Of a stretch of 64,000 nt of DNA, positions 1-64,000 are shown in pieces (position 1 is the first letter of the stretch; every line of letters starts with the position of its first letter). The stretch spans positions 1 through 64,000 of the forward strand of contig VFZE01000027.1 of NCBI GenBank assembly GCA_016871315.1. Direction: 5' to 3'. The notes under the pieces are model-generated. The model searched no databases, had not been told where the DNA came from, and saw only the letters and a program-made list of their open reading frames with translations. The DNA is from Acidimicrobiia bacterium. Lineage in GTDB: Bacteria > Acidobacteriota > Terriglobia > Bryobacterales > Bryobacteraceae. The position numbers and the translations under genes were made by a program.

Positions 1-883
<883 letters not shown>

Positions 884-918
884 AAAGGTATCTTCGCTAT
901 CATATTTCATTCCCCCTC

Positions 919-2145
919 ATGAACACCCTTTCTCACCTGGAATGCTCGCGCTGCCTGAAGCGCTTCGATAAGGGACTGCCGCACAACCTCTGCGAGTGCG
1001 GCGGACCGTTGCTGGTGCGCTATGACTTGGGCAAGGCGCGCGACAACTGGAACCGCGACTGGCTACAAAGGGCGCCTTCGACGATGTGGCGCTATGCTCC
1101 GGTGCTGCCGGTGAGCCGGCCGGAGAACATCGTGTCGCTGGGCGAAGGATTCACGCCCCTCCTCCGCTCGCGCCGGACGGCGGCGCGGATCGGCGCCCGC
1201 GACCTTTGGATCAAGGATGAAGGAATGAATCCGACGGGCTCGTTCAAAGCCCGCGGCCTGTCGTGCGCGGTTTCGATGGCGGTGGAGCTGGGGATTAAGA
1301 AGCTGGCGATACCCTCGGCCGGCAACGCGGCCTCGGCGATGGCGGCGTACGCGGCTTCGGCCGGCCTGGAGGCGCACATCTTCATGCCGCGCGATGTTCC
1401 GCAATCCAACTACATCGAGTGCAAGGCGTACGGCGCGCACGTAACTTTAGTGGACGGGCTGATCAGCGACTGCGCCAAGATCGTCGCCGAGCGCAAGGAT
1501 GGCGAAGGCTGGTTCGACGTCAGCACGCTGAAGGAACCGTACCGGATTGAGGGCAAGAAGACGATGGGCTACGAGCTGGCCGAGCAGTTCCAATGGGCTC
1601 TGCCGGACGTGATCTTCTATCCCACCGGGGGCGGCGTCGGGCTGATCGGCATGTGGAAAGCGTTTCAGGAGATGGAGACGCTGGGGTGGATCTCGTCAAA
1701 GCGTCCAAGAATGATCGCCGTGCAGGCGGAAGGTTGCCAGCCGGTGGTGCGTGCGTTTAACGAGAAGACCGAGCGCAGCGAATTCTGGCAGGAGGCGCAG
1801 ACGCTGGCCAGCGGTCTGCGCGTGCCCAAGCCGCTGGGCGATTTTCTGATTCTGGAAGCAGTGCGGTTCAGTGAAGGCTGCGCCATTGCGGTATCGGACG
1901 AAGAACTGCTGAACGCGGGCGTCCAACTGGCAACCGACGACGGCCTGTTTGTGGCGCCGGAGGGCGCGGCATGCGTGGCGGCGCTGGAGAAGCTGCTGGC
2001 CTCCGGATTTCTCAAGCCGGAGGAGAAGATTGTCATTTACAACACGGGCTGCGGACTGAAGTATCTGGAAGCCTACTCGACGCGGTTTCCCCGGCAAAGC
2101 GGCGGAGAAGAGGGTAAGCTGGGCGGGCTGATTACGCCGCGCTAG
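919..2145 (+). CDS. Threonine synthase-like PLP enzyme (paralogue 1)
   Basis: 408 residues. An N-terminal zinc-ribbon-like segment (C9, C12, C25, C27) is followed by the beta-family PLP fold. The Schiff-base lysine lies in NPTGSFKARG (K110), and a glycine-rich phosphate loop (TGGGVGL) follows. Threonine synthase converts O-phosphohomoserine to threonine. A second, similar enzyme lies at 4856-6172, so one of the two may have a different substrate (for example cysteate- or diaminopropionate-type chemistry); the sequence alone does not decide. The ATG at 919 follows a TATCAT hexamer by 15 bases. The 3' end overlaps the convergent histidine kinase gene by 14 bases. Confidence 0.85.
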   Translation: MNTLSHLECSRCLKRFDKGLPHNLCECGGPLLVRYDLGKARDNWNRDWLQRAPSTMWRYAPVLPVSRPENIVSLGEGFTPLLRSRRTAARIGARDLWIKDEGMNPTGSFKARGLSCAVSMAVELGIKKLAIPSAGNAASAMAAYAASAGLEAHIFMPRDVPQSNYIECKAYGAHVTLVDGLISDCAKIVAERKDGEGWFDVSTLKEPYRIEGKKTMGYELAEQFQWALPDVIFYPTGGGVGLIGMWKAFQEMETLGWISSKRPRMIAVQAEGCQPVVRAFNEKTERSEFWQEAQTLASGLRVPKPLGDFLILEAVRFSEGCAIAVSDEELLNAGVQLATDDGLFVAPEGAACVAALEKLLASGFLKPEEKIVIYNTGCGLKYLEAYSTRFPRQSGGEEGKLGGLITPR

Positions 2146-4825
2146 CTTCCTTGGCCTGGGCCAGGTCGGCGTGGCACAGCGGGAGAGTAAACCAGAAGAG
2201 GCTGCCGGAGGGGCGGTCCGCCTGGACGCCGATCTCGCCGCCCATGAGCTCCACCAGCTGTTTGCAGATGGCCAAGCCCAGACCGGTGCCTCCGTACTTG
2301 CGCGTGGTGGACTGATCGGCCTGGGTGAAGCTTTGAAAAAGACGCGGTAGATGCTGGGGCGGGATGCCGATGCCGGTATCTTCCACCTCAAACAGCAGCT
2401 TGTTGTCCAGGCGGCGAAGGCGGATGAGGATGGTTCCACGTTCGGTGAATTTCACGGCGTTTCCGACCAGGTTCATCAGCACCTGGCGAAGCCGGAGCGG
2501 ATCCCCGACGACGGTATTCGGCAGACCTTCCTGCATGCTGACTTGCAGGCGCAGCTGTTTTTCCATGGCCGAGACCGACATCAGGCTTTCCACGCCGGCC
2601 AGCACTTCGGCGGGCTGGAACGGGAGTCTATCGACTTGCATTTTGCCGGCTTCAATCTTGGACAGGTCAAGAATGTCGTTGAGAACCTTCATGAGGCCGC
2701 GGCCGGATTCGAGAACGGTCGCGGCATATTCGCGCTGCTCCTCATCGAGCCTTGTGGTGAGCAACAACTCCGTTATGCCGAGGACGCCATTCATTGGAGT
2801 GCGGATTTCATGGCTCATGGTCGCTAAGAAGCGGTTCTTCATGAGAGTGGCCTGCCGTGCGTCATTCAACGCGGACTCCAGATGGAGGTTCTGGTTGCGC
2901 AGCTGCTCGGCGGCGGACACCAGCTCCGACTGATAGGCCATCAAGTGGCTGATGTCCTTGCCCATGATGACAATTACGTGGTCTTCCAGCGAGCAGGTGG
3001 CGGCCCAGAGAATCCATCTGGCCTCTCCATGTTTGTCGATCAGGCGGCTCTGCCAGATCAGCTTATCGACAGAGCCTTCTTTCAGCCGGGATAGATTCAG
3101 TTCCGTCTCCGGAAGATCCTCCACATGAAGGTACCTTCCGATCGGGGCACGTTCCTGCTCGGGCTGGTGTCCCACCACATTGGCCCATGCGGGGTTGGAA
3201 TGCAGAATGGAGCCGTCGAAAGCCGCCACCGCGAGCATATCCAGGGACAAGGCGAAGATGCGGTCACGCTCGCGCTCGGCGTGTTCTCTCTCGGCGCCTT
3301 CATGCGCCAGATCCTCCAGCGCCTGCTGCTTCTGACGGGCTCTTTCCCTGGCGGAGAGTAGGGCGTGCACGGTGAGGCTTCCCAGCACTCCGGCCAGAAG
3401 GCCGAACAAAAGGCCGAACTCGGGGAGCCACGTTCGAAGGCTTGAAACGAGGCGCTGGGTGGGGTACATCTCCACCACCCACTGAATGCCAAAAACATCG
3501 ATGGTGGCTTGCTGCATCCATGCGTCGTCGCCGCCAAGCCTCCAGCGAACTTGATCCGGGTGGCTCGGTGTGCGCGGATCTCTGAGGCGCAGCGTCCAGT
3601 CCCTCTCGTAAGGACCGAAGTCGAAGAAGTCCACAAGCCGCTCCATCGAAATCACGGCCATGGCAACGCCAGGCGGATGTGGTGACTGGTAAACGGGAGT
3701 CATGCGAAGGAAACAGTGCCCTTCGCCCGGAAGTGGAAGGGAGATGGCCAGAGCGGTTGAGCCGGCGGAGGAGAGGAGAGCTTCGCGCTTCGGTAGCGGA
3801 CATTTGGACGAATCCCAGCCGCTGACATGTTGTTCCCACTCGATCACGCCCGCGCGATTCATCCAGGCCATGCGGACATAGCCGCTATGGCGATCCATAA
3901 ACCGCGCCGCAAACTCCCGCCCGTTAGCGCCGTCACGGGAGGAGAGGAGAAAGTATTCGAGCTCGGCGGCCTGATGGTGGGCGCGGTTGCTAATCTGTCC
4001 CGCGGACTGGTGCAGCCGGAGCTGCAAGGAGCTCCGCACCGTGGCCGTACGGTGAAAATCCAGCACCTGCCACCACATGACGGCGAAGACCGCGGCAGTG
4101 ACCATCACCAGAGCGGGCGCCCAACGGGGAGCGCGGCCAGTTTGCTGCCGCGTCGCGATCCAGGATATCCGTACCAGCAATGCGCCGAACAGCGTGCACA
4201 GCAGCGCTCCAAAAGGAGCGAGCCCTACCTGGTGCACCGTTGCCGGAACCTGAGGTTTGACGGCGATCAGTGAAAAGGCCGCTGTAAGCAGGCTCGAAAC
4301 ACCGATGGAGGAAAGAGCCGTTCCGGCAGCGGCTACGACCGCCCGTCCGAGGGAACTCACCTTGTCGGAGCAAAGGAACCAGAGGGCAATGCCGATGAAC
4401 AGGAAACTGAAGGCACCCTGCAGCCCGAATCGATTCGTCGGGGGCCTGCCGGAATGTGCCAACAGACGCAGTGGAGTATCGGACCAGTTGGTATTGCCGT
4501 AGAAGTACCAAACCGCGCAATACAGGCCTAGCAGGCAGGTCAGCACCGCCATCGCCCGCGCCAGACTGCGTCTGCTCCAGGCCAACGCAAGAAGGCACAA
4601 GGAGGTGGTGAGCATTCCGGCGGCAATATACAGCCTGGCTCTGCCGAGAAACGGGACATACTGGTAGACTGCCAGGCCTGGCGCCAGAATGCCGGCAAAA
4701 ATAAGAAGACCGCAGGAGAGCCCCGTGACGCCCCCAGCGAGCAACAGCCCAAACGGAACCTGAGTGCCTCCGATTTTTGGCTGCGGCCACATATTAACAG
4801 TTGGGATCGGTCGCATAGACAGCAA
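2132..4825 (-). CDS. Membrane hybrid-type sensor histidine kinase with CHASE-like and PAS domains, no receiver
   Basis: 897 residues from a TTG at 4825; an ATG at 4816 (residue 4) is an equally plausible start. The first roughly 250 residues hold several membrane helices. An extracytoplasmic CHASE-like sensor segment follows (about 260-460), then another membrane helix, a short coiled coil, and a PAS domain (about 520-640). The HisKA domain has the phospho-acceptor in ATMSHEIRTP (about H672). The HATPase has an N box (NLVGNAVKFTE) and G boxes (DTGIGIPP, GGTGLGL). The HATPase ends almost at the C-terminus, so no receiver domain is attached, and no response regulator gene is adjacent. The partner and the signal are unknown. 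Confidence 0.9.
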   Translation of the reverse strand: MLSMRPIPTVNMWPQPKIGGTQVPFGLLLAGGVTGLSCGLLIFAGILAPGLAVYQYVPFLGRARLYIAAGMLTTSLCLLALAWSRRSLARAMAVLTCLLGLYCAVWYFYGNTNWSDTPLRLLAHSGRPPTNRFGLQGAFSFLFIGIALWFLCSDKVSSLGRAVVAAAGTALSSIGVSSLLTAAFSLIAVKPQVPATVHQVGLAPFGALLCTLFGALLVRISWIATRQQTGRAPRWAPALVMVTAAVFAVMWWQVLDFHRTATVRSSLQLRLHQSAGQISNRAHHQAAELEYFLLSSRDGANGREFAARFMDRHSGYVRMAWMNRAGVIEWEQHVSGWDSSKCPLPKREALLSSAGSTALAISLPLPGEGHCFLRMTPVYQSPHPPGVAMAVISMERLVDFFDFGPYERDWTLRLRDPRTPSHPDQVRWRLGGDDAWMQQATIDVFGIQWVVEMYPTQRLVSSLRTWLPEFGLLFGLLAGVLGSLTVHALLSARERARQKQQALEDLAHEGAEREHAERERDRIFALSLDMLAVAAFDGSILHSNPAWANVVGHQPEQERAPIGRYLHVEDLPETELNLSRLKEGSVDKLIWQSRLIDKHGEARWILWAATCSLEDHVIVIMGKDISHLMAYQSELVSAAEQLRNQNLHLESALNDARQATLMKNRFLATMSHEIRTPMNGVLGITELLLTTRLDEEQREYAATVLESGRGLMKVLNDILDLSKIEAGKMQVDRLPFQPAEVLAGVESLMSVSAMEKQLRLQVSMQEGLPNTVVGDPLRLRQVLMNLVGNAVKFTERGTILIRLRRLDNKLLFEVEDTGIGIPPQHLPRLFQSFTQADQSTTRKYGGTGLGLAICKQLVELMGGEIGVQADRPSGSLFWFTLPLCHADLAQAKEASAA

Positions 4826-4855
4826 CCTGAAGGACTCCAGCAGCGGGAGTTGAGG

Positions 4856-6172
4856 TTATTCTACCAAAAGGCGCTCTTCCAGCAACGCGGCAATGCGATC
4901 CGCGTCGTTGGCCACGACAATGGGCTGGTTGCCGAACCGGGAATGCAGTTGGTTACCACCCGGGGCCTCCAACTGGCCGGTATGGTAGCGGTAGATGTAA
5001 TCGGGGTCCTTCAGCAGATTGCCGGTGAGCACGGCGACGACGTCGGCTTCCGGATCCATTCTTCCGGCGGCAATGAGATTGCGGATGCCGGCGAGGGTGG
5101 CCGCCGAGGCCGGCTCGCAGCCGATGCCGCTTCTGCCGATCTGGGCCTTGGCGTCGGCGATCTCCTGCTCGGTCACCTTCCCGACGAGTCCGCCGGAGCT
5201 TTCCACTTCATGCTTTGCCTTGGGCCAGGAGACGGGGTCGCCGATCTTAATGGCGGTGGCGAGGGTTTCCGGATGTTCTACCGCCTGCAACTCGTCGGCG
5301 CCCTGCATCAATTCGTAGAAAGGCGCGGCTCCTTCGGCCTGGATCACGGCCAGGCGGGGACTCTTATCGATGAAGCCGAGGCTCCGGAGTTCACGCAGAG
5401 CTTTGCCAAAGGCGGAGACGTTGCCGAGGTTGCCACCGGGGACGACGATCCAGTCCGGCACGCGCCAGTCGCGCTGATCCATCATCTCGACGATGATCGT
5501 CTTCTGGCCCTCAATGCGGAACGGATTGATCGAGTTCAGCAGATAGATGCCGAGCTTTTCGGCCAGCACGCGGACGAGCTTCAAGATCTGGTCGAAGTTG
5601 GCCTCCACCTGGAGAGTTTTCGCGCCGTATTCCAGCGCCTGGGCGAGTTTGCCATAGCTGATGTTCCCGTGCGGGATGAAGATCACCGGCTGCAAACCGC
5701 CAGCCGCGGCATAGGCGGCCATGGACGCGGAAGTGTTGCCCGTGGAAACGCAAGCCACGCGCTTGAGCCCGAGGCGGCGAGCTTGGGAAGCGCCGCAGGT
5801 CATGCCGTTGTCCTTGAAAGAGCCGGTTGGATTGAAGCCTTGATGTTTGAAGGTCAGCCTCTTCAGCCCGGCCCAGGGAGCGGCCGCGCCGGCATCCAGC
5901 AGCGGCGTGTTGCCTTCGCGCAAAGTGGCCACCGAACCCATGTCGCCGAGAAAAGGAATGATTTCGCGGTAGCGCCAGACGCCGCTTTGGTCCAGCGGCG
6001 CGTTGCTCATGCGGCGCCTGCGCCACTCCTGTTTGAGATTCTCCGGATCGATGGCCGAAAAATCGTAAGCGGCCTCCAGCAGGCCGCCGCATTGGGAGCA
6101 GTTGTAAATAACATCGGTGACGGGATACCGCGCCCGGCACTGGCTTTGAAAACAGATCAGTTCCGCGGACAT
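4856..6172 (-). CDS. thrC: Threonine synthase (paralogue 2)
   Basis: 438 residues from ATG at 6172. A longer open frame runs upstream, but it would overlap the divergent gene, and the homology begins at MSAELICF. The N-terminus carries a zinc-ribbon-like set (C7, C12, C25, C28). The PLP lysine lies in NPTGSFKDNG (K120), and a GGNLGN phosphate-binding loop follows. The enzyme makes threonine from O-phosphohomoserine in the cytoplasm. Compared with the paralogue at 919, the SFKDNGM motif is the one usual for bacterial ThrC. A TATAAT box ends 9 bases before the ATG and overlaps a TATACT box on the other strand. Confidence 0.9.
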   Translation of the reverse strand: MSAELICFQSQCRARYPVTDVIYNCSQCGGLLEAAYDFSAIDPENLKQEWRRRRMSNAPLDQSGVWRYREIIPFLGDMGSVATLREGNTPLLDAGAAAPWAGLKRLTFKHQGFNPTGSFKDNGMTCGASQARRLGLKRVACVSTGNTSASMAAYAAAGGLQPVIFIPHGNISYGKLAQALEYGAKTLQVEANFDQILKLVRVLAEKLGIYLLNSINPFRIEGQKTIIVEMMDQRDWRVPDWIVVPGGNLGNVSAFGKALRELRSLGFIDKSPRLAVIQAEGAAPFYELMQGADELQAVEHPETLATAIKIGDPVSWPKAKHEVESSGGLVGKVTEQEIADAKAQIGRSGIGCEPASAATLAGIRNLIAAGRMDPEADVVAVLTGNLLKDPDYIYRYHTGQLEAPGGNQLHSRFGNQPIVVANDADRIAALLEERLLVE

Positions 6173-6181
6173 GAACCTCTG

Positions 6182-6189
6182 ATTATACT
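6182..6189. promoter_or_regulatory. Overlapping divergent -10 boxes between thrC and the alcohol dehydrogenase
   Basis: Within the 31-base gap, TATAAT reads on the minus strand (6187-6182) towards thrC, and TATACT reads on the plus strand (6184-6189) towards the dehydrogenase. The two share four bases, so transcription in the two directions should be mutually exclusive. No convincing -35 was identified for either. Confidence 0.5.
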
Positions 6190-6203
6190 GGGGGCTGCTT
6201 ACC

Positions 6204-7163
6204 ATGCTTGCGGTGCATCTGGAGAACGGACTGGTGGAAGTGCGCAAGCGCGCCAGGCCGCGCGCGCGCGAGGGCTGCTCGCTGGTACGTGTGCTGGCGG
6301 CCGGAATCTGCAACACCGATATTGAATTGGTTCGCGGTTACTACGGTTTCCGCGGCTGTCCCGGCCACGAGTTTGTCGGGGAGGTGGTGGAATCTTCATC
6401 GGCGTCGCTGCGCGGCAAGCGAGTCGTGGGCGAGATCAACCTCAACTGCGGAAGCTGTGACTGGTGCCGGCGGGGCTTGGGGAGGCACTGTCCGCGCCGG
6501 ACCGTGCTCGGCATCGTGAAACATCCGGGCGCCTTTGCCGAGTTCCTGACGCTGCCCGACGCTAACCTGCATCCGGTGCCCAACCAGGTCTCCACCGAAC
6601 ATGCCGTGTTCACAGAGCCGATCGCGGCCGCCTGCGAGATTCTGGACCAGGCGCCAGCCATCGCGCGCGGCCGCGTGGCGGTTCTCGGCGATGGAAAACT
6701 GGGGTTGCTGATCGCGCAAGTGCTGCATGCCCGCGGTTCGGAGGTTTGCCTGTACGGCCGGCACGCAAACAAGCTGGCCATCGCCAAGCGCGCCGGTATC
6801 GATACGCAGATGGCCGCGGCGAAGTTGCCGGAAGCGGAGTTTCCCTACGTGGTCGATGCCACGGGCTCCGCCGAAGGACTCCGTGCCGCGGTGGAAATGG
6901 TGCGGCCGCGGGGAACAATTGTCATGAAATCGACGGTGCATGGGGAAGTAGGTTGGAACACGGCTCCGGTGATCGTGAACGAGATCACGCTGGTGGGCTC
7001 GCGCTGTGGACGGTTCGAACCGGCATTGAAGCTGCTGCGGTCAGGCAAGCTGCATTTGGATGCGATGCTGGCGGCGGAGTTTCCGCTTTCGGAGGCGGGC
7101 AAGGCGTTTCAGCGAGCCGAGGAGAGAGGAGCGCTCAAAGTCCTGCTGCGTCCCGGCGCTTGA
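6204..7163 (+). CDS. Zinc-dependent alcohol dehydrogenase (MDR family)
   Basis: 319 residues, slightly shorter than the usual roughly 340. The N-terminal GroES-like catalytic domain has the zinc-ligand region ICNTDIEL, the PGHEFVGEV motif, and a four-cysteine structural zinc loop (NCGSCDWCRRGLGRHC). A Rossmann domain follows with VAVLGDGKLGLL, in which the glycine pattern is conserved. The family oxidises alcohols or polyols with NAD(P). The substrate cannot be told from sequence. It is divergent from thrC, with only 31 bases between the start codons. The next gene downstream faces the other way, so it is probably a single-gene transcript. Confidence 0.88.
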   Translation: MLAVHLENGLVEVRKRARPRAREGCSLVRVLAAGICNTDIELVRGYYGFRGCPGHEFVGEVVESSSASLRGKRVVGEINLNCGSCDWCRRGLGRHCPRRTVLGIVKHPGAFAEFLTLPDANLHPVPNQVSTEHAVFTEPIAAACEILDQAPAIARGRVAVLGDGKLGLLIAQVLHARGSEVCLYGRHANKLAIAKRAGIDTQMAAAKLPEAEFPYVVDATGSAEGLRAAVEMVRPRGTIVMKSTVHGEVGWNTAPVIVNEITLVGSRCGRFEPALKLLRSGKLHLDAMLAAEFPLSEAGKAFQRAEERGALKVLLRPGA

Positions 7164-7446
7164 CGAAGAAGAAGTTTCTTGGAGAGGAAAGGACCCAGGG
7201 GAAATCGGGCTCAATCGAGAATCGTAGCGGGCCGGAGATGTCATGGAGCGAAGGTCGGGCGAGAGTTTCGTCAGGAAAGCCGACCCGGCTTCGCACGCAT
7301 CGCATCCGGGCTGAAGTGCTCCCGGGGTTGCGAGGAATCCGCGAACCGAGGCAGATCCCGCCAGAGAGACGGCTCCAGAGAAGCATCTTCGTCTTTGCCC
7401 GTGTGAATCCGTGTTTACCCGCGGCCATTAGTTAAAAAGTAACTCA
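7164..7446. other. Intergenic region without a recognisable gene
   Basis: 283 bases between the convergent dehydrogenase and aguA ends. Open frames here show no family resemblance. Near 7395-7430 the text GTGAATCCGTGTTTA resembles short dispersed sequences common in such genomes; a genome-wide search would be needed to confirm that. No clear terminator hairpin was seen. Confidence 0.4.
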
Positions 7447-8487
7447 TTACCGCGGCTGTTGCTGCGTCATGCAATGCAGCGTCCCCAGACCCAGCACCAG
7501 ATCGCGGCAGTAGATGCCCACCACTTCGCGATCCGGGAACAGCTTCGCTAGCGTGTTCAGCGCCACCCGGTCGGCCGGATCGTTAAACACGGGAACCAGC
7601 ACCAGGCCGTTGGCGATATAGAAATTCGCGTAACTGGCCGGCAGGCGTTGGCCGCTGAACCAGACCGGCCGCGGCATGGGCAGCTTCACGACTCTGAGCT
7701 TTTGGCCGTCCTGATCGGTCATTTTCCGCAACCGCGAAAGATTGTCGAGCAGAGGCCGGTAATTCTCGTCCGATGGATCCTCCTCGACAACAGTAACTAC
7801 GGTGCGGGGATCGGTGAAGCGGGCCAGGTCGTCGACGTGGCCGTGCGTATCATCGCCCGCGATGCCGCGTCCGAGCCAGAGAACTTTCTTCACTCCGAGA
7901 TACTCGGACAAGACGCGCTCCAGATGCCGGCGCGACAGGCCGGGATTGCGCGCCTGCACATCGCTTAGCAGGCACTCTTCGGTGGCGAGCATCGCGCCGG
8001 CTCCATTCACGTCAATGGCGCCGCCCTCCAGCACAACGTCGAGCTTGCATTGGGCAAGAAGCAGCCGGCGGGCGATGAAATCGGGCACCTGATTGTCGCG
8101 TTTCCAATTGGCGTACTTGGCCCAGCCGTTGAACTTCCAGTTGGTGATGAGGAGGTCGGCGGCGCGCTTGACGAATATCGGCGCGAAGTCGCGGGTCCAG
8201 CTGCGATTGGTGGGGCAAAGATAGAAATCAACCGCCGCCATGTTGACACCGGACTTCTCAAAGACGCGGCGGGCGGCTCGTTCGGCTTCGCGGCTCGGGA
8301 CTAGAAGACGGACGCGCTCGCGCTGGGACAGATGGCGCGCCACTTCTCCGTAGACCCACGGAATGGGCGTGAATTTGCCCGGCCAGTCGCTGCGTTCATG
8401 GGGCCAGGCGAGCCAAGTCGCTTCGTGCGTTTCCCATTCGGCCGGCATGCGAAGGCCGCGGCCTGGCGCTTTCACCGCCACCTTCAC
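7447..8487 (-). CDS. aguA: Agmatine deiminase
   Basis: 346 residues from GTG at 8487. The peptidyl-arginine-deiminase fold is shown by MPAEWETHEATWLAWPH at the N-terminus, WTRDFAP, LEGGAIDVNG, the catalytic histidine in DDTHGHVDD, and the catalytic cysteine in GTLHCMTQQQP (C339). It converts agmatine to N-carbamoylputrescine and ammonia. The GTG overlaps the aguB stop codon by four bases (GTGA), so the two are co-translated and supply consecutive steps to putrescine. No arginine decarboxylase is in the window. Confidence 0.93.
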   Translation of the reverse strand: MKVAVKAPGRGLRMPAEWETHEATWLAWPHERSDWPGKFTPIPWVYGEVARHLSQRERVRLLVPSREAERAARRVFEKSGVNMAAVDFYLCPTNRSWTRDFAPIFVKRAADLLITNWKFNGWAKYANWKRDNQVPDFIARRLLLAQCKLDVVLEGGAIDVNGAGAMLATEECLLSDVQARNPGLSRRHLERVLSEYLGVKKVLWLGRGIAGDDTHGHVDDLARFTDPRTVVTVVEEDPSDENYRPLLDNLSRLRKMTDQDGQKLRVVKLPMPRPVWFSGQRLPASYANFYIANGLVLVPVFNDPADRVALNTLAKLFPDREVVGIYCRDLVLGLGTLHCMTQQQPR

Positions 8488-9374
8488 TGGAGGAAACGCT
8501 CCAGAATAGGCGAGTAGGCGTCAATGCGGCGGTCACGGAGGAAGGGCCAGTTGCGGCGCACTTCTTCCAGCCTCTTCGGGTTCACCTCGGCCAGCAGCAC
8601 TTCTTCGCGCGACACGGAGGCTTCTGCGACGAGCTGCCCGAACGGATCGGAAACAAAAGAAGAGCCCCAGAACTCGAGGCCGCTGTCGGGAGTGCCCTCG
8701 AAACCAACACGATTGGGAGCGGCGACGTAGATGCCGTTGGCTATGGCGTGGCCGCGCTGAACCGTGCGCCAGGCATCGCGCTGCGCCGCGCCGAATTGCG
8801 CTTTTTCGTGCGGATGCCAGCCGATGGCGGTGGGGTAGAAGAGCACGCTGGCGCCGCCGAGGCTGGATAGCCGCGCCCCTTCCGGATACCACTGGTCCCA
8901 GCAGATGAGCACACCGATGCGGCCGTAGCGCGTATTGAAGTTGCGGAACCCAAGGTCGCCGGGAGTGAAATAGAACTTTTCGTAATAGAGGGGATCATCA
9001 GGGATGTGCATCTTGCGGTAGATGCCGAGCATTTCGCCGCCAGCGTCGATGATGGCGGCGGAGTTGTGATAAACGCCAGCGGCGCGCCGCTCAAACAGCG
9101 GCACGATCATGGCGACCTTTTCCGCAGCGGCGATCTTCGCCATCGCATGCGTGGTAGGACCGGGAATCTGCTCGGCAAGATCGAACAGTTCCGCCTTCTC
9201 TTCCCGGCAAAAATACTGCGACGTGAACAGCTCCTGAAGGCAGATGACCTGCGCGCCGGCGCGCGCCGCTTCCACCGCGCGTGCCTCTGCCTTGGCTAGA
9301 TTATCCTTCGGGTCCTTGGAGCAGGACATCTGCACCAGCCCTATCTGAAATGCAGAGTCAACAAAATCCGGCAT
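8484..9374 (-). CDS. aguB: N-carbamoylputrescine amidase
   Basis: 296 residues from ATG at 9374; an upstream extension in the same frame would run through the divergent peptidase start and is rejected. It is a nitrilase-superfamily enzyme with the Glu-Lys-Cys triad in LQELFTSQYF (E48), YRKMHIPDDP (K121) and VLICWDQWYPE (C158). The HIPDDPLYYEKFYFTPGD stretch is typical of AguB. It hydrolyses N-carbamoylputrescine to putrescine, CO2 and ammonia. It is the first gene of the aguBA operon. Its start lies 16 bases from the divergent M14 peptidase start, so the promoters overlap. Confidence 0.93.
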   Translation of the reverse strand: MPDFVDSAFQIGLVQMSCSKDPKDNLAKAEARAVEAARAGAQVICLQELFTSQYFCREEKAELFDLAEQIPGPTTHAMAKIAAAEKVAMIVPLFERRAAGVYHNSAAIIDAGGEMLGIYRKMHIPDDPLYYEKFYFTPGDLGFRNFNTRYGRIGVLICWDQWYPEGARLSSLGGASVLFYPTAIGWHPHEKAQFGAAQRDAWRTVQRGHAIANGIYVAAPNRVGFEGTPDSGLEFWGSSFVSDPFGQLVAEASVSREEVLLAEVNPKRLEEVRRNWPFLRDRRIDAYSPILERFLQ

Positions 9375-9390
9375 AGTATCATTGTCCAAT

Positions 9391-11910
9391 ATGTGCAAAC
9401 GCTTCGCGGTCGCAGTGTTGGCGGCCACTGCCGTCGCCGCGGTTCCCACCCCGAAAGAGCATCTCGGATATGAGCCCGGGGCCGACTACAAGCTGGCCGA
9501 CTATGCGGAGGTGACCGCCTACTTCCAGAAGCTGGCGCAATCGAGCCCGCGCATCAAGCTGGAAGAGTTCGGAAAAAGCTCGTTGGGCAAGCCGATTTAC
9601 GTTGCCTACATTTCCTCGGAAGCGAACCTGAAACAGCTCGACAAGTTTCGTGATATCAGCCGCAAGCTGGCGCTCGGCATCGCGGCGCCGGAGGAAGCGC
9701 GCCTGCTCTCCACCGAAGGCAAAGCGGTGGTCTGGATCGATTCCGGCCTGCACGCGAGCGAGGTGGCGCCGGTGCAGCACAGCTTCGACCTCGCCTACCG
9801 CATGCTCACCTCCGACGATCCGGAAATCGAACGTATCCGGCGCAACGTAATCCTGATGCAGATTCCCGTCATCAATCCGGACGGACTGGACTGGGTGGTG
9901 CATTGGTACCGCAAGAACGTCGGCACGCCGTATGAGCTGGCGCCGCTGCCGTGGCTCTATCACAAGTACGCCGGCCACGATAACAACCGGGACTGGTTCA
10001 TGTTCAATCTGCCGGAAACGCGGCACGTTTCCCGGCTCCTGTTTCAGGAGTGGTTCCCGCACATCGTCTATAACCAGCACCAGGCGCCGGCGTTTCCCGC
10101 GCGCATTTTCGTGCCACCCTATGCCGAGCCGCTCAATCCGCGCATCCCGGCCACGGTGATGGAAGGAATCAACGTAATCGGCTCGGCGATGAAGGAACGC
10201 TTCGCGCGGGAAGGGAAGACGGGCGTGATTTCCTACACCGGATTCGACGCCTGGTGGAACGGCGGCCTGCGCTCAGTGCCGGCCTTTCACAACATGCACG
10301 GCATTCTCACCGAGACAGCGCTATTCGGCTACGCGACGCCGGGTAACTACAAGATCACCGATCTGCCGGAGCGTTTCTCCAACGGCATCCCGACGCGTGA
10401 GCCGACGGTCTTCTATCAGAAGCCATGGCTGGGCGGGAAGTGGGGTGTGCGCGACGCGATCGAGTATATGCTGACGGCCGATTTCGCGATCCTCGACCTG
10501 GCCGCATGGCGCCCGTCGCAGTTTCTGTACAAGTCCTGGGAGATGGCGCGGAGCTCGATCGACGCCGGCAAGAATGCGAAGCCTTACGCCTACATCGTGC
10601 CGTCCGGACAGTGGGATGACTCGTCGGCGATCGACATGCTGCGCAGGCTGAAGCTGGGCGGCGTGCAAGTGCACCGCGCGGCGTCCGCCTTCCGCGCGAA
10701 CGGAAAGCAGTATCCGGCCGGTTCGCACGTGCTGCTGGCATCGCAGCCCTTCCGTCCTTATCTTGTCGACCTGATGGAGCCGCACAAGTATCCCGAGCTG
10801 CGCTCCGGCGGCACCGGCGCGATCCGGCGGCCCTATGATGTGGCGGGTTGGACGTTGTGGATGAACATGGGCGTCCAGGTGGACAGGACGGAAGATATTT
10901 TTCAAGCGCAGCTGGAACCGGTGAGTGAAGTCGGGCCCACACCGGAAACGTTGGACCACCGGCAGAATGCTTCCTTTCTGACCACCGCGGCGCTGCTGGA
11001 GAGAGGACGCCGCGTGCGATGGGCCGCCGACGGAGAGATCGTCAGCGACTCGGACCCGCCCAACGGGAAATTCACCAAGGCCGCTTACGAACTGCGCATT
11101 CCGCGCTTGGCTGTCTATGAACCGTTCACCGCCAACATGGATACCGGCTGGACGCAGTTCCTTCTTGACTCGTACGAGATTCCGCATGCCTTGCTGCGCA
11201 ATGATGACATCCTTAAGGGCGACCTGACAGGCCGCTTCGACTCTATTCTGCTTGCCTCACAAAGCACCGCATCGATCCTGCACGGGTTGCGCGACGGCGA
11301 GTATGCCGGACGTGGCCGCAGCCCGGGCGACCGCAACACGCTGCAGCGCCCCGAATACACCGGGGGCATCGGATTGCAGGGACTGGCGCAGCTGGAAAAA
11401 TTCGTCCGCGGCGGCGGCACACTGATCACACTCGATAACTCGACCGAGCTTCCGGCGCAGTTTTTCCCGCTGCCCGTGCGTTCGCTGCTGCGGCCCAGCG
11501 GAGGCGAAGGCGAATCCCGTAACGACCCACCGGCAGCCGGCTACTATTCTCCCGGCTCTTTGATCCGTATCCAGGTCGACACCGCGCATCCGCTGGCATT
11601 CGGCATGCCGAAGGAGACCTACGCCTTCACCACCGGCGGCCAGGCCTGGGACATCACGCTGCTGAGGGAGTTCAACAAGGGAGAGCGCGAAATCCGCTCG
11701 GTGGCGCGCTATGCCAACTCCAATCTGCTTGCCAGCGGCTGGCTGTCCGGCGAATCCACGGTGCAGGGCAAGCACATTCTGGTGGAGGCGCGGCACGGAC
11801 AAGGCCGCGTGATTCTGTTTGGGTTCCGGCCGCAGTTCCGCGGGCAGTCGGCAGGAACCTTCAAGCTGCTGCTCAACGCCATCTATCTGGCCTCCGCGAA
11901 AACTCTATGA
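9391..11910 (+). CDS. Secreted M14-family zinc carboxypeptidase
   Basis: 839 residues from ATG at 9391 (a TTG at 9382 is in frame). The signal peptide is MCKRFAVAVLAATAVAA. Zinc ligands are visible in HASE (H121, E124) and VYNQHQAP (H230). HDNNRDW lies at about 196-202, and the likely catalytic Glu is in GILTETALFG (about E308). The roughly 450-residue C-terminal part has no clear family signature but is well formed and may be a glutamine-amidotransferase-like accessory domain. It probably trims peptides in the periplasm. The stop overlaps the next gene's ATG (ATGA), so it starts a three-gene operon. It is a paralogue of the partial gene at 1-883. Confidence 0.9.
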   Translation: MCKRFAVAVLAATAVAAVPTPKEHLGYEPGADYKLADYAEVTAYFQKLAQSSPRIKLEEFGKSSLGKPIYVAYISSEANLKQLDKFRDISRKLALGIAAPEEARLLSTEGKAVVWIDSGLHASEVAPVQHSFDLAYRMLTSDDPEIERIRRNVILMQIPVINPDGLDWVVHWYRKNVGTPYELAPLPWLYHKYAGHDNNRDWFMFNLPETRHVSRLLFQEWFPHIVYNQHQAPAFPARIFVPPYAEPLNPRIPATVMEGINVIGSAMKERFAREGKTGVISYTGFDAWWNGGLRSVPAFHNMHGILTETALFGYATPGNYKITDLPERFSNGIPTREPTVFYQKPWLGGKWGVRDAIEYMLTADFAILDLAAWRPSQFLYKSWEMARSSIDAGKNAKPYAYIVPSGQWDDSSAIDMLRRLKLGGVQVHRAASAFRANGKQYPAGSHVLLASQPFRPYLVDLMEPHKYPELRSGGTGAIRRPYDVAGWTLWMNMGVQVDRTEDIFQAQLEPVSEVGPTPETLDHRQNASFLTTAALLERGRRVRWAADGEIVSDSDPPNGKFTKAAYELRIPRLAVYEPFTANMDTGWTQFLLDSYEIPHALLRNDDILKGDLTGRFDSILLASQSTASILHGLRDGEYAGRGRSPGDRNTLQRPEYTGGIGLQGLAQLEKFVRGGGTLITLDNSTELPAQFFPLPVRSLLRPSGGEGESRNDPPAAGYYSPGSLIRIQVDTAHPLAFGMPKETYAFTTGGQAWDITLLREFNKGEREIRSVARYANSNLLASGWLSGESTVQGKHILVEARHGQGRVILFGFRPQFRGQSAGTFKLLLNAIYLASAKTL

Positions 11911-12944
11911 CCCGCCCCTTCCGCATCGGCGTCTCCGCCGACTTTTATGAAGAAGCTCGTGAACATGTCGAGGCCGTGATTGAAGCGCGTCTGGCTTCCC
12001 TGCCCCACATCGAATGCGTCCCCATGCCGACGCCGGACAAGGTGGCGACGCCGGACCAGTTGAACGAGTTCGACGCGGTCTTCGCGCTGGCGACCAAAAT
12101 CGATGCCAATAGCCTTCGCGGCGTGGAACGGTTGACCATTGTCGCCCGCTGGGGCGTCGGCTATGCCCGCATCGACGTGGAAGCATTGACCGCGGCCGAC
12201 GTGATGCTGGCGATCACTCCAAACGCCGTGAAGCGGCCGGTCACGGAGGCGATCTTCGCCTTCCTTTTCGCGCTCGCCAAAAACCTTCCCTTGCAGGACC
12301 GCGTGGCGCGGGCCGGAGGCTGGCGTGGTGAACTGCCCAGGCTCGGCATCAATATTAAAGGTACGGTGCTCGGGTCGGTCGGCTGCGGCAATATTGCGCA
12401 GGAGATGTTCGCCGCGGCCAAGGGGCTCGGATTCCGCCGCATGCTGGCTTGCGACCCGTTCGTCAAGCAGGATCAAGTGGCCGGGCTGGGCGTGGAGATC
12501 GTGGACATGGATACGGTCTTCCGCGAATCGGACTTCGTCACTGTGAACACGCTGCTCAATACGTCCACTGTCGGCCTGGTCAAGGAGCATCACTTCCGCC
12601 TGATGAAGCCGCAAGCCTACTTCATCAACACCGCCCGGGGCCCGATTGTGGAACACGCGGCGCTTGTGCGGGCGTTGAAGGAAAACTGGATCGCCGGCGC
12701 GGGGATCGACGTCTTTCCCGTTGAGCCCCCGCCCAAAGACGATCCGTTGTTCGCTCAGGACAACGTCATTGTCGCGCCGCACGCGATGGCGTGGACAAAC
12801 GAGCTCATGCGCGATAACGGTTATGAAGCTTGCGACAACGTGGTGGCCATAGCCCAGGGGCGGCTACCGGCGGGCATCGTGAATCGCGGCGTTGTCGAAC
12901 GGCCCGGCTTTCAATCGAAGCTCCAACGGTACAAAATGGAATAG
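11907..12944 (+). CDS. D-isomer 2-hydroxyacid dehydrogenase (phosphoglycerate dehydrogenase-like)
   Basis: 345 residues. The NAD-binding motif is LGSVGCGNIAQEMF, where the third glycine of GXGXXG is replaced by alanine. The catalytic set is present: Arg in NTARGPIVE, Glu in FPVEPPP and His in VAPHAMAWT. The family reduces 2-keto acids or oxidises D-2-hydroxyacids with NAD(H). No ACT or other serA regulatory domain is attached, so a true serine-biosynthesis role is uncertain. It overlaps the upstream peptidase by four bases and is followed two bases later by the YqgE-like gene. Confidence 0.88.
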   Translation: MTRPFRIGVSADFYEEAREHVEAVIEARLASLPHIECVPMPTPDKVATPDQLNEFDAVFALATKIDANSLRGVERLTIVARWGVGYARIDVEALTAADVMLAITPNAVKRPVTEAIFAFLFALAKNLPLQDRVARAGGWRGELPRLGINIKGTVLGSVGCGNIAQEMFAAAKGLGFRRMLACDPFVKQDQVAGLGVEIVDMDTVFRESDFVTVNTLLNTSTVGLVKEHHFRLMKPQAYFINTARGPIVEHAALVRALKENWIAGAGIDVFPVEPPPKDDPLFAQDNVIVAPHAMAWTNELMRDNGYEACDNVVAIAQGRLPAGIVNRGVVERPGFQSKLQRYKME

Positions 12945-12946
12945 TC

Positions 12947-13546
12947 ATGACGCGGCCGGCTCTGATCGCCGTCCTCTTCCCGGCTCTGCTGGCGGGGCAG
13001 ATCCCGTTGCCGGAACGAGACCTCGGGCCGGGCCATTTGCTGGTGGCACGGCGCGATCTGCCCGATCCCAACTTCCGCGACTCGGTGGTGTTCCTGATGG
13101 ACTACAGCCGCACGGGCGCGATGGGTCTCATCATCAATCACGCCAGCCGGCTTACGTTGGCGAAGCTGCTGCCGGAACTGGCCACGGTTCGCGAGCGGAA
13201 TGATCCGATCTACCGCGGCGGGCCGGTGAGCCCGGAAGGAGTCATCGCACTTGTGCGCGCCGAGTCCAAGCCCGGCGACGCGATGCATGTCCTGAAGGAT
13301 GTCTACAAAGTCACCAGCCGCTCCGCTCTGGAGAAGCTTCTTGGCGCCGGGAAAGGCCACGACAAGCTCCGCCTCTTTATCGGCTATTCCGGCTGGGGGC
13401 CTGGGCAACTGGACATGGAGGTAGCCGCCGGGGTCTGGCACCTGTTCCGCGCCGATCCCGATTCGGTTTTTTCGCCCACGCCGGAATCGCTGTACCAGCA
13501 CCTGATCCGGCGCACCGAACTCCGCATCGCCTTCCATGGCCGCTAA
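12947..13546 (+). CDS. yqgE: YqgE/AlgH (DUF179) family protein with a signal-peptide-like N-terminus
   Basis: 199 residues. The DUF179 core starts at about residue 27 (GPGHLLVARRDL, then FRDSVVFLMDY and GAMGLIINH) and ends with FIGYSGWGPGQLD and the acidic-aromatic tail. Ahead of it is MTRPALIAVLFPALLAGQ, a short charged start and a hydrophobic run that looks like a secretion signal. YqgE proteins normally begin at the core and are regarded as cytoplasmic, so this is unusual. The ATG follows the dehydrogenase stop by two bases, making it the third gene of the operon. The biochemical function of the family is unknown. Confidence 0.88.
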   Translation: MTRPALIAVLFPALLAGQIPLPERDLGPGHLLVARRDLPDPNFRDSVVFLMDYSRTGAMGLIINHASRLTLAKLLPELATVRERNDPIYRGGPVSPEGVIALVRAESKPGDAMHVLKDVYKVTSRSALEKLLGAGKGHDKLRLFIGYSGWGPGQLDMEVAAGVWHLFRADPDSVFSPTPESLYQHLIRRTELRIAFHGR

Positions 13547-13559
13547 GCGGGAGCTTCTT

Positions 13560-13868
13560 ATAGTGCGAGCCAACGGCGGATTTGCACTGCCGCGCAGCAG
13601 AGCCTTGCAGATGAAGGTGTGACGCAGATCGAGGATACGGGGGTGCGCATGGCCGCCTCGGGCAACCCAGCGCAAACGACACCGGAGACGGTCGAAGGTG
13701 TTGTGAATGGTGCGTTTCGGAATCGGCCGCCCTTCGGGCGTGAGAAAGACCGTATCAACGCCGGAGTGACGCCGTATCGCGAGGGTGGCCTTCTGATACA
13801 CCGCCAAGGCTTTCGCGGTGCTGGGGTGAATCGGCACCAAGCGCGACTTTTTGAACGTGTTGAGCGAA
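13560..13868 (-). pseudogene. Tyrosine recombinase (integrase) remnant
   Basis: On the minus strand the frame reads TFKKSRLVPIHPSTAKAL, then VFLTPEGRPI and ILDLRHTFICKALLR. These are the central and HXXR-like parts of phage/integron-type tyrosine recombinases. The N-terminal part and the C-terminal catalytic tyrosine are missing: upstream is the sulfatase stop codon, and downstream the frame runs into the antisense of yqgE. The remnant fills an otherwise empty 320-base gap. It is a decayed mobile-element gene, not a working one. Confidence 0.65.
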
Positions 13869-15248
13869 TCAGCTGAAGCGTTTGCCCCAGCCGGCCACCT
13901 CCGCGGTAAGGCGCTCGCGCACGGAGAGGAACTCGAGGTTCTCGTACTGGTTGACCTTTTCGCGCGGATCCTCGCGGAGGTCAAAGAGTTCGCCGGGGCC
14001 TTTACCGCCGTCGCGGAGGACGAGCTTATAGCGTGAGTCGCGGGCCATTTCCGTATTGCGGAAGTGGCCGAAGACGTGGTCGGGCCAGGGATTCTTGCGG
14101 TCCGGGCGTTTGCCCATGGCGAGGTCAAGGTAGCTGCGGCCGCAGAGGTTGGCGTTGGGCTTGGGAAGCTGGGCGGCGTCGCAGAGGGTGGGGAGAAAGT
14201 CGTAGAAACTGATGAGTTCCGGGCGGGTGGCTTGAACGGGGATTTTGCCGGGCCAGTGCATGATCATCGGGACCTGCATCACTTCTTCGTACATGTTGAT
14301 GGGGTCCGAGGCGAGGCCCTTGCTCCAGAGGCCGTGGCGTCCGAGCAGGAAGCCGTTGTCGCCGGTGAAGACGACGAGGGTGTTGGAGGCAAGGTTGCGC
14401 TGGCGGAGCTTGTTGAGCAACAGCGGGATCTGATCGTCGAGCGCGGTGGTGGAGGCGGCGCACTTGCGCAGGTTGCTGACGGTGTCGTTGAGCAGATTCT
14501 TTTCGCGCAGTGCGTTGGGCGCCGGCGGTTCCCATCCGACAGTGTCGAATGGCGTGTTGGCGTACATGTCGTAGTAGCGCTGCGGGTGGCCGTCGTAGGG
14601 GGTGTGAGGGTTGAAGTAGCTGACGGTAAGGAAGAAGGGCTTGGAGGGGGACTGCTGATCGAGGAAGTGGTTGGCCTGAGTGGTCATGAGGTCGGCGAGG
14701 TAGCCTTTCTCTTCGACCTGTTTGCCGTTCAGGAACATGGTGGGGTCCTGGTAGCGGCTGCTGCCTCCGGCCATTGTGTAGGTGAACTGATGGCCGTGGC
14801 CGGGGGCTTGGTCATTGCCCATATGCCACTTGCCGACGTAGCCGCAATTGTAGCGGTTTGAGGAGAAGATGTCGGAGAGCATGGTCTCCTTGGCGAACGA
14901 CGGCGGGGGTTCCTTCTGGCCTTGCGGCGGATTTTCGATGGGGTTGGGAGCGAGGAAGTCGTGGATGCCGTGCTGGCGGGGGACGCGGCCGGTGAACAGA
15001 GTGGCGCGCGAGGCGGAGCAGATGGGAGTAACGACGAAGCTGTTGAGGAAACGGACGCCGGATTGGGCGAGCCTGTCGATGTTGGGGGTTTTGATTTCGC
15101 GATTGCCGTAGCAGCCGAGCATCCAGGAGGCGAGGTCGTCGGCGAGGACGAGGAGGATGTTGGGGCGGCGCGGTGGCGGGTCGGCGGCGTAGAGGGCTGG
15201 CGCGGCGAGAGCGGCAAGGGCGTTGCGACGGGTGATGGGGGTGGACAT
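13869..15248 (-). CDS. Type I sulfatase, Tat-exported
   Basis: 459 residues. The N-terminus MSTPITRRNALAALAAPALY has a twin-arginine-type signal. The sulfatase core follows: NILLVLADDLASWMLGCYG (metal-binding aspartates at about 37-38) and the signature ICSASRATLFTG with C77-S-A-S-R81. The cysteine there would be matured to formylglycine, which requires an FGE or anaerobic enzyme elsewhere in the genome. YVGKWHMG and VVFTGDNGF are further conserved blocks. It hydrolyses sulfate esters, perhaps on polysaccharides; the substrate is unknown. It ends next to the integrase remnant and lies 12 bases downstream of the ABC-2 permease. Confidence 0.92.
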   Translation of the reverse strand: MSTPITRRNALAALAAPALYAADPPPRRPNILLVLADDLASWMLGCYGNREIKTPNIDRLAQSGVRFLNSFVVTPICSASRATLFTGRVPRQHGIHDFLAPNPIENPPQGQKEPPPSFAKETMLSDIFSSNRYNCGYVGKWHMGNDQAPGHGHQFTYTMAGGSSRYQDPTMFLNGKQVEEKGYLADLMTTQANHFLDQQSPSKPFFLTVSYFNPHTPYDGHPQRYYDMYANTPFDTVGWEPPAPNALREKNLLNDTVSNLRKCAASTTALDDQIPLLLNKLRQRNLASNTLVVFTGDNGFLLGRHGLWSKGLASDPINMYEEVMQVPMIMHWPGKIPVQATRPELISFYDFLPTLCDAAQLPKPNANLCGRSYLDLAMGKRPDRKNPWPDHVFGHFRNTEMARDSRYKLVLRDGGKGPGELFDLREDPREKVNQYENLEFLSVRERLTAEVAGWGKRFS

Positions 15249-15260
15249 ATCGGTGAACCT

Positions 15261-16229
15261 TTATAAGACGTCGGCGAAACCTCGTTTGAGCTGGCGGAAG
15301 AAGAGGCCGCCGATGATGAAGGTGAGCAGGCAGTAAAAGGCGAGCACGAGGGTCTCTTCGGGGTCGGGGATGCGGGAGTAGAGCAGCAGATCGCGGTAGC
15401 CGCGGACGATGTAGGCCATCGGGTTGGAATCGATCACGAACTGCATGTTTTCCGGGTACTGATCTTCATTGATGAAGATGGGGGTGAGCCAGAACCAGAG
15501 AGTGAGGCTGACTTGCGCGGCCTGTGAGGTGTCCCGCAGATAGACCTGGAGGCTGGCGGCGAACCATCCGATGCCGGTGGCGAAGAGGCCGGCGAGCAGA
15601 GTGAAGCCGGGGAGCAGGATGAGTCCGGGATGAAGGGAGCCGCCGGTGAAGAGGATGGCGCCGACGACCAGGATAAAAGTGAAGAAATGGTTGATGAGGG
15701 AGGAGCAGAAGACTGAGACGGGGATGATTTCCGACGGGAAGAGGGTTTTGGTGATGAGGTTGGAGTGTTCGACGAGGGAGCCTGCCGAGCGGATGACGGT
15801 TTCCGAGAAGAGGAGCCAGGGGAGGAGTCCGGCCATGAGGAAGAGGGTGTAGTTTTCCCCATTAGGCAGCTCAAAACGCATGATGATCTGGAAGGCGAAG
15901 GTGTAGGAGAGCAGGAGGACGAGGGGGTGGATGAGGCCCCAGAGCCAGCCCGCGGTGGAGCCGACATAGCGCTGCTGGAAGTCGCGGCGGACGAGCTGGT
16001 AGAGCAGCGAGCGGCGCTCGACGAGGTTGCGGAGAAAGAAGGAGCCTGGGAGGCGGATCAAGGTATCAGGATAGCGGATTTGCGGGAGGTGGAGGGGGGT
16101 GAGGCGCAGCTGATTCGGCGCCAGCAGCGACTTGCCACTCACTAATGCAGTATGTAATGAGCTCAACAAGCTGTCCACCTGGCCGATAAGAGGTGAGACG
16201 TCAGAGTGCGGCAAATATGGGTGATGCAT
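15261..16229 (-). CDS. ABC-2 type permease (polysaccharide/O-antigen export type)
   Basis: Up to 322 residues from ATG at 16229. That start would overlap the divergent HEAT gene, so a TTG/GTG further in (for example 16142) may be used; the conserved part begins near IRLPGSFFLRNLVERR. It has the family layout: an amphipathic cytoplasmic start (LLYQLVRRDFQQRYVGS), six hydrophobic segments, and the motif NPMAYIVRGYRDLL before the last helices. Such permeases (Wzm/TagG) export glycans with a separate ATPase. No ATP-binding subunit or glycosyltransferase lies beside it, so it is an orphan in this window. Confidence 0.85.
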   Translation of the reverse strand: MHHPYLPHSDVSPLIGQVDSLLSSLHTALVSGKSLLAPNQLRLTPLHLPQIRYPDTLIRLPGSFFLRNLVERRSLLYQLVRRDFQQRYVGSTAGWLWGLIHPLVLLLSYTFAFQIIMRFELPNGENYTLFLMAGLLPWLLFSETVIRSAGSLVEHSNLITKTLFPSEIIPVSVFCSSLINHFFTFILVVGAILFTGGSLHPGLILLPGFTLLAGLFATGIGWFAASLQVYLRDTSQAAQVSLTLWFWLTPIFINEDQYPENMQFVIDSNPMAYIVRGYRDLLLYSRIPDPEETLVLAFYCLLTFIIGGLFFRQLKRGFADVL

Positions 16230-17146
16230 CTAACTTACTATTGCTCAATCAGTTAGACCAGATCTATCATAAGGACGTCGCGAAGATCCAGTGCATGATC
16301 AAGCAGATGGTTCAGGGAAGCGCCGACGACAAGGTCTACCTAAGATCCACCCTTCGCCGGTGGCTGTTTGAAAACCCGCTGCAGTTCCTTCGCGCTGTGG
16401 TCGAGATCCTCCGTGAAGACAACTCCGATCCATCTCTGGTTCTCATCGCTCCGATCTTGAGCTCCAACGCGGAGGCTCACTCCTTTGTGAGCAATCCGGT
16501 ACTCTGCAACCGACGTGATGCGGTGGGGCTGGCCCGGCTCCTGATTGCCGTTGACGCCAGCTATGACGTGAAACTCGTTCGTCATGCCAAGGAAGCGCGT
16601 TGGTTTGAAGGTGGCGCCCGGCTATCTCAGGCCCTGGAGATTCTCTCGGCCGTCAGCGATGGCTCGCGCATCTTCCCCGACCTCATCCAATTGATGGGTC
16701 ATCCGGATCAACACATTCGCTCCAAGGTCGCTCTCATCGTCGGCCGGGCCCGTAAGAACCCCGCGTGGATCTGTGGTTTCATGCAGGATAAAGACCCGCG
16801 TACGCGGGCCAACGCGGTGGAAGCTCTCATTGGGGAGACCTCTCCGGACGCCATCCGCGTCCTGCGGATCGCCTCTGCTGACTCGCACCACCGCGTGGCG
16901 GCAAACGCCTGGCTGGGGCTCCTGACCGCCCGCCAACCGGATGCCTTCGGCGGGCTGCTGCGGATGGCAGCCTCCGAGAAGCCCGCCGACCAGGCAGCCG
17001 CCGCATGGGCCCTCGGCCAATTCGGCTCCGCCGAATGCATCCCCGCTCTGAAGCGGCTTCGCGACTCCCCACACTCCGATGTTAAGCGCTCCGCCCTACG
17101 CGCCCTCGTTGCCGCTCGCAGAAAGTCACCTAATCCGCCGTCCTGA
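16217..17146 (+). CDS. HEAT-repeat protein
   Basis: About 309 residues from ATG at 16217 (a GTG at 16193 is also in frame). There is no signal peptide. The C-terminal two thirds consist of helical repeats with HEAT/PBS-lyase character, such as PDQHIRSKVALIVGRA, DPRTRANAVEALIGE and QAAAAWALGQFGSAE. The N-terminal helical region is not recognised. Such scaffolds bind other proteins; no enzyme motif is present. Its start overlaps the longest version of the divergent permease, and its end lies 10 bases from the convergent metH end. Confidence 0.75.
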   Translation: MGDASNLLLLNQLDQIYHKDVAKIQCMIKQMVQGSADDKVYLRSTLRRWLFENPLQFLRAVVEILREDNSDPSLVLIAPILSSNAEAHSFVSNPVLCNRRDAVGLARLLIAVDASYDVKLVRHAKEARWFEGGARLSQALEILSAVSDGSRIFPDLIQLMGHPDQHIRSKVALIVGRARKNPAWICGFMQDKDPRTRANAVEALIGETSPDAIRVLRIASADSHHRVAANAWLGLLTARQPDAFGGLLRMAASEKPADQAAAAWALGQFGSAECIPALKRLRDSPHSDVKRSALRALVAARRKSPNPPS

Positions 17147-17156
17147 TCCCAGCGAA

Positions 17157-20100
17157 CTAAACCCCCACCGGCTCCTCCGCCTCCGCCGCCGTGAAATACG
17201 CGCAATCGGGATGATGGAACACCACCGCGCTCACGCTCGCCTCCGGATCCATCATGTAGCCTTCCGTCAGCGCCACTCCGATCTCCTCCGGCCGCAGCAG
17301 CTTCCAGATCCCCGTTTGATCTTCCAGATTCGGACATGCCGGATACCCGAAGCTGTACCGCTTGCCCCGGTACCGCGACGTGAACCGCTGCTGCATCGTC
17401 ATCTCTTCCAGGTCCGCGAATCCCCACTCATCGCGCAGCCGACGGTGCAGCCATTCCGCCGCCGCCTCCGCCGTCTCAATCGCCAAAGCCTGAAACGCGT
17501 GCGCCTTAAAAAACTCGCCCGCCGCCTTCGCCTTCCCGCTCGCCTCCCGAACCCCTTCCCCGGCTGTCGTCACAAACAAAGCGAGGTGATCCCGCTTCCC
17601 GCCCCGCGCCGGCAGCACATAATCGGACAGGCACAGTCCGTCCACTTTCGCCTGCCTCCCGAACCGGAACGTATGCACCGCTGAGTTGCCGCCCTGCTGG
17701 AACAGGTGAATCGCATTCCCCTCGCGCTCGGCCTCAAAGAACTGCCACACCGCCCGCGGCCGCATGAACGCGATCGCCTGCTTCTTGATCTCCTCCACGT
17801 CGTGGTACAGGGCCAGCGCCTGCCCGTCTCGCTCCGCTAGCGCCTGCTCGAAATTCCCTTTAAAACCCAGATGCCTCCCATACAGCATGTACGGGTTGAT
17901 GTGGTTCCACACCTCGGCCAGGTTGCCGATCAGCCTCACCCGCCGGTCCAGGTACGGCGCCGCCGGAATCTCTACATCCAGCCGGACCTTTCCGCTCCGC
18001 TGCTCACTCACCGGAACCGGCGCCTGCAACGATGTCACAGCCGACACGCCTTCGCGGTACACGTGCGCGCGCAACTCCGCCTCCCGGCTCGCTGGATCCA
18101 TCAGCCGGTTCATGATCGCCAGCCCCGTCATCGCATCCTTCGCATAGAACGTCGGCGCCTGATACGCCGGCCCGATCTTCGTCGTCGTGAACTTCTCGCT
18201 CAGCGCCGCCCCCCCAACCAGCAGCGGCGCCTCGATTCCCGATGCGCGGAAATCTTCCGCCGTGAACACCATCTGCTGCGCGCTTTTCACCAGCAATCCG
18301 CTCAACCCGATTGCGTCCGGAGAGTGTTCCTGCCAGGCGCGGATCAGATCCTCCGGCGGAACCTTAATCCCTAGATTGATCACCCGGTAGCCGTTGTTGG
18401 ACAGGATGATCTCCACCAGGTTCTTCCCGATGTCGTGCACGTCGCCCTTCACCGTCGCAAGCACCACCTTGCCACGCGTCGTCGACTCCGACTTCTCCAT
18501 GTATTGCTCGAGATGATTCACCGCCGCCTTCATCGCCTCCGCCGATTGCAGCACCTCGGCCACGATCAGCTCATTGGCGTTGAACAGCCGCCCTACCTCG
18601 TTCATTCCCGCCATCAGCGGGCCGTTGATGATCTCCAGCGGCGCCGCGCCCTCGGCACGTTTCCATTCCAGGTCCTCCACCAGCCCGTCTTTCGACCCTT
18701 CGATGATGTAGTTCGCCAGCCGCTCATCCAGCGGCAGATCCGCCGCCTTCACTTTTTCCCGCGCCGCCGCTCCGCGGAAATGCTCCGTGATCGCCGCGAT
18801 GTGATGCTGGTTCGCTTCGATCTTCTGCTCCCTGGTCTGCTCCCGCCAGTCCTCCGGCATTCCTTCGAGCGGCCGGTTGAACAGCAGGTTCTCCGCCAGC
18901 TCCCGCTCCCGCTCCGGTATCGACGCGAATCGCTCCAGCTTCTCCGCGTTCACGATCGCCATGTCCAGACCGGCTTTGGTGCAGTAATAAAGGAAGACCG
19001 AGTTCACCACCTCGCGCGCCGCCGCCGGCAACCCGAAACTCACGTTCGAAATCCCCAGCACCGTCTTCACGTGCGGGATACGCTCTTTGATCAGCCGCAC
19101 CCCCTCGATCGTCTCCACCGCCCCGCCGATGTAATTCTCATCGCCGGTGGCGCACGGAAACACGAGCGGATCGAAAGCGATATCCTCGGCAGGAATCCCG
19201 TATTCACCCGTCAGCAATCCGTGCGACCGCTCCGCAATCTGAAGCTTCCGCTCCCTGGTGAAGGCCTGCGCCTGCTGCTTGTCCTCATCGATGCAACCTA
19301 CTACCAGCGCCGCCCCATAGGAGCGTGCCACCGGGCAGATCCGCGCGAACTTCTCCTCCCCATCTTCCAAATTCACTGAATTGATGATCGACTTGCCCTG
19401 GCAATAGGTGAGCGATAGCTCCACCGCCGCCGGGTCCGTCGTATCGATCATGATCGGCGCTTTGATCTTCCTGATCAGCTTTTCATAGAACAGCGGAATA
19501 TCGGTCATCTCATCGCGCTCGGACTGCTGCAGGCACACATCCACGATGTGCGCCCCGTTGCGTACCTGCCGCCGCGCGATCTCACTCGCCTCTTCCCACT
19601 TCTCGTCTTTGATCAGGTTCTTGAACACCCGCGACCCGATCACGTTCGTCCGCTCTCCCACGATCAGGGGACGGTTGGAATCCTCCGCCTCCACCACCTC
19701 AATCCCGCTGAACAGCGTCCGCGGCGCCGGCTGTTTGCGCGGCCGCGGCTTCTTCGACGCCGTCATCTCCGCGATCCGCTTAATGTGGTCCGGCGTCGTC
19801 CCGCAGCAGCCTCCCAAGATATTGATCCAGCCGTGATCCACGAATCGCTCCAGCTGCTCGGCCAGCGATTGCGGGCTCTCCGGATACGTCCCATCGGCCA
19901 GCGGCAGCCCCGCGTTTGGATGGCAGCTGATCCGCGTCGCTGCAAGCTCATGCAGCGTCCGCAGGTGATCCGTCATGAACTCCGGCCCCGTCGCGCAGTT
20001 CAGCCCCACCGCCAACAGGTCTGCATGCGAGATCGACGTCCACAGCGCATCGGCGGTCTGCCCCGCCAGCATCGTCCCCATGGGCTCAATCGTCCCTGAG

Positions 20101-20690
20101 ACCATCAGCGGGACCCGGTAGCCCACCTCCCGGAACAGATCCTCGCACGCGAGTAGCGCCGCCTTGATCGTCCGCGTGTCGTTGCACGTTTCCATCAGGA
20201 GAACGTCCGCGCCGCCCTCCACCAACCCACGCGCCTGCGTTAGGTACGACGACCTGAGCTCCGCAAACGTCACCCCGCCTGTCACCGAAATCGTCTTCGT
20301 CGTCGGCCCCATCGACCCCGCCACGAACCGCGGCTTCCCCGCCGTCGACATCTGATCCGCCGCCACCCGCGCCAGCCGCGCCGCCTCGAAACTCAGCCGG
20401 TAGCTCTCCTCCGCCAGCCCATATTCGGCCAGCACGATCGCGCTCGACTGGAAACTGTTCGTCTCCACCATATCGGCGCCCGCCTCGAAATAGGCCCGGT
20501 GTATCGCCCCGATCACGTCGGGCCGCGTCACCACCAGTTTCTCGTTGCAACCCTCCAGCGACGCTCCGCCGAAATCGGCCGCCGTCAGTTCCGCCGCCTG
20601 CAGCATCGTCCCCATCCCTCCATCGAGGATCAGGATTCTCGTCTCTAGCCCATCCACCAACGTCCGGCGTCTTTGTTCTCTCTCTGTCAT
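17157..20690 (-). CDS. metH: Cobalamin-dependent methionine synthase
   Basis: 1177 residues from ATG at 20690 (MTEREQRRR); a longer in-frame start would add 18 unconserved residues. All four modules are present. The homocysteine-binding barrel has zinc ligands (GGCCGTTPDHI). The folate barrel has RTNVIGSR. The cobalamin cap and Rossmann domain has the lower-ligand motif DVHDIGKN (His at about 751). The C-terminal AdoMet reactivation domain has YSFGYPACPNLEDQ. It transfers a methyl group from methyltetrahydrofolate to homocysteine. The roughly 70-base upstream gap is too short for a full cobalamin riboswitch and shows no B12-box-like sequence. Confidence 0.97.
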   Translation of the reverse strand: MTEREQRRRTLVDGLETRILILDGGMGTMLQAAELTAADFGGASLEGCNEKLVVTRPDVIGAIHRAYFEAGADMVETNSFQSSAIVLAEYGLAEESYRLSFEAARLARVAADQMSTAGKPRFVAGSMGPTTKTISVTGGVTFAELRSSYLTQARGLVEGGADVLLMETCNDTRTIKAALLACEDLFREVGYRVPLMVSGTIEPMGTMLAGQTADALWTSISHADLLAVGLNCATGPEFMTDHLRTLHELAATRISCHPNAGLPLADGTYPESPQSLAEQLERFVDHGWINILGGCCGTTPDHIKRIAEMTASKKPRPRKQPAPRTLFSGIEVVEAEDSNRPLIVGERTNVIGSRVFKNLIKDEKWEEASEIARRQVRNGAHIVDVCLQQSERDEMTDIPLFYEKLIRKIKAPIMIDTTDPAAVELSLTYCQGKSIINSVNLEDGEEKFARICPVARSYGAALVVGCIDEDKQQAQAFTRERKLQIAERSHGLLTGEYGIPAEDIAFDPLVFPCATGDENYIGGAVETIEGVRLIKERIPHVKTVLGISNVSFGLPAAAREVVNSVFLYYCTKAGLDMAIVNAEKLERFASIPERERELAENLLFNRPLEGMPEDWREQTREQKIEANQHHIAAITEHFRGAAAREKVKAADLPLDERLANYIIEGSKDGLVEDLEWKRAEGAAPLEIINGPLMAGMNEVGRLFNANELIVAEVLQSAEAMKAAVNHLEQYMEKSESTTRGKVVLATVKGDVHDIGKNLVEIILSNNGYRVINLGIKVPPEDLIRAWQEHSPDAIGLSGLLVKSAQQMVFTAEDFRASGIEAPLLVGGAALSEKFTTTKIGPAYQAPTFYAKDAMTGLAIMNRLMDPASREAELRAHVYREGVSAVTSLQAPVPVSEQRSGKVRLDVEIPAAPYLDRRVRLIGNLAEVWNHINPYMLYGRHLGFKGNFEQALAERDGQALALYHDVEEIKKQAIAFMRPRAVWQFFEAEREGNAIHLFQQGGNSAVHTFRFGRQAKVDGLCLSDYVLPARGGKRDHLALFVTTAGEGVREASGKAKAAGEFFKAHAFQALAIETAEAAAEWLHRRLRDEWGFADLEEMTMQQRFTSRYRGKRYSFGYPACPNLEDQTGIWKLLRPEEIGVALTEGYMMDPEASVSAVVFHHPDCAYFTAAEAEEPVGV

Positions 20691-20760
20691 GGGATCTCTG
20701 AGGCTTCCTCCAATCTTAACAACACGTGCGGGGTAAGCCTGCACGAGCCTTCAGCCTCGA

Positions 20761-21066
20761 CTAGATCCAGACCCCTGCCGGATCATCCGTCTCCTTGATC
20801 CTCGCCTTCAGCCGCCCCTTCAAATCCTCCAGCGTTTTCCTGTGCCTGTTTTCCCCCGCCAGGTCCTTCTCCTCATGCGGATACGTCTCCAGTCCGCTCA
20901 AGCAGACCCCCCGGCTTGGCGCACACTGCGAAGTAGTAATTTGTCCATTCGCAAAATTCACCCCCCGCGCCGCCAACCGGTCCAGATTCGGTGTCTGAAT
21001 CTTCGGGTTCCCATTCGCCCCCAGCCCCTGATAATGATGATCGTCGCCAAACAGAAATCTTTTACT
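20761..21066 (-). pseudogene. Sulfatase remnant with internal deletion
   Basis: The frame reads GDDHHYQGLGANGNPKIQTP, then a sulfatase signature SQCAPSRGVCLSG. The reading then jumps within a few residues to a C-terminal type segment (KTLEDLKGRLKARI) and a stop at 20761. Several hundred residues of a normal sulfatase core are absent, and there is no proper start codon or signal peptide of its own. The piece is fused directly to the truncated CsgG-like leader upstream. It lies between metH and the redox operon and is not expected to make an active enzyme. Confidence 0.7.
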
Positions 21067-21178
21067 GCACCGCCGGGTTCTCGAAGTCAAACACCGCCAC
21101 CCGTTTCTTAGCCGGCGGAGCCGATTGGCCAAGCGCAAGCCCGCACGCTAACAAAAGCGAAAGAGAGGTTGATCGCAT
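21062..21178 (-). pseudogene. Truncated CsgG-like lipoprotein leader
   Basis: A 38-residue frame starts at ATG 21178 with a signal peptide (MRSTSLSLLLACGLALGQ) and then KKRVAVFDFENPAVQ. That is the way CsgG/HfaB-like outer-membrane secretion proteins begin after their signal. It stops at TAA 21062, exactly where the sulfatase remnant begins in another frame. Most of the gene has been lost by deletion at this junction. The family assignment rests on a short stretch only. Confidence 0.5.
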
Positions 21179-21230
21179 GAGGTTCCCCGGATGCTACGAG
21201 CATACATCCGCAGCGCCGGCGATCTGTGTG

Positions 21231-21998
21231 CTACTTATTCCTAAGCCAATCCCAATAGAACCCCAGCTTCGAGTAGCCTTCCCCAACGTTCCCGCTATCG
21301 TTCAGTCCCCAGTAATAATCCACATGCTCCACCTTCACACCGCTCTCCCGCAGAAACTCATTTCCCACCGGCGCAAACCGCGCGAGGAACTTCTCCACCG
21401 TCCCGCCATTCTTCTCAAAGTCTCCCGGGAACCATTTAAAGATTGAGCTCACCTCGGCGCGCTTCTTCGCGGGGAGAAACCGGTTCAAACCGGTATCGGC
21501 CAGCCACGCGCGCGTGTTGTCGTCTATCTGGTCATCCAAGCTTGCCGCCACATACGCCTCGCGCCGAAGCGGCGGACAGGAACGCGCCGCGCACACCAGC
21601 ACGGCGTGCACGCGTGGATCTCCCAGGTCGCGCAGCCGGTTCTCGACATCATCGAGCGACACCTGCTTGCCGTCCACGGTGTGACGTTTGGTGACGAACG
21701 GTTTGTTGGTCTTCCAGATGCTCTTTACCGGGAAATGCCGGAGAATCCAGCGTACGGTGAGCGCGTTGTAGGCGTTGATGGAAGCTGCTTTGCGCTCCAC
21801 CGCACTCATCGCGGCAGGCCACGGTTTGGCCAGAAGCGCCACATAGGCATCCAGTTCCGCCAAGGCTTCGCTTTTCCACTTCCCGTAATCCACGCGGTGC
21901 TGCGGGTTCACATATTTCTTCAGTTGCGCATCCCAACTGGAATGGTCGATATCCGCGGCCAGCATGGTGAAGGCACTGAGCAGGAGAGCCCGGATCAC
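21231..21998 (-). CDS. DUF547 protein, secreted
   Basis: 255 residues from GTG at 21998, which overlaps the stop of the upstream 4Fe-4S protein gene (GTGA). A short signal peptide (MIRALLLSAFTMLAAD) precedes the DUF547 domain. Conserved features are ERKAASINAYNALTVRWIL, the basic strand RHTVDGKQVSLDDVEN and the VCAARSCPPLRREAY block with its cysteine pair. The function of the family is not established. Here it is the last gene of a redox operon, and its conserved CAARSCPP cysteines could exchange disulfides with the redoxin; that is inference. No terminator is visible directly after it. Confidence 0.88.
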   Translation of the reverse strand: MIRALLLSAFTMLAADIDHSSWDAQLKKYVNPQHRVDYGKWKSEALAELDAYVALLAKPWPAAMSAVERKAASINAYNALTVRWILRHFPVKSIWKTNKPFVTKRHTVDGKQVSLDDVENRLRDLGDPRVHAVLVCAARSCPPLRREAYVAASLDDQIDDNTRAWLADTGLNRFLPAKKRAEVSSIFKWFPGDFEKNGGTVEKFLARFAPVGNEFLRESGVKVEHVDYYWGLNDSGNVGEGYSKLGFYWDWLRNK

Positions 21999-23062
21999 GC
22001 GGCCACCTCAATCTGCACCAGCTCCTGCGGATCACGGCGCGTCACGTTCTCCAGCCGTAGCACGCCACGCGGGCAGACCTCGGCGCATATGCCGCAGCCG
22101 ACACAGGAGGCGCGGGTGAAGGAAGTATTGGTTTGCGCGTAGCTTCTCACGTCTATCCCCATTTCACAGTATTTGCTGCAAAGCCCGCAGGAGATGCACA
22201 TGTTCCGCTTCACCGTAATCCGGTAGCGGCCGACCTTTTGCACCAACCCCAGCATCGCCGCCATCGGGCAGAAATAGCGGCACCAGACGCGCGTGCCTCC
22301 GATCGGATACACACCCACGCCGACAATCCCGCTCAGCACGGCTCCCACAATCAGACCATAGGCAGACTGAAACTGGTAGCTCCACCGTGCCAGCTCCGGA
22401 TTCTGCTTGCCCGCACCCCAACTGACAAACAGCAACGCCGTCAGCACGACGGCCACAACGAGCACGGTGTGAATCGCGATCTTCTCAAACCGCCAGGACG
22501 CCATCGATTTCGAGGACAAGTGCCGGAAGGGATCACCCGCCGTATTCGCCAGCCCACCGCATCCGCACACCCAGGAGCAGTACCAGCGCTTTCCAAAAAA
22601 GACGGCCAAGAGTGGCGCCATCACCAGAGCGCCGAAGAAGCTGTAGAGAATGAACGGCAGCGGCATGTGGAAGACCACCGGCGGCGTCAGGTATTCAAAC
22701 TTCAGCGGCCACAGGTAGCTGAAGTAGTACTCCGGCTGGTGGAAGAACTTGAGCAGCAGCGGCACGGAAAAGGCCAACATGACCTGCACGACAATTACGA
22801 CCACGGTGCGGATCACCTGGTAGCGGTTGTGGCGGTACTTGCGGATCACGTACACACCACCGAGGGTGATGGCCAGCGTGTAGAGCAGTCCGTAGAGCGT
22901 CCACTTGTGGCCCAGCCCCAACGCCGCCGCCACCGGGTTCAACCAGTCCGTGAAGTAGAGCACCATATAGAAGCCAAACAACACCGCGCTGAGAATCCAG
23001 GCCGTCAGGCCGCGGTTGGTCAGGTCGTGCTTCAGCCACTCCAGCCGCCCAGGTCCGATCAA
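21995..23062 (-). CDS. Membrane-bound 4Fe-4S protein, NapH/MauN/CcoG-like
   Basis: 355 residues from TTG at 23062, overlapping the stop of the FAD oxidoreductase gene by four bases. Five or more membrane helices carry the paired cytoplasmic motifs YCSWVCGCGG and CRYFCPMAA, typical of the NapH/NosR family. The C-terminus holds two ferredoxin-type clusters, CISCGLCSKYCEMG and CVGCGICAEVCPRG. Proteins of this family pass electrons between quinol or cytoplasmic donors and periplasmic acceptors. Its place between an FAD oxidoreductase and a secreted redoxin suggests a route for reductant across the membrane. Confidence 0.9.
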   Translation of the reverse strand: MIGPGRLEWLKHDLTNRGLTAWILSAVLFGFYMVLYFTDWLNPVAAALGLGHKWTLYGLLYTLAITLGGVYVIRKYRHNRYQVIRTVVVIVVQVMLAFSVPLLLKFFHQPEYYFSYLWPLKFEYLTPPVVFHMPLPFILYSFFGALVMAPLLAVFFGKRWYCSWVCGCGGLANTAGDPFRHLSSKSMASWRFEKIAIHTVLVVAVVLTALLFVSWGAGKQNPELARWSYQFQSAYGLIVGAVLSGIVGVGVYPIGGTRVWCRYFCPMAAMLGLVQKVGRYRITVKRNMCISCGLCSKYCEMGIDVRSYAQTNTSFTRASCVGCGICAEVCPRGVLRLENVTRRDPQELVQIEVAA

Positions 23063-24318
23063 GCCGTTACCCCTTCCAGCTTCAGCCTGCTGAACTCGGC
23101 GTCAAACTGCGCCACATGCAAGTGGGCCAGAACGTAGTCCAGCCCGCGCCGCTCCGCAATCCATTTTTCAAACCAGGCGTGATCCCAGCGCGAGCCCAGC
23201 ATGTTGAAGCCGATCACGGCGCCCTCGTGATGCACAATACGCAAGCTCGCGCACTTGCCGGGAATGCGCCGGTAGAAGGACTGCGCCCCCTCCGGCGCCT
23301 GGTTCACAGCCCCCACCGTCGTGTAGTCCACCTCGAAGAACCGCGAGCTGTTATAGAACAGCGGCGGCCGGTAATCGATCCGGTCGCCCAGCATCGATTT
23401 CGCCGCCATCTCCCCTTGCAGCTTCGCGCTGTACCAGATCTGTTCAATCAGCGGTTTCTCCCCATCCCGCCGGATCTCCGCGCAGTCGCCCGCGGCCCAC
23501 ACATCCTCGAGCGAAGTGCGGAAGTCCGGACTTACCACAACACCTTTCTCCACCCTCGGCGGAGTGGCCACCCCTCGCAGCCACTCCACCGCCGGATGCA
23601 CGCCGACGGCGATGCCGAGAAGCTCGCAGGGATAGCTGCTCCCCGCCTTTGTCTCGACATGGCTGACCCCACCATCGGCGTTGGAATGAAACTCGACTGC
23701 CTCCTCCTGTACACGCAAATCCACGCCGTGGCCGCGAATGTGATCGGCCACCATCTCACCTTCCTCGCGCCCGAACGCGATCGGCCAGTACCAGTCCTCC
23801 AGCACCAGAAACGTCACCTGCATGCCATGATGCACCAGGCACTCCACCAGTTCCACCCCGATCAGCCCGCCGCCGATCACCACCGCACGGCCTCCGGGCC
23901 GGATCGCCTTCTCCACCGCCTGTAGATCCTCGAGCGTCACAAAGTGCACCAGGCCGGACTGGATCCTGTCCAGCCCTTTCCACGGAAACAAATTCGGGCG
24001 CGACCCTGTTGCGATCAGCAGCCGGTCGTAAGCCACCTCACCTTTGGAGCGCAGCCGCAGCCGGCGCGCCGCGCCATCGAGATCCGTCACCCAATCCCGC
24101 ACACGCCGGATCTTTTGCTTCTCATAAACGTTGCGCTCGTAAGGTTCCAGATCCCGCAGCGTCATCCGGTCCATCAGCGCGTACATCAATGCCGTGCGGG
24201 AAAAGAAGTAGTCGCTCTCGCCGCTGATCAGCGTGATCTCCGCCTTCGGCTCCCGCTCCCGCAGCGTGAATGCGGCCGTAACGCCGGCCACCCCATTGCC
24301 GATGATCGCGTAGCGCAT
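23059..24318 (-). CDS. FAD/NAD(P)-dependent pyridine nucleotide-disulfide-type oxidoreductase
   Basis: 419 residues. The FAD-binding motif is at the very N-terminus (YAIIGNGVAGVTAAF). An NAD(P)-binding motif lies mid-protein (AVVIGGGLIGVELVE) and the second FAD motif is VWAAGDCAEI. There is no CXXC redox pair next to the first motif, so it belongs with the nitrite reductase/rubredoxin reductase type rather than thioredoxin reductase. It is cytoplasmic (no signal). It shares one base with the redoxin stop codon upstream and four with the 4Fe-4S gene downstream. It probably feeds NAD(P)H electrons to the membrane iron-sulfur protein. Confidence 0.9.
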   Translation of the reverse strand: MRYAIIGNGVAGVTAAFTLREREPKAEITLISGESDYFFSRTALMYALMDRMTLRDLEPYERNVYEKQKIRRVRDWVTDLDGAARRLRLRSKGEVAYDRLLIATGSRPNLFPWKGLDRIQSGLVHFVTLEDLQAVEKAIRPGGRAVVIGGGLIGVELVECLVHHGMQVTFLVLEDWYWPIAFGREEGEMVADHIRGHGVDLRVQEEAVEFHSNADGGVSHVETKAGSSYPCELLGIAVGVHPAVEWLRGVATPPRVEKGVVVSPDFRTSLEDVWAAGDCAEIRRDGEKPLIEQIWYSAKLQGEMAAKSMLGDRIDYRPPLFYNSSRFFEVDYTTVGAVNQAPEGAQSFYRRIPGKCASLRIVHHEGAVIGFNMLGSRWDHAWFEKWIAERRGLDYVLAHLHVAQFDAEFSRLKLEGVTA

Positions 24319-25442
24319 CAGCGGGCCGGCTTCCTCCGTAGCTCCGCCGGCGCGCGCTGACCGTCATGCCTCTCCGTCGCGAAGCTCCACTCCAGCGGCA
24401 CCGTCACCGGCGCGTAGCAGATCTTGTCGTCGCAGGCCTGGTACCGCAATGAGCCTTCCACCTTCAGCTTGTTGTCCGGGCCCAGCGCCGGACGGATCTC
24501 GCCGCTCTGGCCCACCAGCAACTCGCGCGTCAACCGGAAACGGTTCTCATACACCGGCACCGACTCCTGAATGGCCGCCAGATGCAGCGTCCGCGCCGCC
24601 GGATACTGCGCCGGCCGCGCCAACCACGACGTCGAGTTCGGCATCTTCCAGTCAATCGGAATATAGGAGGACTGCACCCCTGGCGCATAAACATGCATGC
24701 CCGGCTTCAACTCCACCTCCACCGCCAGCGCCACTAGATTCCCCGGCCGCACCGTCGACTCCGTTGCCCCGTAGCGCAGCTTCAGATGCTTCGTCTCCGC
24801 CTCCTGCCACCCATCTACCGTCGATGCCCCGGTTCTCAACAGCACCGTGGAAGCCGTGTACCGCTCCCGGTGATCGTCCTCGAAGAACTTCGATAGCACG
24901 ACACCCTTTTCATTCACGATGTAGGTACCGGGAAACGGTACACCGTACCACTCATGCTCCGGCGGAAAATTGCCGTTCAAAATTCCGAACGAGCGGATCA
25001 TCGCCGACTCCCCGTCGCCCAGCAACGGATAGGTGATGCCCTTGCGGGAGGCGAAATCCTTCATCAGCGCTGGCGGATCGTAGCTGATCGCGACGATACC
25101 CAACCCCTGCGCCGCAAACTTGCCGCGCTGCTGTTCCAGCTCCACGAGCTGGGTCTTGCAGAACGGTCACCAGTCGGCCGAGCGGACAAACAGCAGCACC
25201 AGGCCCTTCGGCCCTTTCAGATTCTCGAAGTTCCGCATCCGCCCGTTCTGATCCGGCAAGGAAAACTTCGGGATGTGTTTTCCCAACGCGGGACCGGTCT
25301 TCATGTTCGCGTCCAGCGCGGGCACCGGATGCAGCTTTGTCCGTGTTTGGGCCGGCGTCTGCGCCGGCACAACCGCCGGAACCAGCAGCGCCGCCGCCCA
25401 AGCGCCAGCGGCCAGAAACACGATCATCCTGCGCCGTAACAT
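24318..25442 (-). CDS. Redoxin/DsbD-N fusion, probable selenoprotein (in-frame UGA at active site)
   Basis: The reading frame runs from ATG 25442 (good ribosome site GAAGGG six bases upstream) to TGA at 24318, with one internal TGA at 25169-25167. Reading that codon as selenocysteine gives 374 residues. A signal peptide is followed by an AhpC/TSA-type thioredoxin fold with LVLLFVRSADW-U-PFCKTQL; U92 and C95 form UXXC where relatives have CPFC. The fold continues normally through AISYDPPALMKDFASRKG. From about 210 there is a DsbD N-terminal-like domain ending YQACDDKICYAPVTVP. The 275 intact residues after the TGA and a hairpin at the right distance argue against a nonsense mutation. It is the first gene of the redox operon. 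Confidence 0.85.
25136..25169 (-). promoter_or_regulatory. Bacterial SECIS-like hairpin directly after the UGA codon
   Basis: After UGA (25169-25167) come 21 bases to the first base of a three-base loop GUG. The loop is closed by a perfect seven-pair stem, CCAGCUC with GAGCUGG (25152-25146 with 25142-25136). Known bacterial SECIS elements have a guanine in the first loop positions and lie roughly 16-37 bases after UGA, and this fits. It lies inside the coding sequence, as in other bacterial selenoprotein mRNAs, where SelB binds it. Confidence 0.7.
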
Positions 25443-25531
25443 GGTTATCCCTTCTACCATAGATTCGATTCCCGAACAGGCCCGGTTACGGTAACTTTTT
25501 CTGAAGAAGAGCCGAATCGGAGGGCAAGAAA

Positions 25532-26671
25532 ATGCGAATGCCGCTCATGGTTTTGCTGTTTGCAGGGGCGCTGGCCGCACAGCTAGCGCCGGGCAACTGG
25601 AAGACCGACCTTTCGAAAAAGTCGATTGACCTCGGGGAGCTGAAATCCGGCGGCCCGCCGAAGGATGGAATCCCGGCGATTGACCGCCCCCGCTTTGACA
25701 CCGTCGATGAAGCCGCCCGCTGGCTGCATCCGCGCGAGCCCATAATGGTCGTGAACCTTCACGGCGAAGCCCGGGCCTACCCTCTTCAGGTGTTGACCTG
25801 GCACGAACTGGTTAACGATCAAATCGGCGATACGCCGCTGCTGGCCAGCTTCTGCCCCCTATGCAACTCCGCGATCGTCTTTGACCGCCGCCTTGACGGA
25901 ACGGTCTACGACTTCGGCGTCTCCGGCATGCTCCGCCATTCCGACATGGTGATGTACGACCGCCAGACCGATTCGCTGTGGCAACAGATCACCGGCGAAG
26001 CCATCGTCGGCGAGTTGACGGGGAAGACGCTCACCATCCTCCCGTCACAGACCGTCTCGTTTGAAACCTTCGCCGCCGGCTATCCGCAAGGCAAAGTGCT
26101 CAATCGCGACACCGGACACATGCGTCCGTACGGCCAGAACCCCTATGAGCGGTACGAGTTTAATCCGCGGCTGGTGGCGCCCATCGGCCGTGTCGAACTT
26201 CCGGCCAACGTGCGGCCGATGGAGCGGCTGGTGACCATCACCATCGGCGACCGTACGCGCGCCTACACGTTTCACTACGTGCGCTCGCGCAAGGTGGTGG
26301 AAGACAGCTTTCAGGACATCGATCTGGTGATCTTCTACGACAAGAACACGCTCTCGGCCCTCGATAGCAAGCAGATCAAGGAGTCACAGTCTGTCGGCAG
26401 CGTCGGAGTCTTCTGCGCACTGGTCGACGGCAACCGGCTGCGCTTCCGTCACCGCAAGGACGGCATCGAGGACAAACAAACCAAAAGCCGCTGGAACGTG
26501 CTCGGGGTAGCCACAGAAGGTCCCCTCAAGGGAAAGCGGCTGAAGCCCGTCGATCACGGCGTCTACTTTGCCTTCGCCTGGCTGGTCTTCCGGCCCGAAA
26601 CGCGTGTCATCGGCGACTCCGGTTTAAGGCCCGGAACGGATCCCTTTTTAAGCGGGCCGCAACCTCAATAA
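25532..26671 (+). CDS. DUF3179 protein, secreted
   Basis: 379 residues. ATG at 25532 follows GGAGG by eight bases. A signal peptide (MRMPLMVLLFAGALAAQ) precedes the DUF3179 domain, which carries GEARAYPLQVLTWHELVND and the characteristic FCPLCNSAIVFDR with its cysteine pair. TDSLWQQITGEAIVG and VFCALVDG follow. Function is unknown; the CPLC pair suggests metal or thiol chemistry. It is divergent from the selenoprotein redoxin with only about 90 bases between starts, so the two transcripts share a control region. Confidence 0.85.
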   Translation: MRMPLMVLLFAGALAAQLAPGNWKTDLSKKSIDLGELKSGGPPKDGIPAIDRPRFDTVDEAARWLHPREPIMVVNLHGEARAYPLQVLTWHELVNDQIGDTPLLASFCPLCNSAIVFDRRLDGTVYDFGVSGMLRHSDMVMYDRQTDSLWQQITGEAIVGELTGKTLTILPSQTVSFETFAAGYPQGKVLNRDTGHMRPYGQNPYERYEFNPRLVAPIGRVELPANVRPMERLVTITIGDRTRAYTFHYVRSRKVVEDSFQDIDLVIFYDKNTLSALDSKQIKESQSVGSVGVFCALVDGNRLRFRHRKDGIEDKQTKSRWNVLGVATEGPLKGKRLKPVDHGVYFAFAWLVFRPETRVIGDSGLRPGTDPFLSGPQPQ

Positions 26672-26730
26672 CTATTGATTCAAAAACCATTTCTGTGCGA
26701 TAAGAGTGTTGTATCCAGGGAGGCTCCACT

Positions 26731-27930
26731 ATGAAGCATGGCTTTACAGTTCTTGCGCTGATCGCCTTTTCCGCGGCCAGTTTGCCTGCCGCTGTCACTT
26801 ACACCAAAGACGTCGCACTGATTCTGAACAACCGGTGCGTGGAATGTCACCGAGCCGGGGAAGCCGCGCCGATGGCGTTCACCTCGTATAAGGAGGTTCG
26901 TCCCTGGGCGAAGGCGATTCGCGAGGCCGTACTGTCCACGAAGATGCCGCCATGGCTGGCCGACCCCAATCACGGCGTCTTCAAGAACGACCGACGAATG
27001 CCGCAGAAGGAGAAGGACACCATCTCCCAATGGGTGGCCGAGGGCGCTCCTGAGGGAGCTCCCAAGAACCTCCCCAAGGCGCCCGACTATGTCCAGGGTT
27101 GGAACATCGGCAAGCCGGACCTGGTCTTCGACATCGGCGCCGACTTCGAGGTGCCTGCCTCCGGTACAGTTCCTTACAAATACTTCCGCATCCCCAGCAA
27201 CTTCACGGAAGACACCTGGGTGGAAGCAGCCGAAATCCGTCCGGACAAGCGCGAAGTGGTGCATCACGTGATCGTCTTCATGGTGGAACAAGGCGCGCGT
27301 TCAGGCGGAGATGGCGGCAATCTGCTGGTCGGCTTTGCGCCGGGCGATCCGCCCATGCAGTTGGAGCCCGGCACCGCCAAACTGGTGAAGGCGGGAACCG
27401 TCTTCAACATTCAGATGCACTATACTACGAATGGCAAGGCTACGACCGACCGCAGCTACTTCGGCCTCAAACTCGCCAAGAACCGGCCCGCGAGGCAAGC
27501 CATCACCGGCCGCGCCCTGAACTTCGGCTTCAAGATCCCTCCCGGAGAACCGAACCACGAAGTGAAGGCCAGCTGGACGGCCAGGGAAGATGTGGAGATC
27601 AACGGCTTCATGCCGCACATGCACCTTCGAGGCAAGGACTTCAAGTACACCGTCGTTTATCCGGACGGTAAGTCGGATGTCGTCCTCCACGTCCCCAAGT
27701 ACGACTTCAACTGGCAGCTCGCCTACGAGTTGGAGAAGCCGCTCGTGCTCCCCAAGGGCTCGCGTATCGATTGCGTCGCCCACTTCGACAACTCGCCCAA
27801 CAACAAGTACAACCCGGACCCCAGCAAAGAGGTCCGCTGGGGCGATCAGACTTGGGAAGAGATGATGATCGGCTGGTTCACCTACACGGTGCCCGTCCAG
27901 CCCGCCGTCGTTTCCCAGACTCGCGAATAA
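26731..27930 (+). CDS. Secreted c-type cytochrome fused to a copper monooxygenase-like domain
   Basis: 399 residues; ATG follows AGGGAGG. After a signal peptide comes one haem site CVECH (C36, C39, H40) in a roughly 90-residue planctomycete-type cytochrome segment with [10 protein letters not shown]. The remaining roughly 280 residues resemble the PHM/DBM-type type II copper fold: [12 protein letters not shown] (His pair), IQMHYTTNG, and [11 protein letters not shown] with H, H and M in the expected relation. The haem may pass electrons to the copper centres. The substrate is unknown. It follows the DUF3179 gene by 59 bases and ends directly against the convergent aminotransferase. Confidence 0.78.
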
Positions 27931-29286
27931 CTACATTCCAGGCAATTGCGCCAGGCACGCTTCCAGCGTTTCCACGGCGAAGTCCGCCTGATCGCGCGTG
28001 ATCACCAGCGGCGGCGACAGCCGGACCGTGTTCTCGCCGGCGCCCAGGATCAGTAGACCCTTCCGGAAGGCCGATTCGATCACCTGGTTGCGCATGTGCG
28101 GCGCCTTCTCGCGCGTCGCCCGATCGCGCACCAGCTCGATCCCGATCATCAAGCCTAGCCCGCGAACCTGGCCGACGTGCGGGAACCGGCGCGGCCAATC
28201 CGCCATTCGCGCGCGCATGTGCTCGCCGATCCTGGTGGCGTTGCCGAGCAGTTCCTCTTCCAGCAACTCGATCGTCGACAGCGCCGCCTCAACGGCCACG
28301 GGATTGCCGCCGAATGTCGTGGCATGCGCCCCCGGCGGCCACGACATGAGTTCACTGCGCGCAATGGTCGCCGACAGCGGCAGCCCGCTGGCGATTCCCT
28401 TGGCCACAGCCATGATGTCCGGCATCAGTCCGAAATGCTCGCTCGCCCACATCCGGCCCGTTCGCCCCATCCCGCTTTGCACCTCATCGGCGATGATCAC
28501 AATGCCATGCCGCGTGGCCACCTGTTGCAGCTCATCGAAGAACTTTCGGGGCGGAACCACATACCCGCCTTCGCCCTGCACCGGCTCCAGCACGATCGCC
28601 GCCACCTCTTTGGCCGGCAGGATCGTCCGCAGCAGCTGTTCCTCGATCACCTTCACGCACTCCACCGCGCAAGTCTCCGGCTCCTTGTTGTAGGCGCAGC
28701 GGTAACAGTAGGCATAAGGGATATGCGTCGCGCCCGGCACCAGCGGTCCGAATCCGGCCCGCTGTACATACTTGGATGCCGTCAGAGAGAGCGACCCCAT
28801 CGTGCGTCCGTGAAAAGCTCCCAAAAACGCGATGAACTTGTCGCGTCCGGTGTGGTAGCGCGCAGCCTTGATCGCCGCTTCGATGGCCTCCGTCCCCGAG
28901 TTGCCGAAGAAGACCCGCCGCGGCGCATCGCCCGGCGCCAGCGCCGCCAGCTTCTCCGCCAGCGCCACCATATTCTCGTAATAGAAATCCGTCCCCGACA
29001 TGTGGATCAACTTCGCCGCCTGCCGCTGCACTGCCTCCACGACTTTCGGATGGCAGTGCCCGGTGGCCACTACCGCGATCCCGGCGTTAAAATCCAGGAA
29101 CCGGTTGCCATCGACGTCGGTGATCATCGCGCCTTCGCCACGCTCGGCAACGAGCGGATAGCTCCGCGTGTAGGAAGGCGACAGCGTCGCCCGGTCGCGC
29201 TCGATGATCGCCGCGGCCTTCGGGCCCGGCAGGCTGCTGATCCGGTAGGGAAGATCTTGGCGGACTTCCGTCATTGTGTTCTCCAT
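27931..29286 (-). CDS. Class III aminotransferase (4-aminobutyrate aminotransferase-like)
   Basis: 451 residues; ATG at 29286 is preceded by a perfect AAGGAGG at five bases. It is a PLP fold-type I enzyme with FGNSGTEAIEAAIKAAR, GAFHGRT, IADEVQSGMGRTG and the Schiff-base lysine in AVAKGIASGLPL. The TTFGGNP motif and the insert YCYRCAYNKEPETC with its cysteines are typical of GABA/ornithine-type members. It transfers an amino group from an omega-amino acid to a keto acid. The exact substrate is not fixed by sequence. It could act on aminobutyrate derived from the putrescine made by AguAB, but that is conjecture. Confidence 0.9.
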   Translation of the reverse strand: MENTMTEVRQDLPYRISSLPGPKAAAIIERDRATLSPSYTRSYPLVAERGEGAMITDVDGNRFLDFNAGIAVVATGHCHPKVVEAVQRQAAKLIHMSGTDFYYENMVALAEKLAALAPGDAPRRVFFGNSGTEAIEAAIKAARYHTGRDKFIAFLGAFHGRTMGSLSLTASKYVQRAGFGPLVPGATHIPYAYCYRCAYNKEPETCAVECVKVIEEQLLRTILPAKEVAAIVLEPVQGEGGYVVPPRKFFDELQQVATRHGIVIIADEVQSGMGRTGRMWASEHFGLMPDIMAVAKGIASGLPLSATIARSELMSWPPGAHATTFGGNPVAVEAALSTIELLEEELLGNATRIGEHMRARMADWPRRFPHVGQVRGLGLMIGIELVRDRATREKAPHMRNQVIESAFRKGLLILGAGENTVRLSPPLVITRDQADFAVETLEACLAQLPGM

Positions 29287-29403
29287 GGAACCTCCTTGAA
29301 TTTGAGAGAAGGAACGAGGGACAGCGGGACGGTATCAGTCCCCGCCAAATAGGGCCGGTCGCTGCTGAACGGGACGCGGCATGCTACTTTCATTATATCT
29401 TCC

Positions 29404-29829
29404 ATGCCTGCCCATGCTTTAGAGGGATTGCGTTTCCAGTGCCAGCCCGGCTGCACCAACTGCTGCGACGTGCAGGGCTTCGTCTACCTCACCGAAACCG
29501 ACCTCGAACAGGCCGCCGCCTTCACCGGCATGACCAAGGCGGCGTTTGAAAACCGCTACGTCTACCGCACAAAGAACTTCCTCCGCCTGCGCAAACCGCG
29601 CCATTCCCAGTGCCACTTCCTCACCGAGGCCGGCTGCTCCATCCACCCCGCCAAGCCCACACAGTGCCGCCTGTTCCCCTTCTGGCCCGAGCTTGTCGAA
29701 AACCGCCGGGAATGGAGCAAGACCGCCGGACACTGCCCGGGCATCGGCAAAGGCGAACTCATCCAAATCGGCGCCGCAATGGAAGAGGCCGAAGGGATGC
29801 GCCGCGCCTATCCGGCGATGTACTCCTAA
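29404..29829 (+). CDS. YkgJ-family cysteine-cluster protein
   Basis: 141 residues. The CXXXCC-type metal-binding cluster is complete: QPGCTNCCDVQG, SQCHFLTEAGCSIHPAKP and TQCRLFPFWPE. Such proteins bind zinc or an iron-sulfur cluster; their role is unknown. It lies 28 bases upstream of miaB in the same direction, and a TATAAT box for miaB falls in the gap (29837-29842), so miaB may have its own promoter. Confidence 0.85.
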   Translation: MPAHALEGLRFQCQPGCTNCCDVQGFVYLTETDLEQAAAFTGMTKAAFENRYVYRTKNFLRLRKPRHSQCHFLTEAGCSIHPAKPTQCRLFPFWPELVENRREWSKTAGHCPGIGKGELIQIGAAMEEAEGMRRAYPAMYS

Positions 29830-29857
29830 CGGCCTCTATAATAGAGAAAGCGCTCGA

Positions 29858-31171
29858 ATGAAGACTTTCTACATCGAAACCTTCGGCTGCCAGATGAACG
29901 CCCACGATTCCGAAAAGGTAATCGGTACGCTTATGCAGCAGGGCTACCAGCAAGTGGCGACGCCGGAGGACGCCGGCCTTGTCCTTTACAACACGTGCAG
30001 CATTCGCGATAAAGCCGAGCAGAAGGTCTTCAGCCGCCTGCAACAGTTCAAGCGCGCCGGCGCGGGAAAAGTCTTCGGTGTGCTGGGATGCGTAGCCCAA
30101 CAGGAAGGCGAGAATATCTTTGACCGCGCGCCGCACGTCAGCCTAGTGTGCGGCTCTGCCAGCTACACCAAGCTCCCCGAACTGCTGGTCCAGATCGAAA
30201 ACGGCGAACGGCGCGTCACCGGTCTGAACCTCGACACCGAAGACACATTCGAAACCCCCTTCACCCGCCGGGACAATCCGCACCGCGCCTATCTCACCGT
30301 CATGGAAGGCTGCGACAAGAGCTGCGCCTACTGCGTTGTCCCCTTCACGCGCGGCCCCGAACGCAGCCGTACGGGGGCGAGCATTCTCGAAGAGGTCCGC
30401 CAGCTGGCCTCCCACGGCTACACCGAGATTCAACTGCTGGGCCAGAACGTGAACAGCTATCGCGACCCGTCCTCCGGCGGTCTCGATTTCGCCGGCCTGC
30501 TACGGGAAGTTGCCGCCGTGCCCGGCCTGCGCCGCGTGCGATTCACCACCTCCCACCCGCGCGACTTTGGCAAGGAGATCATCGACTCGATGGACGAGAA
30601 TCCGGTGCTCTGCAATCACGTGCACCTGCCGGTGCAGTCCGGCTCCGATCATGTCCTGAAGCGCATGCTGCGCCATTATACACGAGACGAGTACATGCGG
30701 CGCATCGAGTGGATGAAGCAGAGCGGACGAAATATCGCCATCACCACCGACATGATTGTCGGCTTCCCGGGTGAATCCGACGCCGATTTCCAGCAGACGC
30801 TGGACCTGGTGGACGAAGTCGAGTACGACTCGATGTTCAGCTTCAAATACTCGCCGCGCCCCAACACCTCCGCGCTGACGCTCTCCGATCCGGTGCCGGA
30901 AGAGGAGAAGGGACGGCGGCTGACAATCCTCCAGGAAAAACAGCGCGCCATCCAGATCCGCCGCAACGCGGACCTGGTGGGCAAAGTGGAGGAGGTGATG
31001 GTGGAAGGCTACAATCACGGGACCGGCCAGTGGATCGGCCGCACCTCGCAACACCGCACGCTGAACTTCACCACGACAGCGCAGCTACCGGAGGGAGCTT
31101 ATCTCGATGTGCGCGTCACCAGAGCCGGGCCGAATTCGCTGGCCGGCGAAGCAGTTTCACAGATTCAATAA
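29858..31171 (+). CDS. miaB: tRNA-2-methylthio-N6-dimethylallyladenosine synthase
   Basis: 437 residues from ATG at 29858; a longer frame upstream belongs to overlap with the YkgJ gene. The N-terminal UPF0004 domain has three cluster cysteines (C11, C47, C78 in FGCQMN, NTCSIR and LGCVAQ). The radical-SAM motif GCDKSCAYCVVP gives C152, C156 and C159. A TRAM domain closes the protein. It adds the methylthio group to A37 of tRNAs reading U-starting codons. Since UGA is one of these, MiaB may also affect selenocysteine decoding, though that link is only a possibility. The DUF151 gene follows 10 bases later. Confidence 0.95.
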   Translation: MKTFYIETFGCQMNAHDSEKVIGTLMQQGYQQVATPEDAGLVLYNTCSIRDKAEQKVFSRLQQFKRAGAGKVFGVLGCVAQQEGENIFDRAPHVSLVCGSASYTKLPELLVQIENGERRVTGLNLDTEDTFETPFTRRDNPHRAYLTVMEGCDKSCAYCVVPFTRGPERSRTGASILEEVRQLASHGYTEIQLLGQNVNSYRDPSSGGLDFAGLLREVAAVPGLRRVRFTTSHPRDFGKEIIDSMDENPVLCNHVHLPVQSGSDHVLKRMLRHYTRDEYMRRIEWMKQSGRNIAITTDMIVGFPGESDADFQQTLDLVDEVEYDSMFSFKYSPRPNTSALTLSDPVPEEEKGRRLTILQEKQRAIQIRRNADLVGKVEEVMVEGYNHGTGQWIGRTSQHRTLNFTTTAQLPEGAYLDVRVTRAGPNSLAGEAVSQIQ

Positions 31172-31181
31172 GGAGGATGAC

Positions 31182-31667
31182 ATGGAAGTGGAAATGAAAA
31201 TCCGGGGTCTGATGATGGACCCGATGAACAATATGCCCATCGTTATCCTGAAGGATGTCAGCGGCAATTCGATTCTGCCGATCTGGGTAGGCTCCTATGA
31301 GGCAAACGCCATTGCGCTGGAGATCGAAAAGGTCTCCACCCAACGGCCGATGACGCATGACCTGATCAAGACGCTGTTGATGGGCTTGAGCGCGGGTGTC
31401 CGCAAAGTGGTGGTCACCGAACTCCGCGAAGACGTCTTCTACGCCGTCATCTGGCTGGAAAAGGACGGTCAGCTGATCAGCATCGACAGCCGCCCCTCCG
31501 ACGCCCTGGCGATCGCGCTGAGGCTGGATTGCCCGATCTACGTCGACGATTCCGTCCTGCACAACTCGAAAATGGCCAGCGCCATTTCCGAGAAGGTGAA
31601 CAGCGACGAGTTGCGCCAGTGGCTGGAGAATCTGAACGACGAGGATCTCGGCCGCTACAAGATGTAG
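31182..31667 (+). CDS. DUF151 / bifunctional nuclease family protein
   Basis: 161 residues; strong ribosome site AAGGAGG seven bases before ATG 31182. The domain is shown by PIVILKDVSGNSILPIWVG, EANAIALEIEKV and IDSRPSDALAIALR. Members have been linked to nuclease activity; in bacteria the role is uncertain. It probably shares a transcript with miaB. Confidence 0.88.
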   Translation: MEVEMKIRGLMMDPMNNMPIVILKDVSGNSILPIWVGSYEANAIALEIEKVSTQRPMTHDLIKTLLMGLSAGVRKVVVTELREDVFYAVIWLEKDGQLISIDSRPSDALAIALRLDCPIYVDDSVLHNSKMASAISEKVNSDELRQWLENLNDEDLGRYKM

Positions 31668-31678
31668 CCTCCTCTTCC

Positions 31679-31981
31679 ATGACCAACAAACTGGAAATGC
31701 TGGCCTCGCTCGGCATTGAGATTGTGCCGATGCCCGCCTTGGACCGGCACATTGTGTTCGCGCGCGGTCCTTATGCGACGCTAGTGGAGCGCACCGAATC
31801 CGGTTTCGGACGCATCGGATCCACGGGAATGATCACCGAAGCCGGATTATCGATGCTGATGTGGCGCGGAGAGAAAGCCTTCTTCGTAGCCAAGCAGCAT
31901 GAACAAGAAGCAACGGCGGAGCAAGTGGAAGCGCTCCGCCGGTTCAGTTCAGATCTTGAGCGCGCCTTGCGCGCTTGCTGA
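31679..31981 (+). CDS. Hypothetical protein, about 100 residues
   Basis: ATG at 31679 follows the DUF151 stop by 11 bases, in the same direction. The protein (MTNKLEMLASLGIEIVPMPA...) has no signal peptide or membrane segment and is not recognised. Its C-terminal third is a charged helix (EQEATAEQVEALRRF). A longer open frame upstream overlaps DUF151 and is not used. The position suggests it is the last gene of the miaB operon. There is no visible ribosome site. Confidence 0.55.
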   Translation: MTNKLEMLASLGIEIVPMPALDRHIVFARGPYATLVERTESGFGRIGSTGMITEAGLSMLMWRGEKAFFVAKQHEQEATAEQVEALRRFSSDLERALRAC

Positions 31982-31988
31982 GCAGAGT

Positions 31989-33257
31989 CTACTTCTTCTT
32001 CCCGGCGCCCTTCTTCGTACCCGCAGGGGGAGCAGTGCGCGCCGCTGCCGGCCAGCCGGTCACTTTGTCCTTTTCGACGTCCATCGTCACCAGGAACGGA
32101 TCGGGGGTGAACTCTTGGGGCACCGCTTCAAACTCAATCTCCGTCCCCGGGTCGGCCTTGCTTGCCATTGGGTTGTCGATCCGCAGCCTGATTTCCGGCG
32201 TGCCGTCATCGCTCATGTCGATCAGCACTTCCTTGGGACGCAACGCCGGCGTGTGGCTGATAATCTTGCCCTTCAATTTCGGGAGCGCGGCTCCTTTCAC
32301 CGAGCTCTCGAAATATCCCGGACCCTCAGGGCCGACCAGCATCTTCTTCACTCCCAGCCACAGCGCCAGTTGAGGATTGGTCTCCCGAAGCCGGTTTTCT
32401 TGCTCGATATCCTTCTGCTGCGCCGACTTGATCTCCAGATCATTGGGCGGAAACGGAGAGCTCTTGGCTCTCTCCACCAACTCCGCCATGCCTTCCTTGC
32501 CCCCTGCGTAGCTGGTATAGATCTTTTCAAAATAGGCCAGCACTTGTTTCCGTGTCGCCTCGTCCAGCGCGTTCTCGCCCGTGTAGTGCGCAGCCCGGGC
32601 GAAGTGCCAGAAGGCCGCCATCTGTTTCTCCGGCTTCTTCTGCGCCACCAGCGCCGCGCCCAACTGGTACGACAGCGCACCGTTGTTGGGATTGATCTTC
32701 AGAATCGTCGTGATTTCCCGCTCCACGGCATCGTTGTCCTTGCGCGCCGCCGCGACGAAGACCAGCGTCCTGCGGGCCGCCAGTTCCAGCTGCACGCGGT
32801 TGACCTTCCACTGTTCCTCGGTTTGCTCGGCCGGCTTCTTGTCGAGGCTGGCGATCAAGGAACGCGCCGTCTTCTCGCCAAAATCAAGCCGGTCCGGCGC
32901 CGTATTCTTCAGACTCTCCGTCAGCAGCGTCACCCACACCATGGCAAAGGTGTTGCCCGGATCCATGGCCAGCATCTCCTTGGCGGACTGATACATCTTC
33001 TCGCCTTGGTTCAGCCCCTGGTAGGTCTGCACGAGCATCTGCTGGCGCTCGATCTTGTAGTCGGAATCCGGGTACTTTGTCTTCCACGTCTCCAGCAGCT
33101 GGCTCTTCTTGGTGAGGTCCTTTTCCTTGGTGACCGCATCGAACAGGTCGTATTCGGCCTGGTCCTTAACCTTCTTTTCCTGACCCAACAGCCCAACTTG
33201 GGCAATCGCCAGCACTACTGTAATCGTGGCTGCTTTCTTGAATAGAGTCTTCAACAC
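31989..33257 (-). CDS. Secreted TPR-like repeat protein
   Basis: 422 residues from GTG at 33257, which has AGGAGG five bases upstream; a TTG 42 bases earlier is in frame but lacks a site. The signal peptide region is FKKAATITVVLAIAQVGLLGQ. Helical repeats of TPR type follow, including KKSQLLETWKTKYPDSDYKI and TTILKINPNNGALSYQLGAA. A beta-rich C-terminal part and a lysine-rich tail (GTKKGAGKKK) end the protein. The role is unknown; it is probably a periplasmic scaffold. It is convergent with the small gene at 31679-31981. Confidence 0.75.
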   Translation of the reverse strand: MLKTLFKKAATITVVLAIAQVGLLGQEKKVKDQAEYDLFDAVTKEKDLTKKSQLLETWKTKYPDSDYKIERQQMLVQTYQGLNQGEKMYQSAKEMLAMDPGNTFAMVWVTLLTESLKNTAPDRLDFGEKTARSLIASLDKKPAEQTEEQWKVNRVQLELAARRTLVFVAAARKDNDAVEREITTILKINPNNGALSYQLGAALVAQKKPEKQMAAFWHFARAAHYTGENALDEATRKQVLAYFEKIYTSYAGGKEGMAELVERAKSSPFPPNDLEIKSAQQKDIEQENRLRETNPQLALWLGVKKMLVGPEGPGYFESSVKGAALPKLKGKIISHTPALRPKEVLIDMSDDGTPEIRLRIDNPMASKADPGTEIEFEAVPQEFTPDPFLVTMDVEKDKVTGWPAAARTAPPAGTKKGAGKKK

Positions 33258-33548
33258 TCGCCGCCTCCTATTTCCATCCTCTGGTTTGGAAAAGTACAAG
33301 CGTCCGGGAACTCACACTCAAGCTCCCGAACGGATCGCGCAATTGCGGAGTATATCTGAATCGTGGCAAGCGCCGCAACCCTGACGATGCAGTACATTGC
33401 AACCATCCTCCGGCGCACACACGGCCCTCATCCAGCATTTGCATGTTAGACGCGGCGCAGCCGATTTTTGTTGCAACAGATAGATGTTAAAATCGCCATC
33501 CCGCTGGCTTGCCGCTTCCGGTCCACACCCCTATGCTACAATCCGCCC
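33258..33548. other. Intergenic region between divergent TPR and symporter genes
   Basis: 291 bases. The only clear element is an extended -10 box TATGCTACAAT at 33532-33542, directed at the symporter. No open frame of interest and no convincing riboswitch structure was seen. An imperfect inverted repeat near 33302-33335 (CGGGA with TCCCG) is weak. Confidence 0.4.
33532..33542 (+). promoter_or_regulatory. Extended -10 promoter element for the SSS symporter
   Basis: The text TATGCTACAAT contains TGNTACAAT, a strong extended -10. It ends six bases before the probable TTG start at 33549, so the transcript would start almost at the start codon. Confidence 0.5.
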
Positions 33549-35009
33549 TTGCGCTACTTTGACCTCGCCGTCATTGTTGTCTACCTAATCGGGATCACGC
33601 TATTCGGCGCCCGCTTCCGGCACTCGCAGAAGACGCTTAAGGATTATTTCCTCGGCGGCCGCGACACGCCGTGGTGGGCGATCGCCTTCTCGATCGTCTC
33701 GGCGGAGACCAGCACCCTCACCGTCATCGGAACCCCCGCGCTGGCCTTCTACGGCAATTTCGGCTTCCTTCAGGTTGTGTTCGGCTACCTGCTGGCCCGC
33801 GTCGTCATCACCGTGCTGCTGCTGCCCCACTACTACCGCGGGGAAATGTACACCGCCTATGAGCTCATGCAGCGCCGCTTCGGCTGGCGCATCCGCCGCC
33901 TCACCGCCGGCGCGTTTCTTGTCCTCCGTGCGCTGGCCGAAGGCGTGCGAGTCTTCGCCATCTCGATCGTCATCTCCATCGTGCTCGGCACCGGCGAAAC
34001 CGCCTCCATCCTCCTCATCGTTTGCCTCACTCTCTTTTACACATTTGAAGGCGGCATGACCGCGGTCATCTGGACCGACGTCGTCCAGATGTTCCTCTAC
34101 ATTGCCGGCGCCATCTTGAGCCTCTTTGTCATCCTCGATAAAATCCCCGGCGGCTGGCCGCATGTGTGGGAAACCGCTTCCGCCGCCGGCAAATTCCAGC
34201 TCTTCGACTTCCGCCTTGCCGCGCCGGCCGAATTCTTCTCCCGAACCTACTCCTTCTGGGCCGGCATCATCGGCGGCTGCTTCCTCACCACCGCCAGCCA
34301 CGGCACAGAACAATTGATGGTCCAGCGGCTGCTGGCCGCGCGCAGCCAAGCCGAAGGCCGCACTGCCCTGCTCGCCAGCTGGGTGGTCATCTTTTTCCAG
34401 TTCTCGCTGTTCCTGCTAATCGGAGCCATCCTCTTCGTCTACTACCAGGGCGCGCAACTTCCGCCACCCTCACCCGCCGACCGCATCTACCCGGATTTCA
34501 TCTGGAAACATCTGCCCACGGGTGTCGCCGGACTCGTCATCGCCGCCATCCTCGCCGCCGCTATGTCCAATCTCAGCGCCGCGCTCAACTCGCTGGCCTC
34601 CACCACGGTGATGGACTTCCTCAAGCCGGCCGCGAAATCCGACCGCTCCGACGCTTCCTGGCTCGCCCTGGCGCGCCGTGTAACCATCGTCTGGGGCGGC
34701 ATTCTATTCGCCATCGCCGTGCTCGCCCAAGGTGTGAAATCCGTGCTCGAAGCCGGCCTGGCCATCGCAAGCGTCGTCTACGGCGCGCTGCTGGGAACCT
34801 TCCTGCTCGGCGTGCTCACACGCCGCGTGCAGGAAAAAGCCGCCATGGCCGGCATGGTCGCCGGCCTGCTCACGATGCTCTACGTGCGGCTAGGCACCAG
34901 CATCGCCTGGACCTGGTACGTTGGCATCGGAACTACCGTCACTTTTCTTACAGCCCTGCTGGTCTCGTGGCTGATCAAGGAGGAACCCGTTGGCCCAACT
35001 TCGTCGTGA
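33549..35009 (+). CDS. Sodium:solute symporter (SSS family)
   Basis: About 486 residues from TTG at 33549 (LRYFDLAVIVVYLIGITLFG), the usual family N-terminus; a TTG at 33468 would add 27 unconserved residues. Twelve or more membrane helices are evident. Family signatures include KDYFLGGRDTPWWAIAFSIV, SAETSTLTVIGTPALAF, TTASHGTEQLMVQRLLAA and AAAMSNLSAALNSLASTT. It takes up a small solute with sodium; the substrate is not determined. It overlaps the following APC permease by 20 bases, so two transporters are produced together. Confidence 0.92.
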   Translation: MRYFDLAVIVVYLIGITLFGARFRHSQKTLKDYFLGGRDTPWWAIAFSIVSAETSTLTVIGTPALAFYGNFGFLQVVFGYLLARVVITVLLLPHYYRGEMYTAYELMQRRFGWRIRRLTAGAFLVLRALAEGVRVFAISIVISIVLGTGETASILLIVCLTLFYTFEGGMTAVIWTDVVQMFLYIAGAILSLFVILDKIPGGWPHVWETASAAGKFQLFDFRLAAPAEFFSRTYSFWAGIIGGCFLTTASHGTEQLMVQRLLAARSQAEGRTALLASWVVIFFQFSLFLLIGAILFVYYQGAQLPPPSPADRIYPDFIWKHLPTGVAGLVIAAILAAAMSNLSAALNSLASTTVMDFLKPAAKSDRSDASWLALARRVTIVWGGILFAIAVLAQGVKSVLEAGLAIASVVYGALLGTFLLGVLTRRVQEKAAMAGMVAGLLTMLYVRLGTSIAWTWYVGIGTTVTFLTALLVSWLIKEEPVGPTSS

Positions 35010-36333
35010 ACTCGGACTTTGGAGCGCCGCCTCCATCGTCGTCGGCACCGTCATCGGCAGCGGCATTTTCCTGGTGCCTAAGGCGATGGTGCTCAACGTC
35101 GGCTCCCCGCAAATGGTCTTTGTTGTCTGGATCCTCTGCGGCCTTCTCAGCCTCGCAGGAGCCCTTAGCTATGCAGAGCTCGCAGCCGCCATGCCCGAAG
35201 CAGGAGGTGAATATGTCTACCTGCGCGAAGCCTATGGCCCCTTTTTCGGATTCCTCTACGGTTGGACCCAGATGTGGGTGGCCAAAAGCGGCTCCATCGC
35301 AACCCTCGGCACCGCATTTTTTTACTACCTTGCCAATTTCTACCCGCGATTGGAGGCCACGCTCACCTACATCGGCCCCTTCGAGATTCGCTACGGGCAG
35401 CTTTTGGCGATGGCCGTCATCGCCGGACTCGGATTCGTCAACTATTTTGGCGTCAAGATCGGCGGTGGCGTGCAAGTGGCCGTAACTATTGTGAAAGTCG
35501 GCCTCATCGGGGCCATTATCCTCATCGGACTCACTGCCAGCCACGGAAATACGGCTAATTTCTCCTCCTCGGTCACCACCACCGGCGGCATTGCCGGCTT
35601 CTTCGCCGCCATGGTGGCGGCGCTTTGGGCCTACGACGGGTGGAATAACGTGACCATGGTGGCCAGCGAGATCCGCAATCCTCAGCGCAGCCTTCCATTG
35701 GCGCTTAGCCTTGGAACCGCCGCCGTGATCGTTCTCTATTTAGCCACCAATCTCGCCTATTTCTACGTTCTTCCCGCGGCCGGGGTCGCCTCTTCGGACC
35801 GCGTCGCCGCCACCATGATGCGGGTGATATACGGGGAATCCGGCGCCGCTGCCGTCTCCATCGCCGCCATGATTTCCATCTTCGCCGCACTCAACGGCTC
35901 TCTACTTTCCGGTGCCCGCGTCCCGTACGCCATGGCCGCCGATGGCCTGTTCTTCCGCGATGTCGCCAAAGTCCACCGCACTCACCACACCCCTTCGGTC
36001 TCCATCATTCTCCTAAGCGCATGGTCCATGCTGCTGGTCCTCAGCGGCCGGTACGAGCAACTTTTCACTTATGTTATTTTTTCCAGCTGGATTTTGTACG
36101 GGATGGCCGCCGCTTCGGTCATAGTACTGCGGTATCGAAAACCGGAAATGGTGCGCCCCTACCGCACGCTGGGCTACCCATTGGTTCCGGGGTTCTTCGT
36201 ACTCGTGGCCTTGCTATTGATTATCAATACCTTGAGAACCTCCCCCTACGAATCGCTGGGGGGTTTGGCTCTCATTTTCGCCGGTTTGCCCTTCTATTTT
36301 TACTGGAACCGGCGGCGCCAAAGGGCTGGCTGA
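34990..36333 (+). CDS. APC-superfamily amino acid permease
   Basis: 447 residues from TTG at 34990, which has AAGGAGG six bases upstream, inside the end of the symporter gene. About 12 membrane helices. The helix-1 substrate motif GTVIGSGIFLVPKA is intact, along with PEAGGEYVYLREAYGP and the WAYDGWNNV motif of helix 6, as in LAT/YfnA-like members. It probably imports or exchanges amino acids or amines. It is translationally linked to the sodium symporter. Confidence 0.92.
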   Translation: MAQLRRELGLWSAASIVVGTVIGSGIFLVPKAMVLNVGSPQMVFVVWILCGLLSLAGALSYAELAAAMPEAGGEYVYLREAYGPFFGFLYGWTQMWVAKSGSIATLGTAFFYYLANFYPRLEATLTYIGPFEIRYGQLLAMAVIAGLGFVNYFGVKIGGGVQVAVTIVKVGLIGAIILIGLTASHGNTANFSSSVTTTGGIAGFFAAMVAALWAYDGWNNVTMVASEIRNPQRSLPLALSLGTAAVIVLYLATNLAYFYVLPAAGVASSDRVAATMMRVIYGESGAAAVSIAAMISIFAALNGSLLSGARVPYAMAADGLFFRDVAKVHRTHHTPSVSIILLSAWSMLLVLSGRYEQLFTYVIFSSWILYGMAAASVIVLRYRKPEMVRPYRTLGYPLVPGFFVLVALLLIINTLRTSPYESLGGLALIFAGLPFYFYWNRRRQRAG

Positions 36334-36345
36334 GTACTACGAACC

Positions 36346-36482
36346 TTGTTCCGAATTAGGGCAGCCGATTTTCGATTGTGTTCTGAATCCGGAACAAAAC
36401 CCTTGAAAGCTCCAGAAAAATAATGTATAAATTGGATCACGGGTGATGCCAAGTATCGTTCACATCGTTCTGAATTCGGAAA
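36346..36482. repeat. Three copies of a GTTCYGAATYCGGAAC palindromic element
   Basis: Copy 2, GTTCTGAATCCGGAAC (36380-36395), and copy 3, GTTCTGAATTCGGAAA (36467-36482), are near-perfect palindromes. Copy 1, TTGTTCCGAATTAGG (36346-36360), keeps one half and also forms an inverted repeat with CGGAACAA at 36390-36397. Copies 2 and 3 flank the promoter of the small AT-hook-like gene. The arrangement is that of operator sites for a dimeric repressor. Confidence 0.6.
36403..36431 (+). promoter_or_regulatory. Consensus housekeeping promoter of the small AT-hook-like gene
   Basis: TTGAAA (36403-36408), a 17-base spacer and TATAAA (36426-36431). This is the best -35/-10 pair seen in the window. It lies between palindrome copies 2 and 3, about 90 bases before the ATG at 36522. 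Confidence 0.7.
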
Positions 36483-36521
36483 CCTGCACACTTCGCCACC
36501 CCGTAGAGGAGTCCACGAGTC

Positions 36522-36725
36522 ATGGATGTTACGAAAATGCTGGCCGATTTGCGCCAGGAGAGGGAACAAATCGAGGAGGCCATTTTGACACTCGAGCGTC
36601 TTGCCAAGGGACGTGGAAAGCGTCGTGGCCGGCCGCCGCTTTGGCTGGCCGAGGCTCGCAAACGCACCCAGGCCAGAGCCGCCACCGCAACCCCTAAAGC
36701 AAGAGCAACAGCCGCCTCCAACTGA
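36522..36725 (+). CDS. Small basic protein with AT-hook-like motif
   Basis: 67 residues. An N-terminal helical half (MDVTKMLADLRQEREQIEEA, likely coiled coil) is followed by KGRGKRRGRPPLWL, containing the RGRP core of an AT-hook, and an Ala/Lys/Arg-rich tail. This layout suggests a small nucleoid or DNA-binding protein that dimerises through the helix. Its own strong promoter sits among three palindromes, so autoregulation is possible. An AGAGGAG site is 12 bases before the ATG. The function is inferred only from composition. Confidence 0.75.
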   Translation: MDVTKMLADLRQEREQIEEAILTLERLAKGRGKRRGRPPLWLAEARKRTQARAATATPKARATAASN

Positions 36726-36746
36726 TCTCGGATTAGATTTGCCATA

Positions 36747-36768
36747 GCCGGGGGTTGCCTCCCCCGGC
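36747..36768 (+). terminator. GC-rich hairpin between convergent genes
   Basis: A perfect eight-pair stem, GCCGGGGG with CCCCCGGC, encloses the loop TTGCCT. No T-run follows on either strand, so it is a possible but atypical terminator for the AT-hook gene and the convergent serine hydrolase gene. Confidence 0.45.
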
Positions 36769-36799
36769 CAAGCTCCGGGTCGCCGCGCCCGGTCTAAAC

Positions 36800-39091
36800 T
36801 TAATACAGCAGGTGCTGTTTCCTCAGTTGCAGAAAGGGCGCCAGTTCATCCGCGCTCCGTTCGGCAACCAGCCGCGGGTCGTCTCCCCGCCTCAGCGCCT
36901 CGATGACGGTTGTGTTTCCGACCAAGCGGCGGCTGTCGTCCAGTTTCAAGCGCTCCGGGTAAAGCTTAACCAGCGCCGCGGCTATCTCCATCCCCAGCCG
37001 CACCGCCGATAAGCCATCGCGCTGCGTGATCACTATCCGCACACCCTCTACCGTTTTCCCGGCAAGAACAGACGCGGCCGGTTGAAACCGCGTCGCATAG
37101 AACCGCACCCCAGGCACCCGCCGCTCATTCAGATAGTGGGCCAGTTGCCGGCCATCAATCCAATCGGCTCCGACCTGCTCAAACGGACTGTCCGTCCCCC
37201 GCCCCACCGAATAGTTCTTCGATCCCTCCAACATTGCTACCCCAGGATACAGCGCCGCCGCGTTCAGGCTGCGCATGTTCGGCGATGGATTCACCCAAAC
37301 CTGGCCCGTCGCGTCAAACCAGTCGCCCCTCTGCCAACCTTGCATCCTCACCACTTCCAGCTTCGCCCGCAGCTTCGGCTCCGCGTTGGCCATGGTGGCG
37401 ATCTCGCCGAGCGTCATCCCGTGCCGCAGCGGCAATGCCAGGCAACCGATGAAGCTCTCCAAACCCTTCTCCAGCAGCGGACCTTCCACATGCACCCCCG
37501 TAATGGGATTCGGCCGGTCCAACACCACGAACTCCGTGCCTGCCTTGCCCGCCTCCTCCATCGCATACAACATCGTGCACATGTATGTGTAAAACCGAGC
37601 GCCGATATCCTGAATATCGAACACAATCACGTCCAACCCGGCGAGCATTTCCGGCCTGGGCCGCCTGTTTTGCCCTTCATACAGGCTGTAAATCCTGACG
37701 CCGGTGGCCGCATCCTGGCCATGGCCGATCTTCTCGTGATCCTCCACGCCCGCAATCCCATGCTCCGGGCTGAACAGCGCCTCCACCCGGATCCCCGCGC
37801 CCACCATCAGATCCACATTCCGCTTCCCATCCAGGCTCAAGCCAGTATGGTTGGTGATCAGACCCACGCGCTTCCCGCGCAGCCGGGCGAAGCCCTCCTC
37901 CTTTAAGACGTCCAGTCCATTCAACACGCGGCCGTTGCGTTCCACTCTGCGCCGTGCCCCCGCCATCGTCTCGTTGTAGCCGGTCAGCACCACACCCGGA
38001 ACGCTCCTGCCGGCCTGGGCCGCCACAATCGTCGCCACACGCGAGCGCAGCGAGGTGATCGGAGGCTTCACGTTCGGATGCACGCTGTTGGTCAGCAGTA
38101 TCACGTAACTCTTCGATACCGGATCCATCCACAGCGACGTGCCCGTGAATCCCGTATGTCCGTAACTGCCTACCGGAAACAACTCCCCACGATTGGCCGA
38201 GAACCGCGACTCGATATCCCATCCCAGCCCCCGCAACGACGCCTGATCCGGCGGCGACTGCGGAGTCGTGAACTTCCTCACCGCCGCCGCTGTGAACACC
38301 CGCTTGCCCGCGCGTTCCCCTTCCCCGAGCATCATCTCCGCGAACCGAGACAAATCCTCCGCGGTCGTAAACATCCCCGCATGACCGGCAATGCCACCCA
38401 TGAACCTTGCCGTCGGATCATGAACCACTCCGCGATACGGCCGCTCGGTCGGCGCAATGCGCCCCTTCAGCTCCGCCGGGGGCTGGAACATCGTATCCTT
38501 CATGCCCAGTGGCTCAAACACAACCTCGCGCGCATACGCGGACAGCGTCTTACCGCTCAGCCGCCGCAGGATCTCTCCCAGCAGCACAAAGTTGATGTCG
38601 CTGTAGATGAACGTCTCCCCCGGCGCGGCAACAGGCTTATCGATCATCGCCAGCTGGATGCCGGTCTCATAGCCGCTCCATTCCGGTTTCAGATCGACAT
38701 CGGGCCGCAGCCCAGAATAATGCGTCAGCAGATGCCGCACCGTAATCTCGCTCTTGCCGCCCTGAAACTCCGGCAGGTAACGCGTCACCGGATCGTTCAG
38801 CCGGATCCTGCCCTGCTCAAACAGCTTCATCACGCAACTGGCCGTCGCTACGCCCTTGGTCAGTGACGCCGCGTCGAAAACGGTGTCCAGGGTCATCGGC
38901 TCCACCGACGGCTCCAGCGCGCGGCTCCCGTACGCCTTCCTGTAGAGAACCCCGTTCGGCCCACCCACCAGGACTACAGCCCCGGGAATCTCCTTCGCCT
39001 TGATCGATTCCTCAATGGCCGTATCGATCGCTCCGTAAGGCGACTGCGCGGCCGTCACGCAAACCACCACGAATAGCGCCAGCCCTCTCAT
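36800..39091 (-). CDS. Serine beta-lactamase-like domain fused to DUF1343 (NamZ-type exo-N-acetylmuramidase)
   Basis: 763 residues with a signal peptide. The N-terminal half (about 20-380) is a class C beta-lactamase/penicillin-binding fold with catalytic SLTK (in DAASLTKGVATASC), YSD at the second motif and HTG as the third. The C-terminal half (about 400-763) is DUF1343, with RVGLITNHTGLS, LFSPEHGIAG, DIGARFYTYM and DRPNPITG; this family includes NamZ, which releases N-acetylmuramic acid from peptidoglycan ends. One secreted protein may thus cut both peptide and glycan of wall fragments. Its start overlaps the pterin dehydratase stop by four bases. Confidence 0.9.
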   Translation of the reverse strand: MRGLALFVVVCVTAAQSPYGAIDTAIEESIKAKEIPGAVVLVGGPNGVLYRKAYGSRALEPSVEPMTLDTVFDAASLTKGVATASCVMKLFEQGRIRLNDPVTRYLPEFQGGKSEITVRHLLTHYSGLRPDVDLKPEWSGYETGIQLAMIDKPVAAPGETFIYSDINFVLLGEILRRLSGKTLSAYAREVVFEPLGMKDTMFQPPAELKGRIAPTERPYRGVVHDPTARFMGGIAGHAGMFTTAEDLSRFAEMMLGEGERAGKRVFTAAAVRKFTTPQSPPDQASLRGLGWDIESRFSANRGELFPVGSYGHTGFTGTSLWMDPVSKSYVILLTNSVHPNVKPPITSLRSRVATIVAAQAGRSVPGVVLTGYNETMAGARRRVERNGRVLNGLDVLKEEGFARLRGKRVGLITNHTGLSLDGKRNVDLMVGAGIRVEALFSPEHGIAGVEDHEKIGHGQDAATGVRIYSLYEGQNRRPRPEMLAGLDVIVFDIQDIGARFYTYMCTMLYAMEEAGKAGTEFVVLDRPNPITGVHVEGPLLEKGLESFIGCLALPLRHGMTLGEIATMANAEPKLRAKLEVVRMQGWQRGDWFDATGQVWVNPSPNMRSLNAAALYPGVAMLEGSKNYSVGRGTDSPFEQVGADWIDGRQLAHYLNERRVPGVRFYATRFQPAASVLAGKTVEGVRIVITQRDGLSAVRLGMEIAAALVKLYPERLKLDDSRRLVGNTTVIEALRRGDDPRLVAERSADELAPFLQLRKQHLLY

Positions 39092-39378
39092 ACCAGCTTA
39101 CCCGCCAGCTTCTCCAGCATCACAGCCAGGTCCACGTCCTTCTGGGTTATCCCGCCCGCGTCATGGGTTGTCAGATCCACCGTCACCCGGTTCCACACGT
39201 TACTCCACTCTGGATGATGGTTCCTCGCCTCAATCGCCACCGCCGCCGTCGCCATGAACCCGAAGGCATGCACAAAATCGGCGAACTTGTATTCCCGGTG
39301 CAGCTTCCCCTCCACAACCGTCCATCCCGGCAACCCTGCAAGCGACTGCTCCATCTCCTGGTTTGTCAATTTGGCCAT
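39088..39378 (-). CDS. 4a-hydroxytetrahydrobiopterin dehydratase (PCD/DCoH family)
   Basis: 96 residues. Family motifs: LPGWTVVEGKLHREYKF, the catalytic HHPEWSNVWNRVTVDL and TTHDAGGITQKDVDLA. It dehydrates the pterin carbinolamine formed by aromatic amino acid hydroxylases, but no hydroxylase is nearby; some members act in molybdopterin metabolism. It sits between an SDR gene (one base gap upstream) and the cell-wall fusion gene (four-base overlap), an odd but tight operon. Confidence 0.9.
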   Translation of the reverse strand: MAKLTNQEMEQSLAGLPGWTVVEGKLHREYKFADFVHAFGFMATAAVAIEARNHHPEWSNVWNRVTVDLTTHDAGGITQKDVDLAVMLEKLAGKLV

Positions 39379-39379
39379 C

Positions 39380-40072
39380 TCAGCTCCTTCCGTAAATCGG
39401 GATCAGCGCACCGTTGACTTCCCTGCCCTGCTCCGAACACAGCCACAGCAGCAGCGAGGAAATCGCCGCCGGACTCACCCACGCGCCATGATCGGCCTTC
39501 GGCATTGCCTTCCGGTTGGCCGCTGTGTCAAGGGTGCCCGGCAGCACCGCGTTCACCGTGATCCCATCATCCTTTACTTCCTCGGCCACCGCGCGAACCA
39601 CCGCATGCAGCGCCGCCTTGGAGGCCGCATAGGCCGCCATCCCCGGAGCCGCCTCCACGCCCGCGCGTGAACCCACCGCCACCACGCACCCGCCGCCCGC
39701 CTTCTTCATCACTGCCACCACCGCGCTCATCGCATGAACGGCGCTCATCAGATTCATGCTCAGCATCTGGTCCCAGACATCCGCTTCCGTCTTTTCCAAC
39801 ACCGCTCCGCCCGCCCATCCGCCCGCCAGATGAATCAGCATATCCAGCCGCCCCATCCTCTTCACGGTTTCCTCTACTACTGCTTCCGCCCCCTCGCGCG
39901 TCGATAGATCGCCCTCCACCGCCTCAAACCCCACCGCGCCGGGCCGGTTTCTCCACTGCCTCGACAGGCCGGCCACGCGAATCCCCTCCTCCAAAAACGC
40001 CGGCACCACGGCCGAACCCAGTCCTCCGCTTGCCCCGGTAATCAGAGCAACTCGTGCGTCCGATTCTGACAT
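39380..40072 (-). CDS. Short-chain dehydrogenase/reductase
   Basis: About 230 residues from ATG at 40072 (MSESDARVALITGASGGLGS); in-frame starts further upstream have no ribosome site. TGASGGLG is the cofactor motif, HLAGG replaces the usual NNAG, and the catalytic set is Ser in VAVGSRAG and YAASK. It could reduce a pterin (dihydropteridine reductase-like SDRs exist), which would suit the downstream pterin dehydratase; this is inference. It is the first gene of a three-gene operon and divergent from the Memo-like gene. Confidence 0.85.
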   Translation of the reverse strand: MSESDARVALITGASGGLGSAVVPAFLEEGIRVAGLSRQWRNRPGAVGFEAVEGDLSTREGAEAVVEETVKRMGRLDMLIHLAGGWAGGAVLEKTEADVWDQMLSMNLMSAVHAMSAVVAVMKKAGGGCVVAVGSRAGVEAAPGMAAYAASKAALHAVVRAVAEEVKDDGITVNAVLPGTLDTAANRKAMPKADHGAWVSPAAISSLLLWLCSEQGREVNGALIPIYGRS

Positions 40073-40101
40073 AGCTTCTAGTTTAACTATCATGGGTTGT
40101 A

Positions 40102-41343
40102 GTGGAGCACACCTCAACCCCACCACTGCCCCGGCTTCGGCTCGATCTCGACTTCATGCCCAGCCCGATCGAAGACCGTCCCGGCCTCCTCATCCGCGAT
40201 CCGTTCCACTACTCCGACGCGACTCTCATCATTCCGCCAGTCCTCGTCCAGCTGCTGGAATTCTTCGATGGGGCCTCCACCGAACTCGACATGCGCCAGG
40301 CGCTGGTCCGGCTCACCGGCGATCTCACGGTCGGAGAAGCCGTCCGCCAGCTCATCGATACGCTCTCCCAGGCCGGTTTCCTCGAAAACGAGACTTACCA
40401 TGCGATGCGCGACGCTACGCGCAGCCAGTTCGCCGCCGCCCCGCACCGCGAACCCGCGCACGCCGGCGCCGCCTACCCCGAGGAACCCGCCCAGCTCACC
40501 GAATTCCTCAGCGGCTATCTCTCCGCGCCCGAGCCTCCTCCTGCGCATGCCAGCCTCGACGGCAACCTGCTCGGCCTCGCCGCTCCCCACGTCAGCCCCC
40601 AAGGAGGCTGGGAGTCCTACCGCGACGCTTACCTGCAACTCGGCCCGGCCCACCACGACCGGGTCTTTGTCGTCCTTGGCACCTCCCACTACGGGGAGCC
40701 GGAACGCTACGGCCTCACCCGCAAGAACTTCCGGACTCCGTCCGGCGAGGCCCGCACCGAACAGGCCCTGGTCGACTGGCTGGCCACGCGCGCCCCTGAG
40801 GCCATTCAGATGGAAGACTACTGCCACGCCACCGAGCACTCCATCGAATTCCAGGTCGCTTTTCTCCAGCATGTCTGCGGTCCCGGCGTGCGCATCCTGC
40901 CGATCCTCTGCGGCCCCTACGTGCGCAGCCTCATGGAAGGCGGCCTCCCTGAAAAGGACGACAGCGTCCGCGCCTTGCTCGACGCTCTCTCCGAACTGCA
41001 CTCGCTCCACGCCAAGAACCTGCTCTGGGTCCTCGGCATCGACATGGCCCACATCGGCCGCCGCTACGGGGACCAGTTCTCCGCCACGGCCCACCAAGGC
41101 GAGATGATGGCCATCTCCGCACGCGACAAGGACCGCATCTCCCGCATCGAACAGGGCGACGCAGCCGGGTTCTGGGAACTGGTGCAGCAAAATCACGACG
41201 ATCTGAAATGGTGCGGAGCCGCGCCCACCTACACCTTCCTCCGCGCCGTCCCGCAAGCCCGCGCCCAGTTGCTCCGGTATCAGCACTGGCAAATCGATCC
41301 CCAATCCGTCGTCAGTTTCGCCGCCATGGCTTTCACCGGGTGA
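40102..41343 (+). CDS. Memo-like protein (AmmeMemoRadiSam system protein B) with N-terminal extension
   Basis: 413 residues from GTG at 40102. Residues from about 115 form the Memo fold: AAPHVSPQGG, VVLGTSHYG, CHATEHSIEFQVAFLQ and LGIDMAHIG carry its conserved His, Glu and Asp residues. The first roughly 110 residues are a helical, winged-helix-like segment (PPVLVQLLEFFDGASTELDM, then ALVRLTGDLTVGEAV) that is not part of the Memo core. In many genomes Memo is encoded with an AMMECR1 protein and a radical SAM enzyme; neither is here. Its substrate is unknown. Confidence 0.85.
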   Translation: MEHTSTPPLPRLRLDLDFMPSPIEDRPGLLIRDPFHYSDATLIIPPVLVQLLEFFDGASTELDMRQALVRLTGDLTVGEAVRQLIDTLSQAGFLENETYHAMRDATRSQFAAAPHREPAHAGAAYPEEPAQLTEFLSGYLSAPEPPPAHASLDGNLLGLAAPHVSPQGGWESYRDAYLQLGPAHHDRVFVVLGTSHYGEPERYGLTRKNFRTPSGEARTEQALVDWLATRAPEAIQMEDYCHATEHSIEFQVAFLQHVCGPGVRILPILCGPYVRSLMEGGLPEKDDSVRALLDALSELHSLHAKNLLWVLGIDMAHIGRRYGDQFSATAHQGEMMAISARDKDRISRIEQGDAAGFWELVQQNHDDLKWCGAAPTYTFLRAVPQARAQLLRYQHWQIDPQSVVSFAAMAFTG

Positions 41344-41385
41344 TCCCGGGTAGTCCGCTTCTAGTACTCTGAAAAGGCACAGCCC

Positions 41386-42291
41386 ATGCGCCGCGCCCTC
41401 TACATCGCCACTCCTCTGCTGCTGATCGCACTCCTCATCCACTTCTACGCTCCCGCCCGCCTCGCCGCCATCGTTCTCGCCGGGCGCGGCTCCGTCTGCT
41501 CACTCGATCAAGCTCTTGAGGCCCCGGCCAATCTCCGCCTGCAAACGCAGATCAAGGACCGCATCCTCGCCGCCTCCAAAAAACTCGAAACCGACCAAGC
41601 CGGCTTCGAACTCTGGGACACTCCCAAGGGGCGCTTCTGGATCCCCGCCGGCAGCCACTACGTCCTCCCCTTCAACCTCGCCGAGCAGGAGCGCGACATT
41701 TACTCGCTCGGCAGAGTCCGCATCCATCCGGGCGATGTCGTTCTTGACTGCGGCGCCAATGTCGGCGTCTTCACGCGCCGCGCGCTTGAACAAGGCGCCG
41801 GCCTGGTCGTCGCCATTGAGCCAGCTCCGGAGAACATCGAATGTCTCCGCCGCAATTTCCAATCCGAAATCGCCGCCGGCAAAGTGATCGTCTACCCCAA
41901 GGGCGTCTGGGACAAGGACGATTTCCTGACCCTTCACGTCGACCCTCACAACTCGGCCGCCGACAGCTTCCTGATCGAGCGCCCTGGCTCCCACACAGAA
42001 GAAAAGGTCCCCCTCACCACGATCGACAAGCTCTCCGCCGAGCTCAACCTGAAAACCGTGGACTTCATCAAGATGGACATCGAGGGAGCCGAAGTAAGAG
42101 CCATCCACGGCGGCCGCGCCACGATCGCCCGCTTTCATCCCCGCCTGGCCATCTCCGCCTATCACGACGAGGATCACCCCGTCGAAGTTCCCAAAGCCGT
42201 GCGCTCCGCCTGGGACGGCTACACGATGCTCTGCGGCCCCTGCGCCGAAGCCGGCTGGCGGCTCCGGCCCGACATTCTCCTCTTCCATTGA
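41386..42291 (+). CDS. FkbM-family methyltransferase with N-terminal membrane anchor
   Basis: 301 residues. An N-terminal membrane helix (LYIATPLLLIALLIHFY) precedes a class I methyltransferase: VVLDCGANVGVFTRRALEQ (SAM motif I), VVAIEPAPENIECLRRNF and VDFIKMDIEGAEV, the FkbM signature. It probably methylates a sugar or lipid hydroxyl. It is the first gene of an operon: its stop overlaps the TTG of the Sco gene by four bases. Confidence 0.88.
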   Translation: MRRALYIATPLLLIALLIHFYAPARLAAIVLAGRGSVCSLDQALEAPANLRLQTQIKDRILAASKKLETDQAGFELWDTPKGRFWIPAGSHYVLPFNLAEQERDIYSLGRVRIHPGDVVLDCGANVGVFTRRALEQGAGLVVAIEPAPENIECLRRNFQSEIAAGKVIVYPKGVWDKDDFLTLHVDPHNSAADSFLIERPGSHTEEKVPLTTIDKLSAELNLKTVDFIKMDIEGAEVRAIHGGRATIARFHPRLAISAYHDEDHPVEVPKAVRSAWDGYTMLCGPCAEAGWRLRPDILLFH

Positions 42292-43103
42292 AAACCGCTC
42301 TCCTCGGTCTTGCCCTGATCCTTCTCAACGGCTGCGCCCGCCGCTACCGTGTCGAGGGAATGATCGTCTCCATCCGCCGCGATCCGGCAACCCTTACCGT
42401 CTCCCACCGCGCCATCCCCGGTTTCATGCCCGCCATGACCATGCCCTTCCCGGTCGAAAAACCCTCCACCCTTGAATCCCTGTCCCCCGGCGACCGCATC
42501 TGTTTCGACCTCCTCATCCGCAACAATCGCTCCCGGCTCGCCAACATCTCCACCCGCCGCACCGATCCCAACGACGAAGACTTCATCCCCGTCGCCCAGA
42601 AAAAACTCCCGCTCAGCGCGCCGGTGCCCGACTTTCAGCTCAGCGACCATACCGGGGCATCGATCCGCCTTTCCAACCTCCAAGGCAGAGTCGTCGCCAT
42701 CAACTTCATCTACACCCGCTGCCCGCTGCCCGACGTATGCCCCCGCCTCACCTCCACCTTCGCCCATCTTCAACGCCGCTTTGAGTCACGCACCGACCTG
42801 GCCCTGCTCTCCATCACGCTCGACCCACGTTACGACACCCCGGAAATTCTCGCCGCCTACGCGGCATCGGCCGGCGCACGTCCGCCCGCATGGCGCATGC
42901 TCACCGGACCCGAATCCGACATCACCTCCATTGCGCGCTCGTTCGGACTGCTACACTGGGCCGAAGAGGGCGTCATCGTGCATTCCTCCTACACTGCCGT
43001 CATCACTCGCGACGGCCGCTTGGCGGCCCTGGTGGAAGGCTCCACCTATCCCGCCGCCCAACTTGCCGACTTGATCGCCCATTTTCTGGACAACGGAGAA
43101 TAA
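42288..43103 (+). CDS. CusF-like domain fused to Sco family copper chaperone, lipoprotein
   Basis: 271 residues from TTG at 42288, overlapping the FkbM stop (TTGA). The lipobox is LLNGC (C16). Residues about 20-90 form a CusF-like copper-binding strand barrel with IPGFMPAMTMPF. Residues about 108-271 are the Sco/thioredoxin fold: INFIYTRCPLPDVCPR has the copper cysteines as C145-X5-C151, wider than the usual CXXXC, and the copper His is in EGVIVHSSYTA. It probably delivers copper to cytochrome oxidase or a copper enzyme in the periplasm. The TPR gene follows three bases later. Confidence 0.9.
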   Translation: MKTALLGLALILLNGCARRYRVEGMIVSIRRDPATLTVSHRAIPGFMPAMTMPFPVEKPSTLESLSPGDRICFDLLIRNNRSRLANISTRRTDPNDEDFIPVAQKKLPLSAPVPDFQLSDHTGASIRLSNLQGRVVAINFIYTRCPLPDVCPRLTSTFAHLQRRFESRTDLALLSITLDPRYDTPEILAAYAASAGARPPAWRMLTGPESDITSIARSFGLLHWAEEGVIVHSSYTAVITRDGRLAALVEGSTYPAAQLADLIAHFLDNGE

Positions 43104-43106
43104 CCT

Positions 43107-44732
43107 TTGCGCACAACTGCACTCTTACTCTCAGCCTGCCTCTCACTCACGGCCCAGGCGCCTCCGAAACCGGACAACTGCGCCCCGCCTCCGGGCTCCG
43201 TTCCCCCGTCCCTGCCGGCCAAACTTCTCACCGGCCAGGGAACCATCGACTTCAAGATCACGACCAAATCGGCTCAGGCCCAGGCCTTCTTCAATCAAGG
43301 CGTCGCCCAGATGCACTCTTTCTGGTCGCGCGAAGCCGAGCGCTCCTTCCTCCAGGCCGCGCAACTGGACCCCGCCGCTCCCATGCCTCACTGGGGCATC
43401 GCGATGGTTGCCGCAGGCGACTACCGTCCCGGGTTCCAGCTCAGCCTCGTCAACGGACGCCCGCCAAAGCCCCGCAAGCGGACAGGTGAGCCGCAAGGCG
43501 GCGAAGCCCGCGCCGTCGCCGCCGCCAAGAAAGCCCTCGAACTCTCCCGGGCCCCTGGCGCCGCCACTGAAGTCGAGAAACTCTATATCGCCGCCGCCGC
43601 TGCCCGCCGCAACCGGGACGCCGCCGACGCGGAAGCCGATTACACCGCTGCGCTGCGCGCCCTCCTAGCCGCGCACCCCACCGAAGTCGAGGCGCGCACC
43701 TATCTCGCTCTTCACATCATGAGCGGCTTTGAGCTTCCTCAGAAAACTCCACGCGCCGGCTCTATGGAAGCCGCCTCCATCCTCCGGGACCTTTTGAAAG
43801 AGACGACCGATCATCCCGGCGTCCATCACTACGTGATTCACGGCTTTGAAGGCTCCAGCTTCGCGAAAGACGCCTGGCCCAGTTGCGAACGCTACGGCGC
43901 CGTCGCCAACAATATCCCTCACGGGCTCCACATGCCCGGCCATATCTACGCCCAAACGGGACGCTGGTCCGACGCCGCAAAGAGCTTCTCCGACGCCGCC
44001 AAGAACGAAGTCTACTGGATGGAGCAGGATTCGCTGTCCGGCAACGGCCACCACGGACACAATGTACACTTCCTGGCCGCCTCCTACTCCTTCAACGGCG
44101 AATACGACAGGGCCCTTGCCGCCGCCCGAAGTCTACTTGATTACAAGGAAACGCCGCGCGAACAGCGCCAGATCGATAACTACCGCACTGCCTGGCGCCA
44201 GGGCTGGTTCGCCATCATGCGCACCCTCGTCCAGCATGAGAAGTGGGACATGATTCTCGACGGCACCTCCCTGCCCGCCTACGACAAGCCCCGCGAGCGC
44301 GCCTGGCGCCATTGGGCGCTCGCCTTGGCCCAAGCAGCCAAGCAGAACCCGGACGCCGTCGCCGCCGAAGCCAAACTCATGGAGGCCGCGCTGAAAGACT
44401 ACAAGGAGAAAGTCAAGCAGGATCCGCCCGAACCTCTCCTGGTGGCACGCGCGGAACTCGATGCCCATCTTGCTCTTTCCGAGGGCAAGCTCGAAAAAGC
44501 CTTCAAGCTGCTGGAACGCACCGCCACCAAAGAACGCGCACTCCGCTACAACGAGCCGCCCAACTACCCCCGCCCCGGCTTCGAAGTCCTCGGCAAGCTT
44601 GCCGCCGCGCACAGCCGCCCCGATCTGGCGGCCCGTGCCTTCCGCCAAGCGCTCGACCAGTACCCGCAGAGCTCGATTGCGGTGGCCGGTCTCCGCGCCT
44701 TGGGCGAATCCGCCAAGTCCGGTGGCAATTGA
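43107..44732 (+). CDS. Secreted TPR protein
   Basis: 541 residues from TTG at 43107, three bases after the Sco stop. A signal peptide is followed by helical repeats: FFNQGVAQMHSFWSREAERS, then AQLDPAAPMPHWGIAM, later HIYAQTGRWSDAAKSFSDAA and FEVLGKLAAAHSRPDLAARA. Clusters of His (VHHYVIHGFE, LHMPGHIY, GHHGHNVHFL) stand out and could bind metal, which would suit its place after the copper chaperone; this is inference. It is the third and last gene of the operon. Confidence 0.82.
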   Translation: MRTTALLLSACLSLTAQAPPKPDNCAPPPGSVPPSLPAKLLTGQGTIDFKITTKSAQAQAFFNQGVAQMHSFWSREAERSFLQAAQLDPAAPMPHWGIAMVAAGDYRPGFQLSLVNGRPPKPRKRTGEPQGGEARAVAAAKKALELSRAPGAATEVEKLYIAAAAARRNRDAADAEADYTAALRALLAAHPTEVEARTYLALHIMSGFELPQKTPRAGSMEAASILRDLLKETTDHPGVHHYVIHGFEGSSFAKDAWPSCERYGAVANNIPHGLHMPGHIYAQTGRWSDAAKSFSDAAKNEVYWMEQDSLSGNGHHGHNVHFLAASYSFNGEYDRALAAARSLLDYKETPREQRQIDNYRTAWRQGWFAIMRTLVQHEKWDMILDGTSLPAYDKPRERAWRHWALALAQAAKQNPDAVAAEAKLMEAALKDYKEKVKQDPPEPLLVARAELDAHLALSEGKLEKAFKLLERTATKERALRYNEPPNYPRPGFEVLGKLAAAHSRPDLAARAFRQALDQYPQSSIAVAGLRALGESAKSGGN

Positions 44733-44749
44733 TCGGGTGGACCCCCTGT

Positions 44750-44884
44750 AAAAATAAACGCCGGTGGGCACTCGGAGGAAGATGCCCACCGGCTAGGTTC
44801 ACTCACCTGGGCGAGGCAAGTGCACCCTTGTTAGCAGTCGATTCGGAGGTATCGCCTGCTAAGCTAAAACGTCTAGAGAGACGT
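44750..44884 (-). ncRNA. Candidate small RNA: three hairpins, two with CCUCC loops, terminator at 3' end
   Basis: Read on the minus strand: hairpin 1 ACGTCT-CTCT-AGACGT (44884-44869). Hairpin 2 pairs TTAGCAG with CTGCTAA and CGAT with ATCG, with loop ACCTCCGA (44862-44831). Hairpin 3 pairs GCCGGTGGGCA with TGCCCACCGGC, with loop TCTTCCTCCGAG (44793-44760), followed by GTTTATTTTTA, a classic intrinsic terminator. Both larger loops expose CCTCC, complementary to Shine-Dalgarno sequences. It lies between the convergent TPR and Nramp ends and could be a separate small RNA or the processed 3' UTR of the Nramp mRNA. Confidence 0.5.
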
Positions 44885-44928
44885 GTGTTATTACTCTACC
44901 TTACCATGACTTTTTTGGGTGTCTAGTC

Positions 44929-46311
44929 CTATTTTGGGGAAATAATGAGGAGGGCATAATAGGACATCAGACCCATCGTCATAATCGACGCGACCCACAG
45001 CGCCCACGTCACCGTCTTCCCTGGGATAACCTCGTTCGGTAGTTTACGATAGCGCAGGTATAACGCCCCCGCCGCGATCACCGGAAGCATCAACGCCTGC
45101 GCCACTCCACCGGCCTTCACCATGGCCACCGGCGACTGCACAATCATATACAAACCCGCCGACACCGTCGTAAGAAGCCATACAAAGCCACTCCGGTACT
45201 TCAGCCGGGTTTGGTAATCCCCCGGCTCGAATTTCCCCAGGATCCGGCACAGGTCCGCCGCGACCCTCGATTCGGCCGCCGTCGCCGCGAAAATCGTGCC
45301 ATACAGCGTGGCAACAGCCCCGATATAGAACAAGGGAAGCGCCCAATCTCCTAGTGTCTGCGTATACATCTGGCTCAGGACGGGAATCAGATTGTTGGCC
45401 GAAGGTACTTGCCCTCGCTTGTTCAGAATCCCAGCCCCCAGCAGGTAAAACGCGATCGTTGCCACCGTGTAGATCACCATCGACGCCAAGATGTCCACGT
45501 GCATCACCTTGATCCAGCCCAGCGCTCTATCCCGCCAAGCCCGGGTTGCTTCCCGCTTCCCCGCAAACCGCGCGTAGCCCTTCTCCACGCACCAGTACGG
45601 ATACATGAACAGCTCCGAAGCCCCTACTCCCGTGATCCCGAACACCGCCACCGCCGAAGTGAACCCGCCCGGAGGCAGATCAAACGTGAATCCGCCGGCC
45701 AGTTCCGCCCAGCTGAAATCGTCCGGACGCCGCATCAGCAGCATGGCGCACATGAAGGTCAGCATCGTGAACAGGCCCACCTTGAGAGTTGCAAGATACT
45801 CGATCCGCTCGTAACCTCCGCCTAGCAACAGCACCAGGGTTAGAACCAGTAGAGCAACCACCCATGCCCACACCGGGACGCCCGGCACGAGCGTGTTCAA
45901 GACCTGCGCCACCCCGCCATACATCGCCCCGATCTGGAATCGCGTCATCGCGATCATCGCGCCCCAGCCCCACACTACCCAGTTCACGCCCAGTTTCGGA
46001 CCTGGCACGTGGTTGAACCCCGCCAGCCCCGTCTCCCCCGTCGACACGCTGTAGCGGCCGATCTCGGCCTGGATCGCCGGCTTGATGAAACAGCTCAGCA
46101 GGATCACCCATAGACATACATAGCCGACTTCGGCCCCCAATGTAGTCGTCGCAATCAGTTCCCCCGAACCGACAATCGAGGCCGCCAGAATCATCCCCGG
46201 CCCGATCCGCCGCAGGATCGCCCAGAAGGTCCGTGGCGGCTCGGCGATATCCTCCGGCTCTAAGGCATACAGGTCCTTAACGATTGCATCCTTTCGGCTG
46301 GCTTCCGGCAC
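44929..46311 (-). CDS. Nramp-related divalent metal transporter lacking canonical metal-site motifs
   Basis: 460 residues from GTG at 46311, with about 11 membrane helices. The overall Nramp fold is recognisable from GPGMILAASIVGSGELIATT in helix 1 and the GITGVGASELFMYPYWCVEK stretch in helix 6. The classical DPGN of helix 1 is replaced by GSGE, and the metal-binding MPH of helix 6 by MYPYW. Those residues coordinate manganese or iron in true Nramp proteins, so this relative must bind something else or bind it differently. The mRNA ends near the candidate small RNA. Confidence 0.85.
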   Translation of the reverse strand: MPEASRKDAIVKDLYALEPEDIAEPPRTFWAILRRIGPGMILAASIVGSGELIATTTLGAEVGYVCLWVILLSCFIKPAIQAEIGRYSVSTGETGLAGFNHVPGPKLGVNWVVWGWGAMIAMTRFQIGAMYGGVAQVLNTLVPGVPVWAWVVALLVLTLVLLLGGGYERIEYLATLKVGLFTMLTFMCAMLLMRRPDDFSWAELAGGFTFDLPPGGFTSAVAVFGITGVGASELFMYPYWCVEKGYARFAGKREATRAWRDRALGWIKVMHVDILASMVIYTVATIAFYLLGAGILNKRGQVPSANNLIPVLSQMYTQTLGDWALPLFYIGAVATLYGTIFAATAAESRVAADLCRILGKFEPGDYQTRLKYRSGFVWLLTTVSAGLYMIVQSPVAMVKAGGVAQALMLPVIAAGALYLRYRKLPNEVIPGKTVTWALWVASIMTMGLMSYYALLIISPK

Positions 46312-46456
46312 TCGTGATACTCTATCAGGAATTCACCCACCCTGCATTTACCCTGCATTTTTACTCTTGACTAACTTCCGAACTTGACATACACTCACTT
46401 TGAGGTGGTGCTATTCTCCACTGACCCGGTCAAGGCGCGTAATGAGGCCAAGGACC

Positions 46457-46558
46457 TTGCCGGGCGAAATCCGCGGCATCCTCAACCAGGTGGTCTCGGC
46501 CGAAAAGCAGGCCCAGGCCAACCTCATCCGCCGCCGTGAGGAGACCGTCTCAACTCGC
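46457..46558 (+). pseudogene. SPFH/slipin-type gene fragment
   Basis: The plus strand reads LPGEIRGILNQVVSAEKQAQ and then ANLIRRREETVSTR. This matches the conserved stretch near the C-terminal end of SPFH/stomatin-like (slipin) proteins. In a neighbouring frame just upstream VKARNEAKDLAG may belong to it. Start, band-7 core and C-terminus are gone, and the fragment runs into the antisense of the ypdA end. The assignment rests on about 34 residues. Confidence 0.5.
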
Positions 46559-47525
46559 CGGCGATGGCGTCGGCGATCTGGCGCCCATGGAAGCGGCCGT
46601 TCTCGATGAAGATCTCGTTGGTATGCATGCCGGCGACGAGGACGCCGGCGAGATAGAGGCCTTTGCGCGCGCTTTCGAGCGTTTCCGGATGGGTGTAGGG
46701 GCGGCGGGTTTCTTCGTCGAACGTGATGCCGTGAGCGGCGAGGAACTCCGTGTCGGGACGGTAGCCTGTCATGGCGAAGACGAAGTCGTTGGGGAGCGAG
46801 AGTTCGCGGTCCGGGGTATCCACGATGATGGAGGTGGGCAGGATTTCTCGGACGGTGGAATTGAGGTAGGCCTTGATCTCGCCGCTCTTGATGCGGTTTT
46901 CGATGTTGGGCCTGATCCAGTACTTGATGCTGTCCGATAGCGTTTGACGGCGGTGAATGAGGGTGACGCGGGCGCCGGTCCAGAAGAGTTCTAGCGCGGT
47001 GATGGCGGCCGAATTCTTGCCGCCGATGACAGCCACGTCGTGGTTGAAGTAAGGATGCGGCTCCTTGTAATAATGGATCACCTTGGGCAGGTCTTCCCCG
47101 GGAATGCCGAGCATGTTGGGGCGGTCATAGTAGCCGGTAGCGAGGATCGCCTTGCGCGAGCGCCAACTCTGGTGGCAGCCGTTGTGGTCGGTGGTGCGGG
47201 TGATGAACGCTCCATCCTCGCCGGAGATGCCGTCGACATGGGTGTACTGGCGGATGTCGAGTTGGTAGTGGTCGGCGACGCGGCGGTAGTACTTCAACGC
47301 TTCATTGCGGACGGGTTTTTCGCCCATGGCGGTCATGGGGATGTCGCCGATTTCGAGCAGCTCCGGCGTGGTGAAAAAGACCATGTTGGTGGGGTAGTAG
47401 TAGAGGGAGTTCACTACGCAGCCCTTGTCGAACAGGACGGCGGAAACACCGCGGCGTTTGAGTTCGATTCCGCAGGCGAGACCTGTCGGGCCCGCGCCGA
47501 CAATCACGACATCGGTTTCATTCAA
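46524..47525 (-). CDS. ypdA: YpdA-family FAD/NAD(P) oxidoreductase (putative bacillithiol disulfide reductase)
   Basis: 333 residues from TTG at 47525, which overlaps the alaS stop (TTGA). A longer open frame upstream lies inside alaS and is a shadow. The FAD motif is VVIVGAGPTGLACGIELKRR, followed by YYYPTNMVFFTTPELLEIGD, typical of YpdA. The second dinucleotide motif is HDVAVIGGKNSAAITALE, and the C-terminal block is GLYLAGVLVAG. YpdA reduces bacillithiol disulfide with NADPH. The extreme C-terminus (RRSPHGGG) runs into the SPFH fragment and may be a replaced tail. Confidence 0.82.
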   Translation of the reverse strand: MNETDVVIVGAGPTGLACGIELKRRGVSAVLFDKGCVVNSLYYYPTNMVFFTTPELLEIGDIPMTAMGEKPVRNEALKYYRRVADHYQLDIRQYTHVDGISGEDGAFITRTTDHNGCHQSWRSRKAILATGYYDRPNMLGIPGEDLPKVIHYYKEPHPYFNHDVAVIGGKNSAAITALELFWTGARVTLIHRRQTLSDSIKYWIRPNIENRIKSGEIKAYLNSTVREILPTSIIVDTPDRELSLPNDFVFAMTGYRPDTEFLAAHGITFDEETRRPYTHPETLESARKGLYLAGVLVAGMHTNEIFIENGRFHGRQIADAIAGELRRSPHGGG

Positions 47526-50134
47526 AGCATCGACTCCACGGAGGAGTAGACATTTTCCAGCGCGGCGGGAAGCGCGGAGGCGTCCTTTCCGCCCGCTTCG
47601 GCCATGTCGGGACGGCCGCCGCCCTTTCCGCCGACGGCTTGGGCCACGGCGCCGGCGAGCTTGCCGGCGTGGACCTTGGCGGTGAGATCCTTGGTGACGG
47701 CGGAGATGATGGAGACGCTGCCGTTGTCGGCGGCGGCCAGCACGACAACGCCGGTCTTCCACTTGTTGCGGAGCGAATCGGCAAGGGCGCGCATCTGGGC
47801 GCGGTCGAGCGAATCGACGCGGGCGGAGAGGACTTTCACACCTTTCAGGGTGCGGGCCTGGGATTCGAGATCACCGAGCTGGGACTGGGCGAGCTTGTCC
47901 TTCATCTGTTCGAGTTGCTTTTCAAGCGCCTTGTGCTGGGCGAGCATGCGATCGAGCTGATCGAGCAGCTCGGGCTCGGAGGTTCGCAGCATTTCGGCCA
48001 TGCGAGAGACGGCCTGCGTGGTGGACTGGAAGCGGCGGAGGGAGGCTTCGCCGGAAATGGCTTCCATGCGGCGGACGCCGGCCGAGATGGAGCCCTCATA
48101 GACAATCTTGCAGAGGCCGATATCGCCGGTGCGGGCGACGTGTGTTCCACCGCAGAGTTCCTTGGAGAAATCGGTGATGGAGACAACCCTCACGCGGTCC
48201 GCATATTTTTCTCCGAACAGAGCCATGGCTCCTGAGGCGACGGCGGCATCGAGATCGAGGACATCGGTGGTGACGGCGGAATTGGCAAGGATCTGCGAGT
48301 TCATCAGCCGTTCGATTTCCGTGAGCTCGTCCGGAGTGAGAGCGGAGTAGTGAGTAAAGTCGAAGCGCAGCCTGGGCGGCTCGACGACGCTGCCGGCCTG
48401 CTTGACGTGAGTGCCAAGCGTCTGGCGCAAGGCGGCGTGCAGAAGGTGCGTGGCGGTGTGGTTACGCATCGTTGCCGCGCGCGAGGCTTCATCGACTTCC
48501 GCGCGCACGGTTGCCTGATCGGCGATCGGCTCCAGAGGCCGGATTCTGTGAACGACAAGGCCGGGCACGCCGCAACGGGTGTCGAGAACTTCGGCGATTT
48601 TGCGGCCGCCGGAGTAGATCCAGCCAAGGTCGCCGACCTGGCCGCCGGTTTCGGCGTAGAAGGGGGTCTGGTCGAGAATGAGTTCTTCTTTTTCCGGCAA
48701 GAAGGCGAGAACCTTGGCATCGGCTGTCAGCTGCTGATACCCGAGGAAAGTGGTCTTGCCGGATTGCTCGAGCAGTTTGGCGTAGGCGGGGTCGAGCTGC
48801 GCCTTGTCGGCGCCTTTCCAGGAGGCGCGAGCGCGTTTGCGCTGGGCATCCATTTCCGACTGGAATCCGGTAGTGTCGACGGCCAAGCCGAACTCGCGGG
48901 CCATCTCTTCCTGTTCGTCGAGGGCCAGGCCGTAGGTGTCGTAAAGTTTGAAGGCGGCGGCTCCGGCGATGAGGCCGCCGGTGGCGGCCTTGACCTCGTC
49001 CTGGAAAACTTTCTCGGCCACTTGGAAGGTAGTGGCGTAGCGGTGCTCCTCGTCCTTGACGATGCGCGCCACGCGCGGGACCGATTCGAGCAGTTCCGGA
49101 TAGGCAGGCTTCATCCAGTCGGCCACAAAACCGGTGAGCTGATAGAGGAAGGGCTCGGTGGCTCCGGCACGGCGTGCATGGCGCAGTGCGCGGCGCATGA
49201 TCTTGCGCAGCACGTAGCCGCGGCCATCGTTGGATGGGATCACGCCGTCATGGATGAGAAAGGCGGCGGCGCGGGCATGGTCGGCGGCGATGCGGAGGGC
49301 GGCATCCGTCTTGGGGTTGTCGCCGTAGGAGACGTTGAGAAGCGCGCCGGCCTTGTCGACGATGGCGCTCAGCAGGTCGCATTCATAGTTGGAAAGCTTG
49401 CCTTGGAGGATGGCGGCGACGCGTTCCAGGCCCATGCCGGTGTCGATGGAGGGACGAGGCAGCGGGGTGAGCTTGCCGTCGGCGGAGCGGTCAAACTGCA
49501 TGAAGACGAGGTTCCAAACCTCGACGAAACGTCCGCCGGCGTCATGGGGAAAGGCTTCGTTTTCGCGGCCGGGCTCGGCGGTGTGAGGACCTAGGTCATA
49601 GTGAATTTCCGAGCAAGGCCCGCAGGGACCTGTTTCGCCCATCTGCCAGAAGTTATCCTTCTCGTCGAGGCGGAAGATGCGCGACTTGGAGACGCCGGCC
49701 ACTTTCTGCCAGAGCTCTTCGGCCTCGTCGTCTTCGCGGAAGACGGTGACGTAAAGGCGGTCCCTGGAGAGGCCGTAGTCCTTGGTCATGAGGTCCCAAG
49801 CGAACTCGATGGCTTCGGCCTTGAAATAGTCGCCGAAGCTAAAGTTGCCGAGCATTTCAAAGAAGGTGTGGTGGCGGCGCGTGTAGCCGACATTTTCGAG
49901 GTCATTATGTTTGCCGCCGGCGCGGACGCATTTTTGAGAAGTGGCGGCGCGGGAATAGTCGCGTTTTTCCAGGCCGAGGAAGGTGTCCTTGAACTGGTTC
50001 ATTCCGGCATTGGTGAACAGCAGCGTGGGGTCGTCGGCGGGGACGAGGGAAGAGGAACGGACGACACGATGGCCGCGTGCGGCGAAAAAGTCGAGGAAAG
50101 CTTGCCGGATCTGATGACCTGTCACAGATACCAT
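47522..50134 (-). CDS. alaS: Alanyl-tRNA synthetase
   Basis: 870 residues, the normal full length. The class II core has RSSSLVPADDPTLLFTNAGM and the ENVGYTRRHHTFFEMLGNFS block. The editing domain has HTATHLLHAAL and the zinc site CGGTHVARTG. A C-terminal coiled coil and C-Ala domain (AADNGSVSIISAVTKDL, then GKGGGRPDMAEAGG) complete it. It charges tRNA-Ala and clears mischarged Ser and Gly. It is translationally coupled to ypdA and divergent from the peptidyl-prolyl isomerase gene. Confidence 0.97.
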   Translation of the reverse strand: MVSVTGHQIRQAFLDFFAARGHRVVRSSSLVPADDPTLLFTNAGMNQFKDTFLGLEKRDYSRAATSQKCVRAGGKHNDLENVGYTRRHHTFFEMLGNFSFGDYFKAEAIEFAWDLMTKDYGLSRDRLYVTVFREDDEAEELWQKVAGVSKSRIFRLDEKDNFWQMGETGPCGPCSEIHYDLGPHTAEPGRENEAFPHDAGGRFVEVWNLVFMQFDRSADGKLTPLPRPSIDTGMGLERVAAILQGKLSNYECDLLSAIVDKAGALLNVSYGDNPKTDAALRIAADHARAAAFLIHDGVIPSNDGRGYVLRKIMRRALRHARRAGATEPFLYQLTGFVADWMKPAYPELLESVPRVARIVKDEEHRYATTFQVAEKVFQDEVKAATGGLIAGAAAFKLYDTYGLALDEQEEMAREFGLAVDTTGFQSEMDAQRKRARASWKGADKAQLDPAYAKLLEQSGKTTFLGYQQLTADAKVLAFLPEKEELILDQTPFYAETGGQVGDLGWIYSGGRKIAEVLDTRCGVPGLVVHRIRPLEPIADQATVRAEVDEASRAATMRNHTATHLLHAALRQTLGTHVKQAGSVVEPPRLRFDFTHYSALTPDELTEIERLMNSQILANSAVTTDVLDLDAAVASGAMALFGEKYADRVRVVSITDFSKELCGGTHVARTGDIGLCKIVYEGSISAGVRRMEAISGEASLRRFQSTTQAVSRMAEMLRTSEPELLDQLDRMLAQHKALEKQLEQMKDKLAQSQLGDLESQARTLKGVKVLSARVDSLDRAQMRALADSLRNKWKTGVVVLAAADNGSVSIISAVTKDLTAKVHAGKLAGAVAQAVGGKGGGRPDMAEAGGKDASALPAALENVYSSVESML

Positions 50135-50212
50135 TGTAGGATGGCCCCGGCAGTGCCGTTGCCGGCGGAGTCGCGCTAGAATGAAGTGACCCGCAGATTT
50201 GCAAGAAGATTC

Positions 50213-51967
50213 ATGAGAAAAGCATCCCCCCTCCTCTTATTGGCCGTTGTGTGCGCATCGGCGCAGGTTCAGATACAGCCGGGACCGGTACAGCTGTCAC
50301 CGTTGAGTCCTCCGCCGGGCGCGGCATCGAAGCCACTGGATCCCGAGCATGTGGTTGCGAAGGTGAACGGCGAAGCAGTGCGCGTGAAGGACGTGCAGCG
50401 CATGTTATCCGGCGCGCCACCGCAGGCGCGGCAAAGCGCGGCGGCCAGCGGGCGCGATTATCTGCAATGGACCTATCTGCTGCGGAAGCTGAGCCAGCAG
50501 GCCGAGGAGCAAGGTCTGGATAAGAAGGCGCCGTATGCGGACCGGCTGGAATGGTCGCGTCTGCAGATCCTGATGCGGGCGATGCTGGAGCAGGCCAACC
50601 AGAGCGTCGTGGTGAGCGAAGACAAGCTGAAGGAGTACTACGAGGAGCACCCGGAAGAGTTCGGAAAGGCGTCGGCCAGGATCCTGTACCTTGCGTTGGG
50701 CGACGACAACAAGGAGGCGGTCAAAACGAAAGCGGAGACGCTGGCGAAGCAGGCCCGTGCGGGAGCCGATTTCGTGCAGCTTGTAAAGCAACACTCCGAC
50801 GACAAGGAAAGCACGGCCAAGAACGGTGACTTCGGAGAGGTGACCGTCGAAAGGAGGCTTGCTCCGGAGATCAAGCGGGCGGTGGTGGGCGCGAAGCCGG
50901 GCGAGATCACGGGCCCGTTTGAGCAAGAGGGCGGTTACTACATTTTTCAGACAGTCTCGGTGGACAGGAAGCCACTGGCCGAGGTGAGGCCGATGATCCG
51001 GCAGAAACTCCAGCAGGGCGAAGCGAGCCAACTGGTGGAGAGCATGGTGAGCAAGATTCACGTGATGATCACGTTGAAGGAGTTTTTCGAGAAGTTCCGG
51101 CTCCAGGCGGGTCCATTTGCGGATCGAACCAAGCCGCAGATGGATGGGGAATACAAGCCGGACGCGATTCTGGTGATGGTGGATGGAAAGCCGGTGACGC
51201 TGGAGCAGTACACGAACCTGCTGCACGCTCTGCCGCCGAGTGTGCACGCCAATGCGGTGCGGATGCCCGAGCAGTTCTTCCGGCAAAGAAGGCTGATGCA
51301 GAAGCTGGCGGAAATGGCCGAGCAGGCGGGGCTGGATAAGGTTGAGCCGCACGCGGGCAGGCTGCGTCATGACCGCATGCAGCTTCTTACGCAGGCGATG
51401 ACGGATGAGTACCTGAGCGCGATGATCATCAGCCCGGAGGAGCCGAAGGAGGTTTACGAGCAGCGGAAGGATACCTACAAGGAGGCAACGGCGAAGGTGC
51501 TGTACATTTCCTATAGCCTGACGCCGCCGCCGCAGACAGACCCCAACGCGCCGAAGATCCTAGTGGAGGCCGAGGCAAAAGCGAAGGCGGAGGACATGCT
51601 GCGCCAGGTGAAAGAGGGGGTGAGTTTTCAGGCGCTGATTGCGCTGCACAGCGAGGACGCCGACAGCAAGGAGAACGACGGGGTTTTGCCGCCGATTCCG
51701 GTGAATGACGCAAATGTGCCCGAGCATATCCGGAAGGCGATTTTTGCGACCGAGCCGGGCCATCTCACGCCGCCGCTGAGGACCGACAACGGCTTCTATA
51801 TATTCGAGGTGATGAAGATCACCGAACACAGCTTCGAGGAAATGAAGGACAAGCTGCTGGAGGAGATCCGGCAAGCGAAGTTTCAGAAGTGGTTCGATGA
51901 GAACCGGAGCTCGATCGAGATTGAACTCCTGGACCAGGCTGCGTTCCAGCAGGCCGCGGCGCAGTAG
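50213..51967 (+). CDS. SurA-like periplasmic peptidyl-prolyl isomerase with two parvulin domains
   Basis: 584 residues from ATG at 50213 (AAGAAG site; a GTG at 50186 is also in frame). After a signal peptide, an N-terminal helical chaperone segment (EHVVAKVNGEAVRVKDVQRM) leads into parvulin domain 1 (about 150-265). A second chaperone-like repeat (DAILVMVDGKPVTLEQYTNL) leads into parvulin domain 2 (about 430-545, ending GFYIFEVMKITE). The sequence is therefore an internal duplication of a helical-plus-parvulin unit. It probably assists folding of outer-membrane proteins. Confidence 0.9.
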   Translation: MRKASPLLLLAVVCASAQVQIQPGPVQLSPLSPPPGAASKPLDPEHVVAKVNGEAVRVKDVQRMLSGAPPQARQSAAASGRDYLQWTYLLRKLSQQAEEQGLDKKAPYADRLEWSRLQILMRAMLEQANQSVVVSEDKLKEYYEEHPEEFGKASARILYLALGDDNKEAVKTKAETLAKQARAGADFVQLVKQHSDDKESTAKNGDFGEVTVERRLAPEIKRAVVGAKPGEITGPFEQEGGYYIFQTVSVDRKPLAEVRPMIRQKLQQGEASQLVESMVSKIHVMITLKEFFEKFRLQAGPFADRTKPQMDGEYKPDAILVMVDGKPVTLEQYTNLLHALPPSVHANAVRMPEQFFRQRRLMQKLAEMAEQAGLDKVEPHAGRLRHDRMQLLTQAMTDEYLSAMIISPEEPKEVYEQRKDTYKEATAKVLYISYSLTPPPQTDPNAPKILVEAEAKAKAEDMLRQVKEGVSFQALIALHSEDADSKENDGVLPPIPVNDANVPEHIRKAIFATEPGHLTPPLRTDNGFYIFEVMKITEHSFEEMKDKLLEEIRQAKFQKWFDENRSSIEIELLDQAAFQQAAAQ

Positions 51968-51971
51968 GCAG

Positions 51972-52520
51972 GTGGAGTGGCCGGCGGAGCTCGGCGGCGC
52001 GGCGAAGCGCCTGCCTGCACTGGCAGGGAGAGCGATCCTGGTGCGGTTTCTGCCTGATCTGACGGCGCGGGGACGGAGGCTGGAATCAGGGACGGGCCGC
52101 GGCACGGAGGTGCACGCAGGCAGTTTTCCGAGGAAAAGGGAGATGGTGCTGGACGCGGCCTTACGGGGGAAGGAGCTGACTCGTATTTTTGTTCACGAGG
52201 TGTTCCATTTCGCGTGGCTGAGGTTGGGTAACGCGAGGCGGCTGAGTTTCGAAGATCTCTTGCACGGGGAAGCCAAAGCGCATGCGCGAGGCGAGCTGGG
52301 CTGGTCGGCGGCGTCGAGAAAACAGGGTCTGGGCAAGCAGGACCGGCGGAACCGAACGCGGCGCTGGCGCGAATATGTATGCGAGAGTTTTTGCGATACG
52401 GCAGCCTGGCACCTGTCCGGAGTAGTGGAGCACGAGGAGTTCACACTGAGCCGGCGCTGGCGGAACCGCCGCGCGGAATGGTTTGAGCGGTTGTGGGAAG
52501 AAGGCGCCGTTCGGGTGTAG
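51972..52520 (+). CDS. Small HEXXH-containing (zincin-like) protein
   Basis: About 182 residues from GTG at 51972, four bases after the isomerase stop; a frame extending further upstream overlaps that gene. There is no signal peptide. It contains RIFVHEVFHFAWLRLG, an HEXXH zinc-protease motif, and a later CESFCDTAAWH whose Glu could be the third ligand. No specific family is recognised beyond a possible zincin fold. It probably shares the isomerase transcript. Confidence 0.65.
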   Translation: MEWPAELGGAAKRLPALAGRAILVRFLPDLTARGRRLESGTGRGTEVHAGSFPRKREMVLDAALRGKELTRIFVHEVFHFAWLRLGNARRLSFEDLLHGEAKAHARGELGWSAASRKQGLGKQDRRNRTRRWREYVCESFCDTAAWHLSGVVEHEEFTLSRRWRNRRAEWFERLWEEGAVRV

Positions 52521-52530
52521 GGAAGGCTTA

Positions 52531-52536
52531 TATAAT
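52531..52536 (+). promoter_or_regulatory. TATAAT box before the TlpA-like gene
   Basis: Perfect TATAAT, 16 bases ahead of GTG 52553. It overlaps the in-frame ATG at 52535, so a transcript from here could not use that ATG. This supports the GTG, which has AAGGAG five bases upstream. The -35 is not evident. Confidence 0.5.
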
Positions 52537-52552
52537 GAAGCAAGGAGCAAGC

Positions 52553-53131
52553 GTGTCCTTTCGAAACTGGAAACTCATCGCCACCGCGGCGCTCAGCTTG
52601 GCGCTAGCCGGCTGCTCAAGCATTTCTGTGAAGGCTGCCGGGCTGAAACCGGCCAAAGAACGGAAACCGGCCACTGACTTTACGCTGAAGGACTCCATGG
52701 GGCGCAGCTTCAAATTGTCGGATTATAAGGGCAAGGTGGTGCTGCTGAACTTCTGGGCAACCTGGTGCGGGCCGTGCAAGATCGAGATTCCGTGGTTCGT
52801 GGAGTTTGAGCAGCAGTACAAGGATCAGGGCTTTGCGGTGCTGGGGATTTCGATGGATGAAGACGGATGGGACGTGGTGAAGCCTTACCTGGAAAAGGTG
52901 AAGGTGAACTACCGCGTGGCGATCGGCAACGACATGATGGCGCAACTGTACGGGGGCGTCGATTCGCTGCCTACCTCGTTCATGATCGACAAGGAAGGCC
53001 GCGTAGCTTCAGTACACGTGGGGCTGGTGAGCAAGAGCGACTACCAAGATGAAATTGTCCAACTGCTGGGCCTTAAGAAGAGTCACGCTGCTGGCACTGT
53101 GGTGCCCGCTCTGGTGCTGGGCGCAAACTAG
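52553..53131 (+). CDS. TlpA-family thiol-disulfide lipoprotein
   Basis: 192 residues from GTG at 52553 (AAGGAG five bases upstream); the ATG at 52535 is rejected because the TATAAT box covers it. Signal and lipobox LALAGCSS are followed by a thioredoxin fold: GKVVLLNFWATWCGPCKIE with an ordinary CXXC, and the cis-proline segment SLPTSFMIDKEG. It reduces periplasmic disulfides. The last roughly 25 residues are read from DNA that also encodes the signal peptide of the next gene in another frame, an 83-base overlap. Confidence 0.88.
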   Translation: MSFRNWKLIATAALSLALAGCSSISVKAAGLKPAKERKPATDFTLKDSMGRSFKLSDYKGKVVLLNFWATWCGPCKIEIPWFVEFEQQYKDQGFAVLGISMDEDGWDVVKPYLEKVKVNYRVAIGNDMMAQLYGGVDSLPTSFMIDKEGRVASVHVGLVSKSDYQDEIVQLLGLKKSHAAGTVVPALVLGAN

Positions 53132-53531
53132 CGCCGCGCTCACCGCTGTCACTCCGCAAAAGCTGCATGTCCGCGCCGGGGAAACGGTGGAGGCGAAGCT
53201 GCATTTGCGGCTGGGGCCCGGATATCACGTCAATTCCAATACACCATCGGATGAGTTCCTGATCCCGCTGCGGCTGAGTTGGGAGGCCTCTCCGCTGGAG
53301 ACGGTGGGGGTCGTTTATCCGAAGGGGCATTTGGAGAAGTACTCGTTTTCCGAGAAGCCGCTGTCGGTCTACACGGGGGACTTCGACATCGTGACGAAGT
53401 TCCGGGTGGGGAAGAATGCGCCGAAGGGGGCGCACAAGGTGACGGGCAAGGTTCGCTACCAGGCCTGCACGGAGACGGTGTGCTTTCCGCCGCGCACACT
53501 GACGGTTGAGTTGCCCGTCGAGATCCGGTGA
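53049..53531 (+). CDS. DsbD N-terminal-like domain protein
   Basis: 160 residues from ATG at 53049. The signal peptide (about residues 1-25) is followed by a single immunoglobulin-like DsbD-N domain with LHLRLGPGYHVNSNTPSDEF and the terminal pair VRYQACTETVCFPPRTLTV. The same domain is fused to the selenoprotein redoxin at 24318-25442. Here it is separate but follows a TlpA-like gene, the same pairing in two genes instead of one. It probably accepts electrons from TlpA. Its stop overlaps the start of the next gene. Confidence 0.85.
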   Translation: MKLSNCWALRRVTLLALWCPLWCWAQTSAALTAVTPQKLHVRAGETVEAKLHLRLGPGYHVNSNTPSDEFLIPLRLSWEASPLETVGVVYPKGHLEKYSFSEKPLSVYTGDFDIVTKFRVGKNAPKGAHKVTGKVRYQACTETVCFPPRTLTVELPVEIR

Positions 53532-54319
53532 GGCGGCTTCTGATCCGCCCCGGGGCGATCGGGGATCTGATTGTTTCCTTTCCCGCGTTGGAGCACCTGC
53601 GTGCGGAGTATACCGAAGTCTGGGTGGCGCGGAACGACATGGTGGGGCTGGTTCGATTCGCCGACCAGGTCGGCTCGATTCCGGGAAAGGGACTGAATCT
53701 GCTGGAACTGGGTCAGGCGCCGGAGCGACTTTGGGAAGAGCTGAAGAGCTTTGATGAGATCGTCAGCTGGTACGGAAATGGTCGGCAGGAGTTCCGGCAG
53801 GCGGTGTCTCATTTACCGGTCCGGTTTTTCCGGGCGTTACCGGATGATCCGCAAGTTCATGCCACGGATTACTACTTGCGTCAGGTGGGGGCTCCGCTGG
53901 GGGCCGTGCCACGGATCGAATGCCCGAGGGTGCAGGGCGATTTCGCGGTGATTCAGCCGTTCTCTTCCAAGAGAAAGAAGAACTGGCCGCTGGAGAAGTT
54001 CCGTGAACTGGCGCGGGCGCTGGAAGACAGGGGGCTGCCGGTGCGGTGGTGCGCCGGTCCGGAGGAGGAGTTTGAGGGCGCGGAGCGGTACGAGGATCTG
54101 TACGAGCTAGGGCGCTGGCTGGCCGCCGCTCGGCTGTTCATCGGGAATGACTCCGGGGTGACGCATCTGGCGGCGGCGGTAGGGACGCCGGTTGTGGCGC
54201 TGTTCGGGCCGAGCGATCCGGCGGTGTGGGGACCGCGGGGCGCTCACGTGCGGGTGGTGCGGCATCAGCCGCTGGCGGCATTAGCGGTGGAAGCGGTACT
54301 GCGAGCAGCAGAGGCGTAG
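53528..54319 (+). CDS. Glycosyltransferase family 9 (heptosyltransferase-like)
   Basis: 263 residues from GTG at 53528, overlapping the DsbD-N stop (GTGA). The GT9 features are RRLLIRPGAIGDLIVSFPAL at the N-terminus, PFSSKRKKNWPLEKF, and FIGNDSGVTHLAAAVGTPVV plus ALFGPSDPAVWGP for ADP-heptose binding. Somewhat shorter than the usual roughly 330. It would add a sugar to lipopolysaccharide core or another glycan on the inner membrane face. It is last in the TlpA cluster. Confidence 0.88.
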   Translation: MRRLLIRPGAIGDLIVSFPALEHLRAEYTEVWVARNDMVGLVRFADQVGSIPGKGLNLLELGQAPERLWEELKSFDEIVSWYGNGRQEFRQAVSHLPVRFFRALPDDPQVHATDYYLRQVGAPLGAVPRIECPRVQGDFAVIQPFSSKRKKNWPLEKFRELARALEDRGLPVRWCAGPEEEFEGAERYEDLYELGRWLAAARLFIGNDSGVTHLAAAVGTPVVALFGPSDPAVWGPRGAHVRVVRHQPLAALAVEAVLRAAEA

Positions 54320-54331
54320 CGAGGATACTCA

Positions 54332-54499
54332 TCAGCGGGCGCGTCTATTCTTCTCCGCCAGCGTTTGAATGGAGCGTGTGCGAAGAGACCTGGGAGGATA
54401 GTCCGCGGCATCCGCCGCGGGACCCAGGCGGGCGTTGAATAGCTCGATCTTGCCGATGGCTTCCTTCAGAAGCGCAGGGTCGAGCCCGAGGTCGAGCAT
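54332..54499 (-). CDS. Possible small protein, 55 residues
   Basis: The frame MLDLGLDPALLKEAIGKIEL continues to a TGA at 54334-54332 and fills the gap between the GT9 gene and the CadC-like pseudogene. It has an amphipathic helical start and a basic end. It is not recognised; it could equally be the tail of a decayed gene. Confidence 0.3.
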   Translation of the reverse strand: MLDLGLDPALLKEAIGKIELFNARLGPAADAADYPPRSLRTRSIQTLAEKNRRAR

Positions 54500-54513
54500 A
54501 ACTTGTGACTGCC

Positions 54514-56015
54514 ATGACCGGGAAGTCGAAGCGCCTGTACCTCTTCGGACTCTACCGGTTGGACCCGGCCGAACGCCTGCTGACGCGAAACGGCGACAGA
54601 GTACCGGTGACGCCGAAGGCCTTTGACCTGCTTCTGGCTCTAGTGGAGCGCCATGGCCGGCTGGTGGAAAAGGACAAGCTGATGAAGCTGGTCTGGCCGG
54701 GCACTTTCGTCGAGGAGTCCAATCTTTCCTTCAACGTCTCGGTTCTGCGGAAGGCGCTCGACCACGCCGGAGGCTCGCCCTACATTGAGACCGTGCCCAC
54801 GCGCGGGTACCGGTTCGCGAGTCCGGTTAGAGAGGAAGAATCCAATCAGGCAACCCTGCGTCGGCGCCTGGCTGTGCCTGTGGCCGCCGCGCTGGCGATT
54901 GCAGTGCTGGCCACAGGACTTTGGTGGCACGATCCTCCGGGCGACCCTGTCCCGGTGATCGAGGCTCTGACCTCCTACACTGGGCGCGAGATCTACCCTG
55001 CTCTCTCGCCGGACGGCAACCATGTCGCCTTCAGTTGGAACGGCGAGAACGAGGATAACTTCGAGATCTATGTCCAGCCGGTGGGAACCAGCGTCCCGCT
55101 GCGGCTCACCACCAACCCGGCTAGGGACCTGAGTCCGGCGTGGTCGCCAGACGGGCGCATGATCGCCTTCATCCGCAGCAGCCCTGGGGCCCCTGGGAGA
55201 ACCTCAACGCCTGACGGCCGAGTCGGAGCGCACGGTTTTCAGTCCGGCCTGGAGTCCCGATGGAAGGGAGCTATTCTATCTGGCCGGGGCCTTTGGAGGA
55301 GGACTTCACCTGTGGCGAACCAAGCTTGGAGAGCAGCGCGAGCCGCGGCCGGAGCCCGTTGCCGGAATCCGCTCGACGCGGTCTGAGTACAACGTCCAGT
55401 TTTCGCCGGATGGAACCAGGATCGCGCTGGCCTCGAATCGGTCCGGTTCTCAGGAGATCTGGGTGAGCCGGGCCGACGGGTCACATCCAAGGCAGGTGAC
55501 GGCATTTGGAGGGGTGCAGGTGAGCGGTCCCAACTGGTCGCCGGACAGCCGTTTCATCGCGTTTCAGGCGCGGCCGAATGGCAACGGCGACGTTTACGTG
55601 GTTGCGGCCGGCCTGTTCAGGTGACGTCTGAAAGAGCCAGGTCGCACTTGAGTCGCCGGATGGCCGATGGGTCTTCTACAGCCGGGAAACTTCATTAGTG
55701 ACCTCATCCCTCTGGAGGACCCCTTCCACCGGCGGTGGCCCCGAGACGAAAGTCTTGGACGCGATTGCCAACATCAGGGCATTTTTTCTTGTTGAGGACG
55801 GAATCTATTTCATCTCGCCGTGGGAGGGCGGCGGCGCCACCTTGAACTTCGCGGACTTCAACGGCCGCAATGTCCGGCGCGTCGTGAAGCTTGCCAAAGC
55901 GCCCAGTTTCGGCCTGAGCGCATTCCCCGCCACGAGCGGCGTTCCCCGGACCATTCTGTACAGTCAGACAGACCAGCAAGGCACGGACCTGATGATGCTG
56001 GAGGTGGCGAAGTAA
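54514..56015 (+). pseudogene. CadC-like winged-helix / PD40 propeller protein, broken by frameshifts
   Basis: It begins well: an OmpR/CadC winged helix (TPKAFDLLLALVERHGRLVE, then VPTRGYRFASPV) runs into a membrane helix (RLAVPVAAALAIAVLATGLW) and PD40 propeller strands (YPALSPDGNHVAFSW). Near 55185 the propeller continues only in another frame (GEPQRLTAESERTVFSPAWS). It hits TGA at about 55622 and resumes in further frames (SPDGRWVFYSRETSL, ending at 56015). At least three frame changes are needed to rebuild one protein of about 500 residues. Either the gene is dead or there are sequence errors in runs of G and C. Confidence 0.75.
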
Positions 56016-56087
56016 CAGCGCGGGGGCGGCACGGACAGCCATGGGGGAGGTGTGGCCACCAGATGCGGAATTGGACATAATGAAGGT

Positions 56088-56294
56088 ATGCGACAGGTGC
56101 TCCTCTATCGCGGTGAGGATGGCTTTTGGGTTGCCGAGTGCCCCAGCCTGCGCGGCTGCGTCAGCCAAGGCGAGACGCAGGAAGCCGCGCTGGCCAATAT
56201 AAAGGAAGCAGTTCAGGCGTATGTAGCCGCCTTGGAGGCCGACAACTTGCCGGTCCCCGAGGAACATTTCGACGCCCGCCTCGTTACCGTGTGA
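56088..56294 (+). CDS. hicB: HicB-family antitoxin
   Basis: 68 residues from ATG at 56088; an upstream in-frame start is not supported. The partial RNase H-like HicB fold is seen in RQVLLYRGEDGFWVAECPSL, then RGCVSQGETQEAALANIKEA. No separate DNA-binding domain is attached, so repression would rely on another element or on the HicA complex. Its stop overlaps the hicA start by four bases (GTGA); antitoxin first is one of the two known gene orders. Confidence 0.88.
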   Translation: MRQVLLYRGEDGFWVAECPSLRGCVSQGETQEAALANIKEAVQAYVAALEADNLPVPEEHFDARLVTV

Positions 56295-56512
56295 CCCACC
56301 TGCCTGTTGTCTCCGGCAAGAACTGCATTCGAGCGCTGGAGAGGGTGGGCTTCGGCGTCATCCGGCAGGTTGGGAGCCATGTGGTCCTGCGCCGCCCGGA
56401 CCCGTTCTGCCAAGTGGTGGTGCCTGACCACCGGACCCTGGATCGCGGCACGCTGCGGTCGATTCTTCGCTCGGCGGGGCTGACGCCGGAGAAGTTGCGC
56501 GAGCTTTTGTAG
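56291..56512 (+). CDS. hicA: HicA-family mRNA interferase toxin
   Basis: 73 residues from GTG at 56291. The double-stranded RNA-binding-like fold is visible: ALERVGFGVIRQVGSHVVLR, with the catalytic His in GSHVVL, then VVPDHRTLDRGTLRSILRSA and GLTPEKLREL. HicA cleaves mRNAs and is neutralised by HicB. Both genes look intact. They sit between a pseudogene and the kinase gene. Confidence 0.9.
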   Translation: MTHLPVVSGKNCIRALERVGFGVIRQVGSHVVLRRPDPFCQVVVPDHRTLDRGTLRSILRSAGLTPEKLRELL

Positions 56513-56557
56513 CGCAAGGAGCCCTTCGCACCTACCGCAATTCTAACGGAGACACTC

Positions 56558-56587
56558 GTACACGATCCAGCAGTACACGATCCCGCA
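56558..56587 (+). repeat. Tandem 15-base repeat upstream of the kinase gene
   Basis: GTACACGATCCAGCA (56558-56572) is followed directly by GTACACGATCCCGCA (56573-56587), with one mismatch. It lies 44-73 bases before the kinase start and just upstream of a TACAAT box (56612-56617), a position suited to an activator site. Confidence 0.55.
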
Positions 56588-56630
56588 ATAGCGGCGCAAT
56601 TTGGAGCGCGATACAATCACGGGACACGCC

Positions 56631-59267
56631 ATGTCCCTGATTCCTGGAACCAAGCTAGGGCCGTACGAGATTGTTGCGCCTGTAAGCGCCGGCGGGATGG
56701 GAGAGGTGTACAAGGCACGGGACACGCGGCTGGACCGTACGGTGGCGCTGAAGGCTTCCAAAACCGAGTTCAGCGAACGCTTTGAGCGGGAAGCGCGGGC
56801 GATTGCGGCGCTGAATCATCCGCACATCTGCCAGCTCTACGATGTGGGGCCGAATTACCTGGTGATGGAGTACATCGAGGGGAGCCGGCTGAAAGGTCCG
56901 CTGCCGCTGGACCAGGCGCTTAAATATGCGGCGCAGATTTGTGATGCGCTCGATGCCGCGCACAGGAAGGGGATCACGCATCGCGATTTGAAGCCGGCGA
57001 ACATCCTGCTGACGAAGACCGGTGTGAAGGTGCTGGACTTCGGCCTGGCGAAGATGGCGCAAACGGCGAGGCCGGCGGATGACGCCACGCTGACGATGGC
57101 GCTGACGGGCAAGAACGAGATCATCGGCACGATCCATTACATGTCGCCCGAGCAGTTGCAGGGACAGGCCGGCGGGGTGGAAATCGACCACCGCAGCGAC
57201 ATTTTCTCGTTCGGCATTGTTCTCTATGAAATGCTCTCGGGGAAGCGCGCCTTTGAGGGATCTTCCACGGCAAGCGTAATCGCGGCCATCATGGAGCATG
57301 CCGCGCCTTCGATTCGAGAGATCGCGCCGGCGGCGCTGGACCGGCTGGTCCAAAAGTGCCTCGACAAGGATCCCGATGGGCGGTGGCAATCGGCGCGGGA
57401 TCTGAAAGCGGAGCTGGAGTGGATCGCGCGGACTGAGGAGGAAGAGAAGACGGCTCCCGTTGCTGCCGAGGCCAACCCCCGGCGCGGCGCGCGTTTCACG
57501 CTGGGTGTGATCGCGGCGGCGCTGGCCACGGGATTTGCGCTGGCGATGCTATGGCTGGAAGCGCCGCCGGTTCCGGGCCGGTACATTCCGTTCGCGACCG
57601 AGCCTGGCATCCAAACCATGCCGGCCTGGTCCCCGGCTGGGGATCGCATCGCCTATTCGAGCGAAGTGGATGGGGTGTTTCAGGTTTTTGTGCGAACGAT
57701 CGGGTCCGCGGCGCCGGCGCAGATCACGCGGCAGAATGCCTCGTGCTTCCATCCCTTTTGGTCAGTAGACAGCAACCGGATCTACTACATCGTGGACCGA
57801 CGGGGAGTGGACCAGAGCCTGTGGTCCACGGGAGTGGCCGGCGGAGACGCGGAGAAGATTCTGGATGGCGTGACGGAGGCAGCGATTTCGCCAGATGGAA
57901 AAACGCTGGTTGTGATCGCCCGGCAACCAGATAGCACGTATGGCTTTATGATGTCGTCTCCTCCGGGCACTCCACCCCGCCGGTTTCCGCAGGCAGACAT
58001 CTCGCAGATGCGTGGGGCCGTCACCCCATACTTTTCTTCCTTTCGATTCACCCGGGACGGCAAGCATCTGGGGCTGTTGACCAATTCCCGGGCTGTGTGG
58101 GAATTCTGGAAGATTCCCATGGATGGGAGTCCGGCGCAAATGATTCCTCAGCAAATGTCCGAGGTCCGTCCGAGTTTTGACTGGCTGCCGGACGGAAGCA
58201 TCATATGGGCGGGCAATTCAGCCGGCGATGGGCATTTGGTGAAAAGGGACTTGAACAGCGGGGAGGACCGCGCAATTACTTCGGGCGTCTCGCGAGAACT
58301 GTATCTTGCTGCTTCCCCGGATGGGCGCACGCTGGCGTTTCAGGCTGGCGAGACCGGCTACGACCTGATCGAGGTCTCCTTGGATGGCGCAACCCCTGCT
58401 ACCTTGCTTTCAACAAGCCGTGAGGAGGTGGCGCCGAGTTGGGCTCCGGACGGGTTGCATTTCGCCTATGCGACCAACCGCGACGGCTCGCGCGAGATCC
58501 GGCTTCGAAACCGGCGGGACGGATCGGAGCGAAGGGTCGCCGGCGAGCAGGATTTCCCCGACAAATCCGACGGCTTGCTGGACTGCGCCATTTCTCCGGA
58601 CGGCTTGCGGGTGGCCTACCGGCGCAGCACTGGGGCCGGCCCCGAGATCTGGATTTCGCCACTGGGTGGCGGCACTCCCGTGCGCCTCTATCACGATCCG
58701 CGAAAGGTATTTCAACGGGGCGCTTCGTGGTCTCCGGACGGCAACTGGATCGCTTATTATTCGGCTCACCATGGGAAGCCGGCGGTGATGAAGGCGCGCG
58801 TGGGAGCGAACCGTGAGCCGGAGCTGGTCGCCTACGCTGCGGATCTGAATCCGGTGCGCTGGTCGCCGCGAGGCGATTGGATCGCCTGGAACGACGACAA
58901 CAAGCTGACGCTGGCAACTCCGGACGGCAAGCAGCAGCGGATTGTGAGCCGGAAGGAATGGCTGACCTATGGATGGTCCAAGGACGGCAATTCCCTTTAT
59001 GGGATCGGGGTGACGGAGAACCGCCGGCTTGTTCTTGGACGAATCGAGATTCAGGGAGAGCGAGAGCATGTGACGGCGGACCTGGGGCCCATGCCGGCCT
59101 CGCTGCAGATGGCCGATTTTCAGGGAGACTTTTCCTATCGAGGGTTCAGCATGCACCCGGATGGAAAGAGCTTTCTGACTTCCGTGCTCACCATCAAGGG
59201 AGATATATGGCTGCTGGAAGATTTCAACCGGCGGATCGGTTGGCTGGATCGCCTCCTGCGGAAATAA
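56631..59267 (+). CDS. Membrane serine/threonine protein kinase with PD40/TolB-like propeller
   Basis: 878 residues from ATG at 56631. Kinase domain about 12-270: phosphate loop VSAGGMGEVYKARD (first glycine replaced by Ser), VAL-K41, catalytic HRDLKPANI (about D119), DFGLAK (D136), GTIHYMSPEQL. A membrane helix lies at about 290-310 (FTLGVIAAALATGFALAML). The remainder is a beta-propeller of TolB/PD40 strands, such as QTMPAWSPAGDRIAYSS, APSWAPDGLHFAYATN and RGASWSPDGNWIAYYS. Only about 15 residues separate K41 from the ERFEREARAIAAL helix, a compact N-lobe common in this bacterial group. The propeller, outside the cytoplasm, probably senses a ligand. Confidence 0.93.
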   Translation: MSLIPGTKLGPYEIVAPVSAGGMGEVYKARDTRLDRTVALKASKTEFSERFEREARAIAALNHPHICQLYDVGPNYLVMEYIEGSRLKGPLPLDQALKYAAQICDALDAAHRKGITHRDLKPANILLTKTGVKVLDFGLAKMAQTARPADDATLTMALTGKNEIIGTIHYMSPEQLQGQAGGVEIDHRSDIFSFGIVLYEMLSGKRAFEGSSTASVIAAIMEHAAPSIREIAPAALDRLVQKCLDKDPDGRWQSARDLKAELEWIARTEEEEKTAPVAAEANPRRGARFTLGVIAAALATGFALAMLWLEAPPVPGRYIPFATEPGIQTMPAWSPAGDRIAYSSEVDGVFQVFVRTIGSAAPAQITRQNASCFHPFWSVDSNRIYYIVDRRGVDQSLWSTGVAGGDAEKILDGVTEAAISPDGKTLVVIARQPDSTYGFMMSSPPGTPPRRFPQADISQMRGAVTPYFSSFRFTRDGKHLGLLTNSRAVWEFWKIPMDGSPAQMIPQQMSEVRPSFDWLPDGSIIWAGNSAGDGHLVKRDLNSGEDRAITSGVSRELYLAASPDGRTLAFQAGETGYDLIEVSLDGATPATLLSTSREEVAPSWAPDGLHFAYATNRDGSREIRLRNRRDGSERRVAGEQDFPDKSDGLLDCAISPDGLRVAYRRSTGAGPEIWISPLGGGTPVRLYHDPRKVFQRGASWSPDGNWIAYYSAHHGKPAVMKARVGANREPELVAYAADLNPVRWSPRGDWIAWNDDNKLTLATPDGKQQRIVSRKEWLTYGWSKDGNSLYGIGVTENRRLVLGRIEIQGEREHVTADLGPMPASLQMADFQGDFSYRGFSMHPDGKSFLTSVLTIKGDIWLLEDFNRRIGWLDRLLRK

Positions 59268-59305
59268 GCAGGCATGCAGTGGGAAGCTGTGCTACATTGC
59301 GACCA

Positions 59306-60382
59306 ATGTACCGATTACTAATCGTTCATGCCGCCTTGGCCGTGCTGGCCCTGGGTGCAGGCAAGACCGTGACCATTGCGGGCACGGGAGAGCCGGGGTT
59401 TGCCGGCGACGGCGGGCCGGGGGTGGAGGCGCGGGTCAACAATCCTTACGGGATCGTGGTGGGTCCGGATGGGGCTCTCTATATCTGTGACATCGATAAT
59501 CACACGATCCGGCGGCTGGATCTGCGCAGCGGCGTGATCACCACCGTGGCCGGGAGCGCGAGAAAAGGCTACTCGGGCGACGGTGGGCCGGCGCTGGACG
59601 CGATGCTGAACCAGCCCTATGAGGTGAGGTTTGACAAGGCCGGCAACATGTATTTCGTGGAGATGCAGAACCACGTGGTGCGGCGGGTGTACAAGAGGGC
59701 GGGGATCATCTCGACGGTGGCGGGGACGGGCGTTGCGGGATTCGGAGGCGACGGCGGGCCGGCCGGTAAGGCGCAGTTGAGGCAGCCGCACAGTATCGTC
59801 TTTGATCCGCAAGGGCGGCTGCTGATCTGCGACATCGGCAACCACCGGGTAAGGCGGGTGGATCTGAAGACGGGGAAGATCGAGACGTGGCTGGGAACGG
59901 GGGAGCGGAAACCGACGCCGGACGGGGCGCCGCTGGCAGGGACGGCGCTAAACGGGCCGCGGGCCATGGATGTGGATCCGCAAGGCAACATCTACCTTGT
60001 GCTGCGTGAAGGGAACGCGGTGTATCGCGTGGACACGAAGACGGGTAAGTACGTACACCTGGCAGGGACGGGCGAGAAGGGGCATGATGGAGACAATGGT
60101 CCGGCGAAAAAGGCGCGGCTGAACGGGCCGAAGGGGATTGCATGGTCGCCGGACGGAGGCATCTACATCGCCGATACGGAGAGCCACACGGTGAGAAGGA
60201 TCGATTTGAGAAGCGGGATCATCACGACGGTGGTGGGCAACGGGCAGCGGGGCGACGGGCCGGATGGCGATCCGGCAATGTGCAAGATGGCGCGGCCGCA
60301 CGGAGTGTTCGTGGACCGGCGGGGGACGCTGTACATCGGAGACAGCGAAGCGCACCGCGTACGCATGCTCAAGCGGCGCTGA
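59306..60382 (+). CDS. Secreted NHL-repeat propeller protein
   Basis: 358 residues from ATG at 59306; the longer open frame is a shadow of the kinase. A signal peptide is followed by six NHL-type blades with a recurring pattern: TIAGTGEPGFAGDGGPGVEA, NPYGIVVGPDGALYICDIDN, HTIRRLDLRSGVITTVAG, and so on. Function is unknown; such propellers bind ligands or carry out hydrolase-type chemistry. It follows the kinase by 38 bases and overlaps the convergent LysR gene end by 14 bases. Confidence 0.88.
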   Translation: MYRLLIVHAALAVLALGAGKTVTIAGTGEPGFAGDGGPGVEARVNNPYGIVVGPDGALYICDIDNHTIRRLDLRSGVITTVAGSARKGYSGDGGPALDAMLNQPYEVRFDKAGNMYFVEMQNHVVRRVYKRAGIISTVAGTGVAGFGGDGGPAGKAQLRQPHSIVFDPQGRLLICDIGNHRVRRVDLKTGKIETWLGTGERKPTPDGAPLAGTALNGPRAMDVDPQGNIYLVLREGNAVYRVDTKTGKYVHLAGTGEKGHDGDNGPAKKARLNGPKGIAWSPDGGIYIADTESHTVRRIDLRSGIITTVVGNGQRGDGPDGDPAMCKMARPHGVFVDRRGTLYIGDSEAHRVRMLKRR

Positions 60383-61253
60383 CCGGAATGACAACTTCCA
60401 GGAAGGCGCGGGCGGCGTGGCTGAGGGTGCGGCGGGCGGGATAAGCGAGGCGGATCTTACGTTCGACATGAAGTTCCTGGACGCGGACCTCTCGTAAGGT
60501 GCCCTGTTCCAGCTCCTGCTCGACGCACATGCGGGGCAGGAAGGCGATGCCTTCATTGCGCTGGACCATTTTGCGGATGGTCTCCACTGTCGGCATCTCG
60601 ACGTCCATGTTGAGCATGACCTTGTGGCTCTGAAACTCCTGGATGACGATGTCACGGTAGGGGGAGACGACGTTGTGGGCAATGAAGGTCTCCATGCCGA
60701 GCTCGGAGATGGTGACCGAATCGCGGCCGGCGAAGCGGTGGGTCGGGGAGACGATGAAGGCGAGACGGTCCGTGTAGATGACTTGCGTGACGAGGCGGTC
60801 ATCATTGGGATCGTAGGTGAGCATGCCGAGTTCGAGGTCGCCGTCGACGAGCTGGGCGGGAATGCGGCTGGAAAGGCTGCGGCGGACTTGCACCTTCACT
60901 TTGGGATAGAGGCGGCGGTAGCCTTGAATGTGCTTCAGCAAGTAGAGGGAAGTGGATTCGTTGGCGCCGATGGTGAGACGGCCGGTGGAGTTGTCGCGGA
61001 GTTCGGACAAAGCGGTGTCCATTTCCCGTTCGAGGTTTTCAAAGCGGCGCGCGTATTCGAGCACCACTTTGCCGGCGTCGGTAAGCAGGAGGTCCTTGGC
61101 GGAACGGTCGATGAGCTTTTCCTCGAGTTCGTTTTCCAGACGCTGGACGGCGAGCGAAATGGCGGGCTGAGTGCGGTGCATCTTCTCGGCCGCGCGGGAG
61201 AAGGATTTCTCACTGGCCACGGCGAGGAAGACTTTGAGCGGGTGTAGCTCCAT
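60369..61253 (-). CDS. LysR-family transcriptional regulator
   Basis: 294 residues from ATG at 61253 (MELHPLKVFLAVASEKSFSR); a longer frame upstream is not conserved. The N-terminal winged helix has AAEKMHRTQPAISLAVQRLE and DRSAKDLLLTDAGKVVLEYA. The effector domain begins at about residue 90 (GRLTIGANESTSLYLL), resembling CysB/CbbR-type members. It is divergent from the substrate-binding lipoprotein gene at 61329, so that pair is the likely target. Confidence 0.93.
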   Translation of the reverse strand: MELHPLKVFLAVASEKSFSRAAEKMHRTQPAISLAVQRLENELEEKLIDRSAKDLLLTDAGKVVLEYARRFENLEREMDTALSELRDNSTGRLTIGANESTSLYLLKHIQGYRRLYPKVKVQVRRSLSSRIPAQLVDGDLELGMLTYDPNDDRLVTQVIYTDRLAFIVSPTHRFAGRDSVTISELGMETFIAHNVVSPYRDIVIQEFQSHKVMLNMDVEMPTVETIRKMVQRNEGIAFLPRMCVEQELEQGTLREVRVQELHVERKIRLAYPARRTLSHAARAFLEVVIPVSAA

Positions 61254-61266
61254 ATACGGATCATTT

Positions 61267-61272
61267 ATTATA
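61267..61272 (-). promoter_or_regulatory. TATAAT box of the LysR gene
   Basis: Perfect TATAAT on the minus strand, 13 bases before ATG 61253, in the 75-base gap shared with the divergent lipoprotein gene. No ribosome site is visible between it and the ATG, which implies a leader of about seven bases. Confidence 0.5.
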
Positions 61273-61328
61273 CAGGAGCGGCGGCATAAGTCCTGCAAAT
61301 CGCGCTCAAGTAATGAAAGAATAAGGGA

Positions 61329-62300
61329 TTGCGGCTGAATTGGGTTTGTTTCGTAATTCTGGTGGCGGTGGGCTGCGGCGGTAGCCGTGACGAGCGGAGC
61401 GTCCGGCTGGGGATAGGGGCACAGCAATCGCCGACACAGATGCTGGCGTATCTAGCGGATGGGTTGTTTCATTTCGAGGCCGAAGGGCTGAAAGTAACGC
61501 TTGAGGAGTTTCCTGGAAGTTCTAAGGGTTTGGAGGCTTTGCTTGGGGGCAGCATTGACGTGTTGAGTGGATACCATGAACAGACGCTTCAGCTGGGCAA
61601 GGATGCCCCGAAGGTGAGGAGTTTCCTGGTGATGATGCGGTCGCACATGGTTGTGCTGGCGGTGGCGCCGTCGGCATCCGACCGGATCGGCTCGATGGGG
61701 GAACTGAAAGGGGCAACGGTGGGAGTTACGTCGTTGGGTTCGGCAACGCAACTGTTGCTGAACCACCTGCTGGTGAAGGCTGGGATGAAACCGGAGGATG
61801 TGCGGCCGGTGGCAATCAGCACGGGAGCGCGGGCGCTGGCGGCAATGGAACGGGGAGTGGTGGAGGCGGGGGTGATCAGCGACTACACGCTACGGCACTT
61901 GAACAAACGTTTCGGGCGGGTGAAGGTGCTTGCCGATACCCGGACGGAGGATTTGCAGCGGCTGGTCTACGGATCGCCAAGCTATCCGAGCACGGTACTG
62001 ATGGCGAAGCAGGAGTGGCTGGAAGCGAATCCGGAGAAGGCGAGGCGGTTAGTGAAAGCGATCGGGCGGACGCGGCAGTGGGTGATGAGCCGGACGGCGG
62101 AGGATGTGGCGGCGCGGCTTCCCGCTTCGCACCGCGGGGAGGATCTGAAGCTACATGAGGAGGTGATCCGAGCTACGATGGCGATGTTGCACCCAGACGG
62201 GAGGATGAGCGAGGAAGAGGCGCTAGCGGCGCGCCGTGCGGCGGGAAAAAAGACGGGAACCGATGAAACATATACGAATCGTTTTGTTGCTGAGCCTTAG
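61329..62300 (+). CDS. NMT1/THI5-like substrate-binding lipoprotein (copy 1)
   Basis: 323 residues from TTG at 61329. The lipobox VAVGCGG is followed by the taurine/nitrate/thiamine-precursor-type binding fold: LAYLADGLFHFEAEGLKVTL, GSSKGLEALLGGSIDVLSGY and LKGATVGVTSLGSATQLLLN. It would capture an organic substrate for an ABC importer, but no permease or ATPase gene follows. A second, similar protein is encoded directly downstream, with a 38-base overlap. Confidence 0.85.
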   Translation: MRLNWVCFVILVAVGCGGSRDERSVRLGIGAQQSPTQMLAYLADGLFHFEAEGLKVTLEEFPGSSKGLEALLGGSIDVLSGYHEQTLQLGKDAPKVRSFLVMMRSHMVVLAVAPSASDRIGSMGELKGATVGVTSLGSATQLLLNHLLVKAGMKPEDVRPVAISTGARALAAMERGVVEAGVISDYTLRHLNKRFGRVKVLADTRTEDLQRLVYGSPSYPSTVLMAKQEWLEANPEKARRLVKAIGRTRQWVMSRTAEDVAARLPASHRGEDLKLHEEVIRATMAMLHPDGRMSEEEALAARRAAGKKTGTDETYTNRFVAEP

Positions 62301-63264
62301 TTTGTTGTGGGGCTGCAAACCGGGCCGAATACAGTCCGGGCCCGCGGTGCGGATCGCGGTGGGAGGGCAGACGCAGCTTGTCTATCTGCCACTGACGTTG
62401 ACCGAGCGGCTGGGCCATTTCCGCGACGAGGGGCTGGAGGTGACGATCGAGGATTTTCAGGGCGGGGCCAAGGCGCTGGAGGCGCTGGTCGGAGGCAGCG
62501 TGGACGTGGTGAGCGGCTTCTACGACCACACGATTCAAATGGCGGCAGAGGGGAAGCCGATGCAGGCCTTTGTGAGCATGCTGCGGTATCCGGGGCTGGT
62601 GATCGCGGTGTCACCGGCGACGAAGCGCCGGATTGGAGGCTTGCGGGATTTGGACGGGGCGGTGGTGGGAGTATCGGCTCCGGGATCTTCGACGCATCTG
62701 CTGGTGCTCCACCTGCTGAGCAAGCACGGTGTTTCCGCGGAGAAGGCGGGGATTGTGGGGATCGGCATGGCGGCGGGGTCTGTGGCGGCGATGGAGCGCG
62801 GCACGGTGGATGCAGCGGTGATGGCGGAGCCGGCCATTTCGCAATTGGAGACGCGCGCCGGTAAATTGAAGCTGCTGGCGGACCTGCGGATGCCGGAGGG
62901 AGTGAAGGAAGTCTATGGAGTGGAGAGCTACCCGGCTTCTGTATTGTATGCGCCGGAGGCTTGGATTGAGAAGAACCAGTTGCTGGCACAGCGGCTGGCG
63001 CGGGCCGTCCGGCGGACGCTGGACTGGATCGGGAAGCATTCCGGCGAGGAGATCGCGCGAGCGATGCCGGAGAGTTTCGCGGGCGGGGATAAGGCGATGT
63101 ACGCGAAGGTGATCGAGCAGAGCCGGCCGATGTATTCCACCGATGGGCGGATCAGTGCAGAAGGGGCGGCGGTGGTGGCGGAGGTGATGTCGAGGCTGAT
63201 GCCGAAGATCGGCGCGGCGAAGGTGGATGCAGGGCGAACGTATCGCAACGATCTTGTGGAGTGA
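62263..63264 (+). CDS. NMT1/THI5-like substrate-binding lipoprotein (copy 2)
   Basis: 333 residues from ATG at 62263, inside the end of copy 1. The lipobox is LLWGCKPG, and then the same fold: LVYLPLTLTERLGHFRDEGL, GGAKALEALVGGSVDVVSGF and DLDGAVVGVSAPGSSTHLLV. It is clearly a tandem duplicate of copy 1, but diverged enough that the ligand may differ. The stop overlaps the GTG of the broken acetoacetyl-CoA synthetase gene, so the three were one operon. Confidence 0.88.
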   Translation: MKHIRIVLLLSLSLLWGCKPGRIQSGPAVRIAVGGQTQLVYLPLTLTERLGHFRDEGLEVTIEDFQGGAKALEALVGGSVDVVSGFYDHTIQMAAEGKPMQAFVSMLRYPGLVIAVSPATKRRIGGLRDLDGAVVGVSAPGSSTHLLVLHLLSKHGVSAEKAGIVGIGMAAGSVAAMERGTVDAAVMAEPAISQLETRAGKLKLLADLRMPEGVKEVYGVESYPASVLYAPEAWIEKNQLLAQRLARAVRRTLDWIGKHSGEEIARAMPESFAGGDKAMYAKVIEQSRPMYSTDGRISAEGAAVVAEVMSRLMPKIGAAKVDAGRTYRNDLVE

Positions 63265-63894
63265 GCATGGTGGAAGAGCCTTTGTGGAGGCCCGATGCGC
63301 GGCGCATCGAGCAGGCGAACATGACGCGGTTCCTGCGGGAGCGCGGTTTTCCGGACTACCCTGCCCTGTACCGCTGGTCGGTGGAGAAGCGGGAGGAGTT
63401 CTGGCCGGCGGTGTGGGAGTTTTGCGGCGTGCAGGCGTCACGGCGGTGGGATGAGAGAGAGGCGCTGGTCTGGTGGACGGAGCAGGGGCGGCAGGCTTGG
63501 CTATCGTGTGGCGGGCTATCTGCCGAACCGTCCGGAGACGGTGGTGGCGATGCTGGCGGCTACCAGTCTCGGCGCGGTCTGGTCGTCGTGTTCACCTGAC
63601 TTCGGCACGCAGGCGGTGGTGGAGAGATTCGGGCAGATCGAACCGAAGCTGCTGTTTGCGGCGGAGGAGGCAATCCGTGCGGAGATCCGGCGGAGGCTTC
63701 GAGAGCAGGCTTCCCCGCGGCATGTGCCGAACAAGGTTTTGGCCGTGTCGGACATTCCGCGCACAATCAGCGGGAAGATTTCAGAGATCGCGATTCGCAA
63801 CGTGATTCACGGGCACCCGGTAGTGAATCAGGATGCGCTGGCGAATCCGGAGTCGCTAAAGCTGTTTGAAGGGCTGGAGCCACTCAGTAATTAA
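63261..63894 (+). pseudogene. Acetoacetyl-CoA synthetase remnant with internal deletions
   Basis: Three blocks of the enzyme remain. The N-terminus is [20 protein letters not shown] in the first frame. A second frame has [20 protein letters not shown] and [16 protein letters not shown]. The C-terminus is [18 protein letters not shown] followed by the SGK lysine region to a TAA at 63892. A full enzyme has about 650 residues; only about 200 are left. The AMP-binding core is deleted, and the first block ends by frameshift. The start overlaps the upstream lipoprotein stop. Confidence 0.8.
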
Positions 63895-63959
63895 TGTCCC
63901 CTGGGGATACAGGAGTACCGAAGCGGAATATGTAGAGCCTCCCTAGCTCGTCCGATGAT

Positions 63960-63983
63960 CTTGGCGTGGTGAGGCACGCCAAG
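63960..63983 (+). repeat. Perfect nine-pair inverted repeat near window end
   Basis: CTTGGCGTG and CACGCCAAG flank the loop GTGAGG, about 65 bases after the synthetase remnant. No T-run follows. It may be a terminator-like hairpin or the edge of an element outside the window. Confidence 0.4.
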
Positions 63984-64000
63984 GTTTGAACGCACTGACA

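Follow-up and report, generated by a model that had tools for sequence, protein, structure and literature searches.

A predicted selenoprotein of the Bryobacteraceae that joins a UxxC redoxin domain to a DsbD_N-like domain, and its UGA- and Cys-encoded relatives

Peroxiredoxin-like (Prx-like) selenoproteins with a UxxC motif (PF00578) are named in PMC1794560 and catalogued in PMC13188914 and PMC9312934, as far as the accessible passages of these papers go. The accessible part of PMC13188914 also describes a Redoxin family (PF08534, UxxC), which probably corresponds to the earlier Prx-like 3 of PMC2398784, and TsoB, a rhodanese/DsbD fusion-like selenoprotein (NF045694) with two selenocysteine (Sec) residues and a UxxxxU motif. 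In the accessible text of PMC5403849 (also PMC9144841), envelope peroxide removal in Caulobacter runs from ScsB through TlpA to PprX. For the Acidobacteria, the accessible text of PMC1794560 gave four selenoproteins of three families in 2006, and that of PMC12013277 deals with tests on one acidobacterium with three known selenoprotein genes.

The window studied here, i.e., the whole stretch of 64,000 nucleotides at the start of contig VFZE01000027.1 from a member of the Bryobacteraceae, carries a gene whose predicted product combines features of several of these systems. It shares the AhpC/TSA domain and the position of Sec as first residue of UxxC with the Prx-like thiol:disulfide oxidoreductase selenoproteins, and a redoxin-type domain with UxxC with the Redoxin family. 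In contrast to the Prx-like selenoproteins, it is probably exported and is fused to a DsbD_N-like domain with a CxxxxC pair, a fusion that is absent from the accessible catalogue passages. Unknown_3, compared by its accessible description only, has three conserved Cys including a CxxC, whereas the domain found here shows a single CxxxxC pair. TsoB has, by its name, a DsbD-like part as well, but its model NF045694 gives no match to the present protein. The fused domain resembles the N-terminal domain of DsbD/ScsB (PF11412) in fold, profile match and YQAC...C region, but it follows a redoxin and does not precede the membrane domain of DsbD. Among working systems, the Caulobacter PprX/TlpA/ScsB route comes closest, likewise an envelope peroxiredoxin-type protein on what we infer here to be a DsbD-family route; according to the accessible text, that route consists of three separate proteins, while here Sec and a shuttle-like domain reside in the same chain. 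No description of a redoxin and DsbD_N fusion selenoprotein was found in the accessible literature. The fusion may already be listed under the Redoxin family, as the comparison with the catalogue is one of descriptions only.

As the sequence-only reading had proposed, a single minus-strand frame leads from an ATG at 25442 to a stop at 24320-24318 and is interrupted by one TGA alone, at 25169-25167. Behind this codon the frame does stay open, for 282 codons up to the stop and not for the 275 given before; the latter figure is the length of the ORF counted from the next GTG after the UGA. That a random stop is followed by as many as 275 open codons has a probability of about 6e-4 at this base composition. 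When ORFs are called mechanically, the gene falls into pieces of 97 aa and 275 aa, just as had been anticipated. On the read-through protein, Pfam reports AhpC-TSA (E 1e-26), Redoxin (4e-16) and DsbD_N (7.5e-8), in agreement with the proposed redoxin/DsbD-N fusion. The protein is probably exported, judging by eye from a probable signal peptide, and from the comparisons given below we consider it very probable that the internal UGA is decoded as Sec. The features of the locus are collected in Table 1.

Table 1. Features of the selenoprotein candidate locus and its downstream genes (positions of the window).
Feature	Position	Strand	Remarks
Predicted selenoprotein gene: signal peptide, AhpC/TSA redoxin with UxxC, DsbD_N-like domain; 374 residues with Sec92	24318..25442	-	
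Ribosome-site-like AGAAGGG, upstream of ATG 25442	25449..25455	-	by eye
Probable Sec-type signal peptide, residues 1-28	25359..25442	-	by eye
AhpC-TSA (PF00578) domain, residues 54-182	24897..25283	-	Pfam E 1e-26 and fold
UGA codon, predicted Sec92, first residue of UPFC in SADW[U]PFC	25167..25169	-	
Cys95 codon, Cys of UPFC	25158..25160	-	invariant in 49-row alignment
bSECIS-like hairpin CCAGCUC-GUG-GAGCUGG, 7 bp and 3-nt loop	25136..25152	-	codons of QLVEL and flanks
DsbD_N-like domain (PF11412), residues 231-347	24402..24752	-	Pfam E 7.5e-8, 32.9 bits against cut-off 25; fold
CxxxxC pair Cys337/Cys342 of DsbD_N-like domain	24417..24434	-	invariant in 49 rows; C316/C321 in construct starting at residue 22
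NAD(P)/FAD oxidoreductase gene	23059..24318	-	ATG shares one base with selenoprotein stop
NapH-like membrane ferredoxin-type protein	21995..23062	-	4-bp overlap with preceding gene
DUF547 protein	21231..21998	-	4-bp overlap with preceding gene

An AlphaFold2 model computed on an alignment of 49 rows reached a pLDDT of 93.2 and a pTM of 0.89. In this predicted structure the front domain has a Prx fold that resembles BcpB, AhpE and PrxQ, with BcpB (5epf) as best match (Z 17.9, rmsd 2.8, 151 aligned). The rear domain, modelled alone, obtained a pLDDT of 94.1; the first 11 rows of its fold matches are all DsbD-N or ScsB-N (Z 9.9-11.9), with ScsB-N on top (Z 11.9) and several DsbD-N rows within 1, while other folds score at most 8.9. 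A sequence search of the PDB with this domain alone gave nothing at E 1. DsbD_N is recognized by Pfam in 47/49 aligned fusion proteins (E 0.001), and the U/C column, the next Cys of UxxC and the C-terminal CxxxxC are invariant in all 49 rows. The one DsbD_TM match in the window's own genome belongs to a complete DsbD with a DsbD_N of its own, whose YQACSDTTC aligns with the similar YQACDDKIC of the fused domain. The classical catalytic motif of peroxiredoxins is PxxxT/SxxC. By eye it is absent at RSADWU, with Ala at position -3 from Sec, which leaves peroxidase activity unsure. NCBIfam, which also contains selenoprotein models, is the set used by NCBI for naming bacterial proteins. Nine of its models match at E 0.001, none of them over its curated cut-off: PRK09437.1 is best with 48 of 140 bits, followed among others by SelL_rel_redox (42 of 120) and WAxxUGC_long (29 of 300). 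Annotation is therefore likely to break such genes in two or to take them for pseudogenes.

The proposed replacement of the redoxin Cys by TGA is borne out by the aligned homologues, which carry Cys or UGA codons in the same column. At 144 homologous places, read only where the match spans the active-site column and including a few duplicates (the same gene from two collections), the codon of residue 92 is TGA in 76 cases with the window gene among them, TGC in 40 and TGT in 28, and never TAA, TAG or any other. From a contig scan of genomes, the best 80 of 105 confirmed places were kept, composed of 30 fusion and 50 single-domain loci. A further 40 stretches were fetched, six of which (L168-L171, L173, L175) gave no column-spanning match; L106, which is the window itself, was removed before the count. 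All 51 homologues with short C-termini, i.e., with a single domain, have Cys. Of 396 sampled genomes from the same phylum, 57 gave matches, with a UGA copy in 44 and a Cys fusion in 8, one genome having both; being confined to the window's own phylum, these shares say nothing on other phyla. Two loci of the contig scan are labelled Gemmatimonadota (L025) and Myxococcota (L038), both from MAGs, where mis-binning is possible. In plasmid records, all matches stayed below 60% identity and covered less than 80% of the query. Within the window's own genome a second UGA copy exists, the 56% identical paralogue L136, and a genome of the same family (G333, locus L107) has Cys.

On a tree of 88 rows, nine changes between UGA and Cys are needed, at least eight of which are forced by supported branches; this is a quick tree with some long branches, and the changes are counted regardless of direction. 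The tree, as well as the core-pair and paired tests below, omits L114, L133, L163 and L164, whose proteins are identical to L018, L037, L019 and L021, respectively, and L143, a near copy of L142 that is identical over 153 bases.

Relatives keep the frame beyond the UGA. In all 76 TGA copies 266-316 codons are open after it, and the C-terminal CxxxxC pair is reached in 75; in the exception, L131, the frame differs towards the end and the C-terminal part is lost. In 13/13 UGA pairs computed, 11 of them close, dN is smaller than dS in the part after the UGA. For L021/L023, dN and dS amount to 0.084 and 0.476 after the UGA and to 0.074 and 0.433 before it; L147/L148 show no difference before the UGA, and dS is saturated or nearly so in the pairs of the window gene with L136 and L009 and in L128/L129.

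A seven-pair hairpin with a GUG loop had been placed 21 bases after the UGA. Stem length and loop stand; it is, however, the loop that lies at 21 nt, while the stem already starts at 14 nt. The bacterial SECIS (bSECIS) constraints in the accessible part of PMC13188914 (Fig. 2 legend) are a loop of 3-9 nt and a stem of 4-16 bp, together with a G in the first two loop positions, a UGA-to-loop distance of 16-37 nt and an MFE of at most -7.5. With its GUG loop, 7 bp, 21 nt and -10.0 kcal/mol, the window hairpin lies within all of these, and 40 nt of the region have an MFE of -11.5. The same bSECIS model is passed by 66/76 UGA fusion genes and by 2/17 Cys fusion genes, the two being one gene from two collections (L019, L163). 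With the hairpin scored at one fixed position, all six core pairs are present in 68/74 UGA genes, in comparison to 1/14 Cys fusions and 0/51 single-domain Cys genes.

It may be objected that the protein motif QLVEL alone makes the hairpin. A control that draws synonymous codons from each gene's own usage, with rows identical over the first 300 bases removed, answers this objection: -7.5 kcal/mol is reached by 64/74 UGA genes, where the draws predict 14.0, and by 1/13 Cys genes, where they predict 0.9. For the window hairpin, about 0.3% of 400 synonymous recodings match the observed energy. The ten UGA genes that miss -7.5 kcal/mol in this simple hairpin search include the near relative L009. 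In a set of 62 distinct sequences, 93.1% of the stem cells are paired; the share drops to at most 41.5% when the partner is slid. In the same set, 24 cells with double changes were counted versus 6.9 in shuffles; sliding by -1 likewise gives 24, and the pairs in which a double change occurs (3) and the pair types (4) are no more numerous than in shuffles. Mapped on the tree, UGA and hairpin go together in 5.5 pairs, against each other in 0.0 and tie in 2.5 when 6/6 core pairs define the trait (median p 0.0625); with 5/6 core pairs, the median p is 0.125. This test has 8 independent pairs only, and it is due to the small number of such pairs that the phylogeny-corrected tests fall short of significance. 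Folding of the single sequence gave z values of -3.1 for 50 nt, -0.6 for 40 nt and -0.3 for 81 nt and is not decisive alone; the comparative tests decided the hairpin question. Rfam reports no SECIS family over the window at gathering score, nor over 24900-25400 at E 10; its matches to Ocean-V and snoU82P, both far below their own cut-offs, were taken as chance.

The window's own genome, 98% complete, contains the Sec genes whose presence the sequence-only reading had suggested to check, namely selA (485 bits), selB (382 bits), selD (353 bits) and a tRNA-Sec (69.5 bits, anticodon TCA). Its selD has one in-frame UGA, and an fdhA-like gene has a UGA in ARLUHGPTV, with no piece reaching the Fdh-alpha cut-off. 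The window gene and L136 bring the predicted UGA genes of this genome to at least four.

In the genomes of the homologous loci, selA was searched for 46 of the 80 loci (all 30 fusion and 16/50 single-domain loci) and tRNA-Sec in the 29 genomes of fusion loci. A selA over cut-off occurs in 19/21 genomes with a UGA fusion versus 1/8 with a Cys fusion (Fisher p 1.7e-4), and in 3/15 single-domain Cys genomes searched. In each of the two remaining UGA genomes, G024 with a partial selA (153 bits) and G017 with none, tRNA-Sec is matched at 69-72 bits. If a tRNA-Sec match of 54 bits or more counts as an alternative to selA over cut-off, with this line between tRNA-Sec and tRNA-Ser chosen after the scores were seen, the numbers become 21/21 UGA genomes versus 1/8 Cys genomes; tRNA-Sec by itself exceeds 54 bits in 18/21 UGA genomes, with G006, G021 and G029 below. 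Corrected for phylogeny, UGA and selA leave 5 pairs, of which 4 point the same way, none the other way and 1 is a tie in most pairings (p 0.125). Among the Cys fusions, only L019 has kept all of the hairpin. Its genome has no selA match; the best tRNA-Sec match there, 50.6 bits, is over the Rfam cut-off of 47 but within the range of tRNA-Ser (48.4 bits for the tRNA-Ser of the window's own genome). The change from Sec to Cys may be recent in the lineage of L019.

The UGA in place of Cys, the conserved frame, the hairpin tied to the UGA and the full Sec system strongly support the predicted decoding as Sec. A decayed gene, ended at the UGA by a nonsense mutation or a sequencing error, would agree with a frame that is formally broken and that a gene caller sees as two pieces, but it is very improbable given the recurrence of this codon in the same column at 76/144 places, never as TAA or TAG, the long stretch open behind it with dN < dS, and the second UGA copy in the same genome. 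Equally improbable is a different reading of the UGA, be it by a genome-wide code change or by SECIS-independent readthrough to mixed ordinary residues. Readthrough would likewise keep the frame open; yet the column alternates with Cys codons only, the hairpin goes with the UGA, and the Sec system is complete. A changed code is further opposed by the terminators, as UGA ends the selenoprotein gene itself and two neighbour genes.

For a selenoprotein we propose that the hairpin just 3' of the UGA recruits SelB with Sec-tRNA-Sec, and that the ribosome would then make one exported protein of 374 residues. Sec92 of the redoxin domain would attack an oxidised envelope substrate (peroxide, sulfenic acid or disulfide), Cys95 would resolve the product to a Sec-S bond within UxxC, and the CxxxxC pair in the nDsbD-like rear domain would reduce this bond and in turn be re-reduced by the full-length DsbD of the genome, drawing on cytoplasmic thioredoxin. 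In this scheme, the protein would act as a selenol reductase of the envelope that is covalently joined to its electron shuttle. We infer this redox mechanism in all its steps, from Sec92 attack and Cys95 resolution to the CxxxxC relay and the DsbD donor, and see the chances for and against it as about balanced. The selenoprotein could mainly be a true peroxiredoxin, i.e., a hydroperoxide reductase like PprX in the Caulobacter ScsB-TlpA-PprX route, and this comes just short of an even chance: the best folds are BcpB, AhpE and PrxQ, and the rear domain has its top fold match in ScsB-N, the family that heads this route in the accessible text of PMC5403849, but the classical motif is absent and the UPFC pair is TlpA/ResA-like. 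With comparable plausibility, the selenoprotein could be a thiol:disulfide oxidoreductase that serves one specific client in the envelope and not peroxide, for example in cytochrome c maturation or in the repair of sulfenic acid or Met-sulfoxide. The UxxC spacing, ResA among the sequence matches and the listing of PF00578 UxxC selenoproteins as Prx-like thiol:disulfide oxidoreductases in the accessible part of PMC13188914 are in favor of it; however, no identified neighbour points to such a client. Among ten neighbour groups common to at least three of 32 loci, a minority of which could be identified, only selB (and selA) is tied to the redoxin gene. Electrons might also come from the downstream FAD oxidoreductase and the NapH-like ferredoxin protein and not from DsbD, which we regard as improbable. 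The overlapping start and stop codons suggest that the selenoprotein gene, the FAD gene and the NapH-like gene form a probable operon in this genome. As a general feature this operon was rejected, since pair and fusion gene are found apart elsewhere: no redoxin match (E 1e-10) lies within 9-9.5 kb around the full pair in 8/8 same-family genomes, and neither gene is matched (E 1e-10) at paralogue L136 or in the 30 other fusion loci L009-L038, of which 2.5-6 kb downstream were covered. The pair was therefore left out of the proposed mechanism.

A joint reading of the locus has four parts, which are put forward in combination only and as such are tentative, somewhat on the doubtful side. The gene would represent a widespread, uncatalogued selenoenzyme family, known here mainly from Acidobacteriota; its envelope selenol reductase would carry an nDsbD shuttle of its own, so that a Sec enzyme is wired into the DsbD pathway; the SECIS hairpin would dictate the protein motif QLVEL, and this motif would relax where the residue is Cys; and, located beside tRNA-Sec, selA and selB in L021 and L023, the gene would appear as if it were a main reason for keeping the Sec trait. 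Nature provides in this family a series of Sec and Cys variants, some with the hairpin and some without it. This opens two questions to a direct test, namely the advantage of Sec in an oxidising compartment and the influence that an RNA signal within a coding region has on the protein. The gene order in L021 and L023 is redoxin gene, tRNA-Sec on the opposite strand, selA and selB; in L038, selB is also found near the redoxin gene.

In the genome that carries the predicted selenoprotein gene, at least three further genes contain an in-frame UGA. The second copy of the selenoprotein gene, L136, shares 56% identity with the copy in the window, and its hairpin energy of -13.4 kcal/mol was the lowest found when the hairpin model was applied to the fusion genes of the family. 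A selD gene (L103) and an fdhA-like gene (L177) each contain one UGA, at what we take to be the usual Sec positions of these genes. In two relatives, L021 and L023, tRNA-Sec (on the opposite strand), selA and selB are clustered with the predicted selenoprotein gene.

Coordinates of features in the window and at homologous loci
Feature	Sequence	Position	Pfam E
ORF, 125 aa	window	20761-21138	
FAD oxidoreductase and NapH-like ferredoxin membrane protein, gene pair	window	21995-24318	
DUF3179 gene, divergent, adjoining the selenoprotein gene	window	25532-26671	1.3e-97
Predicted selenoprotein gene, tRNA-Sec, selA, selB cluster	L021	6001-10677	
Predicted selenoprotein gene, tRNA-Sec, selA, selB cluster	L023	6001-10591	
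SECIS-like hairpin, Cys form	L019	6214-6261	
Second UGA copy	G000:C8	99847-100908	

Seventeen rows of the tree (L038, L140-L142, L144-L156) form a separate clade of the family, in which RSAVWU replaces RSADWU and the UGA is present throughout. The Cys-form gene L019 retains an intact SECIS-like hairpin, possibly a fossil of a recent Sec-to-Cys change; its genome gave no selA match. At L111 this hairpin is damaged. In the phylum genome search, L168-L171, L173, and L175 matched the query mainly over the DsbD_N-like part, some within ORFs of about 200-260 aa, and may represent stand-alone versions of this domain.

Within the window, the 125-aa ORF, judged by eye, looks like a shortened sulfatase remnant. 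The FAD oxidoreductase and NapH-like genes occur together in eight genomes of the same family.
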